From Nitrospiraceae bacterium (lineage in GTDB: Bacteria > Nitrospirota > Nitrospiria > Nitrospirales > Nitrospiraceae): DNA of 64,000 nt. The position numbers and the translations under genes were made by a program. This document shows, piece by piece, positions 1 through 64,000 of the stretch. The notes below the pieces were generated by a model that saw nothing but the letters and a program-made list of their open reading frames with translations, searched no databases and had not been told where the DNA came from. Where the stretch lies: assembly GCA_035623075.1 (NCBI GenBank), contig DASPUC010000019.1, forward strand, positions 1 through 64,000. The letters run 5' to 3'. The first letter of the stretch is position 1, and each line of letters begins with the position of its first letter.

Positions 1-133
1 GCGGTTTAGGAAACCGTGGCCCCGACCCTCCTCCAGCCTATTCCAACTCACTCAGGCCAACTCCAGCCAAGGTTTGCGCAAAATCCGAACTTTGGCTGGA
101 GTAGGCTGGAATGAGCTGGAGTGAGGTGGAGTT
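1..133. repeat. Left-edge tRNA-Arg-like arm and imperfect inverted repeat
   Basis: Read on the minus strand, bases 1-16 match the anticodon arm of a tRNA-Arg(CCT), with loop TTCCTAA, and would continue 3' beyond the window. The sequence on its 5' side (17 onward) is not tRNA. Bases 31-70 and 92-133 form an imperfect inverted repeat built on the word CTCCAGCC/GGCTGGAG. A truncated tRNA arm beside repeated short words is what an integrase attachment site often looks like. Only 16 bases support the tRNA reading, so it is tentative. Confidence 0.3.
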
Positions 134-203
134 GAGCACAATTTGAGCACAGTTCCGGGGCGAACGATTGGAGAGAGCCGTAGCGCCTGACAATAAGAAG
201 TGT

Positions 204-219
204 AAACCCCTTGGGGTTT
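204..219. terminator. Short perfect palindrome, possible terminator
   Basis: AAACCCC-TT-GGGGTTT is a perfect inverted repeat with a very short loop, followed by one more T on the plus strand. It lies downstream of the minus-strand gene that stops at 347 and could end its transcript. The poor U-tract and two-base loop make this weak. Apart from this hairpin and the left-edge repeat, I see nothing in bases 1-346. Confidence 0.3.
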
Positions 220-346
220 TCCGGTCTTAGGTTGGGCCTGTGCCTGCACCACCGCGACCGCCGATGCCACTGTCACGGTGCATGGCTGGGTCTTCATTGT
301 TGGCAACGCGACAGACAGAGGAGTGCTCTGTCGGGCGGTTCGCGCC

Positions 347-895
347 TCAATTCGTCTTGAAGCCGATGATTCGCGACACGTCGGTGAGGAGCCCGAACGC
401 CGTCGTCTTATCCATCCCGCCCGCGAGCACGTAGCCTTTGCCGCCGGTTTCAACTTCGAGGCCATGCGCCGTCAGAGACACGATCGCCCGATGGGCCATG
501 CCCGCCGCCTGGGCCGTCGGGACCTCGACGAGCACACCTCCGGGAAGGCCTACTTCCTCGTCGGTGATGCCATTCTTAATAATGAGTCGATGGATTTCGT
601 CTTTCCTGAACGTGCGGCCGTTGCTCTCGATCGTGTCCGCCGTCACGCGAAACGTGCTCGGCGCGCGGTGTGATGGCGGGCGCAGATCACGGTTCCACGC
701 CCACCAGGCGGCCCAGCCGCCGCCCCCCATGCCGATCAGGCCGAGAAGAGTATCGGATTTGACGAAACTCAGCCCCATCAGAAACATGATCGACCCGAGA
801 ATCACGATGAACCAGAATTTCTTCTGGGGAGCCGGAGTCACGTCAAAGACCGTGGCAGTTCCGTCCTGCCGCTTGCGATATTCTGAATCACTCAT
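347..895 (-). CDS. Membrane protein of unknown function, 182 aa
   Basis: The product has a charged N-terminus (about 25 residues), a hydrophobic hairpin at roughly residues 27-68 likely forming two membrane helices around a GMGGGG turn, and a soluble C-terminal domain of about 110 residues that looks like a small beta-rich, PH-like fold. No family was recognised by eye. A clear AGGAGGT Shine-Dalgarno sits just before the ATG at 895, which fixes the start. The downstream neighbour at 982 on the same strand is also a small envelope protein, so both could belong to one transcript. They lie in the segment that ends at the tRNA-Val scar near 4531. Confidence 0.7.
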   Translation of the reverse strand: MSDSEYRKRQDGTATVFDVTPAPQKKFWFIVILGSIMFLMGLSFVKSDTLLGLIGMGGGGWAAWWAWNRDLRPPSHRAPSTFRVTADTIESNGRTFRKDEIHRLIIKNGITDEEVGLPGGVLVEVPTAQAAGMAHRAIVSLTAHGLEVETGGKGYVLAGGMDKTTAFGLLTDVSRIIGFKTN

Positions 896-981
896 TGGCG
901 ACCTCCTTGTGAGCTACGACTGGCAACCCTGGACTTTGCGGTCAGGTACCGTGCGCACAATTTCGCTCCGCTTTGGACAGT

Positions 982-1392
982 TCAGCCACCCTTTTTCTTC
1001 AGCTCGCCATCGGGAGTGTCGAGCGTCCCATCGTCGTTAATGTCGATCGGGAAGTCATATTGGGACCCGTCGAGCCAGCGCAGGTAGATTTTTCCGCCGC
1101 CGGTCCAACATTCGGCCTCTTTCTCGCTAAACAATGCGGCCATTTTCCCGTCCTTCATCACGACGTCCGGCTCGCGCAGAGTTGCTTTGCCTGAGCGGAA
1201 CACAATCCTGGGCCCCGGCCCTCCCGCGGCAGATTCGTACCGCCCCTCGAACTTCCCGGCACAGCTAATCAGGCCCGGCTTCGGTGCCTGTCCTGCCCGC
1301 TGTGCAGACTGTTCGGCAGCCTTCGCAGCGTTGCCGGTCACCGTCGCAAACACGAGTACCCCACTGATCAAGGCACAGACGGTAAGCTTCAT
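982..1392 (-). CDS. Secreted protein of unknown function, 136 aa
   Basis: The ATG at 1392 is chosen because AAGGAGA lies six bases upstream and the product then begins with a signal peptide (MKLTVCALISGVLVF...) with probable cleavage after an AKA/AEQ stretch near residues 27-31. The mature part is about 105 residues with two cysteines, a short acidic motif (DINDDGTLDTPDGE) resembling a calcium-binding loop, and a lysine-rich end. An in-frame upstream extension to 1482 lacks a ribosome site and is rejected. I recognise no family. The D-N-D-D-G-T loop suggests metal binding but this is inference. Confidence 0.65.
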   Translation of the reverse strand: MKLTVCALISGVLVFATVTGNAAKAAEQSAQRAGQAPKPGLISCAGKFEGRYESAAGGPGPRIVFRSGKATLREPDVVMKDGKMAALFSEKEAECWTGGGKIYLRWLDGSQYDFPIDINDDGTLDTPDGELKKKGG

Positions 1393-1795
1393 GGTGTCTC
1401 CTTTTGGCAAGAACGAACGGGGAGGTGCTTTTTCTCTATCGTCAGCCGGGCCTGGCCATGAATGCGGCCCGTGCCGCATCACCCTGCTGATTGGATTGGG
1501 CCGAGGGCGGTATTGAATCGACTTCGCATAGTCACGTCAAGAGAAAAATCCGACGCGTTCAAAACTGATCGCGACGCTGCTATAAGCCCGCGTAGCGAGT
1601 ACCTTCATGTGGGTCATGTGCAGGGGACCGTGAACGGTCGCGGCAAGACGAGAGGGGGTGCCAAAAACCTTTGTGTCCCCTCTTGCTCAAGCTGGTGAAG
1701 TTGCAAGGGGTTGGATCGGTCTTTCAGGGAATTCACAAACAACTGTTTCTGGAAAATTGTTTTGTGAACCGTCATCTCTGGAATAGCATGATCCT
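1393..1795. other. Non-coding stretch, no feature recognised
   Basis: About 400 bases between a minus-strand secreted-protein gene and the 3' end of the DUF3443 gene. A weak GAGGGG...CCCCTC pairing around 1650-1683 could act as a hairpin, but no convincing gene, tRNA or promoter is visible. Confidence 0.4.
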
Positions 1796-2986
1796 CTAAT
1801 AGGCCCAGAATGGCCCAGTACCGAGCACGGATACTTTTCCACCAAGGCCGACATAGACCGTCCTGCCAAAAAAGAATGGCAGCCCCCAGTCAAACAACCC
1901 CGCAGAAAATGTTGGTCCGCCCACATTGCTAATGGCGGCATTTCCTGAAGAGAAGAGGGGTATGGGATTGGCGAGCTGAAAATTGACCAGGCTTGACGGA
2001 GACCCTGACAACTCCGTGTTGACCGCCGAGAAGGATAACGGAGAAGACGGGCAGTACAGAAAAGACAAATTTCCGGGACACAGCGGAATAGACAATGACG
2101 AGTCACTGAAAAAAAAGGCACTGGAGCCGGTATCGAATATTCCCGCTTCCTGCGTACTGACACCAGGGCTGGGGTTAAAGTGTGTCACGATTTGGCCCGA
2201 TAAGTTGGTCGGTAACACCGTGACCCCGGAAGGTTGGTTATTGGATCTTGTTCCTATGCCTAGAATCAGGGAACCGGTAAGGGAGGGCGATCCACTGGCG
2301 GGCACAGACGGCAGGGCGACTATGACCCCATTATTATCAACTGGCAGAAGTCCCACCGGATTCTGGACCTGTTGGGAGGCCGAGATTGCAGTAGCAACAC
2401 AAGGGAGTGGCGCACAGTTATAGTAAACCCCGCCGTCTAAAGGAAATACCCCAACGCCCAAGATGCCATTGAATCCGGCTTGTGCAGGACTAGAGTCGAC
2501 TGAGGCTACGCCGCAGACGTTCGAAGCAGGTTGGCCCGCGGGGGTGTATTGTCCCGCGAAGGTCGGATCGATCACTTGGATAGGGACCATCACAGCCGGT
2601 TCCCCTCCCAAAATGATGTCCGCTGATTGAACGCGCCCCCAATCGGCAGTGCCTCCAAAATACATGCATTCTCCGATGTTGCTGGATGGGAGTGTGATCC
2701 CTAAGACAGAGGTAAAAATCCGGAGTCCCGATGATCCGGTATCCACCAGAACGTCCGTAATGGTTTGACAGTTTGAGGTAGCGGGCTGGCAAATGGTGAC
2801 TTGGGTGCAGGGCTCATTGGCAAATATGCAGACCGCGGCAGAAGATGGATTTATTGTGATTGCGAGGACGTTGAGACCAGAAGGCCCGGAAGGAGTGGAA
2901 GGGCTAGAGCCTCCTGAATTGCCACAACCTAGCAGAAGCGTTACGGCAACGCCGAAAAGACCCGATACGCACGATCTCAGAATCAT
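1796..2986 (-). CDS. DUF3443 family secreted protein
   Basis: A 396-residue protein with a lipoprotein-type signal (hydrophobic run then LLGC at about residues 18-21), a serine/glycine/proline-rich linker, and a large domain starting near residue 38. The VDTGSSGLR motif near residue 80 and a second DTGSS near residue 280 resemble the paired Asp-Thr-Gly motifs of pepsin-like aspartic proteases, which is typical of the DUF3443 family. Proteolytic activity has not been shown to my knowledge. The start overlaps the stop of the upstream DUF2844 gene (ATGA), so the two are translationally coupled. DUF2844 and DUF3443 genes commonly occur together. Confidence 0.8.
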   Translation of the reverse strand: MILRSCVSGLFGVAVTLLLGCGNSGGSSPSTPSGPSGLNVLAITINPSSAAVCIFANEPCTQVTICQPATSNCQTITDVLVDTGSSGLRIFTSVLGITLPSSNIGECMYFGGTADWGRVQSADIILGGEPAVMVPIQVIDPTFAGQYTPAGQPASNVCGVASVDSSPAQAGFNGILGVGVFPLDGGVYYNCAPLPCVATAISASQQVQNPVGLLPVDNNGVIVALPSVPASGSPSLTGSLILGIGTRSNNQPSGVTVLPTNLSGQIVTHFNPSPGVSTQEAGIFDTGSSAFFFSDSSLSIPLCPGNLSFLYCPSSPLSFSAVNTELSGSPSSLVNFQLANPIPLFSSGNAAISNVGGPTFSAGLFDWGLPFFFGRTVYVGLGGKVSVLGTGPFWAY

Positions 2987-3450
2987 TGGATCATCTCTCT
3001 TGTCACTCCCGAAGGGAGGAGTGATGGAATATAGGCTCTTCCGCGTATATCTCCTGGATGACCGCCCGTTTCTACCACGACACGGGACCCCTGGATGCGG
3101 GTCATCCCACGCCTCCCAGGCCCGTTCGATGCGGCCGCAGTAGCTGCCTCCTGGTATTCCTGAAAATAAGAACCCAAGAGTGAAACCAAGTGTGGAGGTC
3201 TTCTTCCTCTCCAGGCCACGGCAAAGACCGTATCCCCAAACACATATTCCCGAAGCACGAGCTCCAATGTAGTAATTTCCTGAATGATATATCCCTGTTC
3301 CGTGATCACCCTGATTTGTCCGGTAAGTGCCACGCGGTCTGTTTCCACGGAACTCGCCGGTTCCCCCAAGACGGCCCAGGTTCTAGGGAGATTGATGATC
3401 AAGATCAGACTGATCGCTACTGCCATCTCAAGAACAAGCCTATGTTTCAT
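2983..3450 (-). CDS. DUF2844 family secreted protein
   Basis: A 155-residue protein with an N-terminal signal peptide (MKHRLVLEMAVAISLILII) and a compact domain containing the sequence LREYVFGDTVFAVAWRGRRP, followed by a GSYFQEYQ segment. This pattern is that of DUF2844, a family of unknown function found beside DUF3443. The ATG at 3450 has an AGAGG upstream. An in-frame start at 3480 would add an implausible cysteine-rich leader. It is followed by the DUF3443 gene with a four-base overlap, so the pair is one operon of likely exported proteins. Confidence 0.72.
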   Translation of the reverse strand: MKHRLVLEMAVAISLILIINLPRTWAVLGEPASSVETDRVALTGQIRVITEQGYIIQEITTLELVLREYVFGDTVFAVAWRGRRPPHLVSLLGSYFQEYQEAATAAASNGPGRRGMTRIQGSRVVVETGGHPGDIRGRAYIPSLLPSGVTREMIQ

Positions 3451-3520
3451 CACATGCCTCTGGCAGCAAAGACCTGGCACTCGAGATCTGGTTCCATTCC
3501 CGTTTCTATATGAGTTTGAT

Positions 3521-4054
3521 TCACTCCGGGGACTTAATGATCGCCTGGCTTGCCATCACACTGTTCGGGACAACGATTTCGTGGTTCTCCGGAGTCCTAA
3601 TAATGGTATAGCCCAGGGTGAGGTCTGCTATCGTGCCAGTTTGAACGCCAGACGGAACCGTCAATTGCACCGAGTCCCCGATCTGGAACGGCCGATACAA
3701 CAGCAGAGAGAATCCGGCGATCAGATTGCCGAGCGTACTCTGGGCAGCTAAGCCAATAAGAACAGAGGCCACACTGGCACCCGTGAGCAGCGCAGTCCCA
3801 AGGGAGCGGAGTTCGGGGATCAGGTGGGCATACAGAATCAAGGCGAGTACCCAAACGAGAACGTCCCCCATGCGACGCAGGAAGTTCGCCGTCGTGTGGT
3901 CCAGCACCCCACCTTCGAGCCGCTCCAGAGTTACGCGCAGCGAGCGCATGCTCAACCACGCCACCAGAAGGAACACCAGAGCGTAGAAGATTACTCCGAA
4001 CAGTGTGCCAGGGTTGACAAATTCCCCGCTGAGAATCCGTTCCAATGGCGTCAT
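3521..4054 (-). CDS. Short MscS-family mechanosensitive channel
   Basis: A 177-residue protein with two N-terminal membrane helices (about residues 17-35 and 60-85), a pore-type helix rich in Gly/Ala (ALLTGASVASVLIGLAAQS, about 90-110), then the conserved F-QIGDSV beta-domain start. This matches the core of the MscS small-conductance channel, which opens under membrane tension. It ends soon after the beta domain and so lacks the large alpha-beta vestibule of E. coli MscS (286 aa). GGGAGG precedes the ATG at 4054. The second MscS gene at 11987 is complete by comparison. Confidence 0.8.
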   Translation of the reverse strand: MTPLERILSGEFVNPGTLFGVIFYALVFLLVAWLSMRSLRVTLERLEGGVLDHTTANFLRRMGDVLVWVLALILYAHLIPELRSLGTALLTGASVASVLIGLAAQSTLGNLIAGFSLLLYRPFQIGDSVQLTVPSGVQTGTIADLTLGYTIIRTPENHEIVVPNSVMASQAIIKSPE

Positions 4055-4484
4055 ATTTGCCTCCCGAGTAAATTTCAACTACAGAAATTATTTGTTTTTG
4101 AACCGGCATTAGGATAGGTCGAATTCTTCGGGAAATCGACCAGATTTTATTGCGATTTTCGATAAGGTTTTTGGCTCAGATCAATCGGGACTAATCAAAG
4201 CCTTATTTTTACGGCGGTTACTTTTCAGAATAGGATTTTTTACTCAAAATTTATGACTGAGAGGCCGAATCGGAGCCGAATACCTCAAGCGACGAAGGAA
4301 CGGATAGAGGCTTAGCCGAACTACGTATTTTCTCTGTGGCCATTTTTGTGCCAGAACAAAATCGGGAACCAAGGGAAGGGACAGAAAACAATAGAAGAAA
4401 TAGAACCCCCGAACCTCGCGGGATCTCGGATATAAACGGGGAAACCGTTGCAACAGCGAGCAACCTCAAAAATCTGTCTGTTTA
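4055..4484. other. AT-richer intergenic stretch, no gene seen
   Basis: Between the MscS gene and the tRNA-Val scar. Bases 4080-4260 are distinctly AT-richer than their surroundings, with several TTTTT/AAAAT runs, which fits the tip of an integrated element. No integrase, tRNA or convincing gene is visible; open frames here are short and unlike known proteins. Confidence 0.4.
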
Positions 4485-4531
4485 CCTTCACACGGAAGAG
4501 GCCACAGGTTCGATACCTGTATCGCCCACCA
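4485..4531 (+). tRNA. 3' fragment of tRNA-Val(CAC): attachment-site scar
   Basis: From the anticodon loop onward the sequence is a good tRNA-Val: loop TTCACAC (anticodon CAC at 4489-4491), GGAAG, T stem ACAGG / loop TTCGATA / CCTGT, acceptor strand ATCGCCC, then ACCA ending at 4531. The matching 5' acceptor GGGCGAT and the D arm are missing upstream, and the 5' anticodon strand pairs poorly (TTACC with GGAAG). It is therefore a fragment, not a working gene. Integrative elements that use tRNA genes leave exactly this: a copied 3' half at the distal end. By that rule the element lies to the left. Confidence 0.7.
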
Positions 4532-4710
4532 CTTCGCTAGGACTTACCGCAGGTTCTCTCTCCTAAATGCGCCAAGTTTCTGGTTTTTTGGGGGAGCGGT
4601 TGAAACCGCCTGTTTTCTAGACAGAATTCGGATCGTCGGCTACACTTCAATTTGTCAATTCAGTAGCAACCGGAGCGGTCGAACAGACGTAGACTAAAGT
4701 GAGGTTAGCC

Positions 4711-5055
4711 ATGCGGACAACAGCTCTTGCCGTTGGTGTGTTGCTTCTGGTCATTGTTACCGGCTGTGCGAGTAATCGCCAAGAACAGACCGCGGTAGAT
4801 CTAGGAGACGGAGATTATCGGGCACCAGCCAGCATTTATAGTGTTATGGACAGCACCGCGTTGGTGTATACCAACCCGATCGCTGGCTCCCCGATCAACG
4901 ATAACGTCTGGCGCTGGACCGCATTCATCTTGCACCCTGTCGGAATGGCGTTGGATTACGGCTTTAATCGGCCATTCTACAAGCTCACCAGCTCGATGCC
5001 TTATCTCTTCGGCTATACCAGTGAGGACGCGGTGCTGGACAGCCAGCGCCAATAA
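4711..5055 (+). CDS. Small lipoprotein of unknown function, 114 aa
   Basis: The product starts with a lipoprotein signal: MRTTALAVGVLLLVIVTGC, lipobox V-T-G-C, so it is predicted to be lipid-anchored in the envelope. The mature part is about 95 residues with the segment VWRWTAFILHPVGMALDYGFNRP, which may be a short amphipathic or membrane-touching helix. GAGGT lies eight bases before the ATG at 4711; a GTG twelve bases upstream is less likely. It is followed 28 bases downstream by a strong hairpin terminator, so it is probably a single-gene unit. No named family recognised. Confidence 0.7.
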   Translation: MRTTALAVGVLLLVIVTGCASNRQEQTAVDLGDGDYRAPASIYSVMDSTALVYTNPIAGSPINDNVWRWTAFILHPVGMALDYGFNRPFYKLTSSMPYLFGYTSEDAVLDSQRQ

Positions 5056-5082
5056 CCTTCCTCCCTTCCTGAGAAATTGACA

Positions 5083-5120
5083 ACAACGCCCGCTCAACAT
5101 CTGAGCGGGCGTTGTCGTTT
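5083..5120 (+). terminator. Rho-independent terminator
   Basis: A perfect 14-bp stem (ACAACGCCCGCTCA with its complement), loop ACATC, followed by CGTTTGTCCT. It ends the transcript of the lipoprotein gene stopping at 5055, and it argues that the next gene starts after it. Confidence 0.85.
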
Positions 5121-5163
5121 GTCCTCTTGGCAAACCAGTTCTTATTTCGTGTATGCTCCCTTA

Positions 5164-6342
5164 GTGAGGTCGAGTAGCCAATCCGCAGAACTACGTCTGC
5201 CTTTCCTGCACCATCTCGCGCTAATTTCTTGGGTAGGATTCTCCCTTCTGCTCCCAGGTTGTGAGACCTCTGTTCCGCGGCCCCCACTGCCACCGTCCGA
5301 AAGCGATTTGATCCTGTTGAAGTCGACTGCATTATGCAATCGAAAGGCCGATTTTAGTAAAAACCACCCCCTTGCATCCCTCAAGCAAAAGACGTGGGGG
5401 ACTGGACAGGAATTGATCCTGTTGTCCGATCGGAGCCCATCGCACGCCGACGAGTCATTTTTTTTCGATGAAGATGGGCTCTTGGTTGGTGCGCTGTTCA
5501 CCTTCTCCTCCGGCCTGGATCTTTCACCCTATCCGGTGCTACGAGATACGCTTGCCAGGTTAAAGCCTGTTCTGGAGTTCTACGTCAACGTCGCGAATCT
5601 CTCATCAAAGGACAGCATGAACTCTAGTACCCTCTACGAAACCGGGGATGAAAAATCGACGACTCAGTATCTGGTACTCGCTGCGGGAGAGCATCCGACG
5701 TTACTCCAGGCTTCCATCACAATCGATCCCTACGCGCGTCTCTTCTCCCCTTACCGGCGGGAATTTCTTGAGCGGTTGCGAAATCCGACTGGTACCAAGC
5801 CCGGACTAAAGCTTGAGAGTCAAGGTGCCGACGATAAGGAACCGTTCCCGTCACTCCAGCAATTTGCTCGCGGTGAGACGGCACAGCTGTCCTACTGCGG
5901 CAGTCAAAACTACGACATTGCCGCGGATGCATATCAAAAGGCGATCGCGAGCGGTTTCTCCAACAAAGTGTGGCTGGCCGAAGCACATCACAAGCTCGGC
6001 CTTGCCTGGGAAGGGAAAGGTCAGTATGAAAAGGCCAAAGCGGAGATGCTGCAGTCGCTTACGATCAGGCCCAACACTCCCGAAATCTTAAACAACCTTG
6101 GGACTGTGTACGTCAAGTTGGGAGACAAGGCGAACGCGCTGGCCTCTTTCGAAAAAGCTGTCACTCTTCGTCCGAACTACGCCATTGCACGCTATCACCT
6201 CGCGGAAGCCTATGAACCGACTGACTCCAAACGCTCGATTTCGGAGTACGAAACCTATCTCGCCCTCGTCGAAGGGATCCCCGACGAAGCCGACCGAATC
6301 GCGCTCGTGCAACAACGGGTCAAGGCCTTGAAAAAGCCCTGA
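5164..6342 (+). CDS. TPR-repeat lipoprotein
   Basis: About 392 residues from the GTG at 5164. The first 35 residues hold a hydrophobic stretch ending in the lipobox L-P-G-C, predicting a lipid-anchored envelope protein. The middle (about 60-250) is of unknown fold. Residues from about 270 to the end contain at least three tetratricopeptide repeats, with the classic pattern LNNLGTVYVKLGDKANALAS and FEKAVTLRPNYAIARYHLAE. TPR units bind other proteins. The exact start is uncertain: no good ribosome site is visible, and GTG codons at 5149 and 5164 both follow the terminator of the preceding gene. Confidence 0.75.
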   Translation: MRSSSQSAELRLPFLHHLALISWVGFSLLLPGCETSVPRPPLPPSESDLILLKSTALCNRKADFSKNHPLASLKQKTWGTGQELILLSDRSPSHADESFFFDEDGLLVGALFTFSSGLDLSPYPVLRDTLARLKPVLEFYVNVANLSSKDSMNSSTLYETGDEKSTTQYLVLAAGEHPTLLQASITIDPYARLFSPYRREFLERLRNPTGTKPGLKLESQGADDKEPFPSLQQFARGETAQLSYCGSQNYDIAADAYQKAIASGFSNKVWLAEAHHKLGLAWEGKGQYEKAKAEMLQSLTIRPNTPEILNNLGTVYVKLGDKANALASFEKAVTLRPNYAIARYHLAEAYEPTDSKRSISEYETYLALVEGIPDEADRIALVQQRVKALKKP

Positions 6343-6429
6343 GTCGGCGCCCGACAACCCTGGTGTTCTGATTGACCGAAAGAATAGGGCCAGATCGTAA
6401 CGGTAGAATCTACCAGTTTCGAGACGGCA

Positions 6430-6873
6430 CTACCGGCGGGTCTTCTCTTCCTGCTCTTGGAGCGTCTTGCAGGCGATACAGAGCGTCGTGACCGGCCGAG
6501 CCTTGAGCCGTTCGTAAGGAATGTCCTCTTCGCATCGTTCACAGATCCCGTAGGTCTGCTTGTCCATACGATCGAGTGCTTCATCGATCTTCTTGAGCAG
6601 TTTCTGTTCGCGTTCCTTAATTCGCATGGAGAAATTCTGATCCGCCTCCGCTGTCGCTTGATCGCTGACATCCGCGAACGTTTCTTGACTCTTCCGAGTG
6701 GTACGCCCCTCTCCAGCCTCCGCTAAAATCGCAGCACGCTGGCGCTCAAGGTCTCGACGGATGCCGGTATATTTCCCACGCGCTGCTGAAGCGGGTTGTT
6801 TTCGCTTGATTGTGACAGCGTTAGTTAAAGATTTCGGAGAAACGGTTCGTTTGGAAGCAGTCCGTGCTTTCAT
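6430..6873 (-). CDS. DksA/TraR-type zinc-finger protein
   Basis: A 147-residue protein with a basic, lysine-rich N-terminus (about 35 residues), a predicted coiled coil (about 38-105), and a C-terminal C4 zinc finger CERCEEDIPYERLKARP...CIAC. This is the DksA/TraR fold, whose members bind in the RNA polymerase secondary channel and modulate promoters with ppGpp. The acidic coiled-coil tip of E. coli DksA (DxxDxA) appears here as the segment TFADVSDQATAEAD, so activity is plausible. Start ATG 6873 (a GTG lies one codon earlier) with AGGA upstream. It converges with the TPR gene and precedes recR on the same strand. Confidence 0.85.
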   Translation of the reverse strand: MKARTASKRTVSPKSLTNAVTIKRKQPASAARGKYTGIRRDLERQRAAILAEAGEGRTTRKSQETFADVSDQATAEADQNFSMRIKEREQKLLKKIDEALDRMDKQTYGICERCEEDIPYERLKARPVTTLCIACKTLQEQEEKTRR

Positions 6874-6979
6874 CACTAAATCCTGCAGATGCTGGCTTCA
6901 GGCTTAACAGCGTCAAACTATAGCAGGGGGTTGAAGAGAGGGTCAATGGGACGACCAGGACAACAGCCTGCCTGGTTCG

Positions 6980-7582
6980 TCAAAGGTCCCGGCGGCCTTC
7001 GATCGACTTGAGCAAAGTCACTTCGTCGGCATATTCGATATCCATCCCGACGGGAATCCCGTAGGCGATTCGGGAGACTCGCGTGCCAAACGGTCTCAAC
7101 TGGTTCGTCAAATAGATGGCTGTGGCTTCGCCCTCGATTGTAGGGTTGGTCGCGAAAATAACTTCTTCGATCCCCCCGAGCTTCACACGATCGATGAGTT
7201 CTTCCGCACGAATATCAGACGGTCCGACCCCCTCCAACGGTGAGAGGGCGCCCAATAAGACATGGTACAGGCCGCGATAACCGCCGGCGCGCTCAATGGC
7301 ATAGAGCGTGCTGGGTTCTTCCACCACCATGATTCTGGTACGGTCTCGCTTCGGGTCCAGGCAAAGCTCGCACAACTCGCCCTCCGCGATATTTCGACAT
7401 TGCCGACAGAACGTGAGGCCGTCTTTCACGGCACGAATGGCCTCAGCGAGCCGCAGCGCATCCTCACGATCAACCTTTAACACATGGAACGCTAACCGCT
7501 GCGCTGTCTTCTGTCCGATGCCCGGCAAACGGACCAACTCTCGAACTAGTCGAGCCAGCAATCCCTGTTGATCAACCGCCAT
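6980..7582 (-). CDS. recR: Recombination protein RecR
   Basis: A 200-residue protein of normal RecR length. It shows a helix-hairpin-helix region (LVRLPGIGQKTAQRLA, about 16-31), a C4 zinc finger with Cys 59, 62, 71 and 74, and a Toprim domain beginning RIMVVEEPSTLYAIE with the conserved acidic residues. RecR works with RecO/RecF to load RecA on gapped DNA. The gene follows ybaB by 13 bases and closes the dnaX-ybaB-recR unit, an arrangement conserved across many bacteria that supports all three calls. Confidence 0.96.
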   Translation of the reverse strand: MAVDQQGLLARLVRELVRLPGIGQKTAQRLAFHVLKVDREDALRLAEAIRAVKDGLTFCRQCRNIAEGELCELCLDPKRDRTRIMVVEEPSTLYAIERAGGYRGLYHVLLGALSPLEGVGPSDIRAEELIDRVKLGGIEEVIFATNPTIEGEATAIYLTNQLRPFGTRVSRIAYGIPVGMDIEYADEVTLLKSIEGRRDL

Positions 7583-7595
7583 AAAAGCCAGTCCG

Positions 7596-7919
7596 CTAGA
7601 AGAGCCCCGGGATATTGAGCCCGCCAGTCAAGGACTTCATTTCGTTCGCCATCATTTCCCGGGCTTTCCGTAGCGCGTCATTCGTCGCGGCCAACATGAG
7701 GTCCTGCACCATGTCGGCGTCTCCACTTTTAACGACTTCGGGATCAATGACGATCTTGACAAGTTCCATCGCGCCATTCGCCGTGACGGTCACACTGCCT
7801 CCCCCCGCCGTCCCCGTCACGGTCTTGGATGCGGCTTGTTCCTGTACTTTCGCCATCTGAGCCTGCATGGCCTGCGCCTGTTTGAGCAAACCCGCCATGT
7901 TGCCCAACGGATTTTTCAT
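7596..7919 (-). CDS. ybaB: YbaB/EbfC family nucleoid-associated protein
   Basis: A 107-residue protein starting NPLGNMAGLLKQAQAMQAQM, a Gln/Met-rich helix typical of YbaB/EbfC, followed by a small beta sheet (VTVTANGAMELVKIVIDPE) and a closing helix. Family members are dimeric, tweezer-shaped DNA-binding proteins. Its ATG overlaps the dnaX stop by four bases (ATGA), indicating translational coupling, and recR follows closely. Confidence 0.92.
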   Translation of the reverse strand: MKNPLGNMAGLLKQAQAMQAQMAKVQEQAASKTVTGTAGGGSVTVTANGAMELVKIVIDPEVVKSGDADMVQDLMLAATNDALRKAREMMANEMKSLTGGLNIPGLF

Positions 7920-9724
7920 TGCCCCGCCTCCTTCTGATTCGACACCTGTCGAACATCAGCCAGCTCTGCTCCGAAGATCTCTAGGGCTTCCTTCACTACT
8001 GGATGAGTCCGAGCCTGCTCAAACATGACGAGGCGCTGTCCCTGCTCTTTGGCAGCCCTGAGCTGCGCCATCGTCTTCCCGGGTGGATCCGTGTCCGCCA
8101 ACTCCACGATGCGCAGTCGGACCCTTCGGCTACTCAACCGTTCACAGATTGCCGTCAACGCGACAAGATTGTCTGGCTTCTCGATCATCCCTCGCGCAAC
8201 CGTGGCTTGCCTGGTAAACCCGATTGTCACCTGATTTCCCTCTGTTTCCACCAATCGCCCCATCTCGAGAAAAGGTGCGATGTTCGGATGGGCGGCAGTA
8301 ACAGCCTCTTGGAATGCCTCCCAATTGAGCGTTGCGAGCGGAGGCGAAGGTTCTGGGGGAAGCGGCGTCACGGCGGATTGCCGCGCACCCGCCTGATTAA
8401 CCGACAAATCTAGCATGGATTCGGCCATCCCGGCGGTTGTAGCACGTACGCGTTCGGTGGACGACGGACCGCTCGATACAGTATCGGCCAATTGCGCAGC
8501 TCCTATTGATGGTGCCGCTGTAGAGCGGCCCGGCAGCTCCGGTTTGTTCGGCCTGGTCGATGATTCAGAGGGAGACCTTTGCTTTTGAATGGGCTGCGTC
8601 TCCTGATCAGGCTTTCTATCTGAGCGTCGGCCTAGGCGAGTGGCACGAACCGCCGCCGTTTCAAGGATGAACCGAGGGTGGGCGCTGAATCGGAGCGCAT
8701 CTTCTGCCTGGGTAAAAATGGCGAAGAGTTCTTGGAGTTGTTCGGGCGAGAGCAATCGCGCATCAGCCGTGATTTGGGGCAAATCTTCTGCCGAAGCTTC
8801 AATCAGCCCGCGCAGTTCTTGAGGAGCCGTGACAACCGACGCCACCAGCATATTACGCAGATATTCGACCACGTCAGAACAATAGGCTCGGAGATCGTGC
8901 CCTTGATCGAGCAGATTGGCCAACATGCGGAGTGCAGCCGGAGTATCCTGACCGATAATCGCCTGGATGATTCCTCGAACGAGTTCCTGCGGTACAGCTC
9001 CCAGGAGCGCTTCAAGATCGGCGTGAACGATCGTGATACCGCCGAATGCGACGGCCTGGTCCAGGAGGCTGAGCGCGTCACGCATGCTCCCCTCACTAGC
9101 CCGAGCGAGCGCCATTAGGCTGCGATCCTCCAGTGCAATGCCATCCTGCCGTGCGACATGGCGCAACCGTTCGACAATCTCGGTGCGCGCGATGCGACGG
9201 AAATTATAGTGCTGACAACGAGACAGGATGGTGGCTGGAATCTTGTGGATTTCGGTAGTGGCGAAAATGAAGACCACATGCGACGGTGGTTCCTCCAGTG
9301 TCTTGAGGAGGGCGTTGAAGGCCGAATTTGACAACATATGGACTTCGTCGATGATGTAGACGCGATACTGACCACGGAAGGGCGCGAACTTGACGTTCTC
9401 GCGAATCTCGCGCACGTCATCCACGCTCGTATTGGACGCGCCATCGATTTCGATGACATCGACCGACGTTCCTTGAGCAATTTCCTGGCAGTTCACACAG
9501 GTCGTGCAGGGTGTACCGGTCGGTCCCCGCTCGCAGTTGAGACTCTTTGCGAGAATTCTCGCCACGGTTGTTTTCCCCACGCCGCGAGTACCGGAGAACA
9601 GATACGCATGGGCGATCCGTTTTGTGTTGATAGAATTGACCAGCGTTTGCACAACGTGTGGCTGACCGATCACATCATCGAATGTCCCAGGGCGGTATTT
9701 ACGAGCAGAGACTTGGTAGTCCAT
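7916..9724 (-). CDS. dnaX: DNA polymerase III subunit gamma/tau
   Basis: About 602 residues from the ATG at 9724 (MDYQVSARKYRPGTFDDVIG). Walker A GTRGVGKTT is at residues 45-53, the zinc-binding cysteines at 64, 73, 76 and 79, Walker B IIDEVH at about 124-129, and sensor 1 ATTEIHKIP follows. The clamp-loader AAA+ core is complete, then a proline/serine-rich linker (about 370-460) and a C-terminal tau-type domain. It builds the clamp loader that places beta clamps on DNA. A start further upstream (9757) would fall inside a dispersed repeat and is rejected. No obvious A-run for a programmed gamma frameshift was seen. Confidence 0.95.
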   Translation of the reverse strand: MDYQVSARKYRPGTFDDVIGQPHVVQTLVNSINTKRIAHAYLFSGTRGVGKTTVARILAKSLNCERGPTGTPCTTCVNCQEIAQGTSVDVIEIDGASNTSVDDVREIRENVKFAPFRGQYRVYIIDEVHMLSNSAFNALLKTLEEPPSHVVFIFATTEIHKIPATILSRCQHYNFRRIARTEIVERLRHVARQDGIALEDRSLMALARASEGSMRDALSLLDQAVAFGGITIVHADLEALLGAVPQELVRGIIQAIIGQDTPAALRMLANLLDQGHDLRAYCSDVVEYLRNMLVASVVTAPQELRGLIEASAEDLPQITADARLLSPEQLQELFAIFTQAEDALRFSAHPRFILETAAVRATRLGRRSDRKPDQETQPIQKQRSPSESSTRPNKPELPGRSTAAPSIGAAQLADTVSSGPSSTERVRATTAGMAESMLDLSVNQAGARQSAVTPLPPEPSPPLATLNWEAFQEAVTAAHPNIAPFLEMGRLVETEGNQVTIGFTRQATVARGMIEKPDNLVALTAICERLSSRRVRLRIVELADTDPPGKTMAQLRAAKEQGQRLVMFEQARTHPVVKEALEIFGAELADVRQVSNQKEAGQ

Positions 9725-9745
9725 TGATCGTATGTTTCCACATGG

Positions 9746-9870
9746 CAGGATGTTCAAACAGGCGATCCAACAAGGCCGCAGGGACTGAGAACTCCGAGGC
9801 GTACGTTCTGTGGTACGCCGAGGAGAGCGAAGGACCGAGAACGACGTTGGGAGCCTGTTTCAACATCCTG
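9746..9870. repeat. Dispersed element with terminal inverted repeats, copy A
   Basis: A 125-bp unit with 18-bp ends CAGGATGTTCAAACAGGC and its near-exact complement (17 of 18). The interior contains GGCCGCAG, paired GTAC words and GCGAGAAC-like text shared with copies at 34880 and 35839. It lies between the SRP RNA gene (about seven bases from its 3' end) and dnaX, 22 bases before the dnaX start codon, so it is transcribed as part of the dnaX leader or read from the RNA gene. Confidence 0.75.
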
Positions 9871-9876
9871 AAAAGC

Positions 9877-9977
9877 GGGGCCAGGTGATCCTGCGGCACC
9901 CAGGACTTTCTGCTTACCGTTGCTTCCTTCCGGACCTGGCGGGGTTCACAGGGTTCTGTTGCACAGGGCCCAGCCCC
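9877..9977 (-). ncRNA. ffs: Signal recognition particle RNA (4.5S type)
   Basis: On the minus strand the sequence contains the diagnostic SRP domain IV: CCAGGTCCGGAAGGAAGCA, followed by the returning strand ending ...GTCCTGGGTGCCGCAGG. The ends GGGGCTGGGCC and GGCCCCGCTTTT pair to close a single long hairpin of about 100 nt, so this is the small bacterial 4.5S type without an Alu domain. The 3' GC pairs plus TTTT can serve as terminator. It is located directly upstream of dnaX, a common bacterial neighbourhood. Ends are estimated to within a few bases. Confidence 0.93.
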
Positions 9978-9990
9978 TTTTCGAAGTAAT

Positions 9991-10073
9991 GAGCGTTGAG
10001 GACCGAGTGCTGAGTGGACACGGAATCAGCTTGATTTTGACACCCCATTCCTCAGCATTCATGACTCAGCGCT
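9991..10073. repeat. Imperfect palindromic repeat of the 'GAGTGCTGAG' kind
   Basis: Words GAGCGTTGAG, CGAGTGCTGAG on the left and CTCAGCATTC, ACTCAGCGCT on the right form a broken inverted repeat between the SRP RNA and tRNA-Ser genes. The same words recur in the nuoD-nuoG gap (44291-44376), so this appears to be a dispersed family. Confidence 0.45.
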
Positions 10074-10079
10074 TGGGTT

Positions 10080-10169
<90 letters not shown>

Positions 10170-10324
10170 ACATCGACCTCATGCCAGGCGGCGAGCATCT
10201 TAACACGCGCTCTGAGCACCAGCAAGGCAACGATTCGCACGAAGATGCGTCACGTGGTTGATTCCGACGTTGACCACCAAAAGATTCATTTCCTATACTG
10301 CGGTCAAGCGAACGGAGGTGGGCG

Positions 10325-11974
10325 ATGAGAATCGTGGTCGGACTCGGAGTGATCGTTCTGCTCCTTCTCGGATTGATCCTCTCTCTACCCTTCCTTGTCG
10401 ACTTAAACAAGTACCAGGATCAATACAAGCCGCTCATCGAAGACGCGCTTAATCGCAAAGTCCAACTGCAAGACATCCGCTTGACCATCTGGCCACGTAT
10501 CGGCGCACGTGTAACTGGCTTTGCCGTATTGGATGACCCGGCGTTTGATTCAAGTCCGTTCACCTCGCTCACCTCGCTCGATGTAGGGGTCAAACTGACG
10601 CCCCTGTTGAGCGGCAAAGTCGAAGTTGAAGAGATCACGCTCCGAGACCCAGTGATCACCGTCATCAAGAATAAGAATGGCGTCCTGAATGTGTCCACGC
10701 TCGGTCGCTCTGGTGTGGCAACGCCTGTCACGCCGTCGCACGCACCGGTTCCATCGGCCGAAGGTCCGCTCAAGATACTCGCGCTGCTGGCAGTTGACCA
10801 GGTCTCCATCGTGGGTGGGAAACTGACCTATCGCGATCTGTCAACAACTAGCCCGACTGAGTATGTGTTGCAGGAATTGGAACTGCTCCTGAAATCCGTA
10901 CGACTGGGCCAAACCCCCAGTCTTCATCTGGCGACACTCATTCAACCATTCAACATGCCGGTGACTCTCAACGGCACGTTCGGGCCTCTTAAGGAAACAA
11001 CGGACATCGATGCGATCAATATGCAACTCGCGCTGGGGAAAACCTCCTTGTCGATTACCGGAAGCATGGCCGAACATGACGCGAAGATCAACGTCGGTTC
11101 AGCGGTGATTAACACGGCCGATCTTCCGGTCGCTCTTCCGCTGAAGAAGCCGGTTGAGATACAGAACCTCCAGGTCGTCGCGGAGGTCAAGGGCCAGGAG
11201 GCACGCCTGCACAACCTGTCGCTGCACCTCTTCGGTGGGGAGGTGAAGGCACAGGGGACACTCACCTCCGGTTCCGACGCTCCTCCATTCGGAGCCAAGT
11301 TGACGATGAAAGACCTACAGCTCGGTCCAGCTCTTGAGGCAATTGCCGCCCTGGAAGTATCGATCAACGGAGCGGCTCAAGGAGACATGACCTTGCAGGG
11401 CCATGGTTTCTCGATGGCAGACCTCACTAAATCCCTAGAAGGAGCGGGCCATGTCGCAGTGAAAGAAGGGAAGGTCGAAGGGGCGAATTTGCTGCAGGAG
11501 GCCGTCTCCATCCTCAACGTCGCCGGCATTCACATCGACAATCCAAAAGTGACAGCCTTTTCGACTGTTGAGACGGATCTGGCCATCAAGCAAGGAGTTA
11601 TTTACGTCCAGCGTCTCCTGATGGATAGCCATGATTTCCAAGCCACCGGAGGGGGGACTGTCGGATTTGATCACACTCTGAATCTCGTGGTAAACCTCAA
11701 CCTCTCACAAGACCTCAGTCAGAAAATCGCCGGCTCCTCTCCTGTCGCTAAATTGGCCATCAGGGATGGGCGACTCGTTCTGCCGCTCCTCATCACCGGC
11801 ACCGCGCAGGCGCCCTCATTCGGATTGGACATGAAGAGGATCAGCGGAAAGGTTCAAGAGCAGGTGCAGAAAAAAGTTGAGGAAGCCGTCGGCAGGCTTC
11901 TGAAAGGCACCACGAAACCGGAAGATCTGAAACAACAGGGCCAAGAGTTGTTCAAAGACTTCCTTGGACGCTAG
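10325..11974 (+). CDS. AsmA family envelope protein
   Basis: A 549-residue protein with an N-terminal membrane anchor (residues 3-25), then an AsmA N-terminal domain (FLVDLNKYQDQYKPLIEDAL, followed by the RKVQLQDIRLTIWPRIGARV segment) and a long beta-rich body ending in an AsmA C-terminal region and a charged, helical tail (VQEQVQKKVEEAVGRLLKG). AsmA-like proteins are inner-membrane-anchored periplasmic bridges thought to move lipids to the outer membrane. Its length is moderate for the family. GGAGGTGGGCG gives a strong ribosome site. The MscS gene follows 12 bases later, so the two are likely co-transcribed. Confidence 0.86.
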   Translation: MRIVVGLGVIVLLLLGLILSLPFLVDLNKYQDQYKPLIEDALNRKVQLQDIRLTIWPRIGARVTGFAVLDDPAFDSSPFTSLTSLDVGVKLTPLLSGKVEVEEITLRDPVITVIKNKNGVLNVSTLGRSGVATPVTPSHAPVPSAEGPLKILALLAVDQVSIVGGKLTYRDLSTTSPTEYVLQELELLLKSVRLGQTPSLHLATLIQPFNMPVTLNGTFGPLKETTDIDAINMQLALGKTSLSITGSMAEHDAKINVGSAVINTADLPVALPLKKPVEIQNLQVVAEVKGQEARLHNLSLHLFGGEVKAQGTLTSGSDAPPFGAKLTMKDLQLGPALEAIAALEVSINGAAQGDMTLQGHGFSMADLTKSLEGAGHVAVKEGKVEGANLLQEAVSILNVAGIHIDNPKVTAFSTVETDLAIKQGVIYVQRLLMDSHDFQATGGGTVGFDHTLNLVVNLNLSQDLSQKIAGSSPVAKLAIRDGRLVLPLLITGTAQAPSFGLDMKRISGKVQEQVQKKVEEAVGRLLKGTTKPEDLKQQGQELFKDFLGR

Positions 11975-11986
11975 GAGGATTGCCCT

Positions 11987-12775
11987 ATGAATCCCATGGA
12001 CACTATCGTGCAATACGCGGTGCAGTATGGAATGCAGGCTGTTGTGGCAATCGCCATTTTCACTGCCGGAGCGATGGCGGCACGATGGACGGGCAATCTC
12101 GCTCAGCAGCAACTAGAACGCTACACGCTGGAACCGCCCGTTCGCCTGTTACTCGTCCGCATCGTCAAGATTATCGTGCTGTTGTTTACGGCGGTCGTCG
12201 CGCTCGACGCGTTGGGAGTCCCGATCGCTCCGCTCGTCGCGGGGATCGGCGTCGCCGGCGTAGGGATCGGCCTCGCTCTTCAAGGGGTCTTGAGCAACGT
12301 GATGGCCGGGCTCTCGATCATCTTCACAAAACCGTACAAGGTCGGAGAACACATCTCATTGTTGGGCGTCCATGGCGATGTGATATTGATCGACATTTTC
12401 TCGACGACACTGATGCATCCGGACCGCTCGCGCGTCATTATCCCTAATCGGAAGATCGTTGGGGAAATCCTCCACAATTTTGGCATGATCCGACAGATCC
12501 ACATGACCGTCGACGTGGCCTATACCACGGATCTTAACCAGGCGCTAACGATTATTCGTGAGGTCGTGACCGGTCATCCGCACGTGCTGAAAGATCCACC
12601 CCCTTCCGTCGGCATCAGTAACCTTGGTCATCCCGCTGTCACGATCGCTGTAGAGCCATGGTCCGCAGTCGCGCATTATAGTTCTACCCAGGCCGAAATA
12701 AACAAAGCGATTATTGAGCGATTGCGAGATGTTCGCGTTCAATTTCCTTCCGCTCCTCCTCCCCCGCCAGTATGA
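11987..12775 (+). CDS. mscS: MscS family small-conductance mechanosensitive channel
   Basis: 262 residues: two N-terminal membrane helices, then the pore helix GIGVAGVGIGLALQGVLSNV with the Gly/Ala pattern of MscS TM3, the beta domain starting YKVGEHI, the NRKIV segment, and an alpha-beta C-terminal vestibule domain. The tail is a run of prolines and alanines (PSAPPPPPV). The protein releases ions during osmotic downshock. AGGAGG precedes the start by eight bases, and it follows the AsmA gene closely. MscL is encoded 660 bases downstream, so the area is an osmotic-safety cluster. Confidence 0.93.
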   Translation: MNPMDTIVQYAVQYGMQAVVAIAIFTAGAMAARWTGNLAQQQLERYTLEPPVRLLLVRIVKIIVLLFTAVVALDALGVPIAPLVAGIGVAGVGIGLALQGVLSNVMAGLSIIFTKPYKVGEHISLLGVHGDVILIDIFSTTLMHPDRSRVIIPNRKIVGEILHNFGMIRQIHMTVDVAYTTDLNQALTIIREVVTGHPHVLKDPPPSVGISNLGHPAVTIAVEPWSAVAHYSSTQAEINKAIIERLRDVRVQFPSAPPPPPV

Positions 12776-13434
12776 GCGCAAGGAACTCTTCCTATTCTCG
12801 TCCGTGAGGGGTGGAATCCAGAAAGGTTCCGAGACCATCCCGTCCTTGTGGCATTTTAGGTCTTTTATTGCGGCAAGAGGCCACAACAGCACGCATACGT
12901 GTAGGCCTGTAGGTGTTGTCAGTTATCGCAAACCATGTGAATTACATGGCAAGCTGGTGTCAACTCTACAGGGGCACCAAGATTGCTCGATCTCTGGGTA
13001 CGGTTCTCAAACTTTGGCGTTGCGATTCGTCACGAAGTCGGCTATACAGGCATCCCCAAAACTTGAGTGCTGTATCGTGTTGGAGATATCGGATTGATGG
13101 ACATTTAGTCACGTACGTGGCTCAGGAACCTGAGATTGATTTAGCATTTGAGAAAAACGTGATGTCATCGTCACCCCTCGTCTTAATCACGCCGTCTTCT
13201 TCTTCCATCATAGATCATGTATGCGCTGCTGACGTACCTGTCCGCTTCAAAATCATTCCACGCTTTATCCGTAGCTTCCAGCGGACAATTGAATACGATA
13301 GCAGGCTGACTGTCTGAACCAAGAATACGAACGCTCTCTAATTGTGGACATTGGGATATTTCGTGAATATCTCGCAATAGCGAAGATAGGGCGGGCGTCG
13401 TTGCCTTGAACCTTGCTCCAGAGGAGGAGAGATC
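12776..13434. other. Long gap without a recognisable gene
   Basis: About 660 bases between mscS and mscL. Short open frames exist on both strands but none has a ribosome site and a protein-like composition. The best is a minus-strand frame ending at 13183 (about 60 residues, ending in five charged residues, only a TTG start), which could be a remnant. Immediately before mscL is a strong GGAGGAGAG ribosome site. I see no RNA gene or repeat. Confidence 0.35.
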
Positions 13435-13863
13435 ATGCTGAAAGAGTTTAAGGAATTTGCCCTGAGGGGCAATGTGCTCGATATGGCGATCGGAATCATC
13501 ATTGGAGCTGCATTTGGAAAGATTGTTACGTCGCTCGTCAGCGACGTGCTGATGCCACCTCTCGGGCTGCTGCTCGGTAAGGTCGATTTCTCAAGTCTTT
13601 TTCTGAATCTTTCCGGCATCCCCCAACAGTCATTAGCCGCGGCCAAGGCAGCCGGAGCCCCCACGATCAATTACGGGGTCTTTCTTCAGACCGTGTTTGA
13701 TTTCGTCATTATTGCGTTCGTAATCTTCATGTTGGTCAAGCAGGTGAACCGGCTCAAGAAACCGGAGGCACCGACCGTCCCTACGACCAAAGAGTGCCCA
13801 CAGTGTTTATCGACGATTCCGATTAAGGCAACCAGGTGCGCACACTGTACGTCCAATATCTAA
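13435..13863 (+). CDS. mscL: Large-conductance mechanosensitive channel MscL with zinc ribbon
   Basis: 142 residues. The start [27 protein letters not shown] is a canonical MscL N-terminus with TM1, and TM2 is at about residues 82-102. MscL forms a pentameric emergency valve that opens at near-lytic tension. After TM2 the usual short helical tail is replaced or extended by a C4 zinc-ribbon: CPQC at 121-124 and CAHC at 135-138. Such ribbon tails occur on some MscL proteins and may hold the cytoplasmic bundle together. GGAGGAGAG lies before the ATG. Confidence 0.95.
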
Positions 13864-13919
13864 GGTGCGCTATGAGTGATTCAACACATACAACTCACCT
13901 CACCAAACAAAAGGAGACC

Positions 13920-14951
13920 ATGATGAAAGCCATAAAGATCTCTGTCCTGGCTGTCAGTATGCTGGCTATCGCCGGCAATGCGGGAGCCATCGATTTCGGT
14001 GCCATCTGCTGCGATGGCGGCTATGAATACCGCCACCCATCGGCCTGGGAAAAAGAACAGCAGCGGTTGAGAGATCAACTGGCCGCCGCACAGAAGCAGT
14101 TGGCCGATCGCGATCGTGAAATCGCCTCCCTCCGATCTAGTGCGGGTGATTCAGTCCGATCAGCCCAGGCTGAAGTCGACCGGTCCAAGTCGCGTATCGC
14201 GGAGCTTGAAGGGCAGCTGGCAGATCGAGATCGTGAGATGGCCTCTCTGCGGGCCGGTGCCGGCGATTCCTCCAGACTGGCAAGCCAACTGTCCTCGAGT
14301 CAAGCGGAACGGGATCGTTTGGCTTCAGAGCTTGCTGCGAGCCAAGCGTCGCTTGCAGCGCTTCAAGCTGGTGCGGGAGACAAGGACAAACTGGCCCCAG
14401 AACTCGCTGCTGCCAAACAACGCATTGCCGACCTTGAAAAACAACTCGCCGATCGAGATCGAGAACTGGTCGCACTTCGCGGCGACCTCTCCTCCGAAAT
14501 GGCCAAACTGAAAGAAGCGCAACGCGGACTCATTCGTGCGCTGAGACCCGAGATCGAGAAGAAGCATATCACCGTCGAATTAGACAATGAGCGACTGCTG
14601 ATCAACCTGGCCTCGGGGTACCTCTTTGGTTCCGGCGAAGATCAGCTCAAGCCGGCTGGCGCCGACGCACTGAAGCAAGTTGGTACCATCCTCAAAGATT
14701 TCCCCGAATATAAAGTTGCCGTGGACGGTCACACTGACGACCGGCCGATCCGGTCCACGCTCAAGAGGAAATTTCCTTCCAATAAGGAACTTTCCGAGGC
14801 GCGCGCGGCTAACGCAGCCGTAGCCTTGGCCGATGGTGGACTCACCGGAGCCGCCACAGCCGGCTACGCCGATACAATGCCGGTGGCACCAAACACCTCC
14901 GATGCAGGTCGGGCGAAAAACCGGCGCGTCGAGGTAAGGGTCACGAGGTAG
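13920..14951 (+). CDS. OmpA-domain protein with repeated coiled coil
   Basis: 343 residues from the ATG at 13920 (AAGGAG three bases upstream). A signal peptide (about 1-22) is followed by the motif ICCDGGYEYRH, then a long coiled coil with three copies of a unit resembling QLADRDREIASLRSSAGD, and a C-terminal OmpA/MotB peptidoglycan-binding domain (about 220-343) with GHTDDRPI and the closing RAKNRRVEVRV. It probably tethers the outer membrane or another envelope layer to peptidoglycan. The next gene (15082) encodes a shorter paralogue with the same ICCDGGYEYRH motif. An upstream start overlapping mscL has no ribosome site. Confidence 0.85.
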   Translation: MMKAIKISVLAVSMLAIAGNAGAIDFGAICCDGGYEYRHPSAWEKEQQRLRDQLAAAQKQLADRDREIASLRSSAGDSVRSAQAEVDRSKSRIAELEGQLADRDREMASLRAGAGDSSRLASQLSSSQAERDRLASELAASQASLAALQAGAGDKDKLAPELAAAKQRIADLEKQLADRDRELVALRGDLSSEMAKLKEAQRGLIRALRPEIEKKHITVELDNERLLINLASGYLFGSGEDQLKPAGADALKQVGTILKDFPEYKVAVDGHTDDRPIRSTLKRKFPSNKELSEARAANAAVALADGGLTGAATAGYADTMPVAPNTSDAGRAKNRRVEVRVTR

Positions 14952-15081
14952 GAGACATAGTTCATCTTGCTGGGCGAGGGAGCAGTTCTCCTCTTCCTCG
15001 CCCATCTCGATGCTGCGATGGGAAAGGAAGAGGGCAGGTTCCCCAGCTTGCGGGGCATTTAACGGCCATGGGGGGATCCTC

Positions 15082-15807
15082 ATGAACCGATACATCACAT
15101 GGGCATCGTACATCGCGTTGGCGCTTGTTGCAGCAGGATGCACTCGAGAGCCGATTTGCTGTGACGGCGGGTATGAATATCGGCATGCCGGCCGGACGGC
15201 TGAATCACCCAAACCGGACGAGCGCGACGCGAAGATCGCAATGTTGGAACAAGAGCGTCAACAGCAAACCGAATCGCTGGCGGCACTGCGGAGCCAAGTG
15301 GAGGAGCTCGAACGCCAACTCGCCGCGCAAGAGGCTACCCGCGTGACGCCGGTCGCGCAGGCCCAGCGTGGGCTCGGGGTGGCACTACGGCCTGAAATCG
15401 AGAAAGGCGACATCACGGTAGACGTGAACAGCGAACGCCTGTTGATCAAGCTCGCATCGACGTACTTGTTCGATTCCGGGCATGATGCCTTGAGGCCGGC
15501 AGGAATCGATGCACTCAAGCGTACCGGAGAGATTCTCAAGGATTACCCGGAATATCAGATGGAGGTCACTGGACATACCGACAACGTGCCGATTGGCAGC
15601 AAGCTCCTCCCGCGATTTGCGGACAATGAGGCGTTGTCCACTGCGCGTGCCGAGCAGGCCGCGCGCGTGCTCCAAGACAGTGGCGTTGATCCATCCAAGC
15701 TTCTGGTTCGTGGGTACGGTGACGCTCAACCGCTGGCAACAAATGATAACGAAGATGGTCGGCGTATGAATCGGCGCGTAGAGATTCGAGTTACACCGAA
15801 AAGATGA
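15082..15807 (+). CDS. OmpA-domain lipoprotein, paralogue of the preceding gene
   Basis: 241 residues from the ATG at 15082. The N-terminus ALVAAGCTREPICCDGGYEY carries a lipobox, so unlike its neighbour it should be lipid-anchored, followed by the same CCDGGYEYRH motif. A shorter coiled coil (about 40-95) leads to an OmpA domain with GHTDNVPIG and RRMNRRVEIRV. The two genes look like a tandem duplication in which the upstream copy gained coiled-coil repeats or this one lost them. A 15-bp-stem hairpin lies 93 bases downstream, between this gene and the convergent binding-protein gene. Confidence 0.86.
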   Translation: MNRYITWASYIALALVAAGCTREPICCDGGYEYRHAGRTAESPKPDERDAKIAMLEQERQQQTESLAALRSQVEELERQLAAQEATRVTPVAQAQRGLGVALRPEIEKGDITVDVNSERLLIKLASTYLFDSGHDALRPAGIDALKRTGEILKDYPEYQMEVTGHTDNVPIGSKLLPRFADNEALSTARAEQAARVLQDSGVDPSKLLVRGYGDAQPLATNDNEDGRRMNRRVEIRVTPKR

Positions 15808-15898
15808 GCCGTTGGGATCAGCAATTTTGCGACGAAAGACGATTGAAGGAAGCTGGAGGATTCTGAAGACGGATAACTAGTGGACTCTCCGCCGTAGA

Positions 15899-15933
15899 TC
15901 GGGCGGCGTATTCATGATGAATATGCCGCCCGC
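15899..15933. terminator. Bidirectional hairpin between convergent genes
   Basis: CGGGCGGCGTATTCA pairs over 15 bp with its complement around a three-base loop, between genes converging from 15807 and 15949. There is no strong T-run, so it may stop transcription weakly in both directions. Confidence 0.65.
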
Positions 15934-15948
15934 TTCTCTCCCTGCACA

Positions 15949-17194
15949 TCACAGATGACAGTCGCTCTCCCTGCGAGTTCCCGCGATTGACTCCCCTGCC
16001 ACGGTTGCCAAAATTTTATAGTGTCCAAGCCCCAGTTCTTTCCCATATGCTTCTCCCACCAACACATCCTGCACATGTTGGTGATCCCACGCCCGGAAAA
16101 CGGACTTGCCCTCTTTGAGACCGTCAAATTCATGTCCTTCCAGCGCCTTGATCACCGCCTGTGTGTCGGTCATGCCTGCTCGCTGAGCGGCCTCGAGAAT
16201 CTGGGGTCATAGCCGCATATCCCAGGTAACACCGCGAGGTCGGAGTGTGATTGTACTTGTCGATCACCCCTTGGATGAATCGGCGGGAGCTGTCGGTATC
16301 GATCTTCGGATCCCAGATCAAGCCCCACATTCCCGCATTGTTGGCATACCCAAGCGGCCGTCCAATCTGTTCTCCACCAATCATTCCCCCGACTCCAATC
16401 TTCTCCTTGGTCAACTCCAGCTTGGCATAGCCTTTGAGGGCATGGACCAAATCCCACCCGTAGAGATTGAGCAGGATTAGCGACGGATGTTTATCCTTCG
16501 CCCCCGCAAGGGCCGACGTAAAGTCCGTGGATCCAAACGGCATCAGTGCCTCGCCGGCGAATTCAACGCCATGGGCTTGCCCCGCTGTGACCATCGCTTG
16601 GGCTGTCGATTTGCCGTCGAGTGTGCTGGTCGTAATCATATACCAGCGGGTGCCGTATGCTTTAACAAGATGCGGAACGACGGCCTGCGACATCATCGTG
16701 GCGTTGGGCATAAACACAAAGGTATGTGAATTACAGGCAGCGCCGGTCAGCTCGGGAAGAGAGGCACCGGTGACCATGAACAGTTTGTTTTCTTTCTGAG
16801 CCAAGGCGCTCACTGCCAAAGCGCAGTCGCCGTTGAAGGTTCCCATCAAGAAGTCCACCCGTTCCTCCTTGATAAACTTTGTCGCGGCTTTAACTGCTGT
16901 TTCCGGATCCGAGGCATCGTCCGCTTCAAGGATGACGATCGGCCGCCCCAACACTCCACCCCGTTTATTGAACAGATCTACCGCTACATTGGCACCGTGC
17001 ACGTCGTGGATCGACGAGGTCTTATAGGGGCTCGATAACGGATCGATGATCCCAACCTTGATCGGTTCGGCTGCGTGCGCCTGTCGCGAGCGTGGCGCGA
17101 TGCTAAGAATTTGGCTGGCCAGATCCCCAAAAACTAGAGCTCCGCCAGTTGTAGCCGAAAGTTGTAGGAACGTTCTGCGAGAGATGCTAACCAT
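15949..17194 (-). pseudogene. Frameshifted ABC-type periplasmic substrate-binding protein
   Basis: The N-terminal reading frame from ATG 17194 encodes a twin-arginine-type signal (SRRTFLQLS), then a type I periplasmic-binding fold: KVGIIDPLSSPYKTSSI, the GANVAVDLFN segment, and FLMGTFNGDCALAV. The frame holds to YLGYAAM near 16208, then reads into unlike sequence. The family's C-terminus continues in another minus-strand frame (ILEAAQRAGMTDTQAVIKAL ... to a stop at 15949). One extra base in the C-run near 16203-16207 explains it. The family binds branched-chain amino acids, urea or short amides. The gene is either a recent pseudogene or carries a single-base sequence error. GGAGG precedes the ATG. 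No permease genes lie beside it. Confidence 0.8.
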
Positions 17195-17403
17195 GGCGAC
17201 AATCCTCCTCTTTCATGGCAGGCCGGCTAGTCGGGTTCACATGGTTACACTGAACCTAACCGCTCTTGCAACAGATACGTCCACTCAGAGGAGAGAGCAG
17301 GGATGTCAAGAGTATGCTAAAGGTTGCCGACCCTGAGCATACGGTCGCGGCTCAATATAGGGCGGCGTGGCGGAGAACGATGATGAGAATCTTTTCCGGG
17401 TCA

Positions 17404-18477
17404 CTAACTATATTGGTCTTCTGTGTAGACCTGCTTGATCGACCAGAAGACTGCTTCTTTCAATTTCTTAATCTGCGGATCCGGCGGATCATTCCGGATT
17501 TTTTGCAATTTCTTGTCGAGATCGAATAGCGGCTTCACCGACCGACGGTCCGGCACCCTACCCAACGCCCACGCCACTTCGGTTTGTACCGTGATGTCGA
17601 TGCCGGGGGGATCGAGCATCTCCAGAAGCGGCGGGATGACGGACGAATCGTTGTGAATGTTGCCTAAGTCGCCCAATCCCTTTGCGGCCGCCGCTTGCAG
17701 TTCCGGTTGCCTCGAGTGTTTCAGGATATCGACCAGAATCGGTATGCCTTCTTTCCCCATGTTTCCAAGCGCCACAGCAGCTTGCTTGGACAGCTCTTTA
17801 TCCTTCAGCGCTTCTTTTAATTTCGGCAAAGCCTCATCAGCTTCCATTTCTCCCAAGAGGGAAATGATCTTCAATTTTCTGAGCTGGCTCGTGTCCGATT
17901 TGTCCAAGAGCTTGAGTAGGCGATCCGGCTGTCCCCACTCGGCTGTGACAATCACGGGGAAGTCATACTGTTCCAGCCGCTCTTTCAATCGTTCCATGGC
18001 ATAGGCCCCCGCATCGGCAGCTTTCGCGGTTTGAGCTGCGGCGACCGCGTCTTCGAAGTCCGTCCGGACCTCTTTCTGCCAATTGATCTTCATCGTTCCG
18101 AGCAGATAGTTCAGTTGGCATGCAGGACCTTTCCACAGGCGGGAGGGCGCATCAGGCAAGTCGGCGTCTCCACCGGCCGTCGTCGTGCCTTCCCATGTTT
18201 TGCGCTGCTCGCATTTCACCTTAAACAGAACGTCATGAGGCTTGGTGCGGTCCTGAACAATCGTATAGCCTAATTCTTGAAGGCGACGTGACGTCACCTC
18301 CGCAATGGGCTTGGCATCGATCGCTCCCTTGTCTGTGAGAGCAATTGCATCGACCAACACTGTTTGAATCTTTGCTAATTGGGCTTTTTGCTCTACTGTG
18401 AAGTAATCCCGATACGCCCACACAGGCCCGGTAAGAACACCCAAAAGAATGAATAAGACGAATAAAGAGGCTCGCAT
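17404..18477 (-). CDS. Secreted HEAT-repeat protein
   Basis: 357 residues from the ATG at 18477 (GGAGGT six bases upstream). Residues 1-20 are a signal peptide (MRASLFVLFILLGVLTG), so the protein is exported. The first half (about 22-175) has no recognised family. The second half contains helical HEAT-type repeats, for example KLKIISLLGEMEADEALPKL, LKDKELSKQAAVALGNMGKE and LQAAAAKGLGDLGNI. HEAT arrays are scaffolds for protein binding. A second HEAT protein, a lipoprotein, is at 23586. The region upstream to tRNA-Leu has no other gene. Confidence 0.75.
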   Translation of the reverse strand: MRASLFVLFILLGVLTGPVWAYRDYFTVEQKAQLAKIQTVLVDAIALTDKGAIDAKPIAEVTSRRLQELGYTIVQDRTKPHDVLFKVKCEQRKTWEGTTTAGGDADLPDAPSRLWKGPACQLNYLLGTMKINWQKEVRTDFEDAVAAAQTAKAADAGAYAMERLKERLEQYDFPVIVTAEWGQPDRLLKLLDKSDTSQLRKLKIISLLGEMEADEALPKLKEALKDKELSKQAAVALGNMGKEGIPILVDILKHSRQPELQAAAAKGLGDLGNIHNDSSVIPPLLEMLDPPGIDITVQTEVAWALGRVPDRRSVKPLFDLDKKLQKIRNDPPDPQIKKLKEAVFWSIKQVYTEDQYS

Positions 18478-18909
18478 GAGGCACCTCCTACGGTAACGAA
18501 TCGAAGAGGAGAGGGTCGCTTCTGCAACCCCAGAGATTGAAACCTGCACATCCCCCTGTTTTCTGAGGGTGAGTTCCCGAAGCGACGGGGCTATCTAAGC
18601 CGGCATAATTATTATACCCGCCGATAACCGTTCACGCCATAGAAAGCCATCCTGAAATCACGAATCGATGTCGAGGAAGTCCAAAACGCCCTGGAGAAGT
18701 CGAGGCAGTTCTTCTCCCGTACACAGCCTTTTCGCTCACAGATCGACAGTGTTGGTTTCTTCCTCAGCGTCAAGTCTCGCTCAACAAGAGCCCCGCAGGA
18801 GTATGGGTTGACACTGGGGCTCTTCCAACGGTACAAAAGGCTTACATCATCGAGTATTTTCGCCTGTTTGCTGAGCTCATTACGAGGAGTCTCCGGTCCT
18901 CTCCCCTGT
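18478..18909. other. Gap with possible hairpin, no gene recognised
   Basis: About 430 bases. A 9-bp inverted repeat, AAGAGCCCC ... GGGGCTCTT, spans roughly 18787-18826, and a short AT palindrome (ATAATTATTAT) lies near 18606. Neither matches a known RNA. The hairpin is about 85 bases upstream of tRNA-Leu and could be a terminator-like fold, but it lacks a U-tract. Confidence 0.35.
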
Positions 18910-18992
18910 GCGAGAGTGGCGGAACTGGCAGACGCGCGAGACTTAGGATCTCGTGGGCAACCGTGGGGGTTCAAGTCCCCCCTCTCGCACCA
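18910..18992 (+). tRNA. tRNA-Leu(TAG)
   Basis: An 83-nt class II tRNA: acceptor GCGAGAG...CTCTCGC, discriminator A, encoded CCA, anticodon loop CTTAGGA with anticodon TAG, a variable arm (TCGTGGGCAACCG) and T loop TTCAAGT. It reads CUN leucine codons. Trigger factor starts 62 bases downstream. Confidence 0.96.
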
Positions 18993-19054
18993 GACGATGT
19001 CATCACAGCCGGTTCGTGTTGGCTGTGTCGCCGAAGTAAGGGTGTGCGATAGTC

Positions 19055-20365
19055 ATGAAGATGGAAGTCACGGAACTGGGACCGATGAAGCGGGCTCTCA
19101 AGATCGAGGTGCCGGCCGATGAGGTCACAGCGCGGTTCACAAGAGCGTACACTGAGCTGAATCGGCAGGTCAGTATCCCGGGGTTCCGTCCTGGCAAAGC
19201 GCCAGTGGCTCTGCTCGAGAAGAAATACGCAAAAACTATCGAAGAGGATGTGATCCGGAGCCTCGTGCCTGACTATTACGACCGAGCGGTCCGTCAAGCC
19301 GGAATCGTGCCGGTCTTGGTGGAAATCCCACCGCTCGAGCGAGTCAAAATAAAGAAAGATACGCCCTTCACTTTTACTGCAACGGTCGAGATTAAACCGA
19401 AAATCGATTTACGGGACTACAAAGCGCCAAATCCCATTTCCTTGAAACCGGACAAGCGGACAGTCACGGATGAGCAGATCAATCGGGGCTTGGAGGTCCT
19501 ACGCGAACAACATGCTCGCCTCGATGCTGCTCCGGCTGGGCATGTGCTCAGCGACGGAGACTATGCCATTCTCGACCTGGAAGGGTCTCTGGACGGCAAA
19601 CCGCTTGAGGGAACGAAAAAAGACGGTCAACTCCACAAAGTCGGTTCGAATGCTGCCATCCTGGGAATCGAGATCGATCGTCACGTGCTAGGGAAGCACG
19701 AAGGTGAAATCGTCACCATCCCGCAACCCTATCCCGCCAATCATCCGGACCAGCGGGTTGCCGGGAAAACCATGACGTTTGTCCTGACGATCAAAGCCAT
19801 AAAACAGAAAATGCTTCCGGCTCTGGACGACGAGTTTGCGAAGGACTGTGGTCCTTACACGTCCCTCCAGGAGATCAAGGACCGTCTTCAGAGTGAAATG
19901 GAAAAGGCGCTGAAGAAGGAGATCGAAGACACCTACAAGGATACGATCCTGAAGCGCCTGATCGAAACTCATCATTTTGATCTACCCGAAACCTTAATCG
20001 AGCGAGAACTGGAAGCCATCGTCCGTCAGCAGATTCAACAGCAGCGACGAGGTGGCGCGGATTCTTCGCCGGCCGGCCAGGAAAATATTAAGAAAGTCCG
20101 TGACGACAACCGGCAAGAGGCCGAACGCCGCGTGAAAATCGGATTGATTCTCGAAGCCATTGCTGAAAAAGAAGGGCTCTCCGTGACTCAGGACGACGTC
20201 AACGCGGAGATTGCGAGGTTGGCCGCTGAGCTCAGAATGCCAACGGCTGAACTCGTCAAGATGATCCAAGCCGGAGGGCGGGACTCCATCGATGAATTAC
20301 GCGCCCGTATCCTTGCAGACAAAGCGCTGGACTTCGTGTATTGCCATGCCGTGATTCAAGGATAG
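19055..20365 (+). CDS. tig: Trigger factor, ribosome-associated chaperone
   Basis: 436 residues with the three trigger-factor domains in order. The ribosome-binding domain holds a signature close to GFRxGK ([20 protein letters not shown]-like: [20 protein letters not shown] at about 46-65). The FKBP-type PPIase domain follows (about 150-240, with [11 protein letters not shown]), then the long helical arm domain to the end. It binds at the ribosome tunnel exit and shields nascent chains. The order tig-clpP-clpX is a classic protein quality-control operon; clpP follows 40 bases later. The ribosome site is modest. Confidence 0.96.
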
Positions 20366-20405
20366 GCATCTAACCGTACTATGTCATTCGAAAGGAACGA
20401 CGTGC

Positions 20406-21044
20406 ATGCTAGTTCCCATCGTCATTGAGCAAACCAATCGCGGCGAGCGCGCATATGATATCTATTCCAGACTGCTCAAGGATCGTATCATTTTCCTCGG
20501 CGCACCGATCGACGATGTCTTCGCGAATCTGATCATCGCCCAGCTGCTCTTTCTCGAGGCAGAGGATCCGGAGAAGGACATTAATCTCTACATCAATTCT
20601 CCCGGTGGCAGCGTCACGGCCGGCCTGGGCATTTACGACACGATGCAATACGTCAAACCGCCCATCAACACAATCTGCCTGGGCCAAGCAGCGAGCATGG
20701 GTGCATTGTTGTTGACGGCCGGCACCAAAGGAAAGCGCTATGCCTTGCCGAACGCGCGAGTCATGATTCACCAGCCGATGGGAGGGTTTCAGGGCCAGGC
20801 CACCGAAATCGACATCCATGCGAGAGAAATCCTGAAGATCCGCGAGCGACTGAACGAAATCATGGCGAAACATTCGGGACAGCCGCTGGAAAAGATCGCG
20901 GCCGATACCGAGCGCGATTACTTTATGTCGGGGGAAGAAGCCAAACGCTACGGTTTAATCGATGAAGTGATTACGCGCCCTCCCAAGCACCTCAAAGCGG
21001 TGTCTGGCGGAGAGAGCGGAAAAGACGGGGCCAAGGACAAGTAA
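20406..21044 (+). CDS. clpP: ATP-dependent Clp protease proteolytic subunit
   Basis: 212 residues with the catalytic triad in place: Ser98 in [11 protein letters not shown], His122 in MIHQPMGG and Asp171. This serine peptidase forms a double-heptamer chamber that degrades proteins fed by ClpX. The N-terminus [20 protein letters not shown] is typical. clpX begins 13 bases downstream. An AAGGAA ribosome site lies about ten bases before the ATG. Confidence 0.97.
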
Positions 21045-21057
21045 CACAGGAGGACGC

Positions 21058-22314
21058 ATGGCCAAGCAGGAGAAGATGGATCGGCATCTCCGCTGTTCGT
21101 TCTGCGGAAAAAGTCGAGACGAGGTCCGTAAGCTCATCGCCGGTCCCACCGTCTATATCTGCGACGAATGCGTCAATCTGTGCAACGACATCATCGCCGA
21201 GGATTGGGAAGAAGCCAAAGAGGAGATTTCTTCCAAGCTCAAGAAACCTTCCGAAATCAAACATCACCTCGATCAATATGCCATCGGCCAGGAGCGGGCG
21301 AAAAAGATCCTATCGGTGGCCGTCCATAACCACTACAAGCGAATCTCCGCCAAGGAGAAAGAAGTCGACGACGTCGAGTTGCAGAAGGGCAACATTCTGA
21401 TGGTCGGGCCCACCGGCACGGGCAAAACCTTGTTGGCGCAGACTCTCGCCAAGTATCTGGATGTGCCCTTCACGCTGGCCGATGCCACGACGTTGACTGA
21501 GGCCGGATATGTCGGCGAAGACGTCGAGAATATCATTCTCAAATTGCTCCAAGCCGCAGACTACGATGTCGAGCGTGCGGAACGCGGCATCGTGTACATC
21601 GACGAAATCGACAAGATCAGCCGAAAAAGCGACAGCCCGTCGATAACACGAGATGTCTCGGGTGAGGGTGTCCAGCAGGCTCTCCTGAAATTGATCGAGG
21701 GCACGGTTGCCAACGTCCCGCCGCAAGGTGGACGCAAGCATCCTCATCAGGAATTTATTCAAGTCAATACGAGCAATATCCTCTTCATCTGCGGCGGCGC
21801 GTTCGTGGGACTTGAGCAGATCATCGAACAACGGCTGAATCGTAAAGCGATGGGCTTCGGCGCTGAGGTGCGCGGGAAGAGCGACGCCAGGCTAGGCGAG
21901 CTTTTCGAGAAAGTTCAACCGGAGGACTTTCTCAAATATGGCTTGATTCCGGAATTTATCGGCCGTCTTCCCGTGGTTGCCACATTGGACGAGCTCGACG
22001 AGCGGGCCTTGATTCGGATTCTCACCGAACCACGCAACGCCCTGACCAAGCAGTATGAAAAACTGCTCTCGTTCGAAAAGGTCAAGCTGAAATTCACGGA
22101 TGGAGCCTTGGCTGCAGTCGCGCGCAAAGCCTATGCTCAAAAGACCGGTGCCCGGGGACTCCGCGCGATCCTCGAGGAAGTCATGCTGGATTTGATGTAC
22201 GATGCTCCTTCGCAGAAACAGATCAAGGAAGTCGTCATTACCGAAGACGCGATTCTCGGGAAACATCCTCCCATCCGGATCTTCGAGCAGGACAAGGACG
22301 CTAAGAGTGCCTAA
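21058..22314 (+). CDS. clpX: ATP-dependent Clp protease ATP-binding subunit ClpX
   Basis: 418 residues. An N-terminal C4 zinc-binding domain (Cys 13, 16, 35, 38) for substrate and adaptor recognition is followed by a AAA+ domain with Walker A GPTGTGKT at 117-124, Walker [11 protein letters not shown], the [18 protein letters not shown] segment, the pore-region text [16 protein letters not shown], and the IGF-type loop that docks on ClpP, seen here as RKAMGFGAE. Length is normal. It unfolds proteins and passes them to ClpP. AGGAGG lies just before the ATG. It is the last gene of the tig-clpP-clpX unit. Confidence 0.97.
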
Positions 22315-22524
22315 CTAATTGAAATCGCTGCTTAGTCTCGTCGCCGCGGCACCCGTCCCAGCGAGGTGATGTTCGCTGTTTCCACCCTGGCCTATTCCCA
22401 CTGACGAGTCTCTGTCCTACTCGAGGCTTTGAGGCAAAGATCGCCCCATTCCGCGTCTCTGGTTTTTCTCGACATCGAAGCGGGCTGCGCTATACTTGCA
22501 TTGTTGCAAGTAGCGGGAGGACTT

Positions 22525-23043
22525 GTGAAATACCCAGTTGCTTCGAGTCTGCGGCATAAGGGAAAGACACTCGACGTCGATCCTGCCCGTGAAGTGATCA
22601 CTCTCCTCGGACTGAATGGCGAACCACTTGGGAACCTGTCGTGGGACTTCGTCGTTGACCAAATCCTCGCCTATCGAAAACCTCCAGTCGCACGGGAGAC
22701 CCGCGCCGAACCCCGAGTGACCTTATCGTTTCGTGTGAAATACAAGACCCCGGAGGGGAATCACTTCGAAAGTCGGGCCGGTGGCATCGGCGGGGGTGGA
22801 CTCTTCATCGAAAGCCAGTCAACGCTCCCCGTCGGGACCAAGCTCGTTATGGAGTTTTCTCTCCCCGAACGCCCGAACGAGTGGCTGCCGGCAAAAGGCG
22901 TTGTGGCTTGGGTTTGCCCTAAAGCCGATCAGTACACGTTCAGCCCGGGGATGGGGGTCAGATTTACCGAGATCGATTCCGGGGTACGAGAGCAAGTGTT
23001 AGCACTAGTCACGTCGATCCAGAACATGGGACAAGCCGTTTAG
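22525..23043 (+). CDS. PilZ-like domain protein, first of a tandem pair
   Basis: 172 residues from the GTG at 22525, chosen because GGGAGG lies six bases upstream; longer readings lack a ribosome site. The first 50 residues form a small domain (KTLDVDPAREVITLLGLNGE). A PilZ-like domain follows, starting with RAEPRV, which fits the RxxxR half of the c-di-GMP motif. The second half, usually D/NxSxxGG, reads GGIGGGGLFIES, so the Ser is Gly. PilZ domains sense cyclic-di-GMP; whether this variant binds it is open. The paralogue follows after 10 bases. Confidence 0.75.
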   Translation: MKYPVASSLRHKGKTLDVDPAREVITLLGLNGEPLGNLSWDFVVDQILAYRKPPVARETRAEPRVTLSFRVKYKTPEGNHFESRAGGIGGGGLFIESQSTLPVGTKLVMEFSLPERPNEWLPAKGVVAWVCPKADQYTFSPGMGVRFTEIDSGVREQVLALVTSIQNMGQAV

Positions 23044-23053
23044 GACAAACCAT

Positions 23054-23620
23054 ATGCCCAGACAGCAAGACACCGCCCGATCGTTTAAGGGGACCGACGC
23101 GACAAAGTTTTCTGTGACTGCGACACCCGGCTACGAAGGCCACGTGCTTGAAATGGACGTGAACCAAGAAGCCGTCTTACTCCGGGGAGCCAAGGGGCAG
23201 CTCATTGGAACCATGCCGTGGAGTGGAGTGATCGATCGTATCCTCGCGAACGAGGACGATGCTCGATTTGCCCATTCTCGAGCCCATCCACGAGCCCCCC
23301 TCGCTGTGAAGGTTCGGTATACGACCATTGACGGCAAACAGTTCGATAGCCTGACCGGCGGGATTGGTGGAGGGGGGTTATTCATCGAGAGCAGCACTCC
23401 CCTTGCACCGGGCACCGAGTTGTCAGTGGAATTCGCTCTCCCGGACCGTCCATGGGAACGACTCAAGGCTAAAGCCAAAGTGGCGTGGACCAGGAACAAA
23501 CCGGAACGTTATCTTCTCTTCCCGGGAATGGGAGTCCAATTCATAAACATTGACCCCGGTTCCCAGCAGCAGTTGGTCGAGCTCGTCACTGCATTGAACC
23601 GGAGCCGGTCGACGACTTAG
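23054..23620 (+). CDS. PilZ-like domain protein, second of a tandem pair
   Basis: 188 residues, about half identical by eye to the preceding gene, with the same order: an N-terminal small domain (GHVLEMDVNQEAVLLRGAKG), then RAHPRA (RxxxR) and GGIGGGGLFIES. The shared Gly substitution of the usual motif serine suggests the variation existed before the duplication. The 3' end overlaps the convergent HEAT lipoprotein gene by 35 bases. It is probably cytoplasmic, as no signal peptide is present. Confidence 0.75.
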   Translation: MPRQQDTARSFKGTDATKFSVTATPGYEGHVLEMDVNQEAVLLRGAKGQLIGTMPWSGVIDRILANEDDARFAHSRAHPRAPLAVKVRYTTIDGKQFDSLTGGIGGGGLFIESSTPLAPGTELSVEFALPDRPWERLKAKAKVAWTRNKPERYLLFPGMGVQFINIDPGSQQQLVELVTALNRSRSTT

Positions 23621-24395
23621 CAGCAGCCAGACCCATTTGCGCCCACTGACGAACCCCCCGATCAGGATCCCGACTTGCCACGGCGGCAAGAGCCTCTTTC
23701 GTCTCGGGATCTCCGATCTTTCCCAATCGGTAGGCTGCTTCCGTCCGCACCGCCACAGATGGGTCACGGGCTAACCGATCACGAAGTAACGGCGCAATGA
23801 TCGGGTCGCCGAGTTCAGCCAATGCTGCAACGACATGTTGCCGTACTTCCGCATCGGGATCTTGCAACGCCTTGACGAGATCGGAAAGCCACGCTCTGGC
23901 ATCGATCATCGAGAGGGTTCTGGCGGCGCTCCGTCGCGTTGACACATCTCGAGCCGTCAACAACTCAGGGACTGCGACAAACAGACGAGTCGGTGGCTCA
24001 ATTTCGCCTATCGCAATCGTCACTGCTCGTCTGACAGGCTCTTGCGGATCATCAAGCAACGCCACGACAGCCTGCGACGCCTCGTCCGCAATGGAAGGGC
24101 CAAGACGACCAATCGCCTTGACCGCAGCCTCACGAACCCGTACGTCCCGATCACTCAACAAGGGAACCAGCGCACCCCCGGTTTTTGGGTCACCGATTTT
24201 TCCCAGGGACTCAGCTGCAACACGGCGAATGTCAGGATGGGAATCTTGAAGCAACTCGATTAACAGCCTGGCTGCATGGTCAGGCATCATCGGGGAGTCA
24301 TCCCCGTAACAGCCACCAACTACCAATCCTACAACACACCAAAGGATGAGGCGGTACGAGCGGGAATGGGACGAAAAACGTCGGAGGGATTTCAC
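23586..24395 (-). CDS. HEAT-repeat lipoprotein
   Basis: 269 residues from a GTG that overlaps the upstream TatA-like gene (GTGA). A basic start and hydrophobic run end in the lipobox V-G-G-C (about residue 29). The rest is a regular array of about six HEAT/PBS-lyase-type repeats: DIRRVAAESLGKIGDPKTGG, VRVREAAVKAIGRLG, VRRAVTIAIGEI, VRQHVVAALAELGDP, VRTEAAYRLGKIGDPETK. These arrays are protein-binding scaffolds. Coupling to the Tat-like gene hints at a link with export or its quality control; this is inference. The 3' end overlaps the PilZ gene. Confidence 0.8.
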   Translation of the reverse strand: MKSLRRFSSHSRSYRLILWCVVGLVVGGCYGDDSPMMPDHAARLLIELLQDSHPDIRRVAAESLGKIGDPKTGGALVPLLSDRDVRVREAAVKAIGRLGPSIADEASQAVVALLDDPQEPVRRAVTIAIGEIEPPTRLFVAVPELLTARDVSTRRSAARTLSMIDARAWLSDLVKALQDPDAEVRQHVVAALAELGDPIIAPLLRDRLARDPSVAVRTEAAYRLGKIGDPETKEALAAVASRDPDRGVRQWAQMGLAAAKSSTGSGSMQ

Positions 24396-25195
24396 TTCTG
24401 CTTGGGAGGTTCTTCGTGAATCGCTGGAAGCTCCTTGGCTGCGTCAATGGATTGTTCCAGCTCTTTCTGCGCCGCATCCATTTCTGCCTGAATCGTACGC
24501 ATCTCAGGATCAACGGTATGACGAACGTCGGCCACTGCTTGGCGAAACGTCCGTAGAGCATCACCGAGCCCTTCCCCCAAGCTCTGCATGTCACCAGGGG
24601 ATACTCCTCCCTGCTGGGTGCTTTTGGCCTTCATCGCTGCCTGCTGGGCCTGAACCCGAGCCACCGCATCCTTGTTTATAATGGCAGAAGGACGTTTCAC
24701 CGTGGGCTTCTGCTGAGCACCCTGAGGAAGGGGAGGATACTGCGCACGCATCATAGGAGCCGGACTCGCAGCCCGCTCTTCCATCGTGGGGGGCTGTTGA
24801 CCTTGGCCGGCTGACGCCGCTGTCGTTGCAGCGGTCAGCTGGGGGCGAGCCCGCTGTGCTGCCTGGGCTCCTACGTTATACATCAGGGCAGCGGTGGTAC
24901 CTGGGGTGAGTTCCGGTCCCGGGGTATAGGGAGCCGTCGGTTTGAGGGATTGAGGAACTGGAGCCTGGTGGACGGCCTGACTCGATACCGCTTGTCCGGT
25001 TGGTTGCACCTGAGCTATCGGAGATGCCTCGTTCTGAGCCGCTTCCGGCGGTGGGATATCGTGGACTTCCTTCTTGAATCCCTTGAGGGCCTTTCCGAAA
25101 CCCTCTCCGATTTGCGGTAACCGACCGGCCCCAAAGATGATTAGCACGATCGCCAAGATAATAATGAGTTCGGAGATTCCCATAGTCCCGAACAT
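24392..25195 (-). CDS. Unusual TatA/B-like protein with second amphipathic box
   Basis: 267 residues. Residues 1-45 are a normal TatA/TatB start: a short N-terminal helix (ISELIIILAIVLIIFGAGRL), the conserved FGAGRLPQIGEGFG turn and an amphipathic helix ALKGFKKEV. Then comes a long Pro/Gln/Ala-rich linker (about 50-205). Near residues 207-230 there is a second stretch, SLGEGLGDALRTFRQAV, strikingly like the first amphipathic helix, but with no membrane helix before it, followed by a charged helix to the end. TatA and TatB are about 80-170 aa, so the length and the second box are odd. GAGGA precedes the ATG. Tat substrates move folded through the inner membrane. Confidence 0.78.
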   Translation of the reverse strand: MFGTMGISELIIILAIVLIIFGAGRLPQIGEGFGKALKGFKKEVHDIPPPEAAQNEASPIAQVQPTGQAVSSQAVHQAPVPQSLKPTAPYTPGPELTPGTTAALMYNVGAQAAQRARPQLTAATTAASAGQGQQPPTMEERAASPAPMMRAQYPPLPQGAQQKPTVKRPSAIINKDAVARVQAQQAAMKAKSTQQGGVSPGDMQSLGEGLGDALRTFRQAVADVRHTVDPEMRTIQAEMDAAQKELEQSIDAAKELPAIHEEPPKQK

Positions 25196-25308
25196 GGTAC
25201 GTTCCTCACTCTGAGAAAGGTGAACAGTCTGCTGGACCAGCCTTACGAAAACTGGTTCAACTCTATAGGCCGGTCCGACATGGTGTCAAGGAACGGCCAG
25301 CCGGACTT

Positions 25309-26508
25309 TTAGAGGATCGTAACAATCTCCTGCTGCAGAGGCAGCCCGAACACAGAGGCCTCGCGTTCACTTATGTAGACATCGAGCTCGCTGCGAATGC
25401 CGAACTCTCCGGCCAGATAAATGCCCGGTTCGATCGAGAAGCAGGTACGAGGGATGAGACGGCGAGTGTCCTGAGTTTCGAGCCCGTCGATATTGGCCCC
25501 ATTGCCATGCACTTCTTCGCCGATCGAATGGCCGGTCCGGTGCAAAAAGTAATCACCGTACCCGGCAGACTCGATCACACGTCGACAAACCTGATCAACC
25601 TCCCATCCATAAGGAAACTGACCATCGGCCACACTCGCCTGAACGAAGGCGAGCGCAGCATTGCGGCCCTGACGAACTATGTTGAAGATGTCGCTTTGTC
25701 TCGTCGGAACGTGCTCGCCGATATAGCCTGTCCAGGTGATATCAGCATAGACAGAGCCGGGCTCCGCCTGCTTGGCCCATAAATCGATCAACACAAGGTC
25801 ATCTCGCTGTAACTCAGCGGATCCTGTAGGCTGTGGGCCATAGTGGGGGGCAGCACTGTGGGCATTGACGGCTGCGATTGGAGGACTTGACGTGACCATG
25901 TCCGCATCGCGAATGCGGGAGAGGATGAATTGCTGCAACCCATATTCGCTAAGAACCCGACCGTGACTGATTCGCTCCTGTACATGGTTGAAAGCCTCGT
26001 CGACAATACGCCGTAACGCGGCGGCGGCCACACGATGCGACTCGAGCTGACGGTCCGTCCACCGTGCCTCGAAGGTCTGGACCAGATCAGCCGAGCTGAC
26101 CACGTCGACGCCGCAACCCCGAACCAGTTCGATTGTCCCTGCATCGACTCTTGACACGTACGGTACGGCGTTCAAAGGCGAGTATTGCATCGCCACTCTC
26201 CGCGTTCCCGTGAGGACTTGGGCCAGCAACCGATGCTGCTGCTCCCATGAGACATAGCATTCAGCCCGTCCAGGGAGAGAGGCAAGGACGTGGGGCTCGA
26301 TTCGATGTACGATTTTCACCGGCGGACCTTGAACCGGGATCCAGTAGTACCAGCGCCTCGTGACATGCAAGGTCGGATCGAGTAACAGAATACGATAAGC
26401 CAGTGGGTCGCTCCCCCGAAAATCGTAAAAGAGCCAGCCATCAAGGCCACCGGCTTCTCGAAGTGACTGTTGAACGTCGAGAACACGTTGATGAGGCGTA
26501 GTCGTCAT
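25309..26508 (-). CDS. M24 family metallopeptidase (Xaa-Pro peptidase-like)
   Basis: 399 residues with an N-terminal creatinase-type domain (about 1-155) and a C-terminal pita-bread catalytic domain. Metal ligands can be followed: Asp in LIDLWAK, Asp in YADITWTG, His in HRTGHSIGEEVHG, Glu in SIEPGIY and Glu in RSELDVY. Family members cleave Xaa-Pro bonds or related amide substrates with two metal ions. The insertion AKQAEPGSV between the first two ligands is slightly long. No signal peptide, so cytoplasmic. It stands alone between divergent units. Confidence 0.88.
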   Translation of the reverse strand: MTTTPHQRVLDVQQSLREAGGLDGWLFYDFRGSDPLAYRILLLDPTLHVTRRWYYWIPVQGPPVKIVHRIEPHVLASLPGRAECYVSWEQQHRLLAQVLTGTRRVAMQYSPLNAVPYVSRVDAGTIELVRGCGVDVVSSADLVQTFEARWTDRQLESHRVAAAALRRIVDEAFNHVQERISHGRVLSEYGLQQFILSRIRDADMVTSSPPIAAVNAHSAAPHYGPQPTGSAELQRDDLVLIDLWAKQAEPGSVYADITWTGYIGEHVPTRQSDIFNIVRQGRNAALAFVQASVADGQFPYGWEVDQVCRRVIESAGYGDYFLHRTGHSIGEEVHGNGANIDGLETQDTRRLIPRTCFSIEPGIYLAGEFGIRSELDVYISEREASVFGLPLQQEIVTIL

Positions 26509-26579
26509 CGTCGATCCGCATCATATCGTCGCCTCTCTGGACCGTCAATCACGCTGCAGCATTAGATAATCATGCTACA

Positions 26580-27059
26580 ATGCGCGCCATGGCAGCCGAG
26601 GTTTTGTCTGAGATCTCCTCCTACCGGGTGACGCTCTTTTTCGGGCCGGAACCGGTGGAGGGAAAACCATCCATACAGTACTGTGTCTTTAACGTGAAGA
26701 AGCGAAGCTGGAAGGGCGGCATCCAAGTCGCCGTCGAGGTTAGTTGTGATCAGTTAGACGAGATCGCCAAGACACTCCGGTACCCTGAATATATGGCGAA
26801 GCAGTTATCCGGTCTGGCCGGTGAAGACCAACTCGGCTACAGCAACCGCGCAAAGGATTGCTACGCGCAAGCGGTGTGTTGGTGCAAACTCGATTTGATG
26901 TTGCAAGCTGGCATCGCGCAAGAAAACCAATGCCTTGCCGCGGACATGCTCCGAGAGGAACTTCGAGACGCAGCGATAAAGCGGGCTGCGTACATCACAT
27001 CCTATATTCTGGATGAACTTGACCTCCCTCCCAGCGATGTCACTCCTGTTACTCGGTAG
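26580..27059 (+). CDS. Protein of unknown function, 159 aa
   Basis: A soluble, acidic protein with no signal peptide. It starts with a possible beta strand (SYRVTLFFGPEPVEGKPSIQ) and is mostly helical after about residue 60, with five cysteines. I recognise no family. Two starts are possible, ATG at 26580 and ATG at 26589. A TACAAT box (26576-26581) lies only seven bases before the second, so the message could be leaderless from 26589. The next gene has its own likely promoter. Confidence 0.6.
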   Translation: MRAMAAEVLSEISSYRVTLFFGPEPVEGKPSIQYCVFNVKKRSWKGGIQVAVEVSCDQLDEIAKTLRYPEYMAKQLSGLAGEDQLGYSNRAKDCYAQAVCWCKLDLMLQAGIAQENQCLAADMLREELRDAAIKRAAYITSYILDELDLPPSDVTPVTR

Positions 27060-27079
27060 AACTTTGCCCGGCAGGGGGT

Positions 27080-27107
27080 TTGCATTCGAAGGTGAATTTG
27101 CTATAAC
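27080..27107 (+). promoter_or_regulatory. Sigma-70-like promoter
   Basis: TTGCAT, a 16-bp spacer, then TATAAC. It lies about 94 bases before the GTG start of the exported protein at 27201 and would drive it together with the amidotransferase at 27665. Confidence 0.5.
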
Positions 27108-27200
27108 CCACACACGGTCTACTTGAGAGCCATGCTTCTGGGCAGCGTCACATCATCACTTGGAAATGCCACCTGGTTTTTGCTGGAAGGAGGAACGTCT

Positions 27201-27662
27201 GTGAAATTCTATTCATTGTCATCCCACGGAATGTGGATTCGGTCCGTCGCGTTGGTCATGGTCTTGGCATTGCTCACTGTCTCCGCTATTGATCCTGCTT
27301 GGGGTCAAGACAGTCAGCCCGTCACATCCCCCATGTCAAGTGACTCAGAAGGTGGCAATGCCTCTGGTGCCGGCATGCAAGCTGCCGCCTTTTTTTCGAC
27401 TCTCCTCTATACTCCCTTGAAGCTGGCCTTTGCGATCGGAGGAGGCATCGTGGGAGGCCTGGCTTATGCGTTCTCAGGCGGAAATGAGCAGGCTGCGAAG
27501 AGCATCTGGCATACCAGCATGTATGGAACCTATCTCATTACACCAGACCATCTCCGGGGCGATCGGCCCGTTCGTTTCCTCGGTGTCGCGGACCAAACGG
27601 ATGAACCGGCGATTGCACAACCGGCGCCAGCACCCGCACCAGCCCCTGAACCAGTCCGCTGA
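27201..27662 (+). CDS. Exported small membrane-associated protein
   Basis: 153 residues from the GTG at 27201, which has GGAGG seven bases upstream; the longer reading from 27123 lacks this. A signal peptide (to about residue 37, WGQDSQP) is followed by a glycine-rich hydrophobic stretch (LKLAFAIGGGIVGGLAYAFSGG, shown only in part) that could be a membrane helix, and a tail of alternating Ala-Pro repeats ending EPVR. No family recognised. It ends two bases before the amidotransferase start, so they share a transcript. Confidence 0.68.
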   Translation: MKFYSLSSHGMWIRSVALVMVLALLTVSAIDPAWGQDSQPVTSPMSSDSEGGNASGAGMQAAAFFSTLLYTPLKLAFAIGGGIVGGLAYAFSGGNEQAAKSIWHTSMYGTYLITPDHLRGDRPVRFLGVADQTDEPAIAQPAPAPAPAPEPVR

Positions 27663-27664
27663 CG

Positions 27665-28405
27665 ATGAAACCCATCATCGGCGTCACGCCTGACTACAAC
27701 GCCGGTGATCGGAAGGAATGGGGCGGGCGGGAACCAACCTATTTTCTTCGGGCGAGGTATATTCGAGCGATTGAAGAAACGGGTGGCATCCCGCTCATTC
27801 TCCCTCTGGTGACCGACCGAGCAGCCCGAGACCGGCTTCTGCACGATGTCGATGGGCTCTTGCTGACGGGAAGCGGACCCGACCTTCCTCCTGCTCTCTA
27901 TGGTGAACGTCAACGGTATACCTTCCGCGTCATGAGCAAGCGCCGTTCGACCTTCGAGCTGGACATGGTGCGATTAGCGCGAAAGACGAACGTGCCCGTG
28001 CTCGGTATTTGCGGCGGGATGCAAACCATGAACGTCGCGTGCGGAGGCAGTCTGTTTCAAGACATTCCGTCCCAATTCGCAACATCGCTCCAACATCGAC
28101 AACTGAAACCAGCGACCGCACTGTCTCACGCGATCACGATCACGCCGGGAAGTTTGCTGCGCCGAATCATGCATACGGTCACTCTGCGCGTGAATAGCTC
28201 CCACCATCAATCGGTAAAAGCAGTCGCACCGTCGTTAGTGGCAAGCGCAGTGGCGTCCGACGGGGTCATCGAAGCGATCGAATCGCCCACCCATCGCTTT
28301 TTCCTCGGCATCCAGTGGCACCCAGAGTTCCTCTTCGATCGCTACCGCCTCCATCGACGTCTCTTCGAAGCCTTTCTGCGTGCCGCCTCTCGCCGGACGG
28401 GATAA
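27665..28405 (+). CDS. Class I glutamine amidotransferase (C26 gamma-glutamyl hydrolase type)
   Basis: 246 residues with the C26 layout: PIIGVTPDYN at the start, DVDGLLLTGSGPDLPP, nucleophile Cys in LGICGGMQTMNV, the NSSHHQSVK segment and His-x-Glu in GIQWHPE. This fits gamma-glutamyl-GABA hydrolase (PuuD-like) enzymes, which release glutamate from gamma-glutamyl amides in polyamine breakdown. It starts two bases after the upstream gene and is followed within 70 bases by an amino-acid permease, a pairing consistent with uptake and hydrolysis of a small amine or amino-acid derivative (inference). Confidence 0.87.
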   Translation: MKPIIGVTPDYNAGDRKEWGGREPTYFLRARYIRAIEETGGIPLILPLVTDRAARDRLLHDVDGLLLTGSGPDLPPALYGERQRYTFRVMSKRRSTFELDMVRLARKTNVPVLGICGGMQTMNVACGGSLFQDIPSQFATSLQHRQLKPATALSHAITITPGSLLRRIMHTVTLRVNSSHHQSVKAVAPSLVASAVASDGVIEAIESPTHRFFLGIQWHPEFLFDRYRLHRRLFEAFLRAASRRTG

Positions 28406-28472
28406 GCGGGATCGGAGAACCGCTTGATCGACCAGCCGGATTGTCGAACATCGCCTGCTATACTTGGTCAAT

Positions 28473-29978
28473 ATGGGCAACCATGTCCTCGATCAAGCGG
28501 GATCGACTGCGATACCCTCTCGCGCCGAGGGATCGGTGATTAACCGTCTTTTTCGCACGAAACCAATTCCCCAGATCCTCGCGGATGCGGAGCACCCGGA
28601 TCACCGGCTTAGGAAAACCCTCACGGCCTGGGACCTCACCTGTCTCGGGATCGGCGCCATCATCGGGACAGGCATCTTCGTCCTCATCGGCACTGCGGTC
28701 GTAGGTGATAGCCACCGGCCCGGCGCCGGACCAGGAATCATCCTGTCGTTCATTTTGTCGGGAGTGACTTGTGCACTTGCCGCTCTCTGCTATGCAGAAT
28801 TTTCCGCCATGATTCCAGTCGCCGGGAGTGCCTACACCTATTCCTACGCGACGCTGGGGGAGTTTCTTGCCTGGCTCACCGGGTGGAATTTGATTCTGGA
28901 ATACGGTGTGGCCTGTGTCGCGGTCGCTATTGGATGGTCGGGATACTTCAACAATCTATTGAAACTCGCCGGACTCGAACTGCCTTACTGGGCGACACAT
29001 GCACCGGGAGGGGCGGATGGAGGCATCGTCAACATTCCCGCCGCCCTGATCGTGCTGCTCGTCACTATCGTCCTTGTTATTGGAATCAAAGAGAGCGCGC
29101 GGGCGACGGGTATCATTGTCATGATCAAGCTGGCCGTCATCTTGTTTTTCATCGCCGTCGGAGCCCCGGCGGTCAACCCGGAGAATTGGACTCCGTTCAT
29201 GCCGCAAGGATTTGCCGGCGTACAGTCTGCAGCTGCCATCATCTTTTTCGCTTATATCGGGTTCGATGCAGTCTCCACGGCGGCAGAGGAGGCCCGCAAT
29301 CCCCAGCGTGACGTCCCGCTAGGCATTATCGGTTCATTGCTGGTCTGCACCGTCTTGTACATCTCCGTCGCCGCGGTACTCACTGGGCTCATTCCGTCCA
29401 GCAAGATCGATATCCATGCACCAGTCGCCGAAGCGTTGAGCCTGGTCGGCTTTAAGTGGGGTGCCGCTATCGTCGCCATCGGCGCCGTCGCCGGCATCAC
29501 AAGCGTCTTGGTCGTGATGATGCTTGGGCAAATCCGTGTGTTCTTTGCTATGTCGCGCGACCGTCTGCTCGGACCATGGCTGTCCAAAGTTCATCCTAGC
29601 TTCGGAACCCCGCACCGGGCCACGATCCTCACCGGCGTCGCGGTCGCAGTGTTGGCTGCACTGATTCCGATCGGGGACGCGGCGGACCTGACCAATATCG
29701 GAACCTTCTTCGCTTTCGTCCTGGTCTGCCTTGGTGTGATGATCCTTCGGTACACCAAACCGAACCAGCCTCGCCCATTTCGCCTTCCCTTTATGCCGTT
29801 TGTTCCGATCTTGGGGATGCTCGCCTGCCTCGGTCTCATGACAGCCCTGCCTCAACTGACCTGGATTCGCTTTGTCGCCTGGACGATCGTAGGAATCCTG
29901 GTTTATCTGTTCTACGGGTTAAAACACAGCAGACTTGCCGAACCGGCACCTGCAACCGGCTCATCGAGTGTTCACTAA
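28473..29978 (+). CDS. APC family amino-acid permease
   Basis: 501 residues, about 12 membrane helices, starting after a soluble N-terminus of about 50 residues. The APC signature GIGAIIGTGIFVLIG lies in TM1, with the unwound glycine motif for substrate binding, and FFAYIGFDAVSTAAEEARNP marks TM6 and its following loop. The sequence resembles the cationic amino-acid transporter branch. ATG 28473 is used. A TATACT box is only nine bases upstream, so translation may begin on a nearly leaderless message. Inner membrane, amino acid/proton symport or exchange. Confidence 0.9.
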   Translation: MGNHVLDQAGSTAIPSRAEGSVINRLFRTKPIPQILADAEHPDHRLRKTLTAWDLTCLGIGAIIGTGIFVLIGTAVVGDSHRPGAGPGIILSFILSGVTCALAALCYAEFSAMIPVAGSAYTYSYATLGEFLAWLTGWNLILEYGVACVAVAIGWSGYFNNLLKLAGLELPYWATHAPGGADGGIVNIPAALIVLLVTIVLVIGIKESARATGIIVMIKLAVILFFIAVGAPAVNPENWTPFMPQGFAGVQSAAAIIFFAYIGFDAVSTAAEEARNPQRDVPLGIIGSLLVCTVLYISVAAVLTGLIPSSKIDIHAPVAEALSLVGFKWGAAIVAIGAVAGITSVLVVMMLGQIRVFFAMSRDRLLGPWLSKVHPSFGTPHRATILTGVAVAVLAALIPIGDAADLTNIGTFFAFVLVCLGVMILRYTKPNQPRPFRLPFMPFVPILGMLACLGLMTALPQLTWIRFVAWTIVGILVYLFYGLKHSRLAEPAPATGSSSVH

Positions 29979-29996
29979 CGGGAAAAGCGAAAGATA

Positions 29997-30383
29997 CTAA
30001 GTGGATTCGCCGGTGGATGGAACTGTAGGGGTCGAGGCTGCAGCTGGCTGGGCCTCAGGAGGCGCACTCGGCTGAGCAGCCGCGGCAGGCTTCGGGGGAG
30101 CAGGTGGTTTCGGTGGAGCAGGTTTTTCCGGTTTGATCCCACCTTCCCAGGCAGGACCTGAATACATTTCAGCTGAGAGCCCCTTGGCCTTCCATTTCTC
30201 TTCGAAGTCAGCAGCGGCCTTATTCGGTGTTTCGCCCGTCCCGATCACGTCGTTCCACGGATAGGCCTTCGGACCAATCTGGCACCCGGTTTCTGTCCGC
30301 TTCAAATACAAGGCGATCGGATTGCCCCGGTATGGTCCGAGGTAGATGTGGACGCAGCCGACATACTCGAGCAGATTCGTCAT
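29997..30383 (-). CDS. Small protein with proline-rich tail
   Basis: 128 residues from the ATG at 30383, with GGAG upstream. The first 80 residues form a compact domain with two cysteines (YVGCVHIYLGPYRGNPIALY, GCQIGPKAYPW) and no signal peptide. The last 50 residues are Pro/Ala-rich (PPKPPAPPKPAAAAQ). A longer reading from a TTG at 30434 is less likely. No family recognised. It converges with the permease gene 18 bases away. Confidence 0.6.
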   Translation of the reverse strand: MTNLLEYVGCVHIYLGPYRGNPIALYLKRTETGCQIGPKAYPWNDVIGTGETPNKAAADFEEKWKAKGLSAEMYSGPAWEGGIKPEKPAPPKPPAPPKPAAAAQPSAPPEAQPAAASTPTVPSTGEST

Positions 30384-30533
30384 ACCCGTCTCCAAGAGGG
30401 GGGCATGATGCCACAACTCATTGTTATCAGGCAAGCATTGGGATGGCGCTTTCTAAGAGAGGCACAGAGGAATATCAATCACCCATTGAGGGGACAAGAG
30501 AACTGGACAGAGAGTTCCTATTCTGAGAATGCA

Positions 30534-31010
30534 TTACGGTGAGGGGGCGAGAGATGGCGCCGGGCGTTTGCGAACGAGGAAGACGCCTACCACAAGCACC
30601 ATGATCACGGCGACGTTCAGGCCCACGTCCATCAGGTACTGATAGAACTGGGTCTCGCTCATGCTCGGCAGATGCGAGAGTTCGGCGCTCGCCGTTAGTA
30701 CGCGTCTCGTGCAGGCGATGATACCGACGGCCAGGTACGGCTCTAGGTCGAGCACTTCTGTCTGGAGAAACCTGATCACGGTTCGGAACAGCTCGAGCAA
30801 GATGATGACGAGCAAGAGATCGTTCAATAACTTCAAGCCGGACTGCAACAGACCGACTTGGCCGGCTTTCGTGATGAAGATGAACCAGGCATGGGCAAAA
30901 ATCAGCATCCCGAGGACCAGGAGGCTGAAGCCAGCGGTGAGGTAACCGAGTCGGTCGAGCCATTCCATGACCCCGCACCAGCGCTTCATGACCTCTTTTC
31001 GGTCCTGCAT
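30534..31010 (-). CDS. psiE: PsiE-like membrane protein
   Basis: 158 residues with four predicted membrane helices. The central segment LLNDLLLVIILLELFRTVIR followed by the EPYLAVGIIACTRRVLTAS run is characteristic of PsiE (phosphate-starvation-inducible E), a family of inner-membrane proteins of unknown molecular function. GGAGGG sits just before the ATG. The downstream neighbour is a Pro-rich protein; upstream is the tandem desulforedoxin-like gene on the same strand, 21 bases away. Confidence 0.82.
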   Translation of the reverse strand: MQDRKEVMKRWCGVMEWLDRLGYLTAGFSLLVLGMLIFAHAWFIFITKAGQVGLLQSGLKLLNDLLLVIILLELFRTVIRFLQTEVLDLEPYLAVGIIACTRRVLTASAELSHLPSMSETQFYQYLMDVGLNVAVIMVLVVGVFLVRKRPAPSLAPSP

Positions 31011-31031
31011 TGATCCCTCCGTTCAATACGG

Positions 31032-31418
31032 TTAAGCCGTGCCCGATGGCCCCGTCTCTCGTGGCTCAGGGACTCGCATGGGATTGTATTTGAGTTCTTT
31101 GACGGAACTCGCCGTGAGGGAATGACCACAACAACGGATTTCCTTAAACCCCGCGCCACCATCCATGATCATCACGCGAAGGCCGCAGGAGTCTGGATAG
31201 AGGATCTTCTCATCGATGATCACAGCGATCGGTAAGGTTCCTTTTCTTCGGCCAGTACGCTGTCCCACCTCGGGAACAATGTCCTCGTCGGTCAGCTCGT
31301 GGTCGCAGCAGACGATTTTTTCAAAGCCCGCGCCTCCGCCCATGATCTTGACCACTAAACCACAAGAATGCGGATGTCGCTTGTGTTCGTCGATCAAATC
31401 ACCTTTGTTGAGACTCAT
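31032..31418 (-). CDS. Tandem desulforedoxin-like protein
   Basis: 128 residues made of two homologous halves. Half one (about 16-43) reads SCGLVVKIMGGGAGFEKIVC then CDHEL; half two (about 76-103) reads SCGLRVMIMDGGAGFKEIRC then CGHSL. The pattern C-G-x-V...GGG...C-C resembles desulforedoxin, an iron-binding fold with CxxC and CC ligands. Here the first cysteine of CxxC is missing (Pro in both), while His residues sit at nearby positions, so any metal site would use three Cys plus His or a second chain. A basic linker (about 53-62) joins the halves. It precedes psiE by 21 bases. Confidence 0.6.
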   Translation of the reverse strand: MSLNKGDLIDEHKRHPHSCGLVVKIMGGGAGFEKIVCCDHELTDEDIVPEVGQRTGRRKGTLPIAVIIDEKILYPDSCGLRVMIMDGGAGFKEIRCCGHSLTASSVKELKYNPMRVPEPRETGPSGTA

Positions 31419-31450
31419 ACCATCTCCCGATCACAAAAGGCATCGGTCCA

Positions 31451-32572
31451 TCATGCTTCTGCCGACGCCCGCTCAAACCGTCCCCGTGTCTGCTGAATTG
31501 AGTGAAGTAAGGCCTGATGAGTTCGGCACCCGACTGTCAACTTCGCCTCTGAAATCAAGGCCGGCCTGTAGGGAATGAGAAATCGTTCTTTGACTCGCGC
31601 GATGCGCGCGACCGATTGGTCCAGTCGTTCTATCGAAATCATCCCCGAGGCGACTGCCGCCTCAATCGCATTGAATGCGGCAACCTCCCTGTCACGATCT
31701 TTGCAAATCAGCAAGGTATCACAACCGGCTAACACTGCACGAACTGCAGCATCCTCAATACCATAGTGGTCAATGATTGCATGCATTTCGAGATCATCGG
31801 TCAACACCACCCCGTTATAGCGCATGTCGTGTCGCAACAGGTTCGTAATGACCGCGGGCGACAAGGTGGCTGGCAGCTTCTCGTCGAGAGACCGATAGAG
31901 AACATGGGCCGTCATGATCGTCGCAACGCCCTGTGCCACGGCATGGCGAAACGGAGGAAACTCGATTGTCTCTAAGCGTTCTCGTGCAGCCTCCACGACT
32001 GGAAGTTCTTTATGAGAATCGGCTGCTGTGTCACCATGACCTGGAAAATGCTTCCCGCAAGCGACGATTTGATGGTCTTGGAGTCCAGCTGCTGTTACCC
32101 ATCCCAACTCCGACACGATATCCGGTGCTGAACCAAAGGCGCGATCCCCAATGACTGGATTGTCGGGATTGCTGTTGACGTCGAGCACCGGCGCCATATT
32201 CATGTTGATCCCGACTGCCCGCAATTCTTTCGCGATCGTGGCTGCGGCCGCATAAGCTAGCTCCGTTGAATTGCAACGACCGAACACGTCGCAGGGCGGG
32301 AACATGGTGAAGCCCTTGGGGAGTCGCGAGACTCGACCGCCTTCTTGATCGATCGCAATCAAGAGCGGGGAATGGGGGCTACACCGTTGGAGCTCGTTCG
32401 TCAGCTCGATGATTTGGTCGACGGATTCCAGATTCCGCGAGAAAAGAATGACGCCGCCCGGCTTGTACTCCTTGATGAAGGAAGCCAGGTCGGATGTCAC
32501 GGAGGTCCCCGTGAACCCGACCATAAAGAGCTGGCCGATTTTATCCCGCGAGCTCAATGAGCGCCCGAGCAC
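31451..32572 (-). CDS. nagZ: Beta-N-acetylhexosaminidase NagZ-type (GH3)
   Basis: 373 residues with the GH3 hallmark KHFPGHGDTAADSH (catalytic His in the flexible loop) and the nucleophile region VVLTDDLEM. NagZ removes N-acetylglucosamine from peptidoglycan fragments during cell-wall recycling. No signal peptide, so cytosolic as in other Gram-negatives. The GTG start lies one base after the pepA stop codon, so nagZ and pepA are coupled. The C-terminus runs about 30 residues past the usual end. Confidence 0.9.
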   Translation of the reverse strand: MLGRSLSSRDKIGQLFMVGFTGTSVTSDLASFIKEYKPGGVILFSRNLESVDQIIELTNELQRCSPHSPLLIAIDQEGGRVSRLPKGFTMFPPCDVFGRCNSTELAYAAAATIAKELRAVGINMNMAPVLDVNSNPDNPVIGDRAFGSAPDIVSELGWVTAAGLQDHQIVACGKHFPGHGDTAADSHKELPVVEAARERLETIEFPPFRHAVAQGVATIMTAHVLYRSLDEKLPATLSPAVITNLLRHDMRYNGVVLTDDLEMHAIIDHYGIEDAAVRAVLAGCDTLLICKDRDREVAAFNAIEAAVASGMISIERLDQSVARIARVKERFLIPYRPALISEAKLTVGCRTHQALLHSIQQTRGRFERASAEA

Positions 32573-32573
32573 G

Positions 32574-34085
32574 TTACAGACTCCGATCCATAAGGTATTG
32601 GATCAGCAACCGAGTGCCAATGCCGGTGGGTCCCTTCGGAAGGTATGCCCGTTCTCGCTCGCTCCAATCCGTACTGGCGATGTCCAAATGAACCCAGGGA
32701 CAGTCTCCGACAAACTTGCTGAGGAAGAGCGCGGCCGTGATCATCCCGCCGCCACGGCCCCCGATGTTGCGCATATCCGCCACATCGCTTTTCAGTTGTT
32801 CGAAGTATTCGTCCCAGAGCGGCATCTCCCAGACACGCTCGCCGGCCCTGAGCCCGGCCTTTCGGACCGCATCTTTCAGTTTGCCATCTGTCCCGAACAT
32901 GCCGATGGCAAACTGCCCGAGGGCCACGACACAGGCTCCGGTCAGTGTCGCGATATCGATCAACGCCGCCGGCTTGTAGCGCTGAGCATAGGCCAGACCA
33001 TCGGACAGGATGAGACGGCCTTCGGCATCGGTGTTCTGAACCTCGACCGTTTTGCCGGAAAGCGTCTTTACGATGTCGCCCGGCTTCATCGCTCGACCGC
33101 CCGGCATGTTCTCCGCCACCGGCAGGATGCTGATTAGTCTGAGCGGGAGCTTCAGTCGCGCCGTGGCCCGCATGGATGCCAGAACTTCGGCTCCGCCGGT
33201 CATATCTGCCTTCATGTGCTCCATATTTTCTGCTGGCTTCAGCGAAATTCCGCCGGTGTCGAAAGTAATGGTCTTGCCCACAAGCACAACCGGTCGTTCA
33301 TCCTTTTTCTTTGTTCCGTTGTACTCAAGGATGATGAATTTGGGCGGTTCGTGGCTCCCACGCGCCACACCGAGTAAAGCACCCATCCCCAGCTGTTCCA
33401 TGTCTTTCTGTTCCAGAATTTTGAGGCTGACGCCCGGTTCCTTCGCGACCGCCTTGGCCTCGTTGGCGATTCTCGATGGCGTCATGACGTTGGAGGGATG
33501 ATTGCACAGATCCCGAACGAGGACCGTTGCCTCAGCCGTCGCGACACCCCGTCTGATACCTTCGGCCAGCTGGCGCAGCTGGCTTTTCTGGGGAGCCAGG
33601 ATGGTCATCGCGCTGACGTCCTTGGACGATCCCTTCTCGCTACGGTAGGTGGTGAACTGATAGTTCCCCAGGATCGCTCCTTCAACCATCACCTGGGCGA
33701 CTTCTGCCAAATTAGAACCCTTGGGTGTCACCGTCGGGACCACCACCGCAAACGCCTCGACTTTGGCTTGGCGAACCCGCTTAACCCCATGTCCCAGGGC
33801 TTGACGGAGGCTATCAAGCGTTACATCCTTTTTCTTCCCGAGACCGACGAGCACAAGTCGTTTCGCCGGCATCTTCTCCTGAGTGTGATAGAGCAGAACC
33901 TCGTTCGCTTTACCTTCGAATTCCCTGGAGCCAATAAGGCCCCGCAACGCGCCACCCAGCCTCTTGTCGAGCAGGGCTGTGTCCAGCTGGGTCAGCCCGT
34001 CTCCTTCACAATGGATGAACACGAGAATTTCAGCTGGTTCCGACTCCGCTCGTCCGACTTTCGCGTTGACTTGCATGACGGTCAT
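32574..34085 (-). CDS. pepA: Leucyl aminopeptidase (M17)
   Basis: 503 residues of normal length. The catalytic C-terminal domain carries VLVGKTITFDTGGISLKP, MKADMTGGAEV and NTDAEGRLILSDGLAYA, which hold the Lys, Asp and Glu that bind two zinc ions. It removes N-terminal residues from peptides; in some bacteria PepA also binds DNA. Strong ribosome site AAGGAG before ATG 34085. Coupled to nagZ downstream. Upstream lies a CAGC-type palindromic repeat and then queE. Confidence 0.95.
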   Translation of the reverse strand: MTVMQVNAKVGRAESEPAEILVFIHCEGDGLTQLDTALLDKRLGGALRGLIGSREFEGKANEVLLYHTQEKMPAKRLVLVGLGKKKDVTLDSLRQALGHGVKRVRQAKVEAFAVVVPTVTPKGSNLAEVAQVMVEGAILGNYQFTTYRSEKGSSKDVSAMTILAPQKSQLRQLAEGIRRGVATAEATVLVRDLCNHPSNVMTPSRIANEAKAVAKEPGVSLKILEQKDMEQLGMGALLGVARGSHEPPKFIILEYNGTKKKDERPVVLVGKTITFDTGGISLKPAENMEHMKADMTGGAEVLASMRATARLKLPLRLISILPVAENMPGGRAMKPGDIVKTLSGKTVEVQNTDAEGRLILSDGLAYAQRYKPAALIDIATLTGACVVALGQFAIGMFGTDGKLKDAVRKAGLRAGERVWEMPLWDEYFEQLKSDVADMRNIGGRGGGMITAALFLSKFVGDCPWVHLDIASTDWSERERAYLPKGPTGIGTRLLIQYLMDRSL

Positions 34086-34104
34086 CCTTGTCTCCTTGTA
34101 CGAA

Positions 34105-34153
34105 CTGTCAGCCTTCAGCTAGAACTGATCGCTGACGGCTGAGAGCTGATGGC
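34105..34153. repeat. CAGC/GCTG palindromic repeat
   Basis: CTGTCAGCCTTCAGCT on the left and CTGACGGCTGAGAGCTGAT on the right form an imperfect inverted repeat between pepA and queE. The words CAGCC-TCAGCT recur at 48224-48285 and 53766-53852. Confidence 0.55.
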
Positions 34154-34160
34154 TACTCAT

Positions 34161-34796
34161 TTAGACACCGCGCATTTCCGGCGTCCAAATGAGCTTGTGC
34201 AGTTGCGTCTGCACCCGCACCGGCAATCGATCTGCGAGCACCCACTCAGCTAGTTGGCGAAGCTCAAGCATGCCAAACACAGGGCTGACCAAGACGGTGC
34301 AACGGTTTGCGAGATCGTATCGGGCGATGACATCGCGCGCCCAGTCATAGTCAGCGCGGGTTGCCAAGACGAATTTCGCTTCATCCTTCGCCGTCAGCTT
34401 CTGCACGTTCGACCAGAGCATGCGATCGGTCATCCCGCTTCCGGGACACTTGATGTCCAGGATGACGTGGGCTCGAGGGTCCACGGTCGTGATATCAATC
34501 GCACCGCTGGTCTCGATCAAAACCGTGTACCCAGCGTCACAGAGTGTAGAGATGAACGGAAAGCATCCCGGTTGCGCCAAGGGTTCTCCGCCGGTGACTT
34601 CTACGAGCGGACAGTCAAAGGCCCGAACCTGTGACAGAATGCCTTCATCTGACAGTTCCTGTCCTCCATAGAACGAGTACTCCGTATCGCACCAGGTACA
34701 ACGCAGCGGGCAGCCGGTCAGCCTGACAAATACGCAGGGGCGACCGGCGTAGGTTGATTCACCCTGGATACTATGAAAGATTTCCGTTATTCGCAT
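34161..34796 (-). CDS. queE: 7-carboxy-7-deazaguanine synthase QueE
   Basis: 211 residues of the radical SAM family. It has the CxxxCxxC cluster site at Cys 29, 33, 36 (TGCPLRCTWCDTEYSF), the GGEP motif in EVTGGEPLAQ, and a start MRITEIFHSIQGESTYAG typical of QueE. It converts carboxy-tetrahydropterin to 7-carboxy-7-deazaguanine in the queuosine pathway for tRNA modification. It has no queC/queD neighbours in the window. A dispersed-repeat half end (AGCAGGCTGTTGAAAAA) begins four bases upstream of its start. Confidence 0.95.
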   Translation of the reverse strand: MRITEIFHSIQGESTYAGRPCVFVRLTGCPLRCTWCDTEYSFYGGQELSDEGILSQVRAFDCPLVEVTGGEPLAQPGCFPFISTLCDAGYTVLIETSGAIDITTVDPRAHVILDIKCPGSGMTDRMLWSNVQKLTAKDEAKFVLATRADYDWARDVIARYDLANRCTVLVSPVFGMLELRQLAEWVLADRLPVRVQTQLHKLIWTPEMRGV

Positions 34797-34800
34797 ACTT

Positions 34801-34819
34801 AGCAGGCTGTTGAAAAACC
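34801..34819. repeat. Solo end of the dispersed inverted-repeat family
   Basis: AGCAGGCTGTTGAAAAACC matches the terminal inverted repeat of the 124-bp element (CAGG[A/C]TGTTGAAAAA) without its partner. It lies 60 bases left of the complete copy B and just upstream of queE, so it may be a decayed copy. Confidence 0.5.
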
Positions 34820-34879
34820 ATTGTAGCGTCCAGGAAATATAGGATTGTCGCTGATTGCAGACGGCATGAGAAGAGCCCG

Positions 34880-35003
34880 CAGGATGTTCAAAAAGGCCGT
34901 CCAGCGCGGCCGCAGCGAGCGATGAGGGAAATCGTACTTTGTTTCGTACGATGCGCCTCTAAGCGACGCGAGAACAAAGCTGGCGGACTTTTTCAACATC
35001 CTG
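34880..35003. repeat. Dispersed element with terminal inverted repeats, copy B
   Basis: A 124-bp unit, ends CAGGATGTTCAAAAAGGCCG and GACTTTTTCAACATCCTG. The interior shares GGCCGCAGCGAGCGATGA, paired CGTAC words and GCGACGCGAGAAC with copy C. Its right end is the base directly before the TAA stop (35004-35006, minus strand) of the HAD phosphatase gene, so it abuts a coding end precisely. Confidence 0.8.
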
Positions 35004-35699
35004 TTAGCTCCAGCGTTCAATCGTCCACCCCTGACGCCGGGCGAGGCGATTCATGCCACGGATAGGGTTGACCACCAGAGGGTGACCGACCAATTTGAGC
35101 GTTTCGAAGTCACCTGGACTATCTCCGTAAGCAAAGGACGCCGCAAGATCGATTCCCTTTTCCTCCACATGGGCCAGGACGAGAGCTTGTTTTCCTTGGC
35201 CATAGGGCAGCGGCGGGGCGAGGTCTCCGGTATAGACCGAGTCTCGTTGGATTGGTATGGCGGAAAAGACCGTCGTCACGTCCAGGAACGCCGCAAGTGG
35301 GGCCACTAGAAAATCGGGAGCACCCGTGACGAGAATAACGTGATGCCCAGCTCGACGATGGTGCTCCAGTCTCTTGGATCCCTGCGAAGAGACTCTAGGA
35401 ATCATCTCCGTTCGGCAGAACTCTTCGGCGAGCCGTTCAATCTGAGAGGATCGTTTACCTGCAAGGTAGAGTTTGCGTTCACGCAACGGGTGGAGCGAGA
35501 AAGAGCGGCTCCTCCGCAGCAACCACCAAACACTCTCCATCAGTTCGCGCCAGCTTACAACACCATGACGCCAGAGAAACCGGAAGAATCTTACCTCGCA
35601 GGCAACCCCGGGCAACAATGTATTGTCGACGTCAAAGAAAGCCGCAGCTGGGGTTGACGACCGAACAGCTGATGGGTGATCGAGCACTGGATTGATCAT
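35004..35699 (-). CDS. HAD-superfamily (SerB-like) phosphatase
   Basis: 231 residues from ATG 35699. Motif I AFFDVDNTLLPG has the nucleophile and acid Asp (DxD), the VILVTGAP segment is motif II, and YGDSPGDFETL is motif IV with acidic residues for Mg2+. The layout fits the HAD-IB subfamily, which includes phosphoserine phosphatase and relatives; the substrate cannot be told from sequence. Reading further upstream would cross the tRNA-Leu gene and repeat copy C, so a later start is needed; no strong ribosome site is visible at 35699. Repeat copy B touches its stop. Confidence 0.85.
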   Translation of the reverse strand: MINPVLDHPSAVRSSTPAAAFFDVDNTLLPGVACEVRFFRFLWRHGVVSWRELMESVWWLLRRSRSFSLHPLRERKLYLAGKRSSQIERLAEEFCRTEMIPRVSSQGSKRLEHHRRAGHHVILVTGAPDFLVAPLAAFLDVTTVFSAIPIQRDSVYTGDLAPPLPYGQGKQALVLAHVEEKGIDLAASFAYGDSPGDFETLKLVGHPLVVNPIRGMNRLARRQGWTIERWS

Positions 35700-35838
35700 G
35701 TGCGGGCGGTACACGATGCTGGCCCAATCAGGTGAGCCTGAGCGGTCCGATTCTACCGGACGGTCCGTTGATTGACAAGGATTTTGGCCTACTTCTATAA
35801 TACTGCTCCCTCTGTACAGCCTTACACATCCCTGATCT

Positions 35839-35962
35839 GCGGGGATGTTCAAAAAGGCCAACGGCCAGCTTGCAGCAAGCGATGATCCACGGCGTACCGC
35901 ACCTGGCATGTCGGGAATTTGAGCGCCGCGAGAACGCGGCCGTTGGTTTTTCAACATCCCGC
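35839..35962. repeat. Dispersed element with terminal inverted repeats, copy C
   Basis: A 124-bp unit with long inverted ends, GCGGGGATGTTCAAAAAGGC and its partner GCCGTTGGTTTTTCAACATC then CCGC, a near-complete pairing over about 25 bp. The interior shares GCAAGCGATGA, GCGTACCGC and CCGCGAGAACGCGG with copies A and B. It ends four bases before the 5' end of tRNA-Leu(GAG). Confidence 0.8.
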
Positions 35963-35966
35963 AAGA

Positions 35967-36050
35967 GCCGAAGTGGTGGAATGGCAGACACGCACGTTTG
36001 AGGGGCGTGTGGCGCAAGCCGTGCGGGTTCAAGTCCCGCCTTCGGCACCA
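35967..36050 (+). tRNA. tRNA-Leu(GAG)
   Basis: An 84-nt class II tRNA: acceptor GCCGAAG...CTTCGGC, discriminator A, encoded CCA, anticodon loop with GAG, variable arm TGTGGCGCAAGCCG and T loop TTCAAGT. It reads CUC/CUU. Element copy C lies directly upstream. Confidence 0.96.
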
Positions 36051-36299
36051 ATGTTGACTTAATTCTCCACTGTGTGCGTCACGGCAGGGTTGCCTTTCTC
36101 TCACTGCTTTCGGCAGGCGACTTCTTTGCACCCGAGATTTCAGGAGCATGCCTAGCCAGCGGAGTTCTCTAATCCGGGAAGAGATGGTCTGGGCTGCTCC
36201 ATCCTCAGTGAAACTGCACGGAAGGTTTGCTGAAGCAGAGGGTACGATGTTAGACTGAGAATGGTTCGTGCGTTTCATCCGCTGAATCCAAGGAAATTC

Positions 36300-36671
36300 A
36301 TGTCGTCTGTACTCGTCGTCGATGATGAAGAGCAAGCCCGTCAAGTGATCAGGGAAACGCTGGAACGAGCGGGCCATCACGTGCGGGAAGCGCGAGACGG
36401 GAAAGAAGCGCTCTTGCTCTTTCGGCAGAGCCATGCCGATCTCGTGATCATGGATATCCTTATGCCAGACCAAGACGGATTAGAAAGCATTGTCTCTTTG
36501 CGCCGAGAATATCCGAAAGTGAAGGTCATAGCCATCACGGGTGGCACAGACATGATCGGAATTCTCACCTTCCTCGACGTCGCCAAAATGCTGGGAGCCA
36601 CGCGCACGCTACAGAAACCGTTTGAGATGCGTGCGCTTCTCGACGCCGTCGCGGAGGAAGTTCCGGCGTAA
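36300..36671 (+). CDS. Stand-alone response-regulator receiver protein
   Basis: 123 residues, one CheY-like domain: VLVVDDEEQARQVIRETLER with the acidic pair, the phosphoacceptor Asp in ADLVIMDILMPDQDG, Thr in AITGGTD and the conserved Lys in RTLQKPFEM. There is no output domain, so it must act by protein contact. AGGA five bases upstream fixes the ATG at 36300; a longer start at 36261 is possible. No sensor kinase lies next to it; the nearest kinases are at 55492 and 57456. Confidence 0.88.
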   Translation: MSSVLVVDDEEQARQVIRETLERAGHHVREARDGKEALLLFRQSHADLVIMDILMPDQDGLESIVSLRREYPKVKVIAITGGTDMIGILTFLDVAKMLGATRTLQKPFEMRALLDAVAEEVPA

Positions 36672-36758
36672 TCCTGCCATCAGTTCATTCACCATTTCCT
36701 TTTGTTGACAACCATGCGGTGAAGACCCACACTGGCCTGCCTAGTGGAAACACGTTTC

Positions 36759-37217
36759 ATGGAAGACCAAATTGTGATGACGCCACGGTGGTGGGTGCGA
36801 CCGTTACACGTCACACTCGGTAGTCTCGTGGTGGTCGTCGGAGCATGGCTGGCTTGGGACGCGCCGTCCCTGAACTGGATGGTCGTGCTGACAATCGCTG
36901 CGGGAGGATTTTTATCGTGGCGGGGGTCCACGATCAGGCTGACGTGGGCTTGGACGACGCTATTCTTAGGCCTGGAAAGTCTGACCTGGCCTCTCGTGAC
37001 CATGTACCAAATCCGTCAATCGACAATGGACCCCAATGACGACCAGATGAGTATGATCCTCTCTGCCGTCTTGTTCGGACTCTTTTCAGCTGTCTTCTGG
37101 ATTTCATTTGCGTATGGATTGTTCAATCGGACCGGCAGCGAACACGGAGATGTGCCTGTTGCGGCTCTGGCCCCCCGGCCTGTCGCCCAAACTGAACGCC
37201 GAGGGAACAAGCGGTGA
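36759..37217 (+). CDS. Membrane protein of unknown function, 152 aa
   Basis: Three or four predicted membrane helices: about 18-35, 38-52, 60-78 and 98-120 (SMILSAVLFGLFSAVFWISF). A short cytoplasmic or periplasmic tail follows. No family recognised. ATG 36759 is used, with GGAAA about nine bases upstream; a GTG at 36744 is an alternative. Its stop lies four bases from the convergent stop of priA. Confidence 0.6.
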   Translation: MEDQIVMTPRWWVRPLHVTLGSLVVVVGAWLAWDAPSLNWMVVLTIAAGGFLSWRGSTIRLTWAWTTLFLGLESLTWPLVTMYQIRQSTMDPNDDQMSMILSAVLFGLFSAVFWISFAYGLFNRTGSEHGDVPVAALAPRPVAQTERRGNKR

Positions 37218-37220
37218 GAC

Positions 37221-39341
37221 TCACCGCATCTCGATCGGATCGACATCCACGTCAAACTTCACCGATCGCCGACGGAAAGCCCGTTCCATCTCCTCAACCG
37301 ACCACCGGATGGCTTGCAGTGCCGCTTCCCGATCAGTCGACTTGATCAAGATCTGCCACCGGTATCGCCCCCGGAGTCGAGGCACTGGCGAAGGAGCTGG
37401 GCCGAGTACCATCAAGCGACTGGGTTCGTCAGACACGCTGGCGTTGCTTGTGCCACCTTTTGTACGGATGCTCAAAGACACACCGTCCCTTAATCGAGCC
37501 GTCCACGTTATCGCAGCACCTTGTACGATTGATTCGCGAACGCCTGAGACATGGAGGGCAATAAGGTGAACTGCGGGAGGGTATCCCAGTGCCACTCGGT
37601 GAGAAAGTTCGGTCGAGATGAACAACGATTCATCATCCTCCACCACCGCTTGTATGGCATGATGAGTTGGATGATAGGTTTGAATGACAACGGTGCCTCC
37701 GTCTGAAGCTGGCCGTGCGAGATCAATAGCATCGAGAAGTGTGTGATACGTTCGCTCCGCGGCGCGAAAATCCGCGACGCTCAGTCCCGCGTCGGCCTGC
37801 ACAATGCCGACGACGCCAACTAGAGGAATGGCCCTTCGCCGAAAAAGGAGTTGTGTTCCCACAAGGACATCCCACTCACGCTTCTGGACCTTCTGCCACA
37901 TAACGGCCGCCTGAGACGGGCGCTTCATTGTATCTCCGTCGACGCGGAGAACCCTTGCTGAAGGAAAAAGCCGCCGCACTTTTTCCTCGACCCGCTCCGT
38001 CCCTTCACCGATTACCGACAGCCCCGATCCTCCACAGGCGGGACAGGTCACAGGAACGGCAATTGAGTCACGACAGTACGAACATGTGAGGCGGGCACTC
38101 TGGCGGGAGTAAGTTCGTGCGACGCCACAAGTCTGGCAGCGCGGCACCAGACCACAGTCCCGACAGGCGAGTGCGCTGCCATAGCCTCTTCGGTTCAGAA
38201 ACAGTATGGCTCCAGATTGTTCACGTAAGGCCACGCGCATGACTTGCATCAGTGGCTGACTCAAGCTTACTCCCTTTTCCTGCTGTCGGAGGTCTACCAC
38301 TTGGATCCCAGGCCTTGAATCGGGGGGTGGGGACTGATGAAACACGCGGCCTCGATGCTTGACCTGTTCGATGGTCTCAAGTAAAGGATGGGAAGAGCCT
38401 AGAACCAGCATTCCTTGTTCATCTTGGACCCTCAGCCAGGCCACATCACGGGCGTGATAGCGCGGCTCCTGTGGTTCTTTCAGCGCAGGATCTTCTTCTT
38501 CATCCACCCATACCAATCCCAAGTTCCGTACTGGAAGAAAGATGGCTGAACGTGTGCCGACGACGACCCCGACGCTATTCTGGCTCAACTGCTGCCAGAT
38601 ACGAGCCCGCTCATCGGAGGGCAAGCCGCTGTGATAACAGACAACCGTTTGTTCCGAAGCATGTCGCAGTGAATTCGCAAGCCATTCGGCTTGTTGAGCT
38701 TCTCCGACGATGACCATAGAAGTCCTCTGGCTCCCGCCGACAGCCAAAGGCACCGTCTGTCGTAACAACGCCAGCCGAACGGTCCATGGAGCATGGACGA
38801 GGGCTCTCGATGCTGGATGGTATTGCAGCGATTCAACGATCTCGTCCCGCCACGCTGCCGAGACAGCGACAGGAATCGACGTCGAAGAGCAGCCGGAGAG
38901 AGGAAGATGTGACTCAATTCGTGCATTGTTGGGTAATCTCGCCTTCCTTGGCCGCACCGCAGCCTCCGACAGAGCCAGCGGTGGGAGCACGAGTCTCAAG
39001 CACTGTCCCCACGGCGCGATATACTCCTTCGCAATGCGTCGTGAAAGATCGAGCAGTGCCCCTGGCACTTCAGATGAGTAATCTCCTCGGAACAGTCCGC
39101 GAATTTCCTTGAGTTTGGCGCGCTCTAGACCTTGCGGCAATGAGCACATCAACGCTGTGACAGCCCCTCCCAAAATCGATGATCCAAAAGGAACCAACAC
39201 CCGGTGTCCGACCCGCAGCGAGCCCCGAAGTTGTGCAGGAATCCGGTAGGTGAAAGGACCGATCAGATGTCGAGGGACGATGACGTCGGCATAACAAGCT
39301 TCAGCAGCTGGTTCGTGAACGGCCGGAGGAGGACTCCCCAT
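37221..39341 (-). CDS. priA: PriA-like primosomal protein lacking ATPase motifs
   Basis: 706 residues, PriA architecture: N-terminal 3'-DNA-binding domain (ADVIVPRHLIGPFTYRIPAQ), a helicase body, eight zinc-binding cysteines (CRDC, CQTC, CSYC, CPAC) and a C-terminal domain. PriA restarts stalled replication forks by recruiting DnaB. Here the Walker A site (normally GVTGSGKT) is gone; the aligned region reads AVSAAWRDEIVES. Walker B is DEEED instead of DEEH. Motif V's KGHDFP is FRRRAIP, and the arginine-finger motif VI (QVAGRAGR) reads DAIDLARPA. The gene frame is open throughout, so this looks like a maintained pseudohelicase rather than a decayed gene. Confidence 0.9.
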   Translation of the reverse strand: MGSPPPAVHEPAAEACYADVIVPRHLIGPFTYRIPAQLRGSLRVGHRVLVPFGSSILGGAVTALMCSLPQGLERAKLKEIRGLFRGDYSSEVPGALLDLSRRIAKEYIAPWGQCLRLVLPPLALSEAAVRPRKARLPNNARIESHLPLSGCSSTSIPVAVSAAWRDEIVESLQYHPASRALVHAPWTVRLALLRQTVPLAVGGSQRTSMVIVGEAQQAEWLANSLRHASEQTVVCYHSGLPSDERARIWQQLSQNSVGVVVGTRSAIFLPVRNLGLVWVDEEEDPALKEPQEPRYHARDVAWLRVQDEQGMLVLGSSHPLLETIEQVKHRGRVFHQSPPPDSRPGIQVVDLRQQEKGVSLSQPLMQVMRVALREQSGAILFLNRRGYGSALACRDCGLVPRCQTCGVARTYSRQSARLTCSYCRDSIAVPVTCPACGGSGLSVIGEGTERVEEKVRRLFPSARVLRVDGDTMKRPSQAAVMWQKVQKREWDVLVGTQLLFRRRAIPLVGVVGIVQADAGLSVADFRAAERTYHTLLDAIDLARPASDGGTVVIQTYHPTHHAIQAVVEDDESLFISTELSHRVALGYPPAVHLIALHVSGVRESIVQGAAITWTARLRDGVSLSIRTKGGTSNASVSDEPSRLMVLGPAPSPVPRLRGRYRWQILIKSTDREAALQAIRWSVEEMERAFRRRSVKFDVDVDPIEMR

Positions 39342-39419
39342 GCGGCATTTTAACAATAGGAGAAAAGGCGGAACAATGTCGGAATGACACAGTTACCGGG
39401 AGCTGCGTGTCCAGCACGA

Positions 39420-39448
39420 AAGGGGTGGCGGAGAAACCGCCACCCCTT
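39420..39448 (-). terminator. Rho-independent terminator of the OmpA-domain gene
   Basis: A 12-bp stem AAGGGGTGGCGG with its complement around a five-base loop, 20 bases past the stop at 39468. On the minus strand it is followed by a short TTTC run. Confidence 0.75.
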
Positions 39449-39467
39449 GTCCCGATGCCTCACTGCC

Positions 39468-41012
39468 TTACTGAGAGGGAGGAACTGAAGGATTGCTAGG
39501 AATTCCGGGGTTCTGATTTGCCCCTGGCTGGTCAGCGGGCGTTGGAGTGGAATCCGTGACGGGAGGCGAGGAAGGTTTCACCTCAGCCGGAGCCGATGAG
39601 ACAGCTGGAGTCGGCTTCTCATCCTGCACTGCCTGACTCGCGCCCTCTTGTGAGCCAAGACTTGAAAAACTGTACCCACTCTCCGCAGTCTCCTCCGGTT
39701 TCGTCGCTGGCTCCTCAGATGGCTGTTCAGCCGTATCCGGGGCATACAGCACCACGTCGATGCGCCGATTCTGTTCACGTCCAGCTTCTGTCGCGTTGCT
39801 GGCGATCGGTCGCGTTTCGCCGAAACCAACAGACGACAAGCGGGCCGAATCCAGACCACTTTTCTCGAGAATGTAGCGAACGACCCCACTGGCTCGCGCT
39901 TTAGACAGGTCCCAATTAGTTGGATAGCGCGATTTGAGAGAGGGACCGATCTCCATGTTGTCGGCATGACCTTCCACACGAATTAGCTTATCTCCTGCCT
40001 CGGTCTTCAGATACTCCACAACCTGATCCAGCACCCGATAGCCTTCTGGCTGGATCGTAGCTTCACCTGATTCAAATCGGAGCTGTCTTGCCAGATCGTT
40101 GAGGTTGATCCTGGTCTCCCCCGCGACGTTCTGGACATAAAATTTGCGTGATACAGGTTCTTGTTTCGATGGAGCAGCAGGCTCGCTCGCGATCGACCGC
40201 GTCTGTTGCGAGACCGGCACTGCTTCAGGGGCACGAACTTTCGCACGAACCAGGTCTCCTTTAATGAATCGGGAGGTCGACGTCGATACCAGCGCAGAGG
40301 CCGTTCGAGCTTCCGGCCATAGTATCTTGATTTCGCCCACAACCCGAGGCGGAAGGTTCCCCCCCACGCGGAAGACTTCCAGCCGATCACCAGTTTTCAC
40401 ACCGTCTTCCCAGCCCTTATCGATGTAGACGACGTTCCGCTGTGCCACCAGCGTCATTTCTCGATCGGCTTGAAAATCCACGATCATCCCTCGAACTTCA
40501 CGCTCTGCCGACTGGTCCGTCGCCATTTCCCCGGGGACCGGAAGCGAAAATTTTATAACCGGGTTCCCAGGTTCCAGTGCTCCATAGGATCGAATTGCCC
40601 GGACCGTCGTCAACTGATCGTCAGTCTGAACGACCTGAACGATGGCGAGACGTTGAATCAGGTAACCAAGATATTGACCAGTGGCAGGATGGAATACCTT
40701 TCGAGCTCGTTTATAGACTGTAAAGAGATCTCCGACGGTGACATCACCAGGATTTTTTAAGCGGAGGTAGACGGTATCCCGTTGGCCCACAATCATCCGA
40801 TCGCCCGTCGTTTGATTGTCCCCCGTGACAAGGTTGACGACACCATCCTGAGGTGTTGATGTCTGGATAGAACCAGATGCATAGGTAAGAGCCTTGTCGC
40901 CGTATCGAATACTCTGAAGGCTCTCGAGATCATCGGCCCACGCAGCGGGCGTGATTGGGACTAGCAGGGCTAAAACCAAAAGAAGCGGGGGAAGTTGCAA
41001 GGGCATGTTCAT
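39468..41012 (-). CDS. OmpA/MotB-domain envelope protein with proline-rich tail
   Basis: 514 residues from ATG 41012 (AAGGA eight bases upstream; an ATG at 41018 is too close to it). A signal peptide (about 1-25, PAAWADD) is followed by two repeated beta domains that resemble LysM-adjacent or flagellar-assembly-type barrels (GDLFTVYKRARKVFHPATGQ; GDRLEVFRVGG). An OmpA domain follows at about 280-420 with RVEGHADNMEIG and REQNRRIDVVLYAP. The last 90 residues are Pro/Ser/Glu-rich. It probably binds peptidoglycan. A good promoter lies upstream and a terminator downstream, so it is a single-gene unit. Confidence 0.8.
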   Translation of the reverse strand: MNMPLQLPPLLLVLALLVPITPAAWADDLESLQSIRYGDKALTYASGSIQTSTPQDGVVNLVTGDNQTTGDRMIVGQRDTVYLRLKNPGDVTVGDLFTVYKRARKVFHPATGQYLGYLIQRLAIVQVVQTDDQLTTVRAIRSYGALEPGNPVIKFSLPVPGEMATDQSAEREVRGMIVDFQADREMTLVAQRNVVYIDKGWEDGVKTGDRLEVFRVGGNLPPRVVGEIKILWPEARTASALVSTSTSRFIKGDLVRAKVRAPEAVPVSQQTRSIASEPAAPSKQEPVSRKFYVQNVAGETRINLNDLARQLRFESGEATIQPEGYRVLDQVVEYLKTEAGDKLIRVEGHADNMEIGPSLKSRYPTNWDLSKARASGVVRYILEKSGLDSARLSSVGFGETRPIASNATEAGREQNRRIDVVLYAPDTAEQPSEEPATKPEETAESGYSFSSLGSQEGASQAVQDEKPTPAVSSAPAEVKPSSPPVTDSTPTPADQPGANQNPGIPSNPSVPPSQ

Positions 41013-41613
41013 AGTCATCGTCCTTTTGTGAGACTAGTGTTGCTTGAAAAAACATAGCAAATTGTCCTGTATTGTCAAGAATATTGCGGTCTTGGCAGCG
41101 TTGACTTACTGCATAATCGGATGATAGGGTGGCGCTAGTCATAGTCACCGTCCGCTAACCCATAATGAAAGCTCATCAATCTCAGGATTCACACGTTCAA
41201 CCTCAACCTACGCGACGGATCGAGACACAAATCCACCGTCGAAAGAAGGCTCCTGCCTCCCCCCCTTTGCTTCCCGAGTGGACTCAACCAGACCCCAAAC
41301 CCCCAGCTCATCTCCGCATGCAATCAAACAGGATGGACCCGTCTCACGCTCTTTGCGCTTCGACAAAGGACCGTCACTAATCCTCTCTGTCCAAAAATTC
41401 CGGTGTATAGCGCTGCTTCAACGGCGGTTCACGGATGTGACGCCTCAACAGACTTTCTTCTGTCCTCTCCGCGGACGGAAAGAATGATATCAATCACTTC
41501 TAGGACTTTCGGGTCGTTGCTGCATAGGTCCTTTGTGCGCTTGCTATCCCTGCAAACGAGAGTCTAAGATTCCTGCTCTTCTTTGTACCTTCAAGGTGTT
41601 GAAAGGCACACCG
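41013..41613. other. Long gap before the nuo operon
   Basis: About 600 bases. It holds the minus-strand promoter at 41051-41078. A direct repeat, TCATAGTCA[T/C]CGTCC, occurs near 41010 and 41141. On the plus strand TTGACT (41101) with a weak ATAGGG box could start a long nuo leader, but this is doubtful. A 71-codon plus-strand frame from 41165 is Pro/His/Lys-rich with no ribosome site and is not called. Confidence 0.35.
41051..41078 (-). promoter_or_regulatory. Sigma-70 promoter of the OmpA-domain gene
   Basis: On the minus strand: perfect -35 TTGACA (41073-41078), 16-bp spacer, -10 TATGTT (41051-41056), about 38 bases before the start codon. Confidence 0.65.
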
Positions 41614-41997
41614 ATGAATGGTCTTGAGCTACTCCTCGAGTACCTGACCAGGTACTTTCCTATTTTGCTGTTTATTTTTATCGCCTTAGCCTTCGGTGTG
41701 ATTACTCTCCTCATCAGCTATCTGGTCCAGCCGAGGTACCCGGAGCCAGAAAAACTCTCCGCCTACGAATGCGGGTCTGAACCGTTTTCGGATGCTCGGA
41801 TGCCTTTCCCAGTCCGATACTACATCTTCGCCATGTTGTTCGTGATCTTCGACATCGAAGTCATTTTCCTCTATCCCTGGGCCGTCGTGTTCGACAAAAT
41901 CGGTTTGATTGGCCTTGTTGAAATGATGATCTTCATCGCGCTGTTCTTGGTGGCTTACGTTTATGCCTGGCGCAAGGGGGCGTTGGAATGGGATTAA
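41614..41997 (+). CDS. nuoA: NADH-quinone oxidoreductase subunit A
   Basis: 127 residues from ATG 41614 (AAGG eight bases upstream; the 27-residue extension upstream has no ribosome site). Three membrane helices; the loop [19 protein letters not shown] with the conserved cysteine, and [20 protein letters not shown] in TM2, are diagnostic. NuoA sits beside NuoH, J and K at the quinone site of complex I. First gene of a 12-gene nuo operon; overlaps nuoB by ten bases. Confidence 0.96.
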
Positions 41998-42515
41998 TTC
42001 AACTCGGTCGGCCCGAAAAAGACGGCAATCCTGACGTGATCACCACGACCGTGGAAAAGGCTGTCAACTGGGCTCGCAAGGGCTCGCTCTGGCCGATGAC
42101 GTTCGGCCTCGCCTGCTGCGCGATCGAGATGATCGCTGCAGTGTCTTCACGGTATGACATGGATCGATATGGAGCCGGTGTCTTTCGGGCTTCGCCACGC
42201 CAATCGGACCTCATGATTGTAGCGGGTACCGTATGCCGTCGAATGGCACCAGTGATTCGGAAAATCTATGACCAGATGCCGGAACCGAAATATGTCATCG
42301 CGATGGGATCCTGCGCCACGTCAGGCAACATCTATGACAGTTACAGCGTCGTGCAAGGTGTGGATCGGTTTGTTCCGGTCGATATTTATGTCCCCGGCTG
42401 CCCCCCGACCCCTGAAGCTTTGTTCGACGGCATTCTCAAGTTACAAGAGCGCATCATGCAGAAGCGGGTATTCGTGAAACAGCCGGACCTCGTCAAAGCG
42501 AGTCTCAAAGTTTAA
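41988..42515 (+). CDS. nuoB: NADH-quinone oxidoreductase subunit B
   Basis: 175 residues. The four Cys ligands of cluster N2 are present: the CC pair at 43-44, Cys83 (TVCRRMAP), Cys109 (GSCATSGN) and Cys138 (PGCPPTPE). N2 hands electrons to quinone at the junction of the peripheral arm and membrane arm. It overlaps nuoA by ten bases and is followed by nuoC after ten bases. Confidence 0.97.
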
Positions 42516-42525
42516 GCTGAACACG

Positions 42526-43029
42526 ATGACATTGCAGCATCTGGCCAATCGGATCCAAGAGAACTTTTCCAGCGGCTTCGTCAAAGCGGTTGAGTGGCGG
42601 GGAGACCTCGCCGTGACTGTTACTCGCGACAAGCTCCATGAGGTGGCGCAATTTCTTCATGACGACCCAGCCATGGACTTCGACTATATCGTCCATGTCA
42701 GCTCGGTCGATTGGCCGGACGACGAAGAGCGATTTGAAGTGGTGTACGAGTTTTACTCCATGAAGAAACGACACCGGATCCGACTGAAGGCTCGAGTACC
42801 GGAATCTGACTGTGTCGTGGATTCGCTCACCGATATATGGAAGGGAGCGGATTTCATGGAGCGCGAAGCCTACGACATGATGGGCATCCGCTTCCGGAAC
42901 CATCCGGACCTCCGGAGGATCCTGATGCCGGATGATTACACGGAAGGATATCCGCTGCGCAAAGACTTTCCGGTTCGCGGGAAGGGTTGGCGGGATACCT
43001 TCGAGTTTCTCGACGAGACTGTACGCTAA
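42526..43029 (+). CDS. nuoC: NADH-quinone oxidoreductase subunit C
   Basis: 167 residues with the 30-kDa subunit signature in the second half: KGADFMEREAYDMMGIRFRN followed by HPDLRRILMPDDY and the EGYPLRKDFPVRG run. It is a structural part of the peripheral arm, separate from nuoD here rather than fused. The start is the ATG at 42526, ten bases past nuoB. Confidence 0.96.
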   Translation: MTLQHLANRIQENFSSGFVKAVEWRGDLAVTVTRDKLHEVAQFLHDDPAMDFDYIVHVSSVDWPDDEERFEVVYEFYSMKKRHRIRLKARVPESDCVVDSLTDIWKGADFMEREAYDMMGIRFRNHPDLRRILMPDDYTEGYPLRKDFPVRGKGWRDTFEFLDETVR

Positions 43030-43045
43030 GCGAGACTGACCCGAG

Positions 43046-44290
43046 ATGGCATTCGAAGACCAAAGAACAACGGTCTATAAAGTAGACCCGACCCATCCAG
43101 AGAGCGACACGCTCCCGACCCTACGGACGGAAGAGCTGTTGCTGAACATGGGCCCGCAACACCCGAGTACCCATGGGGTCTTGAAGGTCATCCTCGAATT
43201 GGAAGGGGAGCGCCTCGTGAAGTCGACGCCGGTGATGGGCTTCCTCCACCGCGGCGTTGAGAAGCTGGCCGAAGAGGGGACCTACCATCAATTTATTCCC
43301 CATACCGACCGACTGGATTACGTTTGCGCGATGTACAACAACTTTGCCTACTGTCGAGCGGTCGAAAAACTCATGAACATCACGGTACCGGAGCGGGCAG
43401 AATATCTTCGAACCATCGTGGCGGAAGTCCAGCGGATCATCGGCCATCAGTTCTGGCTGGGTACCCAAGCACTCGACATCGGCGCCATGACCGTGTTTTT
43501 CTACTGCTTCCGGGACCGAGAAATTCTGCTGGATTGGTTCGACGAGCTCTGCGGTGCGCGCCTCACGACCAGTTGGTATCGCATCGGCGGCGTCGAGCGG
43601 GACTTTACGCCATCGCTCTTGGAGAAGCTGAAGAAGTTCCTTGACTACTTCCCGCCGAAAATCGACGAGTACGTCATCTTTCTCGAGAAGAACCGAATCT
43701 GGCTCGCCCGGACCAAAGGTGTGGCGGTGATTTCCGCCGAAGATGCGGTAAATTTCGGCTTGAGCGGTCCCACTCTGCGAGGCTCCGGCGTGGACTATGA
43801 CCTGCGCAAGTTTGAAGCCTATGCCGCCTATCCCAAGTGCGAGTTCAGTGTCCCTGTCGGAAAAAACGGCGACACGTATGATCGGTACTGGATCCGCGTC
43901 ATGGAGCTCTATGAAAGCGTGAAGATTATCCGGCAATGTCTGGAGCAGATGCGGGACGGCCCGATCATGGCCGATGTTCCGAGCGTCACATTGCCGCCCA
44001 AAGAGCGGGTCTTTACGAATCTGGAGTCCATGATCCAGCAATTCAAGCTCTTCTCGCAGGGTTTTAACGCTCCTCCGGGAGAAATTTACTGCGGGACTGA
44101 AGCTCACAAGGGCGAACTGGGCTTCTACATCGTGAGCGCAGGTGGAGGGAAACCCTACCGCTTGAAGATCCGAGCCCCGTCGTTCATTCATATGGGCGCG
44201 TTTGATCATATGTCGAGGGGCTACATGATCGCCGATGCGGTCACGATTTTCGGCACGTACGACATCGTGATGGGGGAGTGTGACCGATAA
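43046..44290 (+). CDS. nuoD: NADH-quinone oxidoreductase subunit D
   Basis: 414 residues, the 49-kDa subunit, evolved from hydrogenase large subunits. NMGPQHPSTHGVL near the start carries the His that lines the quinone pocket, GFLHRGVEKLAE and the C-terminal IVMGECDR end are conserved. It forms the quinone chamber with NuoB. After its stop, 95 bases of palindromic repeat precede nuoG, the place where nuoE and nuoF stand in full operons. Confidence 0.97.
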   Translation: MAFEDQRTTVYKVDPTHPESDTLPTLRTEELLLNMGPQHPSTHGVLKVILELEGERLVKSTPVMGFLHRGVEKLAEEGTYHQFIPHTDRLDYVCAMYNNFAYCRAVEKLMNITVPERAEYLRTIVAEVQRIIGHQFWLGTQALDIGAMTVFFYCFRDREILLDWFDELCGARLTTSWYRIGGVERDFTPSLLEKLKKFLDYFPPKIDEYVIFLEKNRIWLARTKGVAVISAEDAVNFGLSGPTLRGSGVDYDLRKFEAYAAYPKCEFSVPVGKNGDTYDRYWIRVMELYESVKIIRQCLEQMRDGPIMADVPSVTLPPKERVFTNLESMIQQFKLFSQGFNAPPGEIYCGTEAHKGELGFYIVSAGGGKPYRLKIRAPSFIHMGAFDHMSRGYMIADAVTIFGTYDIVMGECDR

Positions 44291-44376
44291 GAAGTGCCGA
44301 GTGCTGGGTGCTGAGTACTCAGTTCTGAAGGGTCAGAACGCTTAACTCGCCACTCAGCGCTCAGAACTCAGAACTG
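44291..44376. repeat. Palindromic repeat between nuoD and nuoG
   Basis: Runs of GAGTGCTGGGTGCTGAGTAC on the left and CACTCAGCGCTCAGAACTCA on the right make an imperfect hairpin that fills the nuoD-nuoG gap. Similar words occur at 9991-10073. It ends ten bases before the nuoG start codon, so it replaces the normal upstream context. Confidence 0.6.
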
Positions 44377-44385
44377 GGGTCTGAC

Positions 44386-47085
44386 ATGGGACTGAAACCA
44401 GCTACCAATCCCGAAGTTGAAGCAGCCACAATCGAACTGTCGATTGACGGGAAAACCGTCACGGCAAAAGACGGCGTCTCTCTCTACGATGTCATTTCCA
44501 GCACGGGAAAGATCATTCCCGCCATGTGCTACCACTATACCTTTGATCCCTTTGGTTCGTGCGGGATGTGCCTGGTGATGCAGGAGGGGAAAAAGGCGCC
44601 GGTCCGCTCCTGCACGGCCAAGGCGACTGCCGGAATGATTATTCGCACGGAAGGTGACGACCTTTTCCAGGCCAGGAAAAAAGCCGTCGAGAAACACCTC
44701 TCTGTCCATCCGCTGGACTGTCCAGTTTGTGACGCCGACGGCCACTGCGAGCTCCAAGACATGGCGTTCCAGCATGGCGTGACGAGCCTCGCCAACGCGA
44801 AGCAGAAATTCATTCCCGAAGATACACGGAGTCTTGTCCTCGACTTCAACATGAATCGCTGCATTGCGTGCGCTGAGTGCATCAACGTCTGTAAGGACGT
44901 CTTGATGATCGACGCCTTGCAATTCATGAAGAAGGGCGGATTCAACCAAGTCGTGGCGAAGGGCGACCTGCCGTTGTCTTGCGAATTCTGCGGAGATTGT
45001 CTCGCGGTCTGCCCGGTGGGCGCGATTACGAACAAGTTTTCAAAGTACCTTTACAAGCCCTGGCAGATGAAGAAAACGACGACCACCTGCAACTATTGCG
45101 GGGACGGTTGCCAGCTGTACGTCGAAACGAAAGATACCGAGGTCATCCGTATCACGTCGCCGTTGTCGTGGAAAAATAAATGGGGCGACCGCGCCGACAC
45201 GACGAAAGGCCATGGCGGACTCTGCGTGCGGGGGCGATTCGGATTTGAGTATCTCGACAGCGCCTCACGTTTGAAACAACCGCTGGTGCGTAAGGGGAAT
45301 CAGCTCGTTGAAACTCCATGGCTTGAGACGATGCATCACGTCGTCGAGCGATTTTCTGAGATCCGCAAGCGCCACGGGGCTGAAGCGATCGCCGGCCTCA
45401 TTACGGCCCGCTGCACGAACGAAGAGCTCTATCTCTTTCAGAAGCTCATGCGGGCCGGGTTCCGCACAAACAACCTTGACAGCAGTGCACGTTATGGCCA
45501 CTTAAATTTCGTCCATGCCTCCCGTCAAGCGCTGGGAATCGGACGCTCACCAAACGACTGGGAAGATTTAACCAAGGCGAAGGCTGTCCTGTTGATCGGA
45601 TCGAACATCACGGAGACCAATCCGCTCACGTCCGTGCGGATTAAGGAAGCCATTCGCGTCTACAAGGCTCAGGTTGTCACGATCGATTCCGCGATCACGA
45701 ACATGGGCAAGCTCGCCTCACATCCGTTCGTGATCAAGGCGGGAACCGAAGGGCTGGCCATCGACGGACTCGTCAAGGCCGCCATCGAACTGGATCTGGT
45801 GGACGAAGAAATCATTAAAAAACATCCGCAGGCTTTTGCTGCATTAAAAGCCGCTCTGGCACATGTATCTCTGGACCAGATCGCCGCGCAAACCGGTATG
45901 TCGGTCCAGGGCTTCAAAGAAGCGGTTGCCGTGTTCGCCGAAGCCCCCCGGTCCATTATCCTCTGTGCGGAAGGTATTGTCCGTCGAGCCGACGGTCATC
46001 AGAACGTTCTCAAATTAATCGACCTCGCCTGGATCTCGGGAAAGCTGGGGCGTCCCGGCTGCGGCGTCAACACATTGACCGAAGAGCCCAACGAACAAGG
46101 TGCCGTCGACATGGGCGTGGCGGCGGAGTTTCTTCCGGGGCAGGCCCGATTCGAGGACCAAGCCGCCCGGGATCGATTTGCCAAAGCATGGGACGTCACA
46201 CTTCCGGCTGCGGGAGGTGGGGCCCATCTCGTGGACATTCTCAATCGCTGCAGAAGCGGACAGATTCGAGCCCTCTATGTGGTCGGAGAAAATCCGCTTG
46301 CGACGCTCCCCGCCTCGATGGAAGTCCGGGCGGCGCTGGATCGACTGGAGCTCTTAGTCGTTCAGGATCCCTTCCTCACGGAAACTGCCCGGCTCGCGCA
46401 CGTCGTTCTCCCGGCCTGCACCTATGTTGAGAAAGACGGTACCTTCACCAACCTGGAAGGCCGTGTCCTGCGCGTCCGCCAAGCGATGGATCCCCTTGGG
46501 GAGAGTCTCCCGGATTGGCATATTATGACAGCACTCGCGAATGGCCTCGGGTGCCAGTGGGAGTACGAATCGACAAACGACATTCAGGTGGAGATTATGA
46601 AATTGCTGCCCGGCTACTACAACCTTGGTCAGCCCCGGAAGGTCACACCTAACGCGGATCACTACCTTGCCAACGGCTACACCGCCGCGGTGGCAAACCG
46701 TTATCGCACTAGCACTGCTCGACCAGGTGGTGCGGACCAGCGGCCGTTTGCATTGCTGATGGGACAAGTGTTGTATCACTCGGGCAAGATGTCGACCGAG
46801 GCACTGGGGCTCATAAAGATCGCTCCGAACACGGGGCGCCTTCGGATGAACCCGCAAGACATGGAACGGCTCGGTCTGGTCGATGGGGCCAAGGTTCGTG
46901 TTACTTCTGAGCGCGGCTCGCTTCAACTGGGCATCCAGCCCGATCAGTCAGTAGCGCCTCACACGTGCTTTTTCCCAGAGCACTTCAATGAACCGCCGGT
47001 GAAGGATCTCATGTCGATCCAGCTTGATCCCGTGACCAGCGTTCCGTCGTTCAAACTCGCACGCGTCACGATCGAGAAGGCCTAG
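44386..47085 (+). CDS. nuoG: NADH-quinone oxidoreductase subunit G, formate-dehydrogenase-like
   Basis: 899 residues. The N-terminal ferredoxin has Cys 48, 59, 62, 76; the His-Cys3 cluster has His108, Cys 112, 115, 121; two 4Fe-4S sites have Cys 159/162/165/169 and 199/202/205/209; a fourth 4Fe-4S site (235/238/242/280) leads into a molybdopterin-type domain. The sequence is nearer to formate dehydrogenase alpha subunits than E. coli NuoG, but the place of the catalytic Cys/Sec is Gly (SSARYGH), so it should not oxidise formate. No nuoE/nuoF lie beside it, so the electron donor is open (ferredoxin is one option). Confidence 0.93.
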   Translation: MGLKPATNPEVEAATIELSIDGKTVTAKDGVSLYDVISSTGKIIPAMCYHYTFDPFGSCGMCLVMQEGKKAPVRSCTAKATAGMIIRTEGDDLFQARKKAVEKHLSVHPLDCPVCDADGHCELQDMAFQHGVTSLANAKQKFIPEDTRSLVLDFNMNRCIACAECINVCKDVLMIDALQFMKKGGFNQVVAKGDLPLSCEFCGDCLAVCPVGAITNKFSKYLYKPWQMKKTTTTCNYCGDGCQLYVETKDTEVIRITSPLSWKNKWGDRADTTKGHGGLCVRGRFGFEYLDSASRLKQPLVRKGNQLVETPWLETMHHVVERFSEIRKRHGAEAIAGLITARCTNEELYLFQKLMRAGFRTNNLDSSARYGHLNFVHASRQALGIGRSPNDWEDLTKAKAVLLIGSNITETNPLTSVRIKEAIRVYKAQVVTIDSAITNMGKLASHPFVIKAGTEGLAIDGLVKAAIELDLVDEEIIKKHPQAFAALKAALAHVSLDQIAAQTGMSVQGFKEAVAVFAEAPRSIILCAEGIVRRADGHQNVLKLIDLAWISGKLGRPGCGVNTLTEEPNEQGAVDMGVAAEFLPGQARFEDQAARDRFAKAWDVTLPAAGGGAHLVDILNRCRSGQIRALYVVGENPLATLPASMEVRAALDRLELLVVQDPFLTETARLAHVVLPACTYVEKDGTFTNLEGRVLRVRQAMDPLGESLPDWHIMTALANGLGCQWEYESTNDIQVEIMKLLPGYYNLGQPRKVTPNADHYLANGYTAAVANRYRTSTARPGGADQRPFALLMGQVLYHSGKMSTEALGLIKIAPNTGRLRMNPQDMERLGLVDGAKVRVTSERGSLQLGIQPDQSVAPHTCFFPEHFNEPPVKDLMSIQLDPVTSVPSFKLARVTIEKA

Positions 47086-47101
47086 AGGCACGGAGAGGCC
47101 G

Positions 47102-47689
47102 ATGAGTGTCATCAGTATCACCAAAAAAGTTCTCCAGGCCGCGTTGTTCTATGAAATCTGGGATGCAATGAAGGTGACATTCAAGCACATGTTCCACAAG
47201 CCGATCACATTCCAGTATCCGCGTGAACAGCGGACGATTCCCGACGCGCACCGTGGCGCGCTCGGCCTCTTGCGCTACGACGACGGCCGTGAGCGTTGTG
47301 TCGGTTGCGATCTCTGTGAAGCCGCCTGCCCATCGAGGTGCATTAAGGTCATCAGTGCAGAGGACAGCGCCCGGCCGTTGCAACGATACGCCAGTGAGTT
47401 TTACATCGACATTACCAAGTGTGTCTTTTGTGGCTACTGCGTCGAAGCCTGCCCCGTGAATGCCCTTGCCATGACAAAGATGTACGAGTATTCCACTCAC
47501 GACAAGCGGACTCTGTTGTTCGATAAAGCAAGGCTGTACGACATCGGCGAACGCCATCTCGAGGATGCCAAAAAATACCTCTACGCACACAATCAGGAAA
47601 AGAACGTTGAAGAGAGCCGTGAGTATCGGTACTACTTTCCGCAATCCGTCCTCAAGGCAACTCAATCGTCCCCCAAACACTTGAGCTGA
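47102..47689 (+). CDS. nuoI: NADH-quinone oxidoreductase subunit I
   Basis: 195 residues with two 4Fe-4S ferredoxin motifs, CVGCDLCEAACPSRC and CVFCGYCVEACPVNA (clusters N6a and N6b), which bridge NuoG to NuoB. The C-terminal 70 residues form an extra helical tail. It starts 16 bases after nuoG. In most operons nuoH stands between these genes; here there is no room for it. Confidence 0.96.
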   Translation: MSVISITKKVLQAALFYEIWDAMKVTFKHMFHKPITFQYPREQRTIPDAHRGALGLLRYDDGRERCVGCDLCEAACPSRCIKVISAEDSARPLQRYASEFYIDITKCVFCGYCVEACPVNALAMTKMYEYSTHDKRTLLFDKARLYDIGERHLEDAKKYLYAHNQEKNVEESREYRYYFPQSVLKATQSSPKHLS

Positions 47690-47696
47690 GCCCTCG

Positions 47697-48221
47697 ATGA
47701 CCCTTGTCTTTTTCGCCTATTTTGCGCTCGTGAGTATCGCCGCGGGGGTCCTCACAGTGGCGCTGCGCAACCCGGTACATTGCGGCATGGCCTTGTTGGC
47801 CCTTCTGCTGCACGTTTCCGGGCTCTTCGTCCTCCTGAACGCTGAATTTCTCTGGGCGGTGCAGGTCGTCGTCTATGCCGGAGCCATCCTTGTGCTGTAC
47901 CTCTTCGTCTTGATGCTGTTGAACCTCAAGACCGAAGAACGGTACTTCCATTCGACCTTTATGTATTTTTTGGCTCCCGCAGTGGTTGGATCACTCTATG
48001 TGCTTGCGCTCTTGTTTCGGTCTCCATTCGGGGGCGCGAAGGGAGACGCGCCCGCCGCGGCGATCTTGCAGGACGGGGACACCCATGCGGTCGGGATCAA
48101 GATGTTCAGCGATTACCTTTTGCAGTTCGAAATTGTGGGCGTTTTCCTGTTGGGTGCCATCATCGGCGCGATCGTGCTCGCGAAGACACCAAAGCCGCTG
48201 GATGTGGAACGGGAGCGATGA
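47697..48221 (+). CDS. nuoJ: NADH-quinone oxidoreductase subunit J
   Basis: 174 residues, five membrane helices. The NuoJ hallmark GMALLALLLHVSGLFVLLNA, and VVVYAGAILVLYLFVLMLLN in TM3 with its pi-bulge region (YAGA), are present. It helps couple the quinone site to proton channels. A palindromic repeat separates it from nuoK. Confidence 0.95.
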   Translation: MTLVFFAYFALVSIAAGVLTVALRNPVHCGMALLALLLHVSGLFVLLNAEFLWAVQVVVYAGAILVLYLFVLMLLNLKTEERYFHSTFMYFLAPAVVGSLYVLALLFRSPFGGAKGDAPAAAILQDGDTHAVGIKMFSDYLLQFEIVGVFLLGAIIGAIVLAKTPKPLDVERER

Positions 48222-48223
48222 AG

Positions 48224-48285
48224 CAGTCAGCCATCAGCTATCAGCGTGAAGCATTCCATCGGAGGCTGATAACTGAATGCTGATC
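48224..48285. repeat. CAGC/GCTG palindromic repeat between nuoJ and nuoK
   Basis: CAGTCAGCCATCAGCTATCA on the left and GGCTGATAACTGAATGCTGA on the right form an imperfect inverted repeat that fills the nuoJ-nuoK gap. It shares words with the copy inside the 3' end of the second nuoM (53766-53852). Confidence 0.6.
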
Positions 48286-48308
48286 GCTCCAACACTTCGG
48301 GTGATTCG

Positions 48309-48611
48309 ATGGTCCCGTTAAGTGCCTATGTCGCCGTGAGTGCCGTGCTGTTTCTCACGGGTCTATTGGGCGTCTTGATCAGGCGCAATTTCATCATTGT
48401 ATTGATGGCCGTCGAGATCATGTTGAATGCGGCCAATATCAATCTCGTCGCTTTTTCGCATTACATGGAGTCGATGGCAGGACAGCTCGTGGCGCTGTTT
48501 ATCATTGCGATTGCCGCTGGAGAAGCAGCGGTCGGGCTCGCCATTATTATCGTCGTCTTCCGGGGAAAGATCTCGACGAACGTGGACGAAATGAATCTGT
48601 TGAAATGGTAA
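48309..48611 (+). CDS. nuoK: NADH-quinone oxidoreductase subunit K
   Basis: 100 residues, three helices, with the two buried glutamates of the proton path in MAVEIMLNAANINLVAF and AAGEAAVGLAI. Homologous to MrpC. Length matches the family. nuoL follows after four bases. Confidence 0.96.
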   Translation: MVPLSAYVAVSAVLFLTGLLGVLIRRNFIIVLMAVEIMLNAANINLVAFSHYMESMAGQLVALFIIAIAAGEAAVGLAIIIVVFRGKISTNVDEMNLLKW

Positions 48612-48615
48612 CGAC

Positions 48616-50586
48616 GTGCCTTTGACTGATTGGCTCATCCTGATGATTCCGGTCTTCCCGCTAATAGCGGTGGTCATCAACGGCTTGTTGGGGAGCCGGT
48701 ATTCCCATGACTGGGCCTATTGGCTGGCGTGCGGATCGGTCGGTGCCTCCTTCCTCTCGACCATCGGAGTCTTCACCAACATCCTCAGAACCGGCACGCC
48801 TCACGAAGTCATCGCCTACCAGTGGATCTTCGGTGGCGACCTCACGATCAATCTCGCATACCTTGTTGATTCCCTCACCTGCATCATGCTGTTGGTCGTG
48901 ACCGGCGTCGGCTTCCTCATTCACGTCTATTCAGTCGGCTATATGCACGGTGAAACCGGATTTACGCGGTTCTTCACCTATATGAATCTCTTCATGGTCT
49001 CAATGTTGCTCCTTGTGATGGGGAACAATTACGCCGTCCTGTTTATTGGGTGGGAAGGTGTCGGGCTCTGCTCGTATCTCTTAATCGGCTACTACTACGA
49101 TAAAGTCTCGGCAGCCAAAGCGGCCACGAAAGCTTTCGTCGTGAATCGTATCGGCGATGCTGGATTCCTGTTGGCGATCTTCCTGGTTTTCATCAACTTC
49201 AAGACCCTCGATTACACGAAGGTGTTCGCCCAAGTCAGCCAGTTGTCGCCGGAGATGGCCACGGCGATCGCGTTGTGCTTGCTTGTGGGGGCCATCGGAA
49301 AATCCGCGCAGCTCCCCCTCTATACCTGGCTGCCGGATGCCATGGAGGGTCCAACTCCGGTAAGTGCCTTGATTCATGCCGCCACCATGGTGACAGCCGG
49401 CGTCTATATGATCGTCAGAAACCATGCGATTTACGATGTCTCGCCAACCTCCATGACCGTGGTCGCCATCGTCGGTGGATCGACAGCTCTCTTCGCTGCA
49501 ACCATTGGTTTGGTCCAGACTGATATCAAGCGTGTCCTGGCTTACTCGACCGTCAGCCAACTCGGGTACATGTTTCTCGGCTGCGGAATCGGCGCCTACA
49601 CCGCAGCAATCTTCCATCTCATGACACATGCCTTCTTCAAGGCACTGCTGTTTCTGTCCGCCGGGTCCGTGATTCACGCACTCTCGGGCGAGCAAGACAT
49701 TCGTAAAATGGGCGGGCTGAAACACAAGATTCCCTGGACTCACTGGCTCTTTTTCATTGGCAGCGTCGCTATCGCCGGCATCCCGCCGCTTGCGGGTTTC
49801 TGGAGCAAAGACGAGATCATGGCCCACGCCTTCACCCACCATCAGTACCTGCTGTATGGGATGGCTGCGACCGGCGCATTCTTGACAGCCTTCTATATGT
49901 TCAGATTGACCTATCTGACCTTCTACGGCCCGTCACGGATGGACCATCATGTGGAGGAACATGTGCATGAGTCGCCGATGATCATGATCGGGCCATTGGC
50001 GATTTTAGGAGGCCTGTCTCTGATCGGCGGTTTCTTAGGAGTTCCGCCAGAGCACGGATGGTTCCAGCGGTTCCTCGCCCCAGTCGCAATCTCGGGAGGC
50101 GATCATGAACCGGCGGTCAGTCTTGTTCTGATGCTCATGGGCATCGCCACAGGGATCGCGCTCCTTGGGTGGGGCTTTGCTCACTACTTTTATAGTGTAA
50201 GTCCTTCGACACCGGAGCGGTGGGCGACGAAATTCTCGACCGCCTATACGACCCTTCTAAATAAATATTACGTCGATGAATTGTATGACCTGCTCTTTGT
50301 CGAACCGACAAAGAAGCTCGGCTGGCTCTTCGATTGGTTTGATCGAGTTGTGGTCGATGGAATCGTCCGGGCCGTCGGTCAGGTCGCAGAAGCGGGAGCG
50401 GCCGGTTCGACGTGGTTCGAGAAACACGTGATATACGGCGGGATCAACATCATCGGTTATGGCAATCATCTCGCCGCCAGACAATGGCGACATCTGCAAA
50501 GCGGAATGGTCCAGCACTACGCGGCAATGATTGTGGCGGGGTTGTTTTTGCTCGCTCTGGTAATCCAACTGGTGCTGCAACTTTAG
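48616..50586 (+). CDS. nuoL: NADH-quinone oxidoreductase subunit L with lengthened lateral helix
   Basis: 656 residues (E. coli NuoL 613). The antiporter core is complete: Glu in FIGWEGVGLCSYLLIG (TM5), Lys in AIGKSAQLPLYTWLPDA (TM7), His in ALIHAATMVTAG and Lys in GFWSKDEIM (TM12). After VDELYD the C-terminal lateral helix region is long, about 73 residues before the final helix against about 43 in E. coli. That fits a membrane arm with one more antiporter subunit to span. GTG start. Confidence 0.95.
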   Translation: MPLTDWLILMIPVFPLIAVVINGLLGSRYSHDWAYWLACGSVGASFLSTIGVFTNILRTGTPHEVIAYQWIFGGDLTINLAYLVDSLTCIMLLVVTGVGFLIHVYSVGYMHGETGFTRFFTYMNLFMVSMLLLVMGNNYAVLFIGWEGVGLCSYLLIGYYYDKVSAAKAATKAFVVNRIGDAGFLLAIFLVFINFKTLDYTKVFAQVSQLSPEMATAIALCLLVGAIGKSAQLPLYTWLPDAMEGPTPVSALIHAATMVTAGVYMIVRNHAIYDVSPTSMTVVAIVGGSTALFAATIGLVQTDIKRVLAYSTVSQLGYMFLGCGIGAYTAAIFHLMTHAFFKALLFLSAGSVIHALSGEQDIRKMGGLKHKIPWTHWLFFIGSVAIAGIPPLAGFWSKDEIMAHAFTHHQYLLYGMAATGAFLTAFYMFRLTYLTFYGPSRMDHHVEEHVHESPMIMIGPLAILGGLSLIGGFLGVPPEHGWFQRFLAPVAISGGDHEPAVSLVLMLMGIATGIALLGWGFAHYFYSVSPSTPERWATKFSTAYTTLLNKYYVDELYDLLFVEPTKKLGWLFDWFDRVVVDGIVRAVGQVAEAGAAGSTWFEKHVIYGGINIIGYGNHLAARQWRHLQSGMVQHYAAMIVAGLFLLALVIQLVLQL

Positions 50587-50596
50587 AGTCACAACG

Positions 50597-52156
50597 ATGT
50601 TGGAAGAACTGGCCTCGGCCTTCCCAATTCTGTCGTGCATTCTCTTTTTGCCGGTCGCAGGAGCCGCCGTTCTGTGGCTCTTCGACGACGAAGATATGAT
50701 CCGTACCTCAGCGCTGACAATTGCGCTGGTTGAACTAGCCCTGTCACTGTTCGTCCTCCTCCGATTTGTTCCCGACTCGGCCGCGATGCAGTTTGCCGAG
50801 CATGTACGATGGATTCCCGCCCTCGGGATCAGCTACCACCTGGCAGTCGATGGCATCAGTGTCCTATTCGTCGGGCTGACAGCTTTCCTCACGGTTCTCA
50901 TCGTCATCTATTCGTGGGATACCATCCGCCATCAGGTCAAACTTTACATGATGGCGCTGCTCGCGCTTGAAACCACGACGATGGGTGTCTTCGTCTCTCT
51001 CGATCTCATCCTCTTTTTCGTGTTTTGGGAGTTGATGCTCATCCCGAGCTACTTCCTCATCAAGCTCTGGGGTGGCGGGGCGGAGCGACACTATGCGGCG
51101 CTGAAATACGTGCTCTATACCTTGCTTGGCAGCGTCTTCATGTTGGTGGGCATTGCCCTCCTAGACCTCAACTACCACCAATGGGCGACGTTGCATCACA
51201 TGGAGCCATCCTACTCGTTCGATCTGCTTGAGCTCCTAACCGTACCGATTCCCCTCCATCAGCAAGTTCTGATCTTCTGGTTGATGTTTTTGGGCTTCGC
51301 GTTTAAGGCTCCTGTGTTCCCGTTCCATACCTGGTTGCCGGATGCCTTGCTCGAAGGTCCGATCGGTATGGCCGTGGTCCTGGCCGGGTTGAAATTGGGT
51401 ACGTTCGGATTCATCCGGTTCAGCATCCCCCTCCTCCCAGAAGCGTCGAAGAGCCAGACGGTCGTGTCGATCGTGATGGCGCTTGGTCTAGCCGCCATTC
51501 TGTACGGCGCGATCATGGCACTGATTCAACCAGATTTTCGCCGGCTGTTGGCCTATAGCAGCATCAGCCATCTTGGGTTTGTCGTAGTTGGTCTCTTCGC
51601 ACTCAACTACCAGGGTCTTCAAGGTAGCCTGCTCACAATGGTCAACCTGGGGTTCAGCACAGCCGGATTGTTCTTTATCGCCGGGTTTCTCTACTCAAGA
51701 CAGCAGACAACCCAGCTTGCCTCATTCGGTGGTATGGCCAAGCAGGTGCCGTTGCTGGCGACGTTTTTCTTGCTCATCGGCCTCGCATCGATCGGACTCC
51801 CAGGTACCAACGGATTCGTGGGGGAATTTTTGATCCTCCTGGGAATCTTTAAAGCCCATTGGCTCTACGGGTCGGTTGCGGTGCTGGGAGTCATCTTCGG
51901 AGCAGCATATTTCCTGTGGTACTACGAGCGGGCGATGCTTGGCCCGTTGAGTAAAACCGTCAGAGAGTCGATCGGCGATCTCCATTTTCGGGAAGTCGTG
52001 ATTGCATCGTCGCTGTCCGTGATGATTTTGTGGATCGGCCTCTATCCCGCTCCGTTCTTGAAGATGATGAATGGGTCGGTGCAGGCGTTGGTCGATCGAT
52101 TGGACCGCGGGGCGGTCGCCTCCGTGGACAACGTGCCCGCCGTCAGGGCGGACTGA
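50597..52156 (+). CDS. nuoM: NADH-quinone oxidoreductase subunit M, first copy
   Basis: 519 residues, 14 helices. All key charged residues are in place: Glu in FVFWELMLIPSYFLI (TM5), Lys in GFAFKAPVFPFHTWLPDA (TM7), Lys in LAGLKLGTFGF (TM8) and Glu in GFVGEFLIL (TM12). It is a proton-pumping antiporter-like subunit. It starts ten bases after nuoL and is followed at once by a second, diverged nuoM. Confidence 0.95.
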   Translation: MLEELASAFPILSCILFLPVAGAAVLWLFDDEDMIRTSALTIALVELALSLFVLLRFVPDSAAMQFAEHVRWIPALGISYHLAVDGISVLFVGLTAFLTVLIVIYSWDTIRHQVKLYMMALLALETTTMGVFVSLDLILFFVFWELMLIPSYFLIKLWGGGAERHYAALKYVLYTLLGSVFMLVGIALLDLNYHQWATLHHMEPSYSFDLLELLTVPIPLHQQVLIFWLMFLGFAFKAPVFPFHTWLPDALLEGPIGMAVVLAGLKLGTFGFIRFSIPLLPEASKSQTVVSIVMALGLAAILYGAIMALIQPDFRRLLAYSSISHLGFVVVGLFALNYQGLQGSLLTMVNLGFSTAGLFFIAGFLYSRQQTTQLASFGGMAKQVPLLATFFLLIGLASIGLPGTNGFVGEFLILLGIFKAHWLYGSVAVLGVIFGAAYFLWYYERAMLGPLSKTVRESIGDLHFREVVIASSLSVMILWIGLYPAPFLKMMNGSVQALVDRLDRGAVASVDNVPAVRAD

Positions 52157-52161
52157 ATCGT

Positions 52162-53871
52162 ATGAGCGAATACGTTCTTCTGTATATTTTGTTCGCACCG
52201 TTCGTGGGTGTGACCGCGCTCATCTTCATTTCGAATCGGCAATTGATGCTCGTCCGCGGAGTTGCGGCAACATCCGCCGGCATCTGCCTACTCGCGTCGC
52301 TTTACCTATTTTTTGCCTACGACACCGCCAAGGGTGGGTTCCAGTTCCTGCAGAAATACGAATGGTCGAAGCAGCTTGGCATCTCCCTTTACCTCGGCGT
52401 CGACGGCATTGGAACGCCGCTGGTCTTGGCTTCGTCGATCCTGTTGTTCGCCGGCATCTTCGTGTCCTGGCACATCAAGGATCGCACCAAAGAATTCTAC
52501 ATTTGGCTACTGATCCTCGCTGCTGCGACGATCGGCGTGTTCATGTCGCTGGATTTATTCTTCCTATACTTCTTCTACGAAATGTCCGTCATCCCGATGT
52601 ATCTACTCCTGGGTATGTGGGGAAGCCACACAAAAAAGTACAACGAGATGACAGACCCAGAAGGTCTCAAGCAGCGGGATTCCGTCGGGTTCATCTTGAA
52701 CTTTGCCTCGAACAGCAAAGAATACGCCGCGATGAAACTCGTCCTCTTCCTGTCAGCCTGGGCGGTGGTCGCGCTGATGGGCATTCTGCTCATCTATAAA
52801 TACTCCGGCCTGAATACGTTCGATATTCTGGTCCTGCGCGAGCAGGCGAAGCTCATGAATATCCCCGTGCTCGGCACCACGCTCGACAAGATCATCTGGG
52901 TGCTCATCTTTTTCGGATTCGCTTCTATTGCACCGCTCTGGCCTCTGCATTCCTGGTCACCCGTTGGTCACGCAGCGGCTCCGGCTGCGACCAGCATGTT
53001 GCACGCGGGCGTGTTGATGAAGCTGGGGCACTTTTCGATCATCCGTGTGGCGTTTGAAATTCTTCCCGAAACGACCAGAGAGCTCATGCCGATCGCCGCG
53101 GTGCTCTGCATGTTCAGCATCCTCTACGGGGGATTTGTCGCCTTTTATGCGAAGGATACGAAATATGTCATCGGCTACTCGAGTTCCAGCCACATGGGCT
53201 ACGTGTTCCTGGGCATGGCCGCATTGAACTATATCGGTTTGAGCGGCGCGGTGATTTATATGTTCGCCCACGCGATGGCAACCGGCATGCTCTTCGCCAT
53301 GGCCGGATGGGTGTATGACCAGACGCACACGCGCGATATCCCGTCGTTGGGGGGATTGTCAAACCGCATGCCCTTCATCGCTGGTTGCTTCGTGGTGGCT
53401 TGCATGGCATCGATCGGGATGCCGGGGACCATCAATTTTATCGCCGAAATCATGATCATCGTTGGGAGTTGGCAGAAGTATCCCTTGCAGGTGATTGTCG
53501 CTGTGATCGGCATTGTGATCACCCTGGCATACTTGTTCCGGATGATGCGCGGGGTTTTCTACGGGACGATGGATCAGAAGTATAGCCATTCGCATGATGC
53601 CGTGGCGGTCGCCGATCGCCTGCCGTTGCTGGTGATGATTGCCGTCAGTATCGGATTCGGGTTATTCCCCATGCACCTCTATAATGTGGTTCGATCCGGC
53701 GTCGACCCACTCGTCGCCAGGATCACTCACGTGGTGCCGATTGCCGCTGCGGCCGACGAATACAGCCCTCAGCGTTCAGCCGGCAGCCATCAGCTTGCGG
53801 ACCCGAAGAGTTCTACACGTGAGCTGACGGCTAGCCAGCTGAACGCTGAGGGCTATACAGGTAGACAATGA
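52162..53871 (+). CDS. nuoM: NADH-quinone oxidoreductase subunit M, second diverged copy
   Basis: 569 residues from ATG 52162. It aligns with NuoM throughout, with TM5 Glu (FFYEMSVIPMYLLLG), TM8 Lys (VLMKLGHFS) and TM12 Glu (NFIAEIMIIVG), but TM7 reads FGFASIAPLWPLHSWSP, so the central channel Lys (E. coli K234) is Ile. The TM5-TM6 loop is about 20 residues longer. The last 30 residues are encoded by a palindromic repeat and are probably not part of the ancestral protein. Two NuoM in one operon is the feature that defines the '2M' complex I type described in Nitrospira and some other bacteria. Overlaps nuoN by four bases. Confidence 0.94.
   Translation: MSEYVLLYILFAPFVGVTALIFISNRQLMLVRGVAATSAGICLLASLYLFFAYDTAKGGFQFLQKYEWSKQLGISLYLGVDGIGTPLVLASSILLFAGIFVSWHIKDRTKEFYIWLLILAAATIGVFMSLDLFFLYFFYEMSVIPMYLLLGMWGSHTKKYNEMTDPEGLKQRDSVGFILNFASNSKEYAAMKLVLFLSAWAVVALMGILLIYKYSGLNTFDILVLREQAKLMNIPVLGTTLDKIIWVLIFFGFASIAPLWPLHSWSPVGHAAAPAATSMLHAGVLMKLGHFSIIRVAFEILPETTRELMPIAAVLCMFSILYGGFVAFYAKDTKYVIGYSSSSHMGYVFLGMAALNYIGLSGAVIYMFAHAMATGMLFAMAGWVYDQTHTRDIPSLGGLSNRMPFIAGCFVVACMASIGMPGTINFIAEIMIIVGSWQKYPLQVIVAVIGIVITLAYLFRMMRGVFYGTMDQKYSHSHDAVAVADRLPLLVMIAVSIGFGLFPMHLYNVVRSGVDPLVARITHVVPIAAAADEYSPQRSAGSHQLADPKSSTRELTASQLNAEGYTGRQ
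53766..53852. repeat. CAGC/GCTG palindromic repeat inside the end of the second nuoM
   Basis: An 87-bp palindrome with exact 15-bp ends CCCTCAGCGTTCAGC and GCTGAACGCTGAGGG, then a second imperfect pairing (CAGCCATCAGCT / AGCTGACGGCTAG). It lies wholly in coding sequence and gives the residues from about PQRSAGSHQL to NAEG at the NuoM C-terminus. Confidence 0.75.
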
Positions 53872-55361
53872 CATTCTCTCTGACCATGTCTCCCTCCGAC
53901 TTATTATTGCTCTTGCCGGAGATGCTCCTCACGTTCTGGATCTGTCTGATCCTGGTCCTCGATTTTGCCTTTCCACGATTGCCGAAGGAACAGCTGGCCT
54001 ATCTCAGCGTAGGAGGGCTCACGATCACATTGGGGTGTCTCATATGGTTTGATGTGACCGGCATCACCGGGGCACTCTTTGCCAACATGTTCGTAGTCGA
54101 TCGGATGGCCTTGTTCTTCAAGATGCTGATCGTGGTGGCCACAATATTAGTCATCATCGCCTCCATCCAATTCGTTCATCGCTTCACGTTCTTTCGCGGG
54201 GAATATTATTTTCTGGTTGCGATGTCGGCGCTGGGTATGATGTTCATGGCCTCGGCGAACGATCTCCTGTCCGTTTTTGTGACGCTTGAGTTCTCGACCT
54301 TCGGCTTCTATGTCCTGGTCGCCTACCTGCGGGAAGACGCCGCATCGAACGAGGCAGGACTCAAATTCTTCATCCTGGGTGTCTTTGCGGCTGGTCTTCT
54401 TGCCTACGGGATCAGCTTGGTATACGGCGAGACAGGGAAGCTCGTCTTCTCGGATATGGCGTCTGCACAGGCCACGCCAGGATTGATCATCGGTTATTTG
54501 CTCATCTTCGCGGCGCTGGGTTTCAAAATCGGAGCTGTGCCGTTCCACTCCTGGATTCCCGACACGTATCACGGATCACCGACGCCGGTGACCGCATTCC
54601 TGTCGATCGCACCGAAAGGGGCAGCGTTTGCCATTCTCCTTCGGATGTTCTATGTCGCGCTCGCCGGTTTCAAACCCACCTGGGTGCTCATGCTGGTGGC
54701 GGCCTCGATTCTGTCGATGACTTACGGCAACATCGTGGCGATCGCGCAGAAAAACATCAAACGACTACTGGCCTATTCCGGCATTGCCCAGATCGGCAAT
54801 GTGCTCATCGGCCTCGCTGCCGGGACGAAGATGGGAAGTGATGCAATTTTGTTTTACCTGTTGACCTATCTGTTCGCGAACTTAGGAGCCTTCGCCATCG
54901 TCATTGCGGTCAGCCAGGCAATCGGCAGCGATGAAATTGAAGATTATAGCGGCCTGGGCCGCCGTTCGCCGTTCCTTGCCTTCGCCATGCTGATTTTTCT
55001 GTTGTCCCTGGCCGGCGTGCCTCCTCTCGCGGGATTCATCGGCAAGGTCTATATTTTTGTTGCGGCAATCAAGGAGGGACTCTATACCCTCATCACGGTC
55101 GGACTGATCAACATCGTGATCTCTTTGTACTACTACTTGATCGTCGTGAAAAAGATGTACATCGTCGAGCCCCACGACCCATCGCCGGTATCGATCTCGG
55201 GCCCCATGAAGGCCGTGGTGTACGCCGGACTCGCTGGGACGCTCGCGATCGGCATCTATCCGCAGCCGGCGATCGACTGGGTGGTGGCTGCAACGCTGAT
55301 GTTCTCCAACCTTACAGGTCCAGCTGCGTTCATTCCGCCATCTTTGCCGTTCAGTGGGTAA
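53868..55361 (+). CDS. nuoN: NADH-quinone oxidoreductase subunit N
   Basis: 497 residues, 14 helices. Conserved Lys in GFKIGAVPFHSWIPDTYHGS (TM7), Lys in SIAPKGAAFAILLRM (TM8) and Lys in GFIGKVYIF (TM12) are present. It is the antiporter subunit nearest the NuoJ/K side. Its ATG overlaps the stop of the second nuoM. It is the last gene of the operon; I see no strong terminator after it. Confidence 0.96.
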   Translation: MTFSLTMSPSDLLLLLPEMLLTFWICLILVLDFAFPRLPKEQLAYLSVGGLTITLGCLIWFDVTGITGALFANMFVVDRMALFFKMLIVVATILVIIASIQFVHRFTFFRGEYYFLVAMSALGMMFMASANDLLSVFVTLEFSTFGFYVLVAYLREDAASNEAGLKFFILGVFAAGLLAYGISLVYGETGKLVFSDMASAQATPGLIIGYLLIFAALGFKIGAVPFHSWIPDTYHGSPTPVTAFLSIAPKGAAFAILLRMFYVALAGFKPTWVLMLVAASILSMTYGNIVAIAQKNIKRLLAYSGIAQIGNVLIGLAAGTKMGSDAILFYLLTYLFANLGAFAIVIAVSQAIGSDEIEDYSGLGRRSPFLAFAMLIFLLSLAGVPPLAGFIGKVYIFVAAIKEGLYTLITVGLINIVISLYYYLIVVKKMYIVEPHDPSPVSISGPMKAVVYAGLAGTLAIGIYPQPAIDWVVAATLMFSNLTGPAAFIPPSLPFSG

Positions 55362-55491
55362 TCGCTCTTCGTCGTGACGCCGCGCCCAGCGAGCCTTCTG
55401 GTAAAATATTTCTTGCAGGGTCTAGTGGGGCAGAGTAGAGTTCTGGCACGGGGGTTTTCCCTAACGCCGCAGTGTGGGTTCTGCGTCTATC

Positions 55492-56982
55492 ATGGCATCC
55501 GTCACCCAAGATCGTCCCACCGTTCCAGCCGCCGCAGCATCCGTACATTCGACGTCGGACGCTGAGAAGAAATCCCTGTCTCCCTCGCGCGTAAGCGGAA
55601 CTTTGCGATGGTTTGCCGGCTGGTCCATTGAGCAGCGTGTGCTCGCTGGATTCGGGCTCGTGTTTGCGGGAATTGTCGTGATCAGTATCGCGTCCTACCG
55701 AAACACGTCGGTGCTGATCAAGAATAGCCGCCTCGATACGAGAAGCCACGAACTCGTGCAGCTGCTCGGTTCGATAGGGGAAGCATTGGATGATGCGGAG
55801 CGCGGGCATCGCCGCTATCTCGTGACGGGTGACGAGGCCTACCTCAAAGGACACAAAACCGTCCTGGAGCAGATGCCCGTCTTCTCTCAGTATCTTCGAA
55901 GCTTGACAGAAGGAGCCCCCGACCAACAGGAACGGGTGGCAAGCCTTGAACGATTAATTCGCCAACAGCTCGACGCCGAAGCCGCCGCTATTTCAGCGCG
56001 AGAGACAAACGGTTACGAGGGGGTCCGCCGTATCGCACTTTCGGGCGCGGCGAAACAAGAGCTTGACGCAATCCATCGCTTGATCGTCGAACTGGACGCG
56101 GCTGAGCAGAAGGCACTTCGGGGCCGTGTCGTTCAATCGACAGGCAGCACGAGAAACACCATCGTGCTCTTAGTTCTTGGGGCGCTCCTCCAACTCGTTT
56201 TGCTTGCCTCCGTATATTACTTGATCCGTCACGATATCACGGAGCGACGTCGCGTCGCGGCAGAACTTCGGCGACGCGGAGAGCTACTCCAAGCCGCCAA
56301 CAAAGAACTCGAGGCCTTCAGCTATTCCGTCTCTCACGATCTTCGCGCGCCTCTCCGCCATATCGACGGGTATGCCTCCTTGCTGTCCAAGACGGCGGGG
56401 GAGTCGCTCAATGACAAATCCAGACGGTATCTCCAAACGATCTCCGACTCCGCCAAACAAATGGGTCAACTCATCGACGACCTGCTGGTGTTTTCCCGCA
56501 TGGGCCGGCAAGAGATGTTGCGCACGACCGTAAGTTTGGATCAACTGGTCAAGACCGTCATTCACGATTTGCGGCTTGACTTGCAAGGACGGACAATCTC
56601 CTGGACAATTGGGCCGTTACCTGAAGTCTCTGGCGATCCAGCGATGTTGCGTCAGGTGTTTATGAATTTGCTCGCGAACGCTATCAAGTTCACCAAACAT
56701 CGCGCCGAAGCAAAGATTGAGATCGGCGCCACTCGGCGGACCGCGGGAGAGACCGAGATCTTCGTCCGGGACAATGGAGCAGGGTTTGACATGCAATACG
56801 CGAATAAATTGTTTGGGGTGTTCCAACGCCTCCACCGCAATGACGAGTTCGAAGGAACTGGTATCGGGCTTGCGAATGTTCGACGAATCATTCATCGTCA
56901 TGGTGGCCAGACCCGGGCCGAAGGAGCGGTCGACCGGGGAGCGACATTTTTCTTTACCCTCCCAACGAAAAGAGCTGTCTGA
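55492..56982 (+). CDS. CHASE3-type sensor histidine kinase
   Basis: 496 residues from ATG 55492 (a GTG at 55474 is possible). Two membrane helices (about 48-65 and 223-242) flank a CHASE3-like sensor segment with DDAERGHRRYLVTGDEAYL. A HisKA box follows with the phospho-acceptor His in EAFSYSVSHDLRAPLRHIDG, then a HATPase with VFMNLLANAIKFTKH (N box), DNGAGFDMQYANKLFGVFQR and GTGIGLANVRRIIHRHGG (G2). It resembles the phytochrome-like kinase branch. The receiver gene starts at its stop (TGATG), so they are coupled. Confidence 0.9.
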   Translation: MASVTQDRPTVPAAAASVHSTSDAEKKSLSPSRVSGTLRWFAGWSIEQRVLAGFGLVFAGIVVISIASYRNTSVLIKNSRLDTRSHELVQLLGSIGEALDDAERGHRRYLVTGDEAYLKGHKTVLEQMPVFSQYLRSLTEGAPDQQERVASLERLIRQQLDAEAAAISARETNGYEGVRRIALSGAAKQELDAIHRLIVELDAAEQKALRGRVVQSTGSTRNTIVLLVLGALLQLVLLASVYYLIRHDITERRRVAAELRRRGELLQAANKELEAFSYSVSHDLRAPLRHIDGYASLLSKTAGESLNDKSRRYLQTISDSAKQMGQLIDDLLVFSRMGRQEMLRTTVSLDQLVKTVIHDLRLDLQGRTISWTIGPLPEVSGDPAMLRQVFMNLLANAIKFTKHRAEAKIEIGATRRTAGETEIFVRDNGAGFDMQYANKLFGVFQRLHRNDEFEGTGIGLANVRRIIHRHGGQTRAEGAVDRGATFFFTLPTKRAV

Positions 56983-57437
56983 TGACTACCTTGAAACCGA
57001 TTTTGCTGGCAGAGGACAATCCTCGTGACGCTGAACTGGCCTTGGCCGCGATGGAGGAACATCACATCGCCGACAAAGTTGTCGTCTGTCATGATGGCGC
57101 AGAGGTGTTAGATTATCTGTACTGCCGCGGGTCTTATAGGACGCGACGTCATGGAAATCCGGCTGTTGTTTTTCTTGACCTTAAGATGCCGAAAGTCGAC
57201 GGCATCGAGGTGCTGAGAACGATCAAGAATGACACCGACCTTCAGCATATCCCGGTTGTCATGCTGACATCGTCACGAGAAGAGCGAGACCTGGCCCAAA
57301 GCTATGCTTTGGGTGCCAATGCCTACGTTGTCAAGCCGGTTGAGTTTCACCAATTCATCAACGCCGTGAAAGAATTAGGCGTCTTTTGGGGTGTGATCAA
57401 CGAACCACCTCCTGAAGGCGAAACATCCATCCAGTAG
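56982..57437 (+). CDS. Rcp1-like response regulator
   Basis: 151 residues, single receiver domain. ILLAEDNPRDAELALAAMEE holds the acidic pair, AVVFLDLKMPKVDGIEVLRT the phosphoacceptor, VVMLTSSREERD the Thr/Ser switch and AYVVKPVEF the Lys. The long helix-loop around CHDGAEVLDYLYCRG is typical of the Rcp1 group, which pairs with phytochrome-like kinases. No output domain. It overlaps the kinase stop and precedes the hybrid kinase by 18 bases. Confidence 0.9.
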   Translation: MTTLKPILLAEDNPRDAELALAAMEEHHIADKVVVCHDGAEVLDYLYCRGSYRTRRHGNPAVVFLDLKMPKVDGIEVLRTIKNDTDLQHIPVVMLTSSREERDLAQSYALGANAYVVKPVEFHQFINAVKELGVFWGVINEPPPEGETSIQ

Positions 57438-57455
57438 TCTCACAATCGAGGACCC

Positions 57456-59078
57456 GTGAAGTCCCCTCTGCGTCTTCTGCTTCTCGAAGATAATCCGGTC
57501 GACGCCGACCTGATTACGGCGACCATGACGGAGAGAGGAATCCCCTGCCAATCTCACCGCGTCGATACGCGTCAGGATTTCGTGGCCGCGCTCAAAGAGG
57601 GCCAGATCGACCTGATCCTCGCGGACTACTCGATCCCAGGCTTTGATGGATTCAGTGCCCTGACGCTCGCTCGGCAACACCGCCCCGAAGTACCGTTCAT
57701 GTTCGTCTCCGCGACGATTGGCGAGGACCTGGCCATTGATGCTATGCACCAAGGAGCAACGGATTACATTCTCAAGCAGCGGTTAGGTCGATTGGTTCCC
57801 TCTGTCCAGCGGGCCTTACGAGAGGTGGAAGAACGAGCTGAACGACAACGCGCCGAGGACGCTCTGGAGCAGAGCGAGAAGCAGTTCCGCCAGGCGCAAA
57901 AAATGGAAGCGGTGGGACGACTGGCGGGTGGTATTGCTCACGACTTCAACAACCTCCTTACCGTCATCATGGGATATAGCCAGGTCCTGTCGACCGAGCT
58001 GGGCCCTGAGCACCCGCTTCGCAGTAAGATCGAAGAGACTCAGAAAGCGGGGGAGCGGGCCGCCGGATTGATTCGACAATTGCTGGCATTCAGCCGCAAG
58101 CAGTCGATGGACCCGAAAGTGTTGAGTCTCAACACCGTCGTCACTAATCTGGAAAGCATGTTGCGACGATTGATTGGAGAAGACATTCGCCTTGTCACCA
58201 AGCTTGATCCTGGAAACGGCCGCGTACGCGCGGACCAGGCGCAGCTCGAGCAAGTCCTCATGAATCTTGTCGTCAATGCACGAGACGCGATGCCGAAAGG
58301 TGGAATTCTCACCCTCGAAACTGCCCAGGTCGAGCTCACCCGCAGCCCTGTCCATTATCTCCGCCCACTGGCACCCGGTCCCTATGTGAAATTATCGGTC
58401 AGTGATACGGGATGCGGGATGGATCGCCAGACTCAGTCGCACATCTTCGAACCATTCTTTACTACGAAAGAAGAAGGGAAGGGCAGTGGACTGGGGCTCT
58501 CCACGGTGTTTGGAATCGTTACTCAGTGCGGTGGTGGTATCGACGTGGCCAGCCGTGTGGGACACGGGACGAAGTTCGACGTGTACTTCCCCAGCATCGA
58601 ATCCGACGTGCCAGTCGCCGCTCTACCCCAAGGCGCGGGGCAACCCAAACGGGGGACGGAAACTATTCTTCTCGTCGAAGACGACCCGAGTGTTCGCAAT
58701 CTCGTGCGAGATGAACTGCGCAAACTCGGTTATCGGGTGCTGGAGGCCAAGAACGGTGTCGAAGCGTGCTTGCTGGCAACGCAGCAGGCGGGCACGCTCG
58801 ATCTGTTGCTGACCGATGTTGTTATGCCTGGTATGGGTGGTCGAGAACTGGCACAGCATCTTTCTGTCATCAAGCCGGATCTAAAAATTCTTTTCATTTC
58901 CGGATACATCGACGATGTCGGGCTCCATGCGGGACATGAAGAAGGCTCCAGTAGCTTCCTCCAGAAACCCTTTACACCTGAGGCCCTTGCGCGGGCTGTC
59001 AGAGAACTCCTCGACACGCCGTCGCATTCCGGCAAACCGAGCGCCACTCTGCCCGCACCGCGAGCCGTCTTGCGCTGA
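57456..59078 (+). CDS. Hybrid histidine kinase with receivers at both ends
   Basis: 540 residues, GTG start. Domain order REC (about 1-120, with LLLLEDNPVDADLITATM and ILADYSIPGFDG), HisKA with the phospho-acceptor His in LAGGIAHDFNNLLTVIMGYS (about 160-180), HATPase (LEQVLMNLVVNARDAMPKGG; GKGSGLGLSTVFGI) and a C-terminal REC (ILLVEDDPSVRNLVRDEL, LLTDVVMPGMGG). It has no membrane helix, so it senses a cytoplasmic cue or acts downstream of the kinase two genes up. A short terminator follows. Confidence 0.9.
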   Translation: MKSPLRLLLLEDNPVDADLITATMTERGIPCQSHRVDTRQDFVAALKEGQIDLILADYSIPGFDGFSALTLARQHRPEVPFMFVSATIGEDLAIDAMHQGATDYILKQRLGRLVPSVQRALREVEERAERQRAEDALEQSEKQFRQAQKMEAVGRLAGGIAHDFNNLLTVIMGYSQVLSTELGPEHPLRSKIEETQKAGERAAGLIRQLLAFSRKQSMDPKVLSLNTVVTNLESMLRRLIGEDIRLVTKLDPGNGRVRADQAQLEQVLMNLVVNARDAMPKGGILTLETAQVELTRSPVHYLRPLAPGPYVKLSVSDTGCGMDRQTQSHIFEPFFTTKEEGKGSGLGLSTVFGIVTQCGGGIDVASRVGHGTKFDVYFPSIESDVPVAALPQGAGQPKRGTETILLVEDDPSVRNLVRDELRKLGYRVLEAKNGVEACLLATQQAGTLDLLLTDVVMPGMGGRELAQHLSVIKPDLKILFISGYIDDVGLHAGHEEGSSSFLQKPFTPEALARAVRELLDTPSHSGKPSATLPAPRAVLR

Positions 59079-59091
59079 GCGCGCATCCTCC

Positions 59092-59117
59092 AGAAGTGCC
59101 GGCTTCAGGCACTTCTT
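59092..59117 (+). terminator. Rho-independent terminator
   Basis: AGAAGTGCC pairs with GGCACTTCT over 9 bp around GGCTTCA, followed by TGATTTG. It ends the kinase operon. Confidence 0.65.
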
Positions 59118-59120
59118 GAT

Positions 59121-59150
59121 TTGACGGTCCTCGCATAGCCTCTCTATACT
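59121..59150 (+). promoter_or_regulatory. Sigma-70 promoter of the NAGPA-domain gene
   Basis: TTGACG, an 18-bp spacer and TATACT, 15 bases before the start codon at 59166. The message would have a very short leader. Confidence 0.6.
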
Positions 59151-59165
59151 CGACCGCAACGAACC

Positions 59166-60077
59166 ATGAGATTTCTCTTGCGATGCCATCGACCCTGCTC
59201 AAGCTTTGCTGCTGTTTTTTTGTTGGGAACGACCTGGCTGGTCATTGGCTTGCCACACCAGGCAAGTACTCAAACATTGACGTGGGACCCTGTCGCGGAA
59301 GGACTGTCTGTGACGGTCTGGTCGCCGCAGACGCCCTGCCAAGACGTCCCGCCGCTTATCGCCTTTGACATTGATCCAGACCGCTACCGCTTTGTGGTCC
59401 ATCACTATCAGCGGGAGGGACTGTCAGCCCCGCTGGACATTCGCCAATGGCAAAAACAGACGGGTCATGACCTCATCTTCAATGCCGGCCTATTCCGAGA
59501 GGACTTTTCGTATCTCGGCCTGCTATATGCCAATGGACGCTCGATCGGGGGCAAGCGCCATCCCACATGGATGGGGCTTTTCGTAGCTGAGCCCGTCGAC
59601 TCGACATCGCGTCGTGCGAAAGTGCTAGACCTCGCCGTCGATCCGTTCGATGAACAGCGACCCGGTTACCAAGAAGCGGCACAATCGTTGATGCTTCTCG
59701 ATCGAACAGGGAAAGTGCGCGTACGCCAGACTGGGAAGCGGGCCCAGCAAACGATTCTTGCAGAACTCGGGAATGGACATGTGCTGCTGCTGAAGAGCAC
59801 GGATGCAGTATCACTCCATGCCGTTGGTCAATGTATGCGGGATACATTTCCTGCGGTCCGGCAAGCAATGGCGATGGACGGAGGGTCTTCGTCAGATGTG
59901 GTCCTGAACGCGGCAACCGCACAAACAGCGATCATATCAGGTGTTCTACAGCCCTGGCTCTTACAATCGGCCGATAACTCGACGGCTCATATTGGACTGC
60001 CGGCCGTCATCGGCATCAGTCCACGTCGCACTGTCTCGGCAAATCAGGTCACACCGGAAAAGCCTACTGGTCGATAG
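59166..60077 (+). CDS. Secreted phosphodiester glycosidase (NAGPA) domain protein
   Basis: 303 residues. A long signal peptide (about 1-35) is followed by a DUF2233/NAGPA fold: LIFNAGLFREDFSYLGLLYA-type region, PTWMGLFV, and the diagnostic AMAMDGGSSSDVVLN near residue 240. The human relative removes GlcNAc from phosphodiester-linked mannose tags; bacterial relatives such as YrrS-type proteins act on cell-wall or polysaccharide links. Here the substrate is unknown. Its promoter and the upstream terminator suggest a separate unit. Confidence 0.85.
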   Translation: MRFLLRCHRPCSSFAAVFLLGTTWLVIGLPHQASTQTLTWDPVAEGLSVTVWSPQTPCQDVPPLIAFDIDPDRYRFVVHHYQREGLSAPLDIRQWQKQTGHDLIFNAGLFREDFSYLGLLYANGRSIGGKRHPTWMGLFVAEPVDSTSRRAKVLDLAVDPFDEQRPGYQEAAQSLMLLDRTGKVRVRQTGKRAQQTILAELGNGHVLLLKSTDAVSLHAVGQCMRDTFPAVRQAMAMDGGSSSDVVLNAATAQTAIISGVLQPWLLQSADNSTAHIGLPAVIGISPRRTVSANQVTPEKPTGR

Positions 60078-60117
60078 CTTTTTTCTCGAGTTATCGACGC
60101 GCTGTCTCGACCGGAAA

Positions 60118-60513
60118 TCACGCCTCTTGCCAGGCATTCATGCCGCCGCTGACATTGTAGACATGCCAATACCCCAGATCAGCCAGGGTTTCCGCGGCGA
60201 TGTTGCTGCGATGGCCCGACTGGCAATAAACGACGATGTGGTCATCTAACTGTGCCCCGATCTCGCGGTGACGCGTCTTGATCTCACGGAAATCAATATT
60301 GAGGTCCGTACCCGGGATATAGCCCGTCGCATGTTCTTCGGTTGAACGCACGTCGATTAGAATGAAGCCTTTCTGTGCCATCGAAGGAGCTTTGGTCAAT
60401 CCGGCCCTCAGCTGCTGAACCGTTAATAGATAGGAATGGTGGGCGGAGGTTGTGCTGACCGCAACGAGTAGTATGAGCAAGGCGCTGATGAAAAATGCGG
60501 CTCTCGATTTCAT
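60118..60513 (-). CDS. Exported rhodanese-domain protein
   Basis: 131 residues from the ATG at 60513 (AGGAGG six bases upstream). A signal peptide (about 1-23) places it in the periplasm. The rhodanese domain has FILIDVRSTEEHATGYIPGT and the active-site loop YCQSGHRSNIAAE with catalytic Cys. Such proteins move sulfane sulfur or bind sulfur compounds. It stands alone between opposing genes. Confidence 0.9.
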   Translation of the reverse strand: MKSRAAFFISALLILLVAVSTTSAHHSYLLTVQQLRAGLTKAPSMAQKGFILIDVRSTEEHATGYIPGTDLNIDFREIKTRHREIGAQLDDHIVVYCQSGHRSNIAAETLADLGYWHVYNVSGGMNAWQEA

Positions 60514-60571
60514 GTTCATCCTCCTGTAACGTAGCGATGAAGAATATATACGCACGTATTCTAGGAAGACT

Positions 60572-60883
60572 ATGAATCACCGGTCAAGGGTCGCGATAAT
60601 CGCAGCATGTCTCGCGGTTGTCGGCTGTGCAGACGGGGCAAAGATAGTCCAAGACCGAGACGACGGCGGTGTGGTGGTCTATCCATTCAAGGGCGAGCAA
60701 GGTCATTTGCTGTCCTCCTTCAGGAAGGATGCCCTCTCGCTGATGCAGCAGAAGTGCGGAGGCGCCTATACCATTGTACGGGAAGGCGAAACAAAAAGCC
60801 GATCACAGGTTGCTGAGACTGTCCGAGGCAGCCAGGAAATGATTCAGGAGCGGCGCTGGGGAATCGAGTTTCGCTGCAAATGA
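60572..60883 (+). CDS. Small lipoprotein of unknown function, 103 aa
   Basis: Lipoprotein signal VAIIAACLAVVGC (lipobox V-V-G-C) at residues 7-19, then about 85 residues with a conserved-looking core YPFKGEQGHLLSSFRKDAL, two cysteines and a basic end. The compact size and the SSFRKDALSLMQQKCGG segment resemble small envelope proteins of the YbjP/DUF-type, but no family is certain. It is divergent from the rhodanese gene with 58 bases between starts. Confidence 0.65.
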   Translation: MNHRSRVAIIAACLAVVGCADGAKIVQDRDDGGVVVYPFKGEQGHLLSSFRKDALSLMQQKCGGAYTIVREGETKSRSQVAETVRGSQEMIQERRWGIEFRCK

Positions 60884-60902
60884 CTCTTCGCTGAACCGAC
60901 CG

Positions 60903-61487
60903 TCAACCTTCTGGGACCGTAGTGGTAGGATAGGATATTAGATCGTCGATAGTGATCAGGCTCACGACGCTAACACCCTCCTGTTCCACTCTGGCACGTC
61001 CATCCTGCTCCTTCCGATCCACGATGACCAGGGCATGATGAACGATGAGACCAGCATCTCTCGCAGCTGTCACGGCTTTGAGCAGAGAACCGCCACTCGT
61101 AAGCACATCGTCCACGATCACCGCCCGATCGCCTGCTTTCACCACCCCCTCGATCAACTTCCCCAGCCCATGATCTTTGGGCTGCTTACGGACGACGAAC
61201 GTTCTCCATTCCCGTTTTGGTGTTGCTCGATAGGCAAAATCTGAAATGGTCGCAGCAATCGAGATCGCGCCTATTTCGAGTCCTCCGATGCAATCGATCG
61301 ACAAGTGATTGAGCTTCTGCCATGCCAGTTCTGCAACCAGCGCCCGAGCACTCGGCTGTGCCATCAATGCACGGCAATCGACATAGTATGGACTGGTGAG
61401 TCCTGAAGCCAATCGAAATCCTTTACGTGGATCCCATTGAAATGAATGAGTCGTATAGAAGGCTTCGATCAGATTATTCTTGAGCAC
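60903..61487 (-). CDS. pyrE: Orotate phosphoribosyltransferase-like protein
   Basis: 194 residues with a start of normal PyrE form, FRLASGLTSPYYVDCRAL, the CIGGLEIGAI segment and the PRPP-binding loop RAVIVDDVLTSGGSLLKAV. Substrate in PyrE is orotate plus PRPP, giving OMP in pyrimidine synthesis. The conserved KxxKxHG-type catalytic segment appears as RKQPKDHGLG. Other PyrE-like phosphoribosyltransferases exist, but the fit is good. No other pyrimidine gene is nearby. Confidence 0.88.
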   Translation of the reverse strand: MLKNNLIEAFYTTHSFQWDPRKGFRLASGLTSPYYVDCRALMAQPSARALVAELAWQKLNHLSIDCIGGLEIGAISIAATISDFAYRATPKREWRTFVVRKQPKDHGLGKLIEGVVKAGDRAVIVDDVLTSGGSLLKAVTAARDAGLIVHHALVIVDRKEQDGRARVEQEGVSVVSLITIDDLISYPTTTVPEG

Positions 61488-61775
61488 GGAATTTCTTTAC
61501 TTTCTAGAATGGCTGACTGATGCACTCTGCTGCAGGCACAGAGTCTCGTAAGCGGTCGTCACGAATGTGCCTATTTTAGACAGCTTCGTCGCCCAAAAAA
61601 AATCTCTTTGTCCTTGCTCATTACGATCATCCACCGACATTCGGCCTGAAGTTTGGTCACCTAATATATGGCGCGAAAGAGCGCTTCGTTGAAATACACG
61701 TATTTTGTTTTCGAAAAGTTAAATCCTACGTATAGTACAGGATATCGATGCCCATATCTCATCGACATTCTGACA

Positions 61776-61973
61776 CTAGCACGATCCGCGCATTGCTGGG
61801 GGACAGTATGTAGGCGGCTGTTTGGGCGGAGGTGTGCGTTCAACCTCAGGAGGAGGTTGGGGTTGCTCCGGATCTGGCTTCTGACCCACCGGTGTGGGTT
61901 CAGGAGTCGCACAACCTGACCAAGATAAGAGCAGGGCGATGAGCAGCAGCGATCGAAACATACAGGAATTCAT
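61776..61973 (-). CDS. Small proline-rich lipoprotein
   Basis: 65 residues from ATG 61973 (or 61 from an internal ATG at 61961). MFRSLLLIALLLSWSGC gives a lipobox W-S-G-C, followed by about 45 residues with nearly one third proline (EPTPVGQKPDPEQPQPPPEV) and two late cysteines. Its size suggests a tether or small accessory lipoprotein. The preceding 290 bases to pyrE hold no other gene. Ribosome site not clear, so it is a moderate call. Confidence 0.55.
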   Translation of the reverse strand: MNSCMFRSLLLIALLLSWSGCATPEPTPVGQKPDPEQPQPPPEVERTPPPKQPPTYCPPAMRGSC

Positions 61974-62105
61974 TGACGTTCGGTAGTGCGCGAACGGTGG
62001 TGATGCACTGTACACCACCTGCCCGAGCACGGTCCAGTCCCTTGGGGCACCAGCGTACCCACCAAGCGAGACGATACCAACGAACGACGACTTAGCGGAG
62101 CGTGC

Positions 62106-63959
62106 ATGATACTCGATTCGACTCCCGATTATCGGCGAGTCAAACCAGCAGGACTATTTGCAACAATGCTCGTCTGCTGCTTGCCCATGACCGGATTCGG
62201 CCAGGAATCGCTGGTAAACGAGTCTCGGAGTTCATCCATAAACACGTCTCAGACCGCTCTCCGATATCCAGATTTTTCTGCAGTTGAGTTGACTGCCTCA
62301 TCAACTACCAAACCGCTTGCATCGACTGAGTCGGCCAAATCCACCGAAAGGACATCCGTACGGCTGGCAGCGGATGACACAACGCCTGCGCCATCCGAAT
62401 CGGTAAATCCAACCACGAAACAATCTGCACAACCAACCGAGGAACCGAACCAGCAAATACCCCAAACAGCCATCGTCAAAGGCTTTCTATTCAATGGCAA
62501 CACAGTCGTGAGCAAGGAGGAGCTCGAAGCAATCACCAAACCATATGTCGGGCAGGAGCTCGATCTGCCATTGTTAGAGTCAGCAGCTCAAGCCGTGACT
62601 GATCACTATCGGAAAATGGGTTATACCCTCGCCCTGGCCTACGTGCCTCAGCAAGAGATCAAATTCGGCATGGTAGAGCTGGCCGTGCTCGAAGGTCGGA
62701 TCGGCGACGTGACTGTCTCCGGAAACAAGTACTACTCGTCCTCGTTTATCAAGGGGCATTTTGCCCAAGCCATGGAAGAGAACGTCGCCCGAAACGAATC
62801 CTTGGAACGGGGCCTCCTGCTGTTGAACGAGTATCCGAGTCTAAAGACCTCCGCTACGCTGGAGCCTGGAAAATCAGCCGGCGCCACGGATGTGCATATC
62901 ACCGCTGAAGACAAACGGCCGTTGAATTTCATGCTCGACATGAACAACTACGGCTTCAACACGATTTCACGCTATCGATTCGGCGCCGGAGTAGAAGCCG
63001 GCAATGTGCTCGTGGACGGCGGTACACTCACCCTCCGCGGCATCATGGGAAATGAGCCGAATCAGCTGCTCTACGGCCTGGGCAACTATAGTATGCCGAT
63101 CGGTGTTCACGGCACCAAGCTTGTCATTGGCGGTTCTGACGGCAAGTTCGACGTCGGAAGCCAATTGGACTTCCTCCAAATTCACGGCCACATCACCACC
63201 GGCGATATCGCGGTTACCCATCCCTTTATTAAATCTCGGTTTCAAAACCTTCTTGGTGAATTCGGGTTCTCCGCAAAGCACAGCACACTCGAGCTGCTCG
63301 ATACTTTAGTCGCCGACGATGCCATACGCTCTCTCAGACTCGGTGTGAACTGGGATCGCCTAGATCTCTTAGGTCGATGGTATGCCTCCGTCTACGGATT
63401 CCAGGGGTTGGGTGAGTTTCTGGGCGGTATGAGCGACAACTCGCCGCAGGCATCCCGTCGGGGTGCCGATGACCGTTTCACGAAAGCGACCATCGCCACC
63501 GGACGCATCCAGAGTCTAGGGCACGAGATGCTATTGGTGTTGAAAGCAAGCGGTCAGATCACTACAGGTCCGGTCGTCGTCATGGAGCAGATGCTTCTCG
63601 GTGGACCTGATTCTGTACGCGGCTATCAATTGGGAGAACGGTTTGTCGACGAAGGCTATACCCTGTCCGCCGAAACGCGCATTCCGTTTTTCCCATCCTT
63701 AATGCCGACTGCGCTCAAACAGACCCAAGGCGCGATCTTTATCGATTACGGAGCCGGCCTCCTGAGGAATCCGCAACCTGGTGAGCATCGCTCGACCAAT
63801 ATGACCGGAACCGGGGTGGGGCTTCAGACCCAATTGCCCTGGTACAGCACCAACATACGTCTTGATCTCGGCTTTCCCATCGGACCGAAACCGATCGGTG
63901 GGACAATCACGGGAGACCGCTCCCCTATATTATATTTCTCCATTGCGACGCGGTTCTAA
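62106..63959 (+). CDS. TpsB-type outer-membrane transporter (two-partner secretion)
   Basis: 617 residues. A signal peptide is followed by a Ser/Thr-rich linker (about 35-130). A POTRA-type region (IVKGFLFNGNTVVSKEELEA to RIGDVTVSGNKYYS) and a 16-strand barrel of the FhaC/ShlB/HecB type follow, with LLGGPDSVRGYQLGERFVDE (the VRGY motif) and a final strand ending SIATRF. TpsB proteins export large TpsA proteins across the outer membrane. The TpsA partner is not in the window; a frame starting near 63967 may be its beginning. Confidence 0.88.
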   Translation: MILDSTPDYRRVKPAGLFATMLVCCLPMTGFGQESLVNESRSSSINTSQTALRYPDFSAVELTASSTTKPLASTESAKSTERTSVRLAADDTTPAPSESVNPTTKQSAQPTEEPNQQIPQTAIVKGFLFNGNTVVSKEELEAITKPYVGQELDLPLLESAAQAVTDHYRKMGYTLALAYVPQQEIKFGMVELAVLEGRIGDVTVSGNKYYSSSFIKGHFAQAMEENVARNESLERGLLLLNEYPSLKTSATLEPGKSAGATDVHITAEDKRPLNFMLDMNNYGFNTISRYRFGAGVEAGNVLVDGGTLTLRGIMGNEPNQLLYGLGNYSMPIGVHGTKLVIGGSDGKFDVGSQLDFLQIHGHITTGDIAVTHPFIKSRFQNLLGEFGFSAKHSTLELLDTLVADDAIRSLRLGVNWDRLDLLGRWYASVYGFQGLGEFLGGMSDNSPQASRRGADDRFTKATIATGRIQSLGHEMLLVLKASGQITTGPVVVMEQMLLGGPDSVRGYQLGERFVDEGYTLSAETRIPFFPSLMPTALKQTQGAIFIDYGAGLLRNPQPGEHRSTNMTGTGVGLQTQLPWYSTNIRLDLGFPIGPKPIGGTITGDRSPILYFSIATRF

Positions 63960-64000
63960 TGAGCCATGCCTATGGACATTTGCGAGGGCAAAACTGGGGG

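Follow-up and report, generated by a model that had tools for sequence, protein, structure and literature searches.

A putative PriA pseudohelicase in a Nitrospiraceae bacterium and loss of the PriA ATPase motifs in Nitrospirales as sampled

The window (the whole 64,000-nucleotide stretch of Nitrospiraceae DNA analyzed here) contains, on the reverse strand, an open reading frame at 37221-39356 that has no internal stop codon and encodes PriA (Table 1). The start adopted here is the ATG at 39341, in agreement with the sequence-only reading; the TTG at 39356 is also possible and would give a protein of 711 amino acids. In the respective genome (3.39 Mb in 58 contigs, 99.93% complete), the window protein is the sole match above the cut-off of the TIGR00595 profile (about 380 bits, 379-380, against a cut-off of 230, with the match beginning at profile position 25). 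The remaining matches are short stretches of the shared core in other helicase-sized open reading frames, one of which, on contig C15, reads as a RecG that retains intact versions of its motifs (QGDVGSGKT, DEQH and QLRGRVGR). A profile search of the whole genome detects no second PriA above this cut-off, so that a separate full-length copy, which the sequence-only reading had named as an argument against itself, did not turn up in this almost complete assembly. Actinobacterial PriA proteins are not known to have a recognizable helicase motor. The window protein resembles them (PRK14873) in this respect and is of separate, active-type descent: it scores 454 bits with the active-type NCBIfam models PRK05580.1-3 and at most 187 bits with any PRK14873 model, far too low for an assignment to the actinobacterial type, which is rejected; its decay therefore started from an active-type PriA and was independent. 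These results show that the window gene is the PriA ortholog of its organism.

Table 1. Features of the priA gene and its product in the window
Feature	Position	Strand	Basis or remark
priA, putative pseudohelicase	37221..39341	(-)	706 aa from ATG at 39341
3'BD, DNA 3'-end binding domain, residues 24-125	38982..39287	(-)	Pfam PF17764 (PriA_3primeBD), 62 bits
Short linker, 56 residues	38805..38972	(-)	low-confidence stretch in AlphaFold model
Former motif I (Walker A): HAPWTVRLA, Arg at lysine column	38769..38795	(-)	alignment; two-residue loop in model
Former motif II and aromatic-rich loop: DEEEDPALKEPQEPRYHARD	38445..38504	(-)	alignment
Former motif III: LGSSHPLLE (Thr to His)	38376..38402	(-)	alignment
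Motif IV, retained: LNRRGY	38181..38198	(-)	alignment
Cysteine-rich zinc region, eight cysteines, kept	38034..38165	(-)	found in every PriA aligned
Former motif V: GTQLLFRRRAIPL, replacing GTQMxxKGHDFP	37821..37859	(-)	alignment
Former motif VI: HTLLDAIDLARPASDGG, without arginine finger	37695..37745	(-)	alignment
PriA C-terminal domain, residues 596-707	37236..37571	(-)	Pfam PF18074 (PriA_C), 58 bits

In the Walker A region of the window PriA, HAPWTV-RLA, with one residue deleted, replaces HGxTGSGKTEV. Motif II reads DEEED where DEEH is expected, motif III GSSHP where GSATP is expected, the core of motif V RRRAIP where KGHDFP is expected, and motif VI HTLLDAIDLARPASDGG where QxxTQVAGRAGRG is expected. 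The pattern QxxGRxGR, which characterizes motif VI of active helicases, is missing from the protein, where LLDAIDLARPAS is found, or LLDAIDLARPASDGG when the motif is read against the intact PriAs of Nitrospirota. In addition to motif IV, GTRSA and the ADFRAAER stretch remain. The protein contains no P-loop of the form [AG]xxxxGK[ST], nor does any reading frame within priA encode one, and the single match to this pattern within 36501-40000 is located at 36959 on the plus strand, outside the gene; a shifted or out-of-frame P-loop is thus rejected. The sequence-only reading, according to which the frame is open over 706 codons and GVTGSGKT, KGHDFP and QVAGRAGR are replaced, is borne out on both counts, and the shifted but intact GxGKT that would have told against it was found neither in the protein nor in any frame.

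An AlphaFold model of the window PriA, built from 44 proteins of the window's family (f1), its sister family in the same order (f2) and a further family of the same class (f7), has a mean pLDDT of 86.9 and a pTM of 0.85. The nine best PDB matches of this model are all PriA structures; the top one is 8fak (E 4.5e-50, 28% identity, TM-score 0.83 on the target) and the next, 6dcr, is a winged-helix deletion variant of E. coli PriA. In the modeled structure, the strand SRALVH is followed by only two loop residues (AP) and then by a helix, that is, the phosphate-binding loop is predicted to be collapsed to two residues. The window PriA presumably does not hydrolyze ATP, and binding of ATP at the altered pocket would be possible as far as the sequence goes. 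Compared to the active PriAs of E. coli and Klebsiella (PDB 8fak, 6dcr, 6dgd, 4nl4), the window protein shares the fold, the 3'BD, the zinc region and the C-terminal domain but lacks motifs I, III, V and VI and has an altered motif II.

Both Pfam domains, PF17764 and PF18074, are detected in the window PriA above their cut-offs, and its eight cysteines (residues 398-441, inside helicase lobe 2) correspond to two zinc sites of four cysteines each. These cysteines are invariant (100%) in the alignment of 137 proteins, in intact and dead PriAs alike, so that the zinc-binding cysteines are intact exactly as the sequence-only reading maintained. The same reading described the DNA-binding domain as intact, which holds for the 3'BD but not for the winged-helix region. 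Indeed, a linker of 56 residues separates the 3'BD from helicase lobe 1 in the window PriA, versus approximately 120-130 residues in most of its f1 relatives, and the missing piece appears to be the winged helix, to judge from its position and from the match of the model to the 6dcr deletion protein; no Pfam model for the winged helix of PriA applies here. According to the titles of PDB entries 6dgd and 6dcr, the winged helix contacts fork DNA in E. coli PriA. The domain, absent from the window protein, is not a defining feature of PriA across the phylum: linkers as short as that of the window protein are found in at least five other f1 members (L015, L016, L017, L021, L022), and many PriAs of the phylum with intact motifs also have equally short ones. 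Judging by these linkers, the winged-helix region appears to have been lost repeatedly and independently of the ATPase. The possibility that it was lost as part of the ATPase-loss event is rejected given that many intact PriAs are short and most of the dead ones of the order are long.

The alignment of PriAs from 137 Nitrospirota genomes shows that the motif loss is common to a clade, a point that the sequence-only reading had raised as one to be checked. Motifs I, V and VI are gone in all 39 PriAs of f1, all 16 of f2 and both of f7, whereas representatives of six other families of the same class (f3, f4, f5, f6, f8, f9) have intact motifs. In a second class, the motifs are gone in 48 of 48 PriAs from 13 families (twelve of these are listed as members of this class and one, f37, was placed by tree grouping), and seven families (f21, f31, f33, f35, f38, f39, f40) are intact. 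Thus, the ATPase motifs of PriA are lost throughout Nitrospirales as sampled, and because the loss seen in the window PriA recurs in 104 further proteins of the phylum, it is not due to chance or sequencing error. Among the named records listed, the motifs are absent from five Nitrospira or Nitrospirales PriAs (three Nitrospira MAGs, Nitrospirae SZUA-215 and Nitrospirales NPIRA06), and all 75 PriAs of other organisms possess Walker A together with a motif II of DEEH or DEEQ; the only deviation is in three of these 75, which do not match a strict motif VI pattern.

The Walker lysine is present in 100% of the intact PriAs, 2% of f1, 0% of f2 and 2% of the dead set of the second class. Among the 57 proteins of f1, f2 and f7, it is gone in all except one f1 protein, which has an aligned lysine with no P-loop around it. 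The second arginine of motif VI is found in 96% of the intact group and in 0% of all four dead groups, and both motif VI arginines are gone in 57 of 57 proteins of f1, f2 and f7. The replacements are themselves conserved: the lysine column is occupied by arginine in 94% of f1 and by glutamate in 87% of the dead set of the second class, and f1 additionally shows histidine in place of the motif III threonine (94%) and tryptophan two residues ahead of the motif II aspartate (87%), a hint that the former nucleotide pocket has acquired a new contact surface.

Several genomes depart from these patterns. The PriA of f36 (L066 from G203) has an intact Walker A motif (GIAGSGKT), an altered motif V (KGNDFP) and a decayed motif VI (QLAEKVGTG), and may represent an intermediate on the way to a pseudohelicase. 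In the f1 genome G105 (2.0 Mb, 99% complete), neither the window protein nor TIGR00595 detects a PriA, and only short helicase-core matches are found; either PriA may have been lost altogether from this f1 member with its small genome, or the assembly may have a gap. Likewise, G175, G239, G215 and G244 have no PriA above the cut-off. Three PriA matches, L075 (G201), G246:C22:7852-9795 and G113:C4, contain one in-frame stop codon each (TAA, TAA and TGA, respectively), which reflects either frameshifts or sequencing errors in MAGs or real decay.

In phylogenetic trees built without the motif columns (a careful tree of 59 rows and a quick tree of 92 rows), the dead PriAs do not form one group. 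The 59-row tree sets f1, f2 and f7 apart with support of 97/98, and the second dead set, supported at 100/100, groups at 100/99 with intact families from the class to which it belongs. One common origin of the dead PriAs as a whole is disfavored, being recovered in 0 of 200 bootstrap trees of the 59-row tree, but is not formally rejected by the AU test (p = 0.06 for the 59-row tree and p = 0.234 for the 92-row tree). Such an origin would require horizontal transfer because the two sets belong to different classes, each with intact members, and two losses are also favored by the difference between the replacement residues of the two sets. Two separate losses of the PriA ATPase within Nitrospirota are therefore likely, if not proven, on the strength of these trees and residues. 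In the PriA tree, f7 joins the Nitrospirales set although other families of its class are intact, and the simplest reading is one loss in the common ancestor of f7 and the order. The proposal of the sequence-only reading that a "second lineage" dropped the ATPase is correct in placing a loss beyond Deinococcus but too modest in its count, as trees and residues indicate that there were probably two inside Nitrospirota.

The dN/dS values for pairs of close relatives from f1 and f2 are between 0.15 and 0.33, low also in the helicase lobes and the zinc region, which shows purifying selection on the dead PriA in these relatives of the window gene, the own genus of which is represented by one genome. 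Early decay might first look like a loss of catalytic motifs alone; nevertheless, the possibility that the window priA is decaying as a pseudogene, or results from an error in assembly or sequencing, is close to negligible given the open frame, the invariant zinc cysteines, the loss common to 105 proteins of the phylum and dN/dS well under 1 in the relatives, and for the clade as a whole, conservation and dN/dS refute it. An atypical but active ATPase, in which arginine does the work of the Walker lysine together with those acidic residues that remain, would agree with the prevalence of this arginine in f1, with the acidic residues left in motif II and with the retention of motif IV. However, the K230R substitution alone abolishes both the ATPase and the helicase activity of E. 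coli PriA (PMC4504706), and the window protein has in addition lost the glycines and the threonine, the residues of motif V and both arginines of motif VI, with a modeled loop of two residues, which makes residual activity highly improbable.

The observations are best compatible with a quite probable scenario in which the ATPase-dead PriA keeps a structural role as an ATP-independent platform that binds forks for the reloading of DnaB, with DciA as the probable loader. The window PriA would bind forks and recruit DnaB and DciA: forks and D-loops would be recognized via the 3'BD, the dead helicase lobes, the zinc region and the C-terminal domain, PriA would serve as a landing platform, DciA would help DnaB back onto DNA, and a different helicase would unwind the lagging arm, unless this step is omitted, and carry out remodeling where needed. 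The genome encodes DnaB, DciA, RecG and two UvrD-type helicases; DnaT was searched for and is absent, an IstB/DnaC-type model yields weak, partial matches to open reading frames sized like other AAA+ proteins, and no other restart initiator was found in a search that did not extend to PriB and PriC. DciA is present in 97 of 98 genomes of the window's class regardless of whether PriA is intact or dead; its presence does not track the loss of the PriA motifs, so that DciA as a compensating gain is rejected. The absence of the winged helix from the window PriA is a point against the platform, and fork binding by this protein might differ accordingly. Together with the loss of the ATPase, it could instead suggest that PriA has left replication restart for another DNA-binding function, with restart proceeding via another initiator or directly via DciA; one related f1 genome shows no PriA at all, and the strong conservation of the replacement arginine and histidine in f1 fits a new role as well as a rebuilt scaffold. 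Such a departure is unlikely considering that the 3'BD, the zinc region and the C-terminal domain are still PriA-like and conserved, that DnaB and DciA are both present, and that no alternative initiator was found, with PriB and PriC outside the search. With respect to the platform role, a further and rather doubtful possibility is that Nitrospirota twice turned the PriA motor into a static platform and that each lineage rebuilt the pocket (lysine to arginine plus a deletion in Nitrospirales, lysine to glutamate in the second class) into a new protein contact, with DnaB or DciA, for example, which would take the place of the ATP-driven step in restart.

PriA of Deinococcus radiodurans has neither ATPase nor unwinding activity; it does bind ssDNA and forks and associates with DnaB in a complex, and E. 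coli K230R PriA, which has no ATPase activity, still assembles primosomes and supports viability (PMC4504706). In Caulobacter, cooperation between DciA and PriA has been suggested, not shown (PMC9825169). The pseudohelicase interpretation offered in the sequence-only reading is supported by the clade-wide loss and by the D. radiodurans precedent (PMC4504706), with neither an intact P-loop nor a second PriA found, and the protein is predicted to be inactive. Like the Deinococcus-Thermus proteins (PMC4504706), the window PriA is a PriA ortholog that keeps DNA-binding parts and has lost the ATPase motifs, f1 shares with them the arginine in the Walker lysine column, and DnaT is lacking in both cases. 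The Nitrospirota lineages differ in belonging to another phylum, with a probably independent origin, in being known here from sequence alone, and in the further extent of the loss, with one residue missing from the P-loop, motifs I, V and VI replaced and, in the window protein, the winged helix missing. No report of PriA motif loss in Nitrospira or Nitrospirota was found in the literature searched, with most subscription journals outside the search. PriA pseudohelicases are an already known kind of protein; what is unreported, as far as searched, is their occurrence in these Nitrospirota lineages and how far the loss goes there. There are probably two ATPase-dead lineages in Nitrospirota, in addition to those in Deinococcus-Thermus and, presumably, in Actinobacteria.

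The broad conservation of the PriA helicase motifs is the reason why the helicase activity is considered an advantage. The whole order that includes Nitrospira, together with much of the second class, would live without a PriA motor. Close families with intact and dead PriA would provide natural replicates for asking what purpose the motor serves, and the dead PriAs would isolate the parts that are sufficient for restart with a DciA-type loader.
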